DNA of 33,426 nucleotides from Clostridiales bacterium (GTDB taxonomy: Bacteria > Bacillota > Clostridia > Peptostreptococcales > NVVX01), in contig JAJOKP010000160.1 in NCBI GenBank assembly GCA_021129775.1, forward strand, positions 1 through 33,426, written 5' to 3'. The notes beneath the pieces were generated by a model, which ran no database searches, had not been told where the DNA came from, and was given only the letters and a program-made list of their open reading frames with translations. Every line of letters begins with the position of its first letter. Position 1 is the stretch's first letter. Of the stretch, positions 1 to 33,426 are shown piece by piece. Both the position numbers and the translations under genes were made by a program.

Positions 1-177
1 ATGAACGAAAATCCTTCGCAACATTGCACAGCTTATTTCATCACAAGCCCTAAGTGTATCTGGTAATAAGTTTTAAAACCAGAGTATTTTTGAAGGAATC
101 AACTTTTTATGCATTAAGTTTTAGGACTGTGGCTCAAAATCGTAGGTTCTTTTAGTAAAATCGAGAGGAGAATACTA

Positions 178-1203
178 ATGAAAAGGAAATTTGCTTTATT
201 TTTAGCTTTAATGTTAATTGTTTCACTATCAGTTTTTGGTTGTGCAGAAAAGGTAGATGATACAGAAGCAGACAAACCAGCTGCAGAAGACACGGATACG
301 GATACAGCTAAGGAAGATACAGAAGTTCAGTTTATAACGATTGCAACAGGTGGAAGCGCTGGTGCTTACTTTGCGTTAGGTGGAACAGTAGCGAGACTAC
401 TAAATGAAAACCTTGACAATGTAAACGCATCAGTTCAGTCTACAGGTGCTTCAGCAGTGAACTCAACTTTGATGGGCGAAGGAAAAATTGAAGTAGCCTT
501 TGCAATGAATGACGTTGTAAGTTATGCTTTTACAGGCACAGAACTTTTTACGGAAAGAGGAACATTTGATAACATTAGAGGGATTGCATCTCTATATCCT
601 AATTTTGTACAAATTATAACCTTAAAAGAATCAGGAATAACTGAAGTAGAAGATATGAAAGGAAAAAGAATTGGTGTAGGTGCACCAGGCAGTGGCACGG
701 AAGTTAATGCACGACAAATACTTGCAGCACATGGAATAACTTACGATGATATTGATGCGGATTTCTTATCATATGCAGAAGCTGTAGAGCAAATGAAAAA
801 CGGTGCTGTTGATGCTGCGTTTTTAACATCAGGAATACCAAATGCTGCAATACTTGATTTAGCAACGACAAGAGACGTAGTAATTGTACCGATTAGAAAA
901 GAAGTTATTGAAAATGTTTTAGCTCCAGAGTTTCCGTTTTATTCGCCAGAGGCAATACCAGGTGGAATGTATGACGAAGAAGAAGCAGTTCCGACAGCTG
1001 CAGTTACAACAATTATGATAACTAGAGCTGAATTAAGTGAGGAATTAGTATACAACATCACAAAAACAATATTTGAAAACTTAGATGATTTGGCTAATAC
1101 GCATGCATCAGGTGGGAAAATCTGCCTTGATAAGGTGAGAATTGCAATGCCTGTACCTTTACATCCAGGTGCAGAAAAATTCTTCAGCGAATTAGGGAAA
1201 TAA
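178..1203 (+). CDS. TAXI family TRAP transporter solute-binding lipoprotein
   Basis: ORF with lipoprotein signal (LSVFGCAEK); body ITIATGGSAGAYFALGGTVARLLNE and GVGAPGSGTEVNARQIL typical of TAXI SBPs; followed by a fused TRAP permease. Confidence 0.93.
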   Translation: MKRKFALFLALMLIVSLSVFGCAEKVDDTEADKPAAEDTDTDTAKEDTEVQFITIATGGSAGAYFALGGTVARLLNENLDNVNASVQSTGASAVNSTLMGEGKIEVAFAMNDVVSYAFTGTELFTERGTFDNIRGIASLYPNFVQIITLKESGITEVEDMKGKRIGVGAPGSGTEVNARQILAAHGITYDDIDADFLSYAEAVEQMKNGAVDAAFLTSGIPNAAILDLATTRDVVIVPIRKEVIENVLAPEFPFYSPEAIPGGMYDEEEAVPTAAVTTIMITRAELSEELVYNITKTIFENLDDLANTHASGGKICLDKVRIAMPVPLHPGAEKFFSELGK

Positions 1204-1334
1204 TTACAACAAGACACTAGGGACGTTTCATCTGTCTTATTTTTCATCGAAGTGAAAATGCTTAAGACCAAAACAAGACAAATGAAACATCTCTGGTGTC
1301 TTACCAAGATGCATATTAGTATGATTAGTGGAGG

Positions 1335-3287
1335 ATGAAGCAGATGGAAAAAAAATCAGTGGATGTGACTATTGATAGCAATGAATTATTAAGAGAATTT
1401 GACACAGAGGCAAGATATAGGAAAATAAGCAAGGCAAGTCTAACAGGTAAATTTATATTTTTAGTATGTGTTGCGTTTGCGTTGTTTCATTTATATACAT
1501 CTGCTTTCGGTCCTTTAACTACTCTAGTTCACAGGGCGGTGCATACTGCAGTGGTAATGGCACTTGTCTTCTTGCTCTATCCACATAATAAAAAATATAT
1601 GAAAAGTAAACCTCTAATTGCCGACTGGCTATTTGCTGCGCTTTCTATCGTGATGGGTTTATACATTATGATATTTTTTAAAGACATTGTTATGCGAGCA
1701 GGGATGCCAAATACTATGGATATAGTTTTTGGATTAATGACAATTTTGCTAGTTTTAGAAGCTGGTAGGCGCGTTGTTGGAAAAGAGATAGCAATACTAG
1801 CGTTAGTTTTTATGCTTTACGCACATTTTGGGCGGAGCATACCTGGCATCATGGCGCACAGAGGGTATTCACTATATGCAATTGCTGAGTATATGTATCT
1901 TACTACGGAAGGAATATTTGGAATTGCGATAGGAGTATCCTCAACGTACATTATCTTGTTTATCTTGTTTGGAGCGTTTTTAGCAAAGTCAGGCATGGGT
2001 CAGTTTTTTAATGATTTAGCAATGGCAATAGCAGGTGCTGGTAGTGGTGGACCTGCTAAAGTGGCAGTAGTATCTAGTGGGCTGTTAGGATCAATTAACG
2101 GAAGTGCTGTAGCAAATGTAGTTACAACAGGAGCTTTTACAATTCCGCTTATGAAAAAGATAGGATATAGTAAAGAATTTTCAGGAGCTGTTGAGGCAAC
2201 TGCCTCTGTTGGAGGACAGATACTACCGCCTGTTATGGGCGCGGCGGCATTTATAATGGCGGAGTCCTTAGGGATTAAGTATATTACAATCGCGGCGGCA
2301 GCAGTAATACCAGCTTTCTTGTACTATTTAGGCTTAATCGTAATGATACATTTAAGAGCTAAAAAAGATGGTTTGGTAGGTCTTCCTAAAGATCAATTGC
2401 CAGAAATTAAAAGAGTATTAAAAGAAAGAGGACATTTGATTTTACCGATTCTAGTGTTGTTATATCTATTAGTACAAGGTTATACACCGATCTTTTCTGC
2501 ATTTTATTCTATCTTGTCAACAATTGTGGTGAGTTTTTTTAGAAAAAACACCAGAATGACCATTAAAGATATTATTGATGCTTTAGAAGATGGAACGAGA
2601 ACAGTTTTGGGTGTTGCAATGGCTTGTGCTGTCGTAGGACTAATTATAGGTGTTGCAACGCTGACAGGCTTTGGGCTAAAACTAGCAAGCATAATACTAA
2701 TGGTTGGGCAAGGTAATTTGCTATTAACGCTAGTATTAACAATGATAGCATGTATCGTTTTAGGAATGGGATTACCGTCAATACCTGCATATATAATTAC
2801 TGCTACAATGGCTGCTCCAGCCTTAGCGCAAATGGGCATACCCCATCTGGTTTCGCATATGTTTGTGTTTTACTTTGGAATGCTGGCAAATCTAACGCCA
2901 CCAGTGGCATTAGCTGCATTTGCAGGAGCAGGAATAGCTGGTGGGAATACAACTAAAACGGGTATACAAGCAGTGAAATTGGCTTTGGCAGGATTTATTG
3001 TCCCGTATATGTTTGTCTATTCACCAGCGTTGCTATTGATAGATGCAACAACAATCCAAATTATACTAGCAGCAGGAACTGCAGCAATAGGAGTTATAGC
3101 GCTTGGTGCAGCGGTGGAAGGGTATTTGCTTACTAAAATCAATCCGCTTTTTAGAGTGGCATTAATAGTAGCAGCATTAACCTTAATGCATGCTAACATA
3201 CTAACCGATGCGGTAGGGATAGTGATTGTATTAGTAGTATTTACAATGCAAAAAGCAATGATAAAAAAAGAGATTAATATTGCCTAA
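1335..3287 (+). CDS. TRAP transporter fused 4TM/12TM permease (TAXI-associated)
   Basis: 650-aa polytopic protein with GSINGSAVANVVTTGAFTIPLMKKIGY and EATASVGGQILPPVMGAAAFIMAE motifs; follows the TAXI SBP. Confidence 0.93.
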   Translation: MKQMEKKSVDVTIDSNELLREFDTEARYRKISKASLTGKFIFLVCVAFALFHLYTSAFGPLTTLVHRAVHTAVVMALVFLLYPHNKKYMKSKPLIADWLFAALSIVMGLYIMIFFKDIVMRAGMPNTMDIVFGLMTILLVLEAGRRVVGKEIAILALVFMLYAHFGRSIPGIMAHRGYSLYAIAEYMYLTTEGIFGIAIGVSSTYIILFILFGAFLAKSGMGQFFNDLAMAIAGAGSGGPAKVAVVSSGLLGSINGSAVANVVTTGAFTIPLMKKIGYSKEFSGAVEATASVGGQILPPVMGAAAFIMAESLGIKYITIAAAAVIPAFLYYLGLIVMIHLRAKKDGLVGLPKDQLPEIKRVLKERGHLILPILVLLYLLVQGYTPIFSAFYSILSTIVVSFFRKNTRMTIKDIIDALEDGTRTVLGVAMACAVVGLIIGVATLTGFGLKLASIILMVGQGNLLLTLVLTMIACIVLGMGLPSIPAYIITATMAAPALAQMGIPHLVSHMFVFYFGMLANLTPPVALAAFAGAGIAGGNTTKTGIQAVKLALAGFIVPYMFVYSPALLLIDATTIQIILAAGTAAIGVIALGAAVEGYLLTKINPLFRVALIVAALTLMHANILTDAVGIVIVLVVFTMQKAMIKKEINIA

Positions 3288-3302
3288 TAACCACATCCTC
3301 AT

Positions 3303-3352
3303 AAAAAACCAATCAATCTGCATTTGTTAGTGTAGATCGGTTGGTTTTTTTT
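3303..3352 (+). terminator. Rho-independent terminator after the TAXI-TRAP operon
   Basis: aaaaaaccaatcaatctgca...tgtagatcggttggtttttttt hairpin with T-tract. Confidence 0.8.
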
Positions 3353-3486
3353 ATGAACAAAGCTAATGGGGATAGTTCATATTTGCCTATAAAGAACAGC
3401 TTTTTGTGCGATTTCGAACTCACTGTCTTAGTCTTTGACAAATTGGGGCTATTCTTACATTGTTTTTTGTAAGCAGGGAATATTTT

Positions 3487-4002
3487 TTACGGAGAATTGG
3501 TCTGCGACTTTAGTTTTTCAAGCATATATTCATAGAGAGCAATCTTTTCAGCAAAAATTTTCACAGGAGTATCAGAAGCAACGTGTTGATATAACTTCAA
3601 GGTCGAATTATTAAAAGTAAAAGTATGTTTAGAAGTAGTAGAAATCCCGTAAATAATAGAGGGCATTGTTTTATTAATTTCGCTAAATGTAATAAATCCA
3701 TCTTCCACTATGGTTTTATTTCCTATGATATGTGGCACCCCCGCCCCAAAAGCCTTAAATTTCGTAGCAGTGAGTATAATACTTAGCTCCTCATCAACAG
3801 AAAAAAGCTCAGTCCAAGGCTCAAGCTCTACAGAGTGAATCCACTGCATGCTAAAAGTGTCTTCAGGTGAGACTTTGAAAATAGAAATGATTTCGTTCGT
3901 ATTAACATTTAAAAGAATTAGTGTGTCAATTTTAATGAAAAATGAAGATAAAAAAAGCAAAAATAGAATAATGCACAAATAAAACACTTTTACTTTGCTC
4001 AT
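3487..4002 (-). CDS. DUF1850-like protein
   Basis: N-terminal TM, then MQWIHSVELEPWTELFSV and FKAFGAGVPH motifs resembling DUF1850; 12 nt downstream of feoB. Confidence 0.7.
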   Translation of the reverse strand: MSKVKVFYLCIILFLLFLSSFFIKIDTLILLNVNTNEIISIFKVSPEDTFSMQWIHSVELEPWTELFSVDEELSIILTATKFKAFGAGVPHIIGNKTIVEDGFITFSEINKTMPSIIYGISTTSKHTFTFNNSTLKLYQHVASDTPVKIFAEKIALYEYMLEKLKSQTNSP

Positions 4003-4014
4003 AAAAACTCACTC

Positions 4015-5817
4015 CTAAAAAAACAATGCCCCTATACGAGAAAATATACCGCCGAGTAGAAAGGCTATGCCTGTTGTGAAAACGAACATTTTTACAGCCG
4101 TAGAAAGGTCGAATTCGCGTGCTACAATGGCTACTATAGCCACACAAGGCACGTAAAACAGTCCCACTATCGCTCCCACAAAAAGCTGTACTGTAGTAAG
4201 ATCCATTTCCAAAAGAGGCAATACTGTAAGCTCGCGACGAAAAAGTCCTAGAACTAAAGGAACGGCTACTTCTTCAGGAAGTTGCAACCATCCTACAACT
4301 AAAGGACTAAGCAATCTGCCTAAACCCGCCATAACACCGGTCTCGTATAAAACTGCTGCTAGACCGACAGCTGCTATCAAAGGTATTCCTCCTTGAAGAA
4401 TAAAATTCTTTATTCTTAGTCCAATCTTTTTAGCTAAAACAGTGATTTTAGGAAAAAGCAAATCTGGCACTTCCATCAAAACTGGTTGAAGTGTTCCTTT
4501 TAGAAAATAATCCAAAATAATGCCAGTTAAAATAAGAGCAAGCATAGAAACAAAAAAGACAGCCAACATAACAGGAATAGATCTTGCTGCTAACAAAGAT
4601 ATAAAGGCACCTGTTTGTGAAATGCAGGGGATAGTTAAGCAAATCATAGCAGTAATTATTTTTCGTTCTTTTAAAGAACTTAAAGTTCTTGTAGCCATAA
4701 TTGCAGGAATACCGCAACCATAACCTAGTAAAAGAGGAATAATACCCGAACCATGCACGCCGATTTTGTGTAACAGTCCATCTAAAAGACAGCCGAGTCG
4801 CGGTAAATACCCGCTATCCTCTAAAAGACTCAAGGCAATATAGAAAGAAATAACGTACGGTAATACCAAAGTAAAAGGCCATTCTATTCCCTTTACCAAA
4901 AATCCAAACTCTCCAATAAGAATGTTTTGAATTATACCAGAGGGGATTATGTTTTCCACAACAAATACTACTTGAGGAATAATTAAACCACGAAATAAAG
5001 GCAGTAGCACTGCCTGCCGCAAACCCATTCCCAAACCAACAATTATGCCAAAAGTAGTTGCTAGAATCAAGACAGCAAGTGGGAGACCAGGCCAAGGCAA
5101 CATTAACAAATCTCCTATTTTTTGTCTTTTAAGAGGAACGTCAAGAACCGTATGTTGTGTGACTTTTGCTATTAGTTTTTCTGTTTTTTCCCAACGACTT
5201 TCTTGACTGCCCCTTATAAGCGCCGAGTAATCCGATTTTTTTTTATTTGTGGTAACTTCTGCCAGGGTAGTTTTTAATTTTTCTATTCCTTTTCCAGTAA
5301 TTGCAACAGTCGGTTCGACAGCTATACCTAGTTCATGAGAAAGAAGTGTAACATCAATAACATATCCCTTTTCATGTGCTAAATCAGTACGGTTTAGAGC
5401 TACAAGCGTTGGTATTCCATGCTCCAAAATTTGCAAAAGAAAATACAGACCAGGTTCTAGATTGTTGGCATCTAGTACATATATAATTGCGTCTGGTTTT
5501 TGGGGTAGAACTTCTCCTGTCTCAGCAGAGGAATCACAATGACCCAATTTGCCTTTCTCGAAGGAAGATTTCCCCGACAACATTTCTATAGCTATTTTTT
5601 CAGCATCGTTTGTCGCGTCTAATGTATATGTTCCAGGCACATCTATTATTAAAAAATTATTATCTTTTATAGCTGTATTTCCTATTGTAAAATCTACTGT
5701 AGTTCCTGCATAGTTAGCTACACTTGCATTTAGTCCAGTAAGTTTGTTGAAAATTACGCTTTTACCGACATTGGGGGTGCCCATAAGTAAAACAGTGGCT
5801 TTATCTTGAAATTTCAA
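4015..5817 (-). CDS. feoB: Ferrous iron transport protein B (FeoB)
   Basis: N-terminal GTPase G1 motif GTPNVGKSVIFNKLTG, DVPGTYTL; C-terminal nucleoside-gate-like TM region with GYGCGIPAIMATRTL. Confidence 0.95.
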   Translation of the reverse strand: MKFQDKATVLLMGTPNVGKSVIFNKLTGLNASVANYAGTTVDFTIGNTAIKDNNFLIIDVPGTYTLDATNDAEKIAIEMLSGKSSFEKGKLGHCDSSAETGEVLPQKPDAIIYVLDANNLEPGLYFLLQILEHGIPTLVALNRTDLAHEKGYVIDVTLLSHELGIAVEPTVAITGKGIEKLKTTLAEVTTNKKKSDYSALIRGSQESRWEKTEKLIAKVTQHTVLDVPLKRQKIGDLLMLPWPGLPLAVLILATTFGIIVGLGMGLRQAVLLPLFRGLIIPQVVFVVENIIPSGIIQNILIGEFGFLVKGIEWPFTLVLPYVISFYIALSLLEDSGYLPRLGCLLDGLLHKIGVHGSGIIPLLLGYGCGIPAIMATRTLSSLKERKIITAMICLTIPCISQTGAFISLLAARSIPVMLAVFFVSMLALILTGIILDYFLKGTLQPVLMEVPDLLFPKITVLAKKIGLRIKNFILQGGIPLIAAVGLAAVLYETGVMAGLGRLLSPLVVGWLQLPEEVAVPLVLGLFRRELTVLPLLEMDLTTVQLFVGAIVGLFYVPCVAIVAIVAREFDLSTAVKMFVFTTGIAFLLGGIFSRIGALFF

Positions 5818-5856
5818 ATTTGCGTTATCTCCCTTCTTATCCGTCCTTTGTCTTTC

Positions 5857-5958
5857 AGAGTTAAGACTCCCACTTCTTTTAAGTGGGAACTATCAATCAG
5901 GTGGGGTAGAATCCCCATCTGATTCCCCGATGTTCAGCGTAGCTAGACGAGTTCACTG
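5857..5958. repeat. Structured dispersed repeat, copy 1 (possible IS200/IS605-end-like or PATE/MITE-like element)
   Basis: gttaagactcccactt...aagtgggaac...atcaggtggggtagaatccccatctgattccccgatgttcagcgtagctagacgagttcactg; near-identical core at 22814..22971; successive hairpins. Confidence 0.7.
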
Positions 5959-6005
5959 GCGTATCACTTATTTGAAGATATTTGATCTTGATTAAACGAT
6001 ACAAT

Positions 6006-6362
6006 CTACTCCACAGCTAATTTTATTTGCTGTGCCAGAACACGCCCTATAGCGATGTTTCTGTCTTCAATCTTAATAATGATTGGTCCGCCAAAATATT
6101 GCCAGCCTAGTACTCGTATTTTTTTATTAAGTCTGAGACCAAGGGAAGACATAATAGACTGCTTAGGAACAAAAGTAATAGAAGCTTCATTTCCTTTTGT
6201 CATCTGCGCAAGAGTCAATTTTTCATTGTTAGTCTCATGGTTGTTTTTAGAAACTTTCTTAACCTGATTATATTTCCATTTATTAAACAAAACACCACTC
6301 CTTTTCAAAGTTTTTCCTTCAGTAATTGTTTTCCGACTAGTAAGCAGACAACATTTAGGCAC
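6006..6362 (-). CDS. feoA: FeoA domain protein
   Basis: C-terminal ~70 aa LTLAQMTKGNEASITFVPKQSIMSSLGLRLNKKIRVLGWQYFGGPIIIKIEDRNIAIGRVLAQQI is FeoA/SH3-like; upstream of feoB on the same strand; true start may be internal. Confidence 0.82.
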   Translation of the reverse strand: MPKCCLLTSRKTITEGKTLKRSGVLFNKWKYNQVKKVSKNNHETNNEKLTLAQMTKGNEASITFVPKQSIMSSLGLRLNKKIRVLGWQYFGGPIIIKIEDRNIAIGRVLAQQIKLAVE

Positions 6363-6470
6363 TTGAAAAACAAGCTAATTCTCAGGCTAAAAGTATAGTT
6401 GTTTTTTTGATCTGCTTTATAAAAAAAAGATTCATGTTACTAAAATTTTGATTTTTTGTTTGCTTTTAGC

Positions 6471-6566
6471 TGATAAGAATTATCACTTACGTCAACTTAA
6501 AATAATTATACTATAATTGAAAACTATAGTCAATATCAAAATTTATCGACATATCAAAATCTATTG
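6471..6566 (-). promoter_or_regulatory. feoA promoter module: Fur-like box, sigmaA promoter, upstream 18-bp-period direct repeats
   Basis: TGATAAGAATTATCA at 6471-6485; minus-strand TTGACT-N17-TATAAT (-10 at 6505-6510, -35 at 6528-6533); direct repeats atatcaaaatttatcg / atatcaaaatctattg at 6533-6548 and 6551-6566. Confidence 0.8.
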
Positions 6567-6576
6567 GGTTTATGGT

Positions 6577-6774
6577 ACTGTTCAGAGGCGAATACGTTTC
6601 GAATAGCCTGAGCGCCCCCCAACATGTCACCCTGAACGAACGCAGTGAGTTGAATGGGTCTCAAAAATAGATAATTAAGCAAAAAAAGAAATATTAAATT
6701 GCTTTGGCAAAGGAGCAGACCCGTTCGACTCGCAAAAGCTCGCTCAGGGTGACAGTCCATTACCTCTGAACAGT
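6577..6774. repeat. Nested palindromic MITE-like element
   Basis: Outer inverted repeat ACTGTTCAGAGG (6577-6588) / CCTCTGAACAGT (6763-6774); inner arms tgtcaccctgaacgaacgcagtgagttgaatgggtct (6625-6661) / agacccgttcgactcgcaaaagctcgctcagggtgaca (6717-6754). Confidence 0.75.
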
Positions 6775-6816
6775 AAGAAGAGGTTAAGTTTAATCATAAA
6801 TTTTTTGATAAGAAGC

Positions 6817-6878
6817 TTGACAAAAATTTAGAAAATGCTATAATAATTAACAAGTGATGATAATGAATATTATTCACA
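6817..6878 (+). promoter_or_regulatory. Promoter of the 7071 lipoprotein with Fur-like box
   Basis: TTGACA (6817-6822)-N16-TATAAT (6839-6844), followed by gtgatgataatgaatattattcac (6855-6878) resembling a Fur box. Confidence 0.7.
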
Positions 6879-7070
6879 GTTCGATATCATTACTTGTTGT
6901 TGGACAAATAATGGCAGACACATATTATAATATTAAAGAGGAGGGAAGCGTTGGCAATAGTAAGGTAGATTCGTAATTATGCTTGATCTGGCAAGGATGT
7001 TGGAGAGGGTAGAATAATTGTACCTGAAATTTAAAACGATAAGAACAGAAAAAAGGAGTGAACAAATTAT

Positions 7071-8291
7071 ATGAAAATTAAAAAAAGTTTGTTGCTGATG
7101 TTAAGTTTGATGTTGATTGTCTCTTTAACTGGTTGCGGAGAGGCACCTGTTGAAACGCAACAGGAACCTGCTGTAACACAACAGGAACCTGCTGTAACAC
7201 AACAGGAACAAGATGAGAAACAGGAAAAAGCACCAGAAATAGTAGAAACTTCACTTCTTGGGCAAGCACCAGGTTCAGTGAGAAAAGACTTTGAACATGC
7301 GGTTTTAAAGTTTTTCCCAGAAGAAACAGGACACAGGATTTCCCAAACATGGTTTCGTGGTTGCTTTGACAGTGCAGACGATTTTTGGGAAGGAGCAAAC
7401 AAGGGAGAATTAAATGCAAATGTAATTATGGCTTATGGTCGTACAGGTGAAGCGCCAGAAGGAACAGACATTTATGGTGCTTGGTATGTCAGCCGTCCTT
7501 TGTTGAAGTCAATGCCTAATCATATCACTCTAAGGCCGGAATTTGAGGTCTTAGTCGATCCTGAGGCACTTTGGCAAGTCCCATTCGTGGATACAATGCT
7601 AATTATATATAATCCAACGCTGATTGATCGTAAAGACGTACCTACAAGTTGGGCTGGATTAGCCGATTTTGATAAACAAATCGCTATACCTGCTTGGGGT
7701 TGTTTTGCTATGAGAACACTTACTTATCTGTATGAGATTGTAGGTGAGGATAAATTCACGCAAATTATGGAAAACGGTGGAGTGCCAGCATTAAAATTAT
7801 GCCGCGATGATTCGAGAGACGAGTTAGATAACCCACTAGCTGCTGGTTGCGCAGTTAAGGCAGTACTATCTACTGGAACAGATGAAATAAGACGAGGATT
7901 TGCAGGCAAAGATATTGCAGTTGGAATAGGATCGCTTCAAAGAGAAGAATTGAGGCTAGGATTAGAAGATGGAACATTAGGCGCCATTTGGCCAGAAGAA
8001 GGGGCAATGGCATTTCCTTATCTAATGGCAGTACGCAAAAACCCAAATGCAGCAGATTTGGCACTTTTCGATTTCTTGACTAAGGGTGAAACCATGCAAA
8101 AAATCGTTTTTGAGGGAGGATGGAGTTCTACACTTGTTGATGGACCAGTTCATCCCATTGTAGAAGAGAATAAATTTAACTATTATTTTGTATCTTTAGA
8201 AGAATTAAGAAATGAAACCACGCATCGACGCATTGAAGAAATTGTTGCAGAACACGGTTTGCATAAAAAAGGTTGCGTTTGCTGCCCTTAA
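7071..8291 (+). CDS. Extracellular solute-binding lipoprotein (ABC-type family 1-like, possible iron)
   Basis: Lipobox SLTGCG; repetitive TQQEPAV linker; SBP-like body (VDTMLIIYNPTLIDRKDVPTSWAGLAD, AIWPEEGAMAFPYLMAVRKNPNAADLALFDFLTKGETM); C-terminus GCVCCP; no permease or ATPase adjacent. Confidence 0.8.
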   Translation: MKIKKSLLLMLSLMLIVSLTGCGEAPVETQQEPAVTQQEPAVTQQEQDEKQEKAPEIVETSLLGQAPGSVRKDFEHAVLKFFPEETGHRISQTWFRGCFDSADDFWEGANKGELNANVIMAYGRTGEAPEGTDIYGAWYVSRPLLKSMPNHITLRPEFEVLVDPEALWQVPFVDTMLIIYNPTLIDRKDVPTSWAGLADFDKQIAIPAWGCFAMRTLTYLYEIVGEDKFTQIMENGGVPALKLCRDDSRDELDNPLAAGCAVKAVLSTGTDEIRRGFAGKDIAVGIGSLQREELRLGLEDGTLGAIWPEEGAMAFPYLMAVRKNPNAADLALFDFLTKGETMQKIVFEGGWSSTLVDGPVHPIVEENKFNYYFVSLEELRNETTHRRIEEIVAEHGLHKKGCVCCP

Positions 8292-8353
8292 TTGATAAGT
8301 CGAATGTAGTCGATTGTTGTAGAACACGTTTCGTATAAGCTGTAAGCTTTTCA

Positions 8354-8389
8354 AAATGTCCTCGCTATTAGTAGTGGGGGACATTTTTT
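8354..8389 (+). terminator. Rho-independent terminator after the SBP gene
   Basis: aaatgtcc...ggacattttttt-type hairpin with T-tract at 8354-8389. Confidence 0.7.
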
Positions 8390-8543
8390 GAGCATTTAGA
8401 ATTAAAACTGTTTTCAGAGTAAGAATCATGTTGTTTTTTTAAGAAAGAATTATGTTACTTTGCAAAGCTAAGTTCTTTAATATGGAGGGACATCAATTAA
8501 ACACAGAAGCTGCACAAATAAGGACTAAATTTTAATAAGTTTG

Positions 8544-9572
8544 TTAGGATTCGCATTTGATCAGTGCTGCTCTTGTTTTCAAAGTTAAATAAGTAGTTGC
8601 TCCGACAGACAAAAACAAGGGGAACCAAAAAGTTACCAATCTTGATAAAAGAGCTATAGATATTCCTTCTGCAAATGAAAGATCAAAGTGAGTAAACATA
8701 AAAGCCAAAGTTCCTTCATATGACCCTAGTCCGCCTGGCAAGAGGGGTATTATGCTGACCAAATAAGCAATATAAGTAGCGATAGACACCGAAATAACGT
8801 CTGTATTTAAGTTTAACATATAAACTACCATATAAATTTTTAAAGGATAGAGAACCCATATAAACAAAGAAAACATAATTAAACAACGACGTTCTCTAGC
8901 ACTAACGAGTTGCCTAGAGTAGTGGATTGAACCTCTTATAAAAGTCTGCGTTCTTTTGATTTTCTGTGTTATTAATGTAAGCAAGTCATTTTTTTTAGAG
9001 CCCTGTGTAGATAGATTTTTTTTTATTTTTGAAATGACTTTATCTTCACTTTGACAATCAATAGAGTGGTAGAACCTAACTGCAGTAATAACAAATACAC
9101 ACAAAATTGGTAAAATAAAATACAATTGCCAAGGCAACTGCATACTAAATATCGACCACAAAAGAATTAAAATACATAGCAGAGCAAAAGGTAATAGTGA
9201 AAAATATTTGTCTAATAACAATATCGCTGTTAATTGTTGGTAAGATAGAGAAGTATGTCGCTTAAAAAGAAAAGCTTTTACTGTTTCTCCGCCTAGTTTA
9301 CTCGACGGCGTTACACTTTCTACAAAACTACCTGCTAAAAAAATATTAAAAGTTTTCCAGAAACTAATTTTATTATAAAGTTTTCGGAGTAAGTAATGCC
9401 ATCTATAAGCGATCATCATTAAAGTAATTATCTGTAATAGAAACAAAGCTAGCAACCAATACAAATTGACTTTTAAGAAAGTTATTTTAATGTTTTCCCA
9501 GCCAGTTGCAAATACAATTGCTGCTATAACTAGAATACTTAATATCCATGCATAAACCTTCTTTTCAGACAC
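8544..9572 (-). CDS. UPF0104 / lysylphosphatidylglycerol-synthase-TM (flippase-like) membrane protein
   Basis: 342-aa polytopic protein with FLAGSFVESVTPSSKLGGETVKAFLFKRHTSLSYQQLTAILLLDKYFSLLPF and SIIPLLPGGLGSYEGTLAFMFTHF motifs. Confidence 0.85.
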   Translation of the reverse strand: MSEKKVYAWILSILVIAAIVFATGWENIKITFLKVNLYWLLALFLLQIITLMMIAYRWHYLLRKLYNKISFWKTFNIFLAGSFVESVTPSSKLGGETVKAFLFKRHTSLSYQQLTAILLLDKYFSLLPFALLCILILLWSIFSMQLPWQLYFILPILCVFVITAVRFYHSIDCQSEDKVISKIKKNLSTQGSKKNDLLTLITQKIKRTQTFIRGSIHYSRQLVSARERRCLIMFSLFIWVLYPLKIYMVVYMLNLNTDVISVSIATYIAYLVSIIPLLPGGLGSYEGTLAFMFTHFDLSFAEGISIALLSRLVTFWFPLFLSVGATTYLTLKTRAALIKCES

Positions 9573-9662
9573 TTTTACTCACCTTCCCTTGGAATAACAG
9601 AGTTCAAATCAGTTGCTGCTAAATATTCACAATAATTGTGAATATGTTTACAATTTATTAAA

Positions 9663-10223
9663 CTATTTTACGTACAATACAGAACTGTCGAAGGTTTTCA
9701 TATTTTGCTTTACCATTCCAGTAAAAGGATAATCTTTGGGCAAATGGTCGTAATGGTCTTTAAATTTTTTGCTTGGTTTCCGAAATACCAAGCGTCCTCC
9801 TTGTGTTGTTGCCTTAAGCAAGTTGTCCAAGAGAAGTTCCTTCGGCTCCGCCTGCAATGCTACTATTGCCACTGTAAAATTTAAAGGAATGCCTTTGGAA
9901 CCGTCAGCTATTATAAATTTGATTTGCTCCCTAAGACCTATTTTATTACAATAGCAGCGAGCTTGTTCTATAGCCTTTCTATCTTTATCAACAGCCCACA
10001 CTTTTGCTTTGGTCAATAAGGCTAAATAAATGGCGGTAAAAGGTACGGCTCCACATCCAATATTTAAAATCACATCATTATTAGTTATTTGTGCTAGTGT
10101 AATTTCTTTTTGCACCACTTGTTGGTAATATTGAGTATACAAATTAGCCCCAAATGGTATTTTACTTAATAATTTTTCTCCTCGTCGCGCCAGTAGTTGA
10201 ATTAAAATATCATCATCCCCCAT
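9663..10223 (-). CDS. Small class I SAM-dependent methyltransferase / nicotianamine-synthase-like protein (second of tandem pair)
   Basis: Rossmann motif DVILNIGCGAVPFTAIYLALLTKAKVWAVDKDRKAIEQA; paralogous to the upstream ORF; 11-nt overlap. Confidence 0.7.
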   Translation of the reverse strand: MGDDDILIQLLARRGEKLLSKIPFGANLYTQYYQQVVQKEITLAQITNNDVILNIGCGAVPFTAIYLALLTKAKVWAVDKDRKAIEQARCYCNKIGLREQIKFIIADGSKGIPLNFTVAIVALQAEPKELLLDNLLKATTQGGRLVFRKPSKKFKDHYDHLPKDYPFTGMVKQNMKTFDSSVLYVK

Positions 10224-10824
10224 CTTTTATCAACAAATAAGATGCCTTTAAGGTTAATCCGCAATGGAATACCTTCTTTTTAACATAAGATTTACATCCG
10301 CCGAGCGGCTCTATGTCGCCATAAATTGCAGAGAAAATTTTTTTGGCTTTCCGGTAAACTATTCTTGTACCAATCTGAGAAGTATCAAGCACATTTAATA
10401 ATACGGTTTTCTTAGGAGCGATACTTAGAGATATAATTACAACATCAAAGTCCGCTGCTGAAAATTTTGAACCGTCGGCTAAAACAATTTTGACTTTATC
10501 TTCGCAACCATATTTCCTTAACCATTTAAGCGCTGCGTGCATTACCTCATCATTAATTTCTAAGACTGTCACTTCGGCTCCCGTTAAAGAGGCGATTATT
10601 GTTGCTGTATATGGAATTCCACCACCGATATGTAAAACTTTTGACTTGCATTCTATTTTTGCCATATCAATTTCTTTTGAAACAAGATTTTGATATGCTT
10701 TTAAGTAAATTTTGCCAAGTAAAGTGTGTTGATAAAAAGAGTGTTTTTCAAGAAATTTGGTTTTTTCAAGAAACAATTGTCGTAAAAATGCAATTATTTT
10801 AGATGAGCAAAATGACTGTTGCAT
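10213..10824 (-). CDS. Small class I SAM-dependent methyltransferase / nicotianamine-synthase-like protein (first of tandem pair)
   Basis: KVLHIGGGIPYTATIIASLTGAEVTVLEINDEVMHAALKWLRKYG...DFDVVIISLSIAPKKTVLLNVLDTSQIGTRIVYRKAKKIFSAIYGDIEPL resembles NAS-type SAM-binding fold. Confidence 0.7.
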   Translation of the reverse strand: MQQSFCSSKIIAFLRQLFLEKTKFLEKHSFYQHTLLGKIYLKAYQNLVSKEIDMAKIECKSKVLHIGGGIPYTATIIASLTGAEVTVLEINDEVMHAALKWLRKYGCEDKVKIVLADGSKFSAADFDVVIISLSIAPKKTVLLNVLDTSQIGTRIVYRKAKKIFSAIYGDIEPLGGCKSYVKKKVFHCGLTLKASYLLIKDGG

Positions 10825-10879
10825 ATGGATAACCTCCTGTTTAGAAAATAGATGTTATAACTCTTTTGCTTACTTTTTC

Positions 10880-10975
10880 TGATAGCAATTATCATCAGTA
10901 TTTAATCAAGCTGATTATATTACAACTGAAAACTGTTGTCAATACAAAAAGTTATTGACATGCAAAAAGTTATTG
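10880..10975 (-). promoter_or_regulatory. Promoter module of the NAS-like operon: Fur-like box, sigmaA promoter, upstream 18-bp-period direct repeats
   Basis: TGATAGCAATTATCA at 10880-10894; minus-strand TTGACA-N17-TATAAT (-10 at 10914-10919, -35 at 10937-10942); direct repeats caaaaagttattg at 10945-10957 and 10963-10975. Confidence 0.8.
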
Positions 10976-11073
10976 CATATAAACATGGCGAAAAAATAAT
11001 AATAAAACATATTGAAGCCCAATGGAATCAATAAGTGCAGAAGATGGGTTTTATAAAAGGGCTACAGAAGTCG

Positions 11074-12415
11074 CAGTGATATTGTATTTCCGCTACTAAT
11101 GCAAAACAATAAATCATTAAAAACTCATAACAACTGTTGTCATTAGAGCTTTAATAAGATATAGTTATATATGAAAGTAATGGTTAAATAGAAAATATCA
11201 CGAACAAATTGGAGGAACACTAAATGAGCAATGTGCATGAATTAAAATTCTTAAAAGAGAAAATTGAGCAACTTAAAGGAGATGGTGTCTATAGACAACT
11301 ACCAGTTTTAGAAGGAGCAAATGAAGCAGAAATTATTCTAAACGGTAAGAAAGTAATAAACTTATCTTCAAATAATTACTTAGGCTTTGCAAATCATCCT
11401 AAGCTTAAATAAGCAGGAATTGAAGCTATAGAAAAATACGGTGTAGGTTCTGGCGCAGTTAGAACAATAGTTGGAAACATGGATATTCACGAAGAACTAG
11501 AAAAAGTATTAGCTAAGTTCAAAAGAGAAGAAGCGGTAATGGTATACCAATCAGGATTTAACTGTAATGCAGGAACAATTCAAGCAATTACAGAAAAAGG
11601 CGACTTAATAATATCAGACGAATTAAATCATGCAAGCATAATAGATGGAGTAAGACTAAGTAAAGCTGACAGAGCAGTGTATAAACACTGTGATATGGTG
11701 CATTTAGAAGAAATTTTAAAAGAAAGAAGAGACAACTACAATACAGTTTTAATTATCACTGACGGAGTATTTAGTATGGACGGAGACATTGCACCACTTC
11801 TAGAGATTGTAGAACTAGCAGAAAAATACAGTACATTGACTTATGTAGATGACGCACACGGTTCAGGAGTTCTAGGTGAAAGTGGTAGGGGAACAGTAGA
11901 CCACTTTGGACTACACGGAAGAGTAGACTTTTGCATAGGAACACTATCTAAAGCAATAGGAGTTGTAGGTGTTACGTAGCGGGGAGCAACACAATGAAAG
12001 AATGGTTAAGCCATAGAGGAAGACCAATTCTATTTAGCACATCATTACCACCAGCATCAGTTGCGTCAATTACTGCAGCAGTTAAGCTACTAATGAGTTC
12101 AACTGAATACACTGACAAGCTTTGGGACAACGCAAAATACTTTAAAGATAAAATGAGCAAATTAGGATACGACATAGGAAAAAGCGAAACACCAATAACT
12201 CCAATAATGATAGGCGAAGAAGCCAAGACAATGAACTTCAGTAAAAAGCTACTAGAAAACGGAGTATTCGCATCAGGAATAGTATTCCTCACAGTTATAA
12301 AAGGAACAGGCAGAGTAAGATGTATGGTAACAGCAGGACATACAAAGGAGCAATTAGACAGAGCAGTAGAGATATTTAAAAGTGTTGGGGAAGAGATGGG
12401 TTTGTTGACTTTGTA
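11074..12415 (+). repeat. Direct segmental duplication, left copy (permease 3' tail + kbl promoter + kbl)
   Basis: cagtgatattgtatttccgct... through the end of kbl aligns closely to 23838..25177. Confidence 0.9.
11137..11165 (+). promoter_or_regulatory. Predicted sigmaA promoter of left kbl copy
   Basis: TTGTCA-N17-TATAGT; identical layout at 23901-23929 before the intact copy. Confidence 0.5.
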
Positions 12416-12416
12416 A
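11224..12416 (+). pseudogene. Decayed glycine C-acetyltransferase / AONS-family gene (kbl-like)
   Basis: Homologous to intact 23990..25177; in-frame TAA near 11410 (aaaTAAgca versus aaaCAAgca) and 1-nt loss near 11970 (gtaggtgttacg versus gtaggtggatacg). Confidence 0.92.
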
Positions 12417-12498
12417 GAGATGTATTACCAGATAGATATAGTAGATTAAGATGATATTAAATATACTCGAAGATTCTTTTATAATGGAGGAGAATTTA

Positions 12499-14322
12499 AT
12501 GGATAATAGAGCGTTTGAGATTGTTGAGTATAATCAAGTCGAAAAAGCGAAACAGGATTTATTAAAAAGCTCAAAACTATTTATTGATTATTTATTTCAG
12601 TTTATAACTAAAAAAAATTTTATAATTGTTTTAACAGATGCTGAAGCAAATGTGCTTGATGTTGTTGGTGGAGTATATATGATGAAAAAGTTTCAGAAGA
12701 ATTTGAATTTTATTCCAGGAGCTCAATTGTCGAAAAAATTAGTAGGAAATACTGCAATAAATATGTCTATTAATCAAATGAAGCCAGTAACCTTGCGTGG
12801 CGAGAAACATGAAAATATAATACATCGTGACCTTTCATGTTATGCCGCACCAATTGTTTATGGGAATGAAGTATTGGGAACATTATGTATTACTGAACAT
12901 AATAGCGATTTTAACGAAAATGCGTTAGGAATGGTTGTTGCCTCAGCTAAAGGCATTGAGAATCAAATATATAATCAAAGAAAAGCAGAGAAAATTATTG
13001 AACAATCAAAATACCAAAATGCTATTGTAGAAAACATTGAAGAAGGTTATTTAACTATAGACAACGAAGGGAAATTGACATACATTAATCAAAAAGCAGC
13101 AAAGATGTTGGCTTTTAACATTGAGGAAAGCATAGGCAAATATATAGGGCATCTGGTGCCATTTAAACCCATTATTTTAGAAGTTCTTGAAACAGGCAAA
13201 GGTTACGTTAATCGTGAATATGTTTTAACAAATAAAAAAGGTCAGAAAATGCATCTTGTCAAAACAGCAACGCCAATTAGGGACCAAGATGGTAATATTA
13301 CAGGGGTTATAGATATCTTCCGAGAGATTGAATATATAAAAAAGATAGTTAATAAAGTAGTAGACGCGAGAGCTAGTTTTAATTTTGACGATTTAGTTGG
13401 TGAAACAGAATTGTTTAAAAAATGTATAATAAACGCAAAAAAGGCTGCGAAATCTGTTTCGAACATTCTAATACAAGGTGAATCTGGAACGGGGAAAGAA
13501 TTATTTGCTCACTCTATTCATAATTGTAGTCCTAGGAAGGGGCAACCATTTGTTGTGATAAACTGCGCAGCGATTCCAAAAGAATTGATCGAGAGCGAGT
13601 TGTTTGGATATGCGCAAGGTTCCTTTACTGGTGGGGTCAAAGGTGGACGTCCAGGAAAATTTGAACTTGCTAATGGGGGAACCATTTTTCTAGATGAAAT
13701 TGGAGAAATGCCCATTGATGTTCAAGCCAAATTACTCAGAGTGTTACAAGACAAGAAAGTTGTGCGTGTTGGCGGAGACAGTATTTTTGATGTCGATGTT
13801 AGAATTATTGCTGCAACAAATAAGAACTTATACGAAGAAGCAAAAAAGAATAATTTCAGGTGGGATATTTATTATCGGCTTAATGTGCTAAGTATTAATA
13901 TTCCATCACTTAAAGAGAGAGTAGAAGATATCCCTTTAATTATTGATGCATTGGTAGCGAGGATTAGTCGTAGATTAAAAATTAGAACACCTAGAATTGA
14001 TAAAGAAATAATTGAGGTTTTATTGAAATACTCTTGGGAAGGGAATGTCAGAGAATTAGAGAATGTTATAGAGCGGATGATTAACATGAATAATGGTGAC
14101 ATAATTGGAGTTAATCATCTACCAGACGAATATAAAAACAGCTTAGAATCAACTAAGGAGCAAGAAATATATAAAATCCAAACTTTTGAAGACGCAGAAA
14201 AAGAGAATCTATTAAAAACACTAGAGTACTATAAAGGCAATATATCGAAAGCAGCAAAAAATTTAAAGATAAGCAGAAATACACTCTATAATAAAATAGA
14301 AAAATATGAGCTGCGTGCGTAA
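12499..14322 (+). CDS. Sigma54-dependent Fis-family activator (N-terminal GAF/PAS sensor, AAA+, HTH)
   Basis: GESGTGKELFAHSIHN, GSFTGGVKGGRPGKFELANGGTIFLDEIGEM, WEGNVRELENVIERM, C-terminal NISKAAKNLKISRNTLYNKIEKY; start 12499 preferred (SD ggaggag). Confidence 0.93.
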   Translation: MDNRAFEIVEYNQVEKAKQDLLKSSKLFIDYLFQFITKKNFIIVLTDAEANVLDVVGGVYMMKKFQKNLNFIPGAQLSKKLVGNTAINMSINQMKPVTLRGEKHENIIHRDLSCYAAPIVYGNEVLGTLCITEHNSDFNENALGMVVASAKGIENQIYNQRKAEKIIEQSKYQNAIVENIEEGYLTIDNEGKLTYINQKAAKMLAFNIEESIGKYIGHLVPFKPIILEVLETGKGYVNREYVLTNKKGQKMHLVKTATPIRDQDGNITGVIDIFREIEYIKKIVNKVVDARASFNFDDLVGETELFKKCIINAKKAAKSVSNILIQGESGTGKELFAHSIHNCSPRKGQPFVVINCAAIPKELIESELFGYAQGSFTGGVKGGRPGKFELANGGTIFLDEIGEMPIDVQAKLLRVLQDKKVVRVGGDSIFDVDVRIIAATNKNLYEEAKKNNFRWDIYYRLNVLSINIPSLKERVEDIPLIIDALVARISRRLKIRTPRIDKEIIEVLLKYSWEGNVRELENVIERMINMNNGDIIGVNHLPDEYKNSLESTKEQEIYKIQTFEDAEKENLLKTLEYYKGNISKAAKNLKISRNTLYNKIEKYELRA

Positions 14323-14323
14323 G

Positions 14324-14368
14324 AGACATGTCCTATATTTGAACATTGCTCAAATATAGGACATGTCT
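14324..14368. promoter_or_regulatory. Large inverted repeat 1, candidate enhancer (UAS) for the sigma54 activator
   Basis: agacatgtcctatatttga-acattgc-tcaaatataggacatgtct, 19-bp perfect arms, no T-tract. Confidence 0.6.
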
Positions 14369-14402
14369 GTACGTCGTTGCTATTTTAAAGTTTTGTATAG
14401 AC

Positions 14403-14443
14403 AAATCTATAACATGCTCAAAATTTGAGCATGTTATAGATTT
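14403..14443. promoter_or_regulatory. Large palindrome 2, candidate enhancer (UAS) for the sigma54 activator
   Basis: aaatctataacatgctcaaa-a-tttgagcatgttatagattt, 20-bp perfect arms, 1-nt centre. Confidence 0.6.
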
Positions 14444-14507
14444 TGGGAATTTATGTATAAAGATCATTAAATATTGCAAATACTAACGTAACGCAAAAAA
14501 AAAAAAA

Positions 14508-14524
14508 TTGGCATGTACCTTGCA
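14508..14524 (+). promoter_or_regulatory. Sigma54 (-24/-12) promoter
   Basis: ttGGcatgtaccttGCa: GG-N10-GC spacing, close to TGGCAC-N5-TTGCA; ~40 nt upstream of acoA-like CDS. Confidence 0.8.
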
Positions 14525-14562
14525 ACATATTTGAGTGAAACTATTTAGAGGAGGTGCATAAA

Positions 14563-15522
14563 GTGAGTAAAGAATTATACATCCAATTTTATAGAACGAT
14601 GTACAAGATTAGAATTTTTGAAAAGCGCATTGAAGAATTTTCATTAAAAGCTGAGATTCCTGGATTTGTACATTTGTATATCGGAGAGGAAGCTATTGCC
14701 ACTGGTGTATGTGCTAATTTGACTCATGCCGATTATATACAGAGCACGCATAGAGGTCATGGACATACAATTGCAAAAGGGGCACAAGTGGATAGAATGA
14801 TGGCTGAGCTATTTGGGAAAAGCACTGGATATTGCAAAGGCAAAGGTGGATCAATGCATATTGCAGATTTTAGTGTGGGCATGCTTGGTGCAAATGGAGT
14901 TGTAGGAGGCGGATATACTTTAGCGGCAGGAGCTGCGCTTGCAGAAAAAATCAGAAAAACAAACAATGTTTCAGTTGTTTTCTTTGGTGATGGCGCATCT
15001 AATAGAGGGACTTTTCACGAGGCGTTAAATATGGCTGCAGTTTGGAAGTTACCTGTGGTATTTATTTGTGAAAACAACGAATGGGCTTCTACCACACCGT
15101 ATTTGGATGTAACTTCAGTACAGGATATTTCTGTTCGTGCTGTTTCTTATAGTATTCCTGGTGTTATCGTTGATGGTAACGATGTCATGAAAGTTTACGA
15201 AGAATCAGGGAAAGCAATAGAAAGAGCAAGAAAAGGTGAAGGACCAAGTATTGTTGAAATGAAAACATATAGGATAAAAGGTCATTATGTTGGTGATCCA
15301 GAAATGTATAGAACAAAGGAAGAAGTAGAAAAAAGATTTGACGCTAATGATCCAATAAAAAGATTTAAAGACAAAATAATATCAGAAGGTGTCTTAAGTG
15401 AAAACGATTTCAAGGAAATTCAAGAAAAAGTAATTAACGAAATTGACGAAGCTGTGCAATTTGCGCTTGATAGTCCATACCCTGAGGTGGAAGAACTATA
15501 CAATGATTTGTATATAGATTAG
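14563..15522 (+). CDS. acoA: Acetoin (or 2-oxo acid) dehydrogenase E1 component, alpha subunit
   Basis: TPP-dependent E1 alpha motifs GKGGSMHIADFSVGMLGANGVVGGG, FFGDGASNRGTFHEALNMAAVWKLPVVFICENN; GTG start at 14563 fits the SD (track starts 14554). Confidence 0.85.
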   Translation: MSKELYIQFYRTMYKIRIFEKRIEEFSLKAEIPGFVHLYIGEEAIATGVCANLTHADYIQSTHRGHGHTIAKGAQVDRMMAELFGKSTGYCKGKGGSMHIADFSVGMLGANGVVGGGYTLAAGAALAEKIRKTNNVSVVFFGDGASNRGTFHEALNMAAVWKLPVVFICENNEWASTTPYLDVTSVQDISVRAVSYSIPGVIVDGNDVMKVYEESGKAIERARKGEGPSIVEMKTYRIKGHYVGDPEMYRTKEEVEKRFDANDPIKRFKDKIISEGVLSENDFKEIQEKVINEIDEAVQFALDSPYPEVEELYNDLYID

Positions 15523-15533
15523 GAGGTGAAAGC

Positions 15534-16511
15534 ATGAGAGAAATTACGTTTTCAGAAGCAACTTTAGAAGCAATGAAAGAAGAAATGGAAAGAGATGATA
15601 CTATATTTGTTATGGGCGAAGATATTGTTCGTCAAGGTGGAATTTTTGGTCAGTTTAAGGGGCTTCCAGATAGTTTTGGGATTGAAAGGGTAATAGATAC
15701 ACCAATATCAGAAACTGCGATTGTTGGAGCCGCAATTGGCGCTGCCTTGGTTGGAATGAGACCTGTAGCTGACATGCATTTCGCCGATTTTATGGGCGTT
15801 TGTATGGACGAAATTGTTAACCAAATGGCAAAAATTAGGTATATGTTTGGTGGACAGGCTAGAGTACCAATGGTTATACGCGCTCCAGATGGCTTAATCC
15901 GCTCTGCTGCAGCTCAACATTCACAAAGTATTGAAGCGTGGTTTAATAATATTCCTGGGCTCAAAGTTGTTACTCCGTCAAACCCTGCAGATGCAAAAGG
16001 TTTGTTGAAAGCTGCAATACGTAGTGATGATCCAATCATTTACTTTGAGAATAAAGACTTATTTAGGCAAACAGGAGAAGTTCCAGAAGATGAAGAACTA
16101 TTAGTAGACATTGGAAAAGCTAAGGTTGTAAAAGAAGGAACTGATGTTACCATTGTATCTTATTCGATTATGATGCAAAAGGCATTAGAGGCTGCGCAAA
16201 TTCTTGAGTCGGAAGGATATAGTGTTGAAGTTATAGATTTAATTACTTTATCACCATTTGATGAAGAAACTGTTCTTGAATCAGTAAAGAAGACACATCG
16301 ACTACTGATTGTACATGAAGCAGTAAAAATTGGTGGTCTTGGTGGAGAAGTGGCTGCGGTAGTGGCAGAAAAAGCGCTTGATTATCTTGATGCGCCAATA
16401 ATTAGAATTGGTGCTAAATTTACTCCGGTACCATTTAGCCCAGTCTTAGAGGAGGCTTATAGACCCAAAACTGAAGATATAGTTGAGGGTGTAGAAGGAA
16501 TGTTTAAATAG
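15534..16511 (+). CDS. acoB: Acetoin (or 2-oxo acid) dehydrogenase E1 component, beta subunit
   Basis: MREITFSEATLEAMKEEMERDDTIFVMGEDI..., RVIDTPISETAIVGAAIGAALVGMRPVADMHFADF. Confidence 0.88.
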   Translation: MREITFSEATLEAMKEEMERDDTIFVMGEDIVRQGGIFGQFKGLPDSFGIERVIDTPISETAIVGAAIGAALVGMRPVADMHFADFMGVCMDEIVNQMAKIRYMFGGQARVPMVIRAPDGLIRSAAAQHSQSIEAWFNNIPGLKVVTPSNPADAKGLLKAAIRSDDPIIYFENKDLFRQTGEVPEDEELLVDIGKAKVVKEGTDVTIVSYSIMMQKALEAAQILESEGYSVEVIDLITLSPFDEETVLESVKKTHRLLIVHEAVKIGGLGGEVAAVVAEKALDYLDAPIIRIGAKFTPVPFSPVLEEAYRPKTEDIVEGVEGMFK

Positions 16512-16572
16512 TAGCTACAAAAACATGTGTGTGTTTTTTGATAAGCTAAAAATTAAAGAGGAGGATTTTAAA

Positions 16573-17637
16573 ATGAAAAACAGATTAGCATTGTTATTAG
16601 CTTTAGTCATGGTATTATCTTTGTTTGCAATAGGTTGTGCCCCTAAAGATGAGCCGACACCAGATCCAACTCCAGCTACTGAAACTGGGGATGCAGAGCC
16701 TGCTTTTGAGTTTCCATCGATGAAACTTAATATGAGTGTTTCTACATCAGATATATCATCTTGGTACAAAGGTGCAGTAAAGTTTAGCGAACTTGTTAGC
16801 GAAAAAACTGACGGGAAAGTTAAAATTACAGTTTTTCCAAACGAACAATTATCAGGTGGAAGTCAGACAAAAGGGATTGAGCAGTTACAATCAGGTGTTA
16901 CTGACTTATCTTATCACTCAACGATTATTTATTCAATTCTAGATCCACAATTTGGCGTTGTTTCTCTACCATGGTTGTTACCGAATGAAGAAGTAGTTGA
17001 TAGAGCGTTAGCTGGTGAAGCTGGTGATATGATCAATGCAATTTTGTTGGAAAACAATATTAAATCTTTAGGTTTTGGTGAAAATGGATTTAGACAAATT
17101 ACTAATAACAGGCGTGAAATCAGAACACCTGCAGATATGAAAGGCATGAAAATTAGAGTTCCAGGAATCAAAATGTATATAGACTTATTTAAGGAACTAG
17201 GGGCAGACCCAACCGCTATGAACTTTGCTGAAGTGTTTACATCATTACAACAAGATGTTATTGATGGGCAGGAAAACCCACTTCCAATCATCACTTCAAG
17301 TAAATTGTATGAAGTTCAAAAATATATATCGCTTTGGAATTACTCTTATGACCCAATTATTTTAGGAGTGAATTTAGATTTGTTCAACGATATGTCTCCA
17401 GAACTGCAACAAGTTTTCCAGGATGCTGCACAGGAAGCAAATGCATATCAAATTCAATTAAATAGAGAAGAGGGAGCAGCAGCTATTGAGTTTTTGAAAG
17501 CTCAAGGAATGATAGTTACTGTTTTAAGTGATGAAGAAATAGCCGCTTTCCAAGATAAAATGGGTCCAATTTATGATAAATACGAAGAAATTGTTGGTAA
17601 AGAGTTACTTGAAGCATTTAGGAGAGCTTCAAAATAG
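16573..17637 (+). CDS. dctP: TRAP transporter DctP-type solute-binding lipoprotein
   Basis: Lipobox LFAIGCAP; FRQITNNRREIRTPADMKGMKIRVPG and FTSLQQDVIDGQENPLPII motifs; ATG at 16573 with SD gaggagg. Confidence 0.9.
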   Translation: MKNRLALLLALVMVLSLFAIGCAPKDEPTPDPTPATETGDAEPAFEFPSMKLNMSVSTSDISSWYKGAVKFSELVSEKTDGKVKITVFPNEQLSGGSQTKGIEQLQSGVTDLSYHSTIIYSILDPQFGVVSLPWLLPNEEVVDRALAGEAGDMINAILLENNIKSLGFGENGFRQITNNRREIRTPADMKGMKIRVPGIKMYIDLFKELGADPTAMNFAEVFTSLQQDVIDGQENPLPIITSSKLYEVQKYISLWNYSYDPIILGVNLDLFNDMSPELQQVFQDAAQEANAYQIQLNREEGAAAIEFLKAQGMIVTVLSDEEIAAFQDKMGPIYDKYEEIVGKELLEAFRRASK

Positions 17638-17712
17638 TTTTAAAAATGTATAGTAGTTAAATTGATGTGCGATGTGCTTAAGGGCACATCGCAACTTATA
17701 GGTGGTGACCGA

Positions 17713-18189
17713 ATGATTAAACTATATGACAATTTAGAAAAAGTATTTAAATGGATATTAGTAATAAGCCTCTCAATTATGGCTATTATTAATTTTTCAA
17801 ATGTAGTATCCAGGTATATTTTGCATGCTTCGCTTGCGTTCACAGAAGAAATAACAACGAACTTATTTGTCTTTAATACGTTCATTGCTGCTTCGATTGG
17901 CGCTCGACATGGAGCACATTTGGGTCTCTCTATTATTTCAGATAGAGTTTCTGCAAAGATTAGAAAGCCTATGTTAGTTAGTGTGAATATAATTGCGTCG
18001 TTATTTTTTGTAGTTTTGATCTACTTTGGCTCTAGCATGGTAAAATCTCAATTTAGATTTGGTCAAACAACTGCTGCGTTAGGATTGCCAGCATGGTGGT
18101 TTGCAATGGCAATTCCGGTAGGATCTTTATTTATCGTGTTGAGTTTCCTTGCAGCTGGATTTGAGATTTTGACAAAGGAGGAATCTTAA
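17713..18189 (+). CDS. dctQ: TRAP transporter small permease (DctQ)
   Basis: 4-TM protein with EEITTNLFVFNTFIAASIGARHGAHLGL; overlaps dctM by 1 nt. Confidence 0.88.
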   Translation: MIKLYDNLEKVFKWILVISLSIMAIINFSNVVSRYILHASLAFTEEITTNLFVFNTFIAASIGARHGAHLGLSIISDRVSAKIRKPMLVSVNIIASLFFVVLIYFGSSMVKSQFRFGQTTAALGLPAWWFAMAIPVGSLFIVLSFLAAGFEILTKEES

Positions 18190-19472
18190 TGGATATAGTC
18201 GGAATTACACTATTTCTACTGTTTTTCGTATTATTATTGCTGAACATTCCTATTGCAGCTTCGTTGGGGTTGGCTTCAGTAATAACATTATTTGTTTTTG
18301 ATTTGCCATTAAAAATTTCTTCTTTTATAATGTATGCTTCTATAGCAAAATTTACACTTTTGGCTATACCATTTTTTATTCTTGCCGGAATGATTATGGA
18401 GAAGGCAGGTATATCCAGACGACTAATTGATTTTGCTAACAAATCTATTGGGCATATTAGAGGCGGACTTGCAATAGTTTCAGTTTTAACGTCTTCATTT
18501 TTTGCGGCAATTTCAGGTTCTGGTCCTGCTACAGTTGCGGCATTAGGGACTATTCTAATTCCTGCTATGGATGAAGAAGGGTATGATAAGGGAATGTCGT
18601 CCGCTTTACTAGCTTCTGCAGGAGCAATTGGAATTATTATACCACCAAGTATTGCATTTGTTGTATACGGTGTTGTTGCTCAAGTTTCGATAGGCAAGCT
18701 ATTTATTGCAGGTATTATTCCTGGGTTGCTATTTGGGCTATCCTTAATTGTTGTAAGCTTAATTGTCTCAAGAAAATATACTTTTAGAAAACGTAAAATC
18801 GCTACTCCTAAGGAATTATTTGAGTCGTTCAAAGATGCATTTTGGGGTCTTTTAACACCATTTATTGTATTGGGAGGTATTTACGGCGGGGTCTTTACAC
18901 CAACAGAAGCTGCAGGAGTTGCAGTTTTCTACGGCATTTTTGTAGGCTTTGTTATTTACAGAGAACTAAAACTTAAAGATTTATTTGATCTTTTGGTTAA
19001 ATCTTCAATCAGTTCTGCAGTCGTTATGATGATTGTTGCTTCTGCATCTTTATTCGCATGGATTATTACAACACAAGGAATAGCCGCAAATATTGCAGCA
19101 GCAATGATTGATTTTACATCAAATAAGATATTGATTTTACTGATGATAAATTTTATTCTGTTGATTGCTGGAATGTTCATAGATGCAATAAGTGCATTTT
19201 ATATTTTGCTTCCTATTTTTATTCCAATATTAAATACAATTGGAGTTGACTTAACGTTGTTTGGAGTAATAATGACTGTTAATTTAGCAATCGGTCAAGT
19301 GACACCGCCTGTTGGAGTTAATTTATATGTAGCTTGCAATATTGCAGATATAGACCTTGCTAGAATATCAAGATCAGTCCTACCGTTTTTAGTTGCATCA
19401 ATTATTGCCTTGTTAATTATAACTTATATTCCAGCTGTATCACTTTGGTTGCCAGAATTGTTGGGGATGTAA
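18189..19472 (+). CDS. dctM: TRAP transporter large permease (DctM)
   Basis: LLAIPFFILAGMIMEKAGISRRLIDFA, SGSGPATVAALGTILIPAMDEEGYDKGMSSALLASAGAIGIIIPPSIAFVVYG. Confidence 0.94.
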   Translation: MDIVGITLFLLFFVLLLLNIPIAASLGLASVITLFVFDLPLKISSFIMYASIAKFTLLAIPFFILAGMIMEKAGISRRLIDFANKSIGHIRGGLAIVSVLTSSFFAAISGSGPATVAALGTILIPAMDEEGYDKGMSSALLASAGAIGIIIPPSIAFVVYGVVAQVSIGKLFIAGIIPGLLFGLSLIVVSLIVSRKYTFRKRKIATPKELFESFKDAFWGLLTPFIVLGGIYGGVFTPTEAAGVAVFYGIFVGFVIYRELKLKDLFDLLVKSSISSAVVMMIVASASLFAWIITTQGIAANIAAAMIDFTSNKILILLMINFILLIAGMFIDAISAFYILLPIFIPILNTIGVDLTLFGVIMTVNLAIGQVTPPVGVNLYVACNIADIDLARISRSVLPFLVASIIALLIITYIPAVSLWLPELLGM

Positions 19473-19474
19473 AT

Positions 19475-19951
19475 ATGAAGTACAAACAGACTATAGGAAA
19501 AACAGGGAGAGTAATTATTGCAAGAATTTTGCCAGACGCTGAAATGATAGAAAGTATTCAAGAAATTTGCAAGAAAAATGAAATAGAAACAGCTTATATC
19601 AGTACCTGTATAGGAAGTTTAAAAAAAATTTCCTTTGTATATGCGCTAACAGATCAAAACCGCTTTTATGGAATAAAATATTCAAAAACAGTTGAAATGA
19701 AAGGACCTATTGAGTTCTTAGGTGCGCAAGGTATTATTGCTAAAGACGATGAAGAAAAGTATCAAATACATTTACACGCTCACTTCAGCGACGAATATAT
19801 GAATGTATATGGTGGGCATGTATTAAATAGTGGTAATATTGTTTTAGCTACAATTGATATAGTTATTAACGAAATAATTGACGTGAATATCAAGCGAAAT
19901 TATCATGAAACAAGTGGGTTTCACTTTTTTGAACCTGCTAGCGAGGAGTGA
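19475..19951 (+). CDS. PPC (DUF296) domain protein
   Basis: GRVIIARILPDAEMIESIQEICKKNEIETAYISTCIGSLKKISFVY...IHLHAHFSDEYMNVYGGHVLNSGNIVLATIDIVINEI matches PPC/DUF296 pattern (GS.., HxH, GGH). Confidence 0.8.
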   Translation: MKYKQTIGKTGRVIIARILPDAEMIESIQEICKKNEIETAYISTCIGSLKKISFVYALTDQNRFYGIKYSKTVEMKGPIEFLGAQGIIAKDDEEKYQIHLHAHFSDEYMNVYGGHVLNSGNIVLATIDIVINEIIDVNIKRNYHETSGFHFFEPASEE

Positions 19952-19957
19952 TTTAAA

Positions 19958-21241
19958 ATGGCAAATATTATGCTGATGCCTAAACTGGGTCTTACTATGA
20001 CTGAAGGTAGAATTGGAGAATGGCTAAAAAAAGAAGGCGAAAAAGTAGTTTTAGAAGAGCCATTATTACAAGTTGAAACTGACAAAATTGCAAATATAGT
20101 TAATTCAACATTTGAAGGAACATTGCTTAAAATTCTTGTTCCTAGAGGAGATAAGCAAGAAGTAAAAGGTGAAATTTGCATTATTGGAGAATCTGGAGAA
20201 GATATTTCTAGTCTCTTAGGAAAAGGTATAAGTGAAGACGAAAATGCGGTTGAAAGAAAAATTGAAGTTAAGGAAGTTAAAAGAGAAAATCTTGATGGTG
20301 GTATTGTGTTGGCGTCACCATTGGCAAAAAGAAGAGCGAGAGAAAAGGATTTCGAATTAGCTCAAATAATAGGAACTGGACCAAATGGGCGAATTGTTGA
20401 AAAAGATGTGTTAAATTTTAAATCAGGGCCAAAAGTATCTCCAACAGCTAAGAACATAGCGTCTAAGATTGGTGTGGATATTAGTAAAATAAAGAAGTCA
20501 ACACGAATAATGAAAAAAGACGTTTTAGACGAAGCACAGAAGAATTTGCGTTTAAGTGGAATAAATCCTTGCGAAGAATACATCGAGATGTCGCAAATGA
20601 GGGTGGCAATATCAGAGAGCATGATAAGGAGTTGGCATATATCACCTGCGGTCACCTATGAGTTAAAAGTTGATACAACCATGCTAAAAGCATTTAAAGA
20701 GCAAATTAAAATTAGTTATAAAGTGACTTATACAGATTTGCTTGTAAAGATTGCTTCGCAAGTATTAATCGAATATCCTATTTTGAATTGTGCAATAGAC
20801 GAGAATCGACTAGTCCTAAGGAATTATGTAAATATGGGTATAGCAGTTGCACTTGACGAGGGATTAATCGTGCCAGTTGTTAAACATGCTAATGCAATGG
20901 GGCTTAGAGAGTTGTCGAGTGAAATAAGACTATTAGTAGAAAAAGCTAAAAATAATGAACTTGAGACCGACGATTTGCAAGGTGGAACATTTACAGTTAC
21001 AAACCTTGGAACATACCAAATTGATGCTTTCTCACCAATCATTAATCAACCTGAAGTTGCGATTTTAGGGATTACAACTATTAAAGATACAGTTGTTGCA
21101 AAAGGTGGTCAAGTTGTAATTTTGCCTATGATGAACCTTTGTTTAACCGCAGATCATCGTGCAGTAGACGGCGCTGTTGCAGCCCAGTTTATGGCAAGAT
21201 TAAAAGAAGTCATAGAAAACCCAGCATTGTTGTTATTGTAA
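19958..21241 (+). CDS. acoC: Dihydrolipoamide acyltransferase (E2) component
   Basis: N-terminal lipoyl domain (VETDKIAN), peripheral subunit-binding domain (ASPLAKRRAREKDFELAQIIGTGPNGRIVEKDV), catalytic domain with TADHRAVDGAVAAQFM. Confidence 0.92.
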   Translation: MANIMLMPKLGLTMTEGRIGEWLKKEGEKVVLEEPLLQVETDKIANIVNSTFEGTLLKILVPRGDKQEVKGEICIIGESGEDISSLLGKGISEDENAVERKIEVKEVKRENLDGGIVLASPLAKRRAREKDFELAQIIGTGPNGRIVEKDVLNFKSGPKVSPTAKNIASKIGVDISKIKKSTRIMKKDVLDEAQKNLRLSGINPCEEYIEMSQMRVAISESMIRSWHISPAVTYELKVDTTMLKAFKEQIKISYKVTYTDLLVKIASQVLIEYPILNCAIDENRLVLRNYVNMGIAVALDEGLIVPVVKHANAMGLRELSSEIRLLVEKAKNNELETDDLQGGTFTVTNLGTYQIDAFSPIINQPEVAILGITTIKDTVVAKGGQVVILPMMNLCLTADHRAVDGAVAAQFMARLKEVIENPALLLL

Positions 21242-21365
21242 ATCATGGTTTCTTGGAATAAGTGCAGAGGTTGCATTAAGCTGATCAAAATTAAGTGTTT
21301 ATTATGAGTTTTTGAAAAACGTTCAGCTTATTCTGGGAGGCTACATTAAGTAGTGGAGGTTACCA

Positions 21366-22745
21366 ATGAAAATTGTAGTCTTAGGCGGAGGACCAGGCGG
21401 TTATGTTGCTGCTATACGTGCGGCACAACTTGGTGCAGAAGTTATAATTATAGAAAAAAACAAATTAGGCGGAACCTGTTTAAATGTCGGATGTATTCCT
21501 ACAAAAGTTCTCCTTCATACAGCGGACGTTGTTGAAACACTAAAACATGCTGAAAAGATTGGTGTTCAGGCAGAAAATGTTACAATTAACTGGGAACAGT
21601 TAATGACTAGAAAAACTGAAGTTGTAAACCAACTTGTTGGTGGTGTCGAGGCATTACTTTCATCCAATGGCGTTGAGATAATTAATGGGTTAGGTGTTTT
21701 TGAATCAGAAAAATCGATAAGAGTTACAAAAGGTGATGATCGCGGACGTGTGATTGAATTTGACAATTGTATTTTAGCACTGGGAAGTCAAGCATCTCTT
21801 GTACCTATCCCAGGCATCGAAAATGAAGGCGTTATTATTAGTGACGAAGCGTTATCACTAGCAGAGATTCCGAAAAGATTAGTTATTATTGGTGGTGGTG
21901 TTATTGGATCTGAATTTGCTCAAATATATTCTAGTTTTGGCTCGGATGTAACTATTGTTGAAATGGCAGAATCAATTATTCCATCAATCGACTCTGAAAT
22001 TACTAATTTTGTTAGAGAAAAGTTTATTAGTAAACGAGTTAAAATCTATGAAAAATCTCGCGTTTTAGAAATTAAAAAATCGAAGTCGCTAATAGTTACA
22101 ATACAGCAATTGGATGGCACTTTTGAAATTGAAACAGATAAAATTTTAGTAGCGGTTGGAAGGAAACCAGCTACAGAATTTGTTGGACTTGAAAAAATAG
22201 GAATAAAGACAAATAATGGTATGATTTCGGTAGACTCTCGAATGAGAACGAACAAAAAAGGAATCTATGCAATTGGCGATTGTAATGGTGGAATTATGCT
22301 TGCTCATGTTGCATCAGCTGAGGGTATAGTCGCTGTTGAAACAATCATGAATATGAAACCTCAGATTGATTTTAAGACAATACCATCTGCAGTTTATACT
22401 CAACCTGAGATTGCTTCAGTTGGGCTAAGCGAGCAAGAAGCTCGTGAGAAGGGTTTGAAAGTTAATGTTGGGAAATTTCCTCTCATAGCGAACGGAAAAT
22501 CAATTATTATGATGGAAGAAGGACTTGTTAAAATTGTTGCAGACGTTGACACCAAAGAGATTTTAGGAGTACAGATAGTTGGCCCTAGAGCTACGGATCT
22601 TATCGCCGAGGCAGCAATTGCACTTCGGCTAGAAGCTACAGTAGATGAACTGATTAGTACAATACACGCTCATCCAACCGTTTCTGAAGCAGTAATGGAA
22701 GCTGGACACGGAGTGTTTGATTACCCAATACATTTGATGAAATAA
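21366..22745 (+). CDS. lpdA: Dihydrolipoamide dehydrogenase (E3)
   Basis: GGGPGGYVAAIRAAQLGAEVIIIEKNKLGGTCLNVGCIPTKVLLH redox disulfide; C-terminal HAHPTVSEAVMEA. Confidence 0.95.
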   Translation: MKIVVLGGGPGGYVAAIRAAQLGAEVIIIEKNKLGGTCLNVGCIPTKVLLHTADVVETLKHAEKIGVQAENVTINWEQLMTRKTEVVNQLVGGVEALLSSNGVEIINGLGVFESEKSIRVTKGDDRGRVIEFDNCILALGSQASLVPIPGIENEGVIISDEALSLAEIPKRLVIIGGGVIGSEFAQIYSSFGSDVTIVEMAESIIPSIDSEITNFVREKFISKRVKIYEKSRVLEIKKSKSLIVTIQQLDGTFEIETDKILVAVGRKPATEFVGLEKIGIKTNNGMISVDSRMRTNKKGIYAIGDCNGGIMLAHVASAEGIVAVETIMNMKPQIDFKTIPSAVYTQPEIASVGLSEQEAREKGLKVNVGKFPLIANGKSIIMMEEGLVKIVADVDTKEILGVQIVGPRATDLIAEAAIALRLEATVDELISTIHAHPTVSEAVMEAGHGVFDYPIHLMK

Positions 22746-22813
22746 TTTTTTTCTAGAACAAGGTTTGCTTCTATATGATAGTTGCTCCAGAAAAACTTTA
22801 TCTATTTTGTTTT

Positions 22814-22971
22814 AGAGTTAAGACTCCCAATTATAGATGAAACAACAAAGTGATTCACATGAAATCACAGATTTCAGTTCTCTACTTTTATAAGTGGGAA
22901 CTTCAAATCAGGTGAGGTAGAGTCCCCATCTGACTCCCCGATGTTCAGCGTAGCTGGACGAGTTCACTGTC
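22814..22971. repeat. Structured dispersed repeat, copy 2 (with extra sequence in the first hairpin)
   Basis: gagttaagactccca...aagtgggaacttcaaatcaggtgaggtagagtccccatctgactccccgatgttcagcgtagctggacgagttcactg; matches copy at 5857..5958 plus ~55 nt extra that includes a gtgatt/aatcac hairpin. Confidence 0.7.
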
Positions 22972-22997
22972 TTAGAGGGATAAGCGACAATTTTGTA

Positions 22998-23029
22998 AGG
23001 GTGCCCCTTGTGGGTACCCTGATTTTTTT
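22998..23029 (+). terminator. Rho-independent terminator
   Basis: agggtgccccttgtgggtaccctgattttttt hairpin plus T-tract. Confidence 0.7.
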
Positions 23030-23080
23030 CGTTCCCGAAGGGACAAGTGGACATAGTATAAAAAGAAAAAATTTTTGCCC

Positions 23081-23109
23081 TTGACATGATAACAACTATC
23101 AATTAGATT
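23081..23109 (+). promoter_or_regulatory. Predicted promoter with Fur-like box in the -35/-10 spacer
   Basis: TTGACA (23081-23086), TGATAACAACTATCA (23087-23101), weak -10 TAGATT (23104-23109). Confidence 0.6.
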
Positions 23110-23259
23110 AAAAGTAGTATTACTGCACATTATTTTAACGCTTTATTGTTGCGAACTTTTAAAGTGAAATCTGATATTTTATTGTTTTGGTTATAAAATC
23201 AATAGAAACGGATTAGAATAATGGGTATAAAGGCGAATATGAAGGAGATTGAAAAAACT

Positions 23260-23910
23260 ATGATTAAATCAAGCTTTAAGTATATTCTAATTGAACTAAA
23301 ACACCATATACCATTTACTGTAATTAGTACAATAGTGGCGCTGTTTATTTTTGGAGTAATTTCAAGAGTTTTTCTTCAGGGGCCATAGTAGGCGAACAGT
23401 GTGGCTGTTGTGGTGGATCTAGTAGCATTGTTGGAAGTTTTTTTCATGCTATGCATCCTCTACCTATGCTATTTAGTGCAATGGCAACAACAGCAATGTT
23501 TTGGAGGCATGAGAAAAAACTAATAAAAGCAATTTTTATTGGGTTTGGAGGGGCGATATTAATTTGTGCAGCAGGAGATATTGTATTACCGTATTTCGGA
23601 AGTTTGCTTATGGGAAAAAACCCAGAGTTGCATATATGTGTATTAGAGCATCCTGAAACAGTAATACCGTTCGCTATTTTAGGAGTAATAATAGGGATTC
23701 TTGCCACAAATAGAATCACAGGAAGGCGGGTTACCTTTTTTTTCGCATAGCGCTCATGTATTTGTTAGTATTTTGGCAACAATGTTCTATTTAACAAGCT
23801 ATGGCGGTGTAGATTTTTTAAGTTACCCAAGTTGTGTCAGTGATATTGTGTTCCCGCTTCTAAAGCAAAATAATAAATTGTTAAAAACTTATAACAACTG
23901 TTGTCATTAG
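23260..23910 (+). pseudogene. Frameshifted polytopic membrane protein (candidate metal permease) with GEQCGCCGG motif
   Basis: Continuous membrane-protein reading only by joining three frames: MIKSSFKYILIELKHHIPFTVISTIVALFIFGVISRVFLQG / AIVGEQCGCCGGSSSIVGSFFHAMHPLPMLFSAMATTAMFWRHEKK... / FFSHSAHVFVSILATMFYLTSYGG...SCVSDIVFPLL; shifts near 23380 and in the T8 run near 23735. Confidence 0.7.
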
Positions 23911-25177
23911 AGCATTAATAAGATATAGTTATACATGAATGTAGCGGACAAATAGTCAAATATCACTAACGAATTGGAGGAATAAACAAATGAGCAATGT
24001 ACATGAATTAAAATTCTTAAAAGAGAAAATTGAACAACTAAAAGAAGATGGTGTTTATAGACAGTTACCAGTTTTAGAAGGAGCAAATGAGGCAGAAATT
24101 ATGCTTAACGGTAAGAAAGTAATCAATTTATCGTCAAACAATTACTTAGGTTTTGCAAATCATCCAAAATTAAAACAAGCAGGCATTGAAGCTATAGAAA
24201 AATATGGTGTAGGTTCTGGCGCAGTTAGAACAATAGTTGGAAACATGGATATTCATGAAGAACTAGAAGTTGTATTAGCGGAGTTTAAAAGAGAAGAAGC
24301 AGTCATGGTGTACCAATCAGGTTTTAACTGTAATGCAGGAACCATACAAGCAATTACAGAAAAAGGTGACTTAATAATATCAGATGAACTAAATCACGCA
24401 AGCATAATAGATGGAGTAAGACTAAGTAAAGCAGATAGAGCAGTATACAAACATTGTGATATGGCACATTTAGAAGAAATTTTAAAAGAAAAACGAGACA
24501 ATTACAATACTGTCCTAATTATTACAGATGGGGTATTTAGTATGGATGGAGACATTGCACCATTACCAGAGATAGTAGAACTAGCTGAAAAATACAATGC
24601 ACTGACGTACGTAGATGATGCACACGGATCTGGAGTATTAGGTGAAAGTGGAAGAGGAACAGTAGATCACTTCGGACTACACGGAAGAGTAGACTTTTGC
24701 ATAGGCACACTATCAAAAGCAATTGGAGTCGTAGGTGGATACGTAGCAGGAAGTAACACAATGAAAGAATGGTTAAGTCATAGAGGAAGACCAATTTTAT
24801 TTAGCACATCATTACCGCCAGCAGCAATAGGAGCAATCACTGCTGCGGTTAAACTAATAATGAGTTCAACAGAATATACAGATAAACTTTGGGACAACGC
24901 AAAATACTTTAAAGATAAAATGAGCAAATTAGGATACGACATAGGAAAAAGCGAAACACCAATAACTCCAATAATGATAGGCGAAGAAGCCAAGACAATG
25001 AAATTCAGTAAAACACTATTAGAAAACGGAGTATTTGCATCAGGCATAGTATTCCCTACAGTTGGTAAAGGAACAGGTAGAGTAAGATGCATGGTAACAG
25101 CAGGACACACAAAAGAGCAACTAGACAGAGCAGTAGAGATATTTGAAAGTGTTGGGAAAGAGATGGGCTTGATATAA
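23838..25177 (+). repeat. Direct segmental duplication, right copy
   Basis: Aligns to 11074..12415, including permease 3' tail, promoter and kbl. Confidence 0.9.
23990..25177 (+). CDS. kbl: Glycine C-acetyltransferase / 8-amino-7-oxononanoate synthase family (kbl-like), intact
   Basis: [51 protein letters not shown] region [45 protein letters not shown]. Confidence 0.88.
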
Positions 25178-25298
25178 GGCGGCGAAGTACTGCATTCGTG
25201 AAAGAAGAGTCTTGAAAAAGCAAAAAGTAAATTTTGCTTGTAATTACTAGGAATATGTAAGATAATAGTGTTATTATTGAAATGAAATGAAATTACAG

Positions 25299-25346
25299 AG
25301 TTTGTCGACCCCGCGTAGCGTAAAAACCCCCAGAGGTCGACAAACT
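25299..25346. other. Candidate CRISPR leader element with inverted repeat
   Basis: agtttgtcgacc (25299-25310) / ggtcgacaaact (25335-25346), perfect 12-bp arms, ~95 nt before the first CRISPR repeat. Confidence 0.55.
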
Positions 25347-25441
25347 AAAAACCACCTCAACCCCGCATAACTTCGCCAGAAAGAAAAAAAACAAAGCATT
25401 CTTGAAAAACAAGAATGGCTATTTTAAAACAAAGTGCTAGC

Positions 25442-25790
25442 TTTTAATCGTACCAGAGTGGAATTGAAACTACAGAGTTTCACGCCAGACTAGAGAACGG
25501 CACTATCTTTTAATCGTACCAGAGTGGAATTGAAACGATGAACTAATAGATGATCTATTAGTTCATCTAAAATTTTTAATCGTACCAGAGTGGAATTGAA
25601 ACTCTACTAATATCTGCTTCACTAAAATTGACACCTGTATCCTTTTAATCGTACCAGAGTGGAATTAAAACGGTCCCACTCTAACGTGTCTAGATAATCA
25701 AGAACTGATTTTAATCGTACCAGAGTGGAATTGAAACCTATTCTGCACTTGTCTTAATCCGATTTCTTCAACCCTCTTAATCGTATCAGA
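25442..25790 (+). CRISPR. Small CRISPR array: 5 repeats of 29 nt, plus a truncated degenerate terminal repeat; 5 spacers of 37-40 nt
   Basis: Repeat ttttaatcgtaccagagtggaattgaaac at 25442, 25508, 25574, 25643 (ttAaaac variant), 25709; terminal tcttaatcgtatcaga at 25775-25790; ATTGAAAC 3' end as in clostridial type I-B repeats; no cas genes in window. Confidence 0.95.
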
Positions 25791-25931
25791 TCAGGTAGTA
25801 TAGAGGGCGATTCTTTCTGTACTTCACAAATGAGTTCGCAGATTTCAAAATCCAGTTGAAGAACAAAAACATTTACAAATAGTGCAATATTGAATACAAT
25901 AGATGGATATTAACTAACTGGTGGTGCTTTA

Positions 25932-26344
25932 ATGCGTAAAATGCTAAATGAAGAGCAAATTCTGAGGTAAATTGAATATTGGGTAGAATCATCGGAAGAT
26001 GACTACAAAGCAATGAATAACTCGTATGCTAGTAAAGATTATGTTTGGTCATTGTTCATTGGACATTTAGCGATAGAAAAATTATTAAAAGCAGTATACT
26101 CAAAAAAAGTGAAAAAATTGCTCCAAGAATTCATAACTTGTTAAAACTAGCGGTCGACTCTAAGATGAATTTAACTGAAGAGAGAGAAGATATACTAGAT
26201 AAAATAACTACTTTTAATATAAATGCTAGGTATCCAGACTATAAGAAAAAGTTCGGTGATAGATGTACTTCTGGATACACAAAACAAAGTATAGAAAAAA
26301 TTAAGGAGTTGAGAACATGGCTATTGAGTCACTTGGAAAAATAA
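25932..26344 (+). pseudogene. Decayed HEPN domain protein
   Basis: MRKMLNEEQILR*IEYWVESSEDDYKAMNNSYASKDYVWSLFIGHLAIEKLLKAVYSKK then -1 frame SEKIAPRIHNLLKLAVDSKMNLTEEREDILDKITTFNINARYPDYKKKF; TAA at 25968 and frame change in an A-run near 26105. Confidence 0.8.
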
Positions 26345-26634
26345 CTGAAGCAGTGGATAAATATGTAGCGAAGATTTTAGAAAAAGATGCACGAATAATA
26401 GAAGTCTACTTGTATGGTTCTTTTGTAAAAGGAATAAAAAATGAAACAAGTGATATTGATATAGCTATAGTACTAGATGGTCTAAAAATTGATGTGTTTG
26501 AGGAGCAACTTAAATATATGAAATACAGAAGAAGCATAGATATGCGAATTGAGCCTCATATTTTCATGCGAAGTGAATTAGAGGATAATTTATTATGGCA
26601 AAGTACTAAAGACGATTTAGTAAAGGTTGCCTAG
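26317..26634 (+). CDS. MNT-type nucleotidyltransferase (antitoxin partner of HEPN)
   Basis: YLYGSFVKGIKNETSDIDIAIVL matches GSxxxG...SDIDI of MNT minimal nucleotidyltransferases; adjacent to HEPN remnant. Confidence 0.85.
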   Translation: MAIESLGKITEAVDKYVAKILEKDARIIEVYLYGSFVKGIKNETSDIDIAIVLDGLKIDVFEEQLKYMKYRRSIDMRIEPHIFMRSELEDNLLWQSTKDDLVKVA

Positions 26635-26828
26635 TTATAGTATAGTTAACTTGCGAAGGAATAGCGACACGTTGCCCAAGCACATTGTTTCAAGTGCGAG
26701 TATTGTGAAGACACTTAAGAATGCCAGTCATTTGTATTGGAGTTATCTAAGACTTAAAAAACCAACATGGAAGTAACATACTAGTAAGTATTCTGGTGAA
26801 TGAACTACTTCGAAAGGAGTGGAAAAAG

Positions 26829-27083
26829 ATGTATGACTATACTATTTGCAGGCACGCTGATGAAGAAATTTTTGTTAAGCAATGTATTGCAATGGAGAAG
26901 AATATTTCTGGTATCGTAAAAGATAAATTGCTGATAGATGTCGACGAAAGTAAAATTCAAATATATACATTAAAAGGTAAAGAGATTATAATACACAATT
27001 CCTACTACATTGACGCAGTCTATGTTAAATCAGAAATTGATTTAGCGCCATACTTTAGTGAAAAGACAAATAAAATGAAATAA
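26829..27083 (+). CDS. Small hypothetical protein
   Basis: ORF with ATG at 26829 (MYDYTICRHADEEIF...) preceded by gaaaggagtgg SD; track start 26796 less likely. Confidence 0.55.
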   Translation: MYDYTICRHADEEIFVKQCIAMEKNISGIVKDKLLIDVDESKIQIYTLKGKEIIIHNSYYIDAVYVKSEIDLAPYFSEKTNKMK

Positions 27084-27171
27084 GAACGTTGAAATGGCAT
27101 TTGTATTTCATTTTATATAAAGGAATTAGTTAATCAATATAGAAAAGTACATAGATAAGGGTGGGTGAAAT

Positions 27172-28320
27172 ATGGATAACGCAAAAATAAAGCAATTGAT
27201 AAAAAACGGTGAGAATGTATATGTTGAATTTAAAAAAGAGATAAACAAGTCGTTCGCTGAAGAAGTAGTTTCTTTCCTCAATACTGAAGGAGGAACGATT
27301 TTAATTGGCGTTGATGATAACGGTGAAGTCGTTGGTATAAATAAGAATTTAGAAGAAATAATAATAAATATTTGTAGAGACTCAGTGATACCCGCAATCT
27401 ATCCAACATACTTAGAACAGGTATATGAGGGTAAAAAAATTGCGATTATAAACATAGAAAGAGGAAACAACAAACCATATTACACCATTAGTAACAAGTA
27501 CTATATTAGAGTTGGAAGTACTAAAAGGATAGCTACAAAAGATGAACTATTGAGACTCTTTGAAGTGAGCGGAGCATTTCACTTTGATATTTCTGGAACT
27601 AAGGGAACTGGAATAAAAGATTTGAATATTGATGAAATTCGAGATTTTTTTATGAGCTATAATGCATTTGACCTTTATGAAGAAGAAAAAGAAAATGTTA
27701 AAAGAATACTTATTAATGCTGATATATTAAAAGAAAGTGACAATGAGATTTTATGCACAGTAGGAGGTCTATTAATTTTTGGGAAAAGACCTGAAAAAAA
27801 TCTATTTCAAAGTGGAATATCATTCGCACATTTTGATGGGAATGATGTTAGTGTAAGTTTAATTGATAAAAAAGAAATTTGTGGAAGAATGAAAGATGTC
27901 GTAGATCAGACAATGACCGTAATAAAGAATAATCTTATAATAAGCTCAACAATTGAAGGTGCTTTAAGGAAAGATGTATATGAGTATGAAGATGTTGTGC
28001 TAAGAGAAGCGATAGTAAATGCTCTAGTTCATAGAAATTACAGCATACAAGGTTCAAAGATTAGAATTCTCTTATTTGATGATAGAATCGAATTTCACAG
28101 CCCTGGAAGAATTCCTAATACAATAACAATTGAAAAGATGAAAATAGGTGTTTCATATGCAAGAAATCCATTTCTTGTAAAATATATGGAGAACATGAGA
28201 TATATTGATAAGCTAGGAAGAGGAATACCAATGATATTTGCTAATGCAAAAAGACTAAACAGAAAGCAACCGAAATTAGAAATGTCAGGCGAAGAATTTA
28301 TTCTAACTTTGTATAGATGA
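27172..28320 (+). CDS. AlbA_2 / Schlafen-like ATP-binding-domain protein (putative regulator)
   Basis: ENVYVEFKKEINKSFAEEVVSFLNTEGGTILIGVDDNGEVVGI and REAIVNALVHRNYSIQGSKIRILLFDDRIEFHSPGRIPNTI typical of AlbA_2 + HATPase_c_4 architecture. Confidence 0.88.
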   Translation: MDNAKIKQLIKNGENVYVEFKKEINKSFAEEVVSFLNTEGGTILIGVDDNGEVVGINKNLEEIIINICRDSVIPAIYPTYLEQVYEGKKIAIINIERGNNKPYYTISNKYYIRVGSTKRIATKDELLRLFEVSGAFHFDISGTKGTGIKDLNIDEIRDFFMSYNAFDLYEEEKENVKRILINADILKESDNEILCTVGGLLIFGKRPEKNLFQSGISFAHFDGNDVSVSLIDKKEICGRMKDVVDQTMTVIKNNLIISSTIEGALRKDVYEYEDVVLREAIVNALVHRNYSIQGSKIRILLFDDRIEFHSPGRIPNTITIEKMKIGVSYARNPFLVKYMENMRYIDKLGRGIPMIFANAKRLNRKQPKLEMSGEEFILTLYR

Positions 28321-28419
28321 AGTAGGAGAACAGCTTGTCAATCTACATAGTGGTAGATAAACTATCTTGACAAACACCTCTATTGACCAACCAAACAAAA
28401 TAAACTAAAATAGATATAA

Positions 28420-28651
28420 CAACAGTAGGTGTATTTAAATACTTAATAGGGAATTGAGCAAAAATCTCAAGCTGCCCCAGCAACCGTAATGCTGATGAAA
28501 ATCACGAACCACTGCTTTTAGCGGGAAGGGTGATTAGTAAAATGAAGCTAAGCCGGTAGACCTGCCACTGTTAGCGTAGTATCTCCTGGGAGTGAGAACA
28601 AACTATCGGTATAGTGCTGACTAGTTCATTCCTTTGGGATGGACTTTTTTT
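28420..28651 (+). promoter_or_regulatory. Cobalamin riboswitch with terminator expression platform
   Basis: taatagggaa...agctgccccagcaaccgtaatgctgatgaaaatcacgaaccactg...gggaaggg...aagccggtagacctgcc core; terminator gttcattcc-ttt-gggatggac-ttttttt (28624-28651). Confidence 0.92.
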
Positions 28652-28669
28652 AATGGAAGAAGGTTGGTT

Positions 28670-30127
28670 ATGGCAAAAATAATGATTCAAGGAACAGGTT
28701 CTAGCGTAGGAAAATCTGTAATAACAGCAGCGCTACTTAGGATTTTTCATCAAGATGGATATAAAGTTGTGCCATACAAATCTCAGAACATGTCTAACAA
28801 CTCTTTCGTGACTGTGGAGGGAGATGAGATGGGACGAGCGCAGGTACTTCAAGCTTATGCAGCAAAAATAAGACCGCATTGTATTATGAATCCAATATTA
28901 ATAAAACCATCTGGTGATGTAAACGCACAATTAATTGTTAATGGTAAAGTAGAAGGTAATTTTTCGGCAAGTGAATATGATAAAATGAAGCCAAAGTTTA
29001 GAAAAATGATAAAAGAACAAATTGAGGAACTTGAAAGCGAATATGATATTGTTGTAATAGAGGGAGCAGGAAGCCCGGCAGAAATAAACCTTAGAAAAAA
29101 CGACATTGTAAATATGGGACTTGCAACTATGATGAATTGTCCAGTTGTACTTATAGGTGACATTGATAAAGGAGGAGTCTTTGCATCTATTTACGGTACG
29201 GTAAAGCTTCTTGCTAAAGAAGAACAAGATTTAATCAAGGGAACAATAATTAACAAATTCCGTGGAGATGTTAACTTACTGCTTCCTGGTATTAAACAGA
29301 TTGAAGAGCTGATTTCTAAAGAAAACCTAGGTGTTATTCCGTATTATTATTTTGACGTTGAAGAAGAAGATGGAGTTGCAATATATAAAAAAGAAATCAC
29401 AAATGCCATTGATATTGCAGTAATTAGATTACCACATTTGTCTAATCACTCTGACTTTGAAGCTCTTAAATATGAAGAAGACGTATCGACTAGATTTGTA
29501 AGAAATGCAAGTGAATTAGGTTCGCCGGATATACTTATTCTACCAGGTAGTAAGAACACAATATTTGACTTGGAATGGATTAAAAGTACAGGATTATTTG
29601 ATAAAATCAATGAATTAGATAAAACAATAATTTTTGGAATATGTGGCGGGTACCAAATGCTAGGTGAAGAGATTTTTGATGAACTACATATTGAAGGAAA
29701 AACAAGCTACATTAAGGGATTTGATAAAATACCAATGAAAACGGAGATGGAACCTGTTAAAGTAACTGTTCAAGTTTCGGGTAATTTAACAGAAGATGAG
29801 AATATTAAAATATATGGATATGAAATTCATATGGGAAGATCAATTTTCACTAAGAATGTAGACAACTTATTTATTATGAATAATAGGGAGAATGAAGGCT
29901 ATGTTTCTGAAGATGAAAAAACATATGGAACGTATGTGCATGGAGTGTTTGACAGTCCATCTTTTAGACAGCTTTTCCTAAACTCAATTAGAAGAAAAAA
30001 AGGCATTGCAGAAAAAGACAGCGTTGATTATGAAGTTATCAGAGAAGAAAGCTTAGACAAGTTGGCGGATATAGTAAGAGAGAATGTTGACATAGACAAA
30101 ATTTATGAAATTATGGGTGTGAAATGA
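28670..30127 (+). CDS. cbiP/cobQ: Cobyric acid synthase
   Basis: MIQGTGSSVGKSVITAALLRIFHQDGYKVVPYKSQNMSNNSFVT, amidotransferase FGICGGYQMLGE; start after the riboswitch terminator. Confidence 0.95.
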   Translation: MAKIMIQGTGSSVGKSVITAALLRIFHQDGYKVVPYKSQNMSNNSFVTVEGDEMGRAQVLQAYAAKIRPHCIMNPILIKPSGDVNAQLIVNGKVEGNFSASEYDKMKPKFRKMIKEQIEELESEYDIVVIEGAGSPAEINLRKNDIVNMGLATMMNCPVVLIGDIDKGGVFASIYGTVKLLAKEEQDLIKGTIINKFRGDVNLLLPGIKQIEELISKENLGVIPYYYFDVEEEDGVAIYKKEITNAIDIAVIRLPHLSNHSDFEALKYEEDVSTRFVRNASELGSPDILILPGSKNTIFDLEWIKSTGLFDKINELDKTIIFGICGGYQMLGEEIFDELHIEGKTSYIKGFDKIPMKTEMEPVKVTVQVSGNLTEDENIKIYGYEIHMGRSIFTKNVDNLFIMNNRENEGYVSEDEKTYGTYVHGVFDSPSFRQLFLNSIRRKKGIAEKDSVDYEVIREESLDKLADIVRENVDIDKIYEIMGVK

Positions 30128-31035
30128 GATATTTAATTGTTTTAGTATTAGACATTGTTTTTGGTGATCCCAATTGGTTAATGCATCCAGTTCAAGTAAT
30201 TGGAAGCTTAGTCAACCGACTAGAGCTGTTTTTAAGAAAAAACGCAACGAAAATATCCTTAAAAGTCAAAGGGTTATCTTTAGTTTTAATTGTATCAGGA
30301 TTATCATATTTAGTCCCTTATTTAATATTAAATATTCCATACATTAATGCATTTGCATGGTACTATTTTGCATGGACAGGCATCAGTGTAAACAGCTTAT
30401 ATAAGCATTCAAATCATGTTTTAAAGGGATTAAGCAATAACTTAGAGTCAGGGCAAAAAGCACTTAGTATGATAGTAAGTAGAGAAACCAATAGCCTTAG
30501 AGAAACTGAAGTTATTAAAGCGACCGTAGAAACTGTAGCGGAAAACACTAGTGATGGAATTATAGCTCCATTGTTTTATCTATTTATTGGTGGTGTTCCA
30601 CTTATGATGATGTATAAGGCAGTAAATACAATGGATGCAATGATTGGAAATAAGAGTGATAAGTATATTGATTTTGGATATTTTGCAGCTAAAATAGACG
30701 ATTTAATGAATTTAGTTCCTGCTAGAATAACAGCTGTTTTATTAGTTGTAAGTGCTTTTATTTTAAAGCTAGATGATATGAGAGCAATAGACACTATTTT
30801 AAAAAATGCAAAAAAACATGCAAGCCCGAATGCAGGATATCCTGAAAGTGCAGTGGCTGGAGCACTTAATATACAATTGGGCGGTCCTAGTTATTATCAT
30901 GGGAAACTATATGATAAAGCAAGCCTAGGAGAACCTATAAGAGAAATCGAAATAGGAGATATTAAAAAAACACAAAAAATGATGACAATAGCTGCTTTGT
31001 TTGCAGTAACATTCATGAGTTTTTTTGCGTGGTAA
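30124..31035 (+). CDS. cbiB: Adenosylcobinamide-phosphate synthase
   Basis: LDIVFGDPNWLMHPVQVIGSLVNRLE, AENTSDGIIAPLFYLFIGGVPLMMMYKAVNTMDAMIG, ASPNAGYPESAVAGALNIQLGGPSYYHG. Confidence 0.95.
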   Translation: MRYLIVLVLDIVFGDPNWLMHPVQVIGSLVNRLELFLRKNATKISLKVKGLSLVLIVSGLSYLVPYLILNIPYINAFAWYYFAWTGISVNSLYKHSNHVLKGLSNNLESGQKALSMIVSRETNSLRETEVIKATVETVAENTSDGIIAPLFYLFIGGVPLMMMYKAVNTMDAMIGNKSDKYIDFGYFAAKIDDLMNLVPARITAVLLVVSAFILKLDDMRAIDTILKNAKKHASPNAGYPESAVAGALNIQLGGPSYYHGKLYDKASLGEPIREIEIGDIKKTQKMMTIAALFAVTFMSFFAW

Positions 31036-31047
31036 GGAGAGGGTTAA

Positions 31048-32115
31048 ATGCATGGTGGAGATATTTACTCAAATGAGCACCCAAGTGGTAGAAATCTGAT
31101 TGATTTTAGTTCAAATAGCAACCCTTATGGACCACCAGATGGAGTGAAAAATAATTTGAATCTGGCATTAGAGCATGCGCAGAAATATCCAGATATTGAG
31201 TACCGTTTGCTAAAAGAAGAAATTCGCAAATATCATGAACTAAAAAAGAGCAATCTTATTCTAGGAAATGGAGCAGGAGAAGTTATAGATTTGGCTGTAA
31301 AGAGAGTGAAATTACTACTAATTCTAAATCCCGCATATTCAGAATACGAAGAGAGCGCTAAACGTTATGGCGTTAAGGTGTTTCATTCAAAGTACAAGCA
31401 TTGTATTGTTGAGGATAAAAGATATGGGCTTGAGATTAATGAAGAAGATTTTTGGGATGAATTTAGTCTAGTAGACGCATTAGCTTTAGCTCATCCAAAC
31501 AATCCTGACGGAAATGTACTTGATTTAAACAAAATGCGTAAAATCATCGATTTTGCAAAGAAGAATAAGAAAAAAATTATTGTTGATGAAACATTCTTTG
31601 ACTACACCAATAATCAGCTGTCTTTCGTATCATTTTTAGAAGAAGATGTCGATTTAATAGTTATTAAAGCTATTACAAAATTTTATGGGTTACCAGGTAT
31701 TAGATTCGGTTATGGTCTGTGTAGCAAAGAGAATATTTCCGAGGAAATAATAAAATATCAAAGACCTTGGAATATTAACGCTTTTGCTGATAAATTTACG
31801 ATTATTTGTTTAAATGACAATGAGTACAAAACAAGAATGAACAATATTAATAAAAAAGAAAGGGGTTGGCTGACAAATGAATTAACCAAGTTAAATACAG
31901 TAAAACGTGTATACTGTAGTCAAGGCAATTATATTCTTTTAATGTTAAAAAATATGAAAGCGAGTGATCTAAAAACGAAGTTGATTGAAAGAGGGATATT
32001 AATTAGAAATTGTGATAACTACATGGGATTAAATGAGTATTTTATAAGGGTTGCTGTTAAAAAGCGTGAAGACAATTTTAAGCTATTAGAGGAAATGAAG
32101 AATTTATTGCAATAA
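31048..32115 (+). CDS. cobD: L-threonine-O-3-phosphate decarboxylase-like aminotransferase
   Basis: MHGGDIYSNEHPSGRNLIDFSSNSNPYGPPDGVKNNL, PLP site KAITKFYGLPGIRFGYGL; within cobalamin operon. Confidence 0.88.
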   Translation: MHGGDIYSNEHPSGRNLIDFSSNSNPYGPPDGVKNNLNLALEHAQKYPDIEYRLLKEEIRKYHELKKSNLILGNGAGEVIDLAVKRVKLLLILNPAYSEYEESAKRYGVKVFHSKYKHCIVEDKRYGLEINEEDFWDEFSLVDALALAHPNNPDGNVLDLNKMRKIIDFAKKNKKKIIVDETFFDYTNNQLSFVSFLEEDVDLIVIKAITKFYGLPGIRFGYGLCSKENISEEIIKYQRPWNINAFADKFTIICLNDNEYKTRMNNINKKERGWLTNELTKLNTVKRVYCSQGNYILLMLKNMKASDLKTKLIERGILIRNCDNYMGLNEYFIRVAVKKREDNFKLLEEMKNLLQ

Positions 32116-32151
32116 TATATCTAAATAAAACAAAAAAGCGAGGTAACAACG

Positions 32152-32634
32152 ATGAAAACAAAAAAAATTGTGCTAACAGCTATTTTAATTGCAACTAGTT
32201 TTCTAGGAGCATACGTTAATTTCCCAGGAACTACAATTGCACTAGATTCAATGCCAGCATTTTTTGCAGCATTAATGATTAATCCGATAGTAGGATTGGT
32301 AGTTGGAGTATTTGGACATTTTTTTACTGCACTTCTTAGAGGGTTTCCTATGTCACTACCAGTTCATATGATGATTATGTTAGGAATGGCAATAACCATG
32401 TTAGCTTTTGGCTATACATATAAAATGCTGAAACTAAATGAGAAAGTAAAACTTTTAATTGCAATGCTAGTAGGGATATTTTTTAATGCACCAGTATCGT
32501 TGTTTCTAGTTTCAATGATAATAGGGTGGGGTATTTTTGCAATGTTACCAGTGTTACTATTAGGAGCATTAGTCAATATAGTTATAGCTGTTATTTTGTT
32601 TCAAGCGCTAAAAGGACGTGTAAAAATTGATTAG
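32152..32634 (+). CDS. cblT: ECF transporter S component, alpha-ribazole transporter CblT-like
   Basis: Small 5-6 TM protein (LIATSFLGAYVNFPGTTIALDSMPAFFAALMINPIVGLVVGVFGHFFTALLRGFPMSLPVHMMIM) directly upstream of a cblS-like gene. Confidence 0.78.
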   Translation: MKTKKIVLTAILIATSFLGAYVNFPGTTIALDSMPAFFAALMINPIVGLVVGVFGHFFTALLRGFPMSLPVHMMIMLGMAITMLAFGYTYKMLKLNEKVKLLIAMLVGIFFNAPVSLFLVSMIIGWGIFAMLPVLLLGALVNIVIAVILFQALKGRVKID

Positions 32635-33334
32635 CAAAAAAGTTAGAGATTTAACTTTAATTGAAATGAGCGAAAAAGTTTTAGTTATTGCTGTAGACTC
32701 ATGTGGCGGAGTAGGAAGTAAAGAGATGGACGAATTGAAGGTCGATCCCTACTACGTTGGTAGATTTACTGCAAGAGTAGTTTTTATGGAAATTTTGTCG
32801 ACTGGCGCAAAAATAATAACTATTACAAATGGCGTTATGAATGAATTTAGTGAAACTGGCGAAAGAATTTTAGAAGGAATTATTGATGAATTAAAAGAAG
32901 CTAACATTGGGGAAGTAATTATCAATGGAAGCTCGGAAGAAAATTTTGAAACAGCAAATACGGGAGTAGCTATTACAGCAGTTGGTGTAGTTGACAAAGA
33001 GAGAATCAAGGTGAATAAGGATTTGGCGGGATTAAAAGTTGGGCTTATTGGAATTCCTAAAGTGGGCGATGAGATAAAATTGCAAAATGACCACGAAATT
33101 ATGAGTTATAAAGATATCTATTCACTCCTTAACAATAATGAAGTAGTAGAGATAATTCCAGTGGGGTCAAAAGGGATTATTGGTGAGTTAAAGCAAATTA
33201 ACTATGAGGTTATATTAAATATTGATTTACATGTAGATATTAATAAATCAGCTGGACCTGCTACATGTGCATTAGTTTTTTATCGTGGGGATATAATTGA
33301 AGGAGTAACACAAATTGGAGATGTAATGAAATGA
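32627..33334 (+). CDS. cblS: Alpha-ribazole kinase CblS-like (AIR-synthase-related)
   Basis: VLVIAVDSCGGVGSKEMDELKVDPYYVGRFTARVVFMEILSTGAKIITITNGVMNEFSETGERILEGI; genomic context with CblT and cobalamin genes. Confidence 0.75.
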   Translation: MISKKVRDLTLIEMSEKVLVIAVDSCGGVGSKEMDELKVDPYYVGRFTARVVFMEILSTGAKIITITNGVMNEFSETGERILEGIIDELKEANIGEVIINGSSEENFETANTGVAITAVGVVDKERIKVNKDLAGLKVGLIGIPKVGDEIKLQNDHEIMSYKDIYSLLNNNEVVEIIPVGSKGIIGELKQINYEVILNIDLHVDINKSAGPATCALVFYRGDIIEGVTQIGDVMK

Positions 33335-33426
33335 AAATATACTTAATAAGGCATGGAGAAACCTATGCAAATGTAGAAAAGCGCTATGTAGGCTTTACTA
33401 ATACAGCGCTAACGGAAAAAGGGAAG
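33331..33426 (+). CDS. cobC: Histidine phosphatase family protein, probable alpha-ribazole phosphatase (partial, runs off window)
   Basis: MKIYLIRHGETYANVEKRYVGFTNTALTEKGK with RHGE catalytic motif. Confidence 0.85.
   Translation, partial: MKIYLIRHGETYANVEKRYVGFTNTALTEKGK

Follow-up and report, generated by a model that had tools for sequence, protein, structure and literature searches.

FeoB is the main bacterial importer of Fe(II), and the delivery of Fe(II) to it is poorly understood. Other described systems that resemble the locus presented here include the archaeal nicotianamine synthase (NAS) MtNAS (PDB 3FPE), CntL of the staphylopine and pseudopaline clusters, and MprF, in which a flippase domain is joined to a lysyl-PG synthase domain that depends on aminoacyl-tRNA. 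In plants, nicotianamine serves as an intracellular iron buffer and chaperone, and PF03706 proteins are lipid flippase or lipid transport domains. Opine zincophore clusters have been mapped with CntM as a handle (PMC7438024); because of that handle, such a mapping would miss a NAS gene linked to Feo.

We analysed a window of 33,426 nucleotides from a Clostridiales bacterium, in which an earlier note had proposed an undescribed iron-responsive operon of two tandem NAS-like proteins and a UPF0104 membrane protein. The main point it overlooked is that the gene pair is part of a FeoA/FeoB module widespread in Bacillota. The locus shares FeoA, FeoB and upstream Fur-like boxes with the FeoABC ferrous iron uptake system and differs from it by a partner pair, NAS-like and LPG_synthase_TM (LPG_TM). 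We found no description of this Feo-linked pair in the open-access collection searched, which covers few subscription papers, so that its novelty is provisional. The genes and sites of the locus are as follows:

10914..10942, minus strand: sigma-A-type promoter TTGACA-17-TATAAT, 12/12 consensus matches
10880..10894, upstream of ORF1: Fur-like box TGATAGCAATTATCA, 2 mismatches to TGATAATNATTATCA
10213..10824, minus strand: NAS-like protein 1 (ORF1), 203 aa, ATG start, divergent paralogue
9663..10223, minus strand: NAS-like protein 2 (ORF2), 186 aa, ATG start, clade NAS-a
9625..9643, gap between the NAS 2 and LPG_TM genes: near-perfect palindrome ATTCACAATTATTGTGAAT
8544..9572, minus strand: LPG_synthase_TM / UPF0104 flippase-like membrane protein, 342 aa, GTG start
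7071-8291, opposite strand, between the NAS/LPG_TM genes and feoAB: ABC solute-binding lipoprotein, SBP_bac_6
6471..6485, upstream of feoA: Fur-like box TGATAAGAATTATCA
6006..6362, minus strand: FeoA, 118 aa as called (PF04023, 4e-11)
4015..5817, minus strand: FeoB of a cassette-associated subfamily, 600 aa (PF02421, 1.5e-43)

The ORF coordinates bore out the three-gene run on the minus strand, in which ORF1 and ORF2 overlap by 11 nt; the two proteins are 35% identical over 133 aa. The feoA and feoB genes lie about 2.2 kb beyond the NAS and LPG_TM genes, on the same strand and with their own Fur-like box. The window FeoB scored 890 bits against a profile of cassette FeoB proteins (A4), one row of which is this FeoB itself. 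The strong sigmaA promoter reported before was recovered upstream of ORF1, the runner-up sites in the region reaching 10/12 matches. Inspection of the window ORFs revealed no CntM-like opine dehydrogenase, in keeping with the earlier view that this is not a staphylopine-type cluster.

Relationship of the small proteins to NAS and CntL

Single-sequence Pfam searches were ambiguous, returning PCMT and generic methyltransferases (both favoured for ORF1) and NAS below cut-off. The window ORFs scored 14.9 and 24.1 bits with PF03059 (gathering threshold 27.1), a cut-off passed by the relatives L136, L138, L139 and L153, and 18.6 (ORF1) and 33.4 bits (ORF2) with the CntL equivalog model NF033601, far under its cut-off of 350 bits. 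By phmmer against the PDB, the best match was MtNAS for ORF1 (4.8e-10) and CntL for ORF2 (2.6e-6). A family profile built from 18 relatives matched MtNAS and CntL at 5e-20 to 3e-17, and the next PDB match stood at 1.7e-6. Superfamily membership of the window ORFs is thus based on this family profile and not on the PF03059 cut-off. All 21 members of alignment A3 matched NF033601 at 1e-3 or better, and 18/21 matched PF03059.

AlphaFold2 models gave a similar picture. The ORF1 model (pLDDT 87) had MtNAS entries as its four top Foldseek matches (best 1.1e-12), and MtNAS was also the top match of the ORF2 model (pLDDT 86; 2.4e-11); for both models, aKMT and other Rossmann methyltransferases came close after. 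Judged from profiles and predicted structures, ORF1 and ORF2 are members of the NAS/CntL superfamily. The relationship put forward in the earlier note was accordingly supported by the family profile, by Foldseek and by the NCBIfam and Pfam models, and the outcome that it had named as refuting, placement of both ORFs in an unrelated methyltransferase family, did not appear.

With MtNAS the window proteins share the Rossmann NAS core and the position of Tyr107, the catalytic tyrosine of that enzyme (PMC10491745). In the profile alignment, the family tyrosine (Y33 of ORF2, Y44 of ORF1) falls at Y107; 97 rows of the family alignment carry Tyr there, and the 3 remaining rows are a probable generic methyltransferase and a pair of proteins of CntL length. 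E26, Y44 and E51 of ORF1 are invariant in A3. The counterpart of the catalytic Glu81 is less clear, since the sequence register favours alignment of the invariant glutamate (E16/E26 in the window proteins) to E83 of MtNAS. At 186-203 aa, the window proteins are also short of most of the helical domain found at the N-terminus of MtNAS and CntL, and its loss could make space for a bulkier acceptor. Unlike MtNAS, they accompany feoAB and a flippase-like gene, and unlike in CntL clusters, Feo replaces Cnt transport.

The membrane protein described earlier as UPF0104 proved to be an LPG_synthase_TM protein (PF03706, E=3.3e-49, 168 bits for a gathering threshold of 33.4; TIGR00374, 2e-43). It scored only 40.9 bits with the MprF model, whose cut-off is 600, and PF03706 was the sole Pfam match along its 342 aa, the C-terminal lysyl-PG synthase domain being absent.

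Linkage with feoAB and Fur-like boxes

Surveys of 297 order-level and 399 phylum-level genomes, followed by examination of gene neighbourhoods, gave 73 short-NAS loci. In these Bacillota, feoB lay within 5 kb of the NAS gene at 66/73 loci and an LPG_TM gene within 300 bp at 65/73, so that the co-occurrence check suggested earlier gave conserved linkage in relatives. Same-order relatives nearly always carry feoA-feoB-NAS-LPG_TM. The cassettes, made up of feoA, feoB, NAS and LPG_TM genes, occur in at least three gene orders: FeoA-FeoB-NAS-LPG in 64 of the 98 listed loci (some genomes being found twice), FeoA-NAS-LPG-FeoB in 7, including L134 with an extra LPG gene, and NAS-LPG-FeoA-FeoB in 4; two-NAS forms also occur. 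Survival of the linkage through this reordering argues for a joint function.

The association extends to the type of FeoB. In the order sample, the cassette FeoB subfamily was present in 26/294 genomes and strong NAS matches (E of 1e-41 or better) in 26/297, and these are exactly the same 26 genomes (Fisher value 8e-38, a simple value that ignores shared ancestry). Agreement in the phylum sample was close and incomplete, one genome (G398) having this FeoB type without a nearby NAS.

Fur-like sites were scored as 7-1-7 boxes with at most 2 mismatches to TGATAATNATTATCA. Such a site was found upstream of 37/76 cassettes. The rate was 0.8% in first-order Markov resamples and 1.7% in the 421 regions (310-bp windows) before other genes of the same surveyed loci. 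The box seen in the earlier note is present and of a type enriched upstream of cassettes, and the iron-responsive operon, as a prediction, is supported by conserved boxes together with the feoAB linkage. In the 2.2-Mb assembly, TGATAGCAATTATCA is the sole exact copy. An iron-dependent-repressor gene adjoins the cassette of G400. We also considered the palindrome ATTCACAATTATTGTGAAT as a repeated regulatory site and rejected it, finding a single exact copy in the assembly.

Several loci depart from the common form. In the one-contig genome G603 (L136, 8850-10565), LPG_TM and NAS are fused into a protein of 571 aa whose NAS domain passes the PF03059 cut-off; in its relative G694, a separate ORF encodes the second NAS copy. 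Two NAS copies are found in the window, G638 (L139), G603, G694, G697, G400, G320 and G562, and two-NAS versions recur across several lineages (L136, L139, L158, L159, L172 and the relatives of G603). The flippase-like protein is not universal, since in G320 and G400, where two NAS genes accompany feoAB, the window LPG_TM had no match. A CDP-alcohol phosphatidyltransferase gene lies within the cassette operon of G014 (L042), and the short NAS copy of G560 (L128) has as neighbours a metal ABC system of the ZnuA type and a membrane protein with a VTT domain. In G382 (L153), a short NAS occurs with an EamA exporter, an Opp-type ABC importer and a methyltransferase, and no CntM gene was seen nearby; this is possibly a soluble-metallophore cluster.

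A tree splits the NAS copies into two groups, NAS-a and NAS-b. ORF2 belongs to NAS-a and is 50-53% identical to the NAS-a proteins of G603, G694 and G697. Placement of ORF1 in NAS-b had a tree support of just 0.41 and its profile scores prefer other groups, and we therefore kept it unplaced. The heteromeric pair supposed in the earlier note is thus partly supported by the recurrence of two-NAS systems and by the two clades, ORF1 being left unplaced. As the cassette of G001 and G002, from the window's own genus, belongs to a different clade, the window cassette may have been acquired from elsewhere.

A candidate ligand route to FeoB

In the model that we prefer, the cassette would be a Fur-regulated accessory module serving FeoA/FeoB as a dedicated importer of ferrous iron. 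The NAS-like enzyme or enzymes of the short type would use bound SAM as donor of a 3-amino-3-carboxypropyl (aminobutyrate) group, with an amine as acceptor; this chemistry is predicted from the enzyme family, and the product would be an aminocarboxylate metal ligand. The likeliest acceptor would be a membrane lipid head group. LPG_TM would carry the product to the outward side of the membrane, where it would bind Fe(II) and pass it to FeoB. The layout would resemble that of MprF, a flippase plus a transferase, with the NAS domain replacing the aminoacyl-tRNA-dependent one. Both systems combine a PF03706 flippase-like domain and a cytosolic transferase, fused here in one genome (L136); they differ in that the transferase is NAS-like and SAM-dependent by prediction, that two separate genes are usual and that the lipid substrate is hypothetical. 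We hold this model tentatively, at somewhat less than an even chance as a whole. Its more specific form, in which a membrane lipid with aminobutyrate units added by NAS to its head group is flipped by LPG_TM and is an anchored metallophore capturing Fe(II) for a specialised FeoB, as an adaptation of many anaerobes and alkaliphiles, we consider doubtful. The lipid acceptor is favoured by the near-constant LPG_TM partner, the MprF-like fusion, and the L042 phosphatidyltransferase and L128 VTT protein, the last two pointing only weakly to lipids. Against the model stand the lack of a clear counterpart of MtNAS Glu81 in the alignment, the lack of an LPG_TM match in G320 and G400, the EamA/Opp context of G382 and the FeoB of G398 without NAS.

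Some of these observations lead to other readings. The L153 context and the two genomes without LPG_TM favour a soluble ligand: a nicotianamine-like metallophore that NAS would make from SAM and one or more free amino acids, that LPG_TM or another exporter would release and that would keep Fe(II) soluble for FeoB. The characterised products of NAS and CntL are indeed soluble ligands (PMC10491745). The ZnuA-type ABC system next to NAS in G560 would fit as well, and in two-NAS systems a pair of aminobutyrate units could be attached one after the other. However, the membrane partner is of a lipid flippase or transport family and one such domain is fused to NAS, no metal-ligand importer recurs in the cassette, and FeoB is understood as a carrier of free Fe(II), so that we rate this reading as unlikely. 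The same two genomes would also suit a product that stays in the cytoplasm as a buffer or chaperone of the Fe(II) imported by FeoB, and thermonicotianamine accompanies the archaeal enzyme through purification (PMC10491745); adjacency of LPG_TM and NAS at 65/73 loci, and their fusion, speak against it, and we rate it as very unlikely.

A different doubt concerns the enzyme itself, which might be an ordinary SAM methyltransferase acting on a lipid or on FeoB, with NAS resemblance only. The Pfam preference of ORF1 for PCMT and generic methyltransferases and the Foldseek proximity of aKMT and others would agree with it. The family profile, in contrast, puts NAS/CntL more than 10 orders of magnitude ahead of all methyltransferases, and a tyrosine is invariant at the Y107 position; the profile gap weakened this reading, which appears quite unlikely.

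A conserved NAS enzyme linked to Feo would carry nicotianamine-type chemistry past opine metallophores, to ferrous iron and perhaps also to lipids. Proteins labelled methyltransferase or UPF0104 by generic models also gain leads to their function.

Carriers of the cassette and other features of the window

A profile scan of named genomes, seeded by alignment A2, gave 21 loci (L175-L195), 12 of which, judged by their names, come from alkaliphiles or soda-lake samples; after removal of the five loci matching A2 seed genomes, the count was 9/16. The 12 include Natroniella, Natronincola, Heliorestis, Evansella, Natronobacillus and the CSSed/T1Sed MAGs (dataset names from PMC6146748). Because the seeds were biased towards Alkaliphilus-like genomes and the scan had no control, the link to alkaline habitats is suggestive only. 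The retention of the cassette, often behind a Fur-like box, by many anaerobic and alkaline-habitat Bacillota points to an undescribed route to a ligand that would help to feed iron to FeoB. Among its carriers, Alkaliphilus transvaalensis and Natronincola peptidivorans are cultured, which opens the cassette to direct metabolomic and lipidomic study.

A plasmid- or virus-borne origin was considered for the window and set aside: one weak plasmid match (Prauserella, 26% identity) and zero viral matches were obtained. A broken second copy of the 2-amino-3-ketobutyrate CoA ligase gene (ORFs 11479-11979 and 11994-12416) adjoins the cassette. The intact copy (kbl) lies at 23990-25177, and a Fur-like box, TGATAACAACTATCA, is found at 23087-23101 in the stretch preceding it. 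Finally, a cobalamin riboswitch (RF00174, 86 bits) at 28409-28583 is located upstream of a cobQ-like gene and more cobalamin genes.
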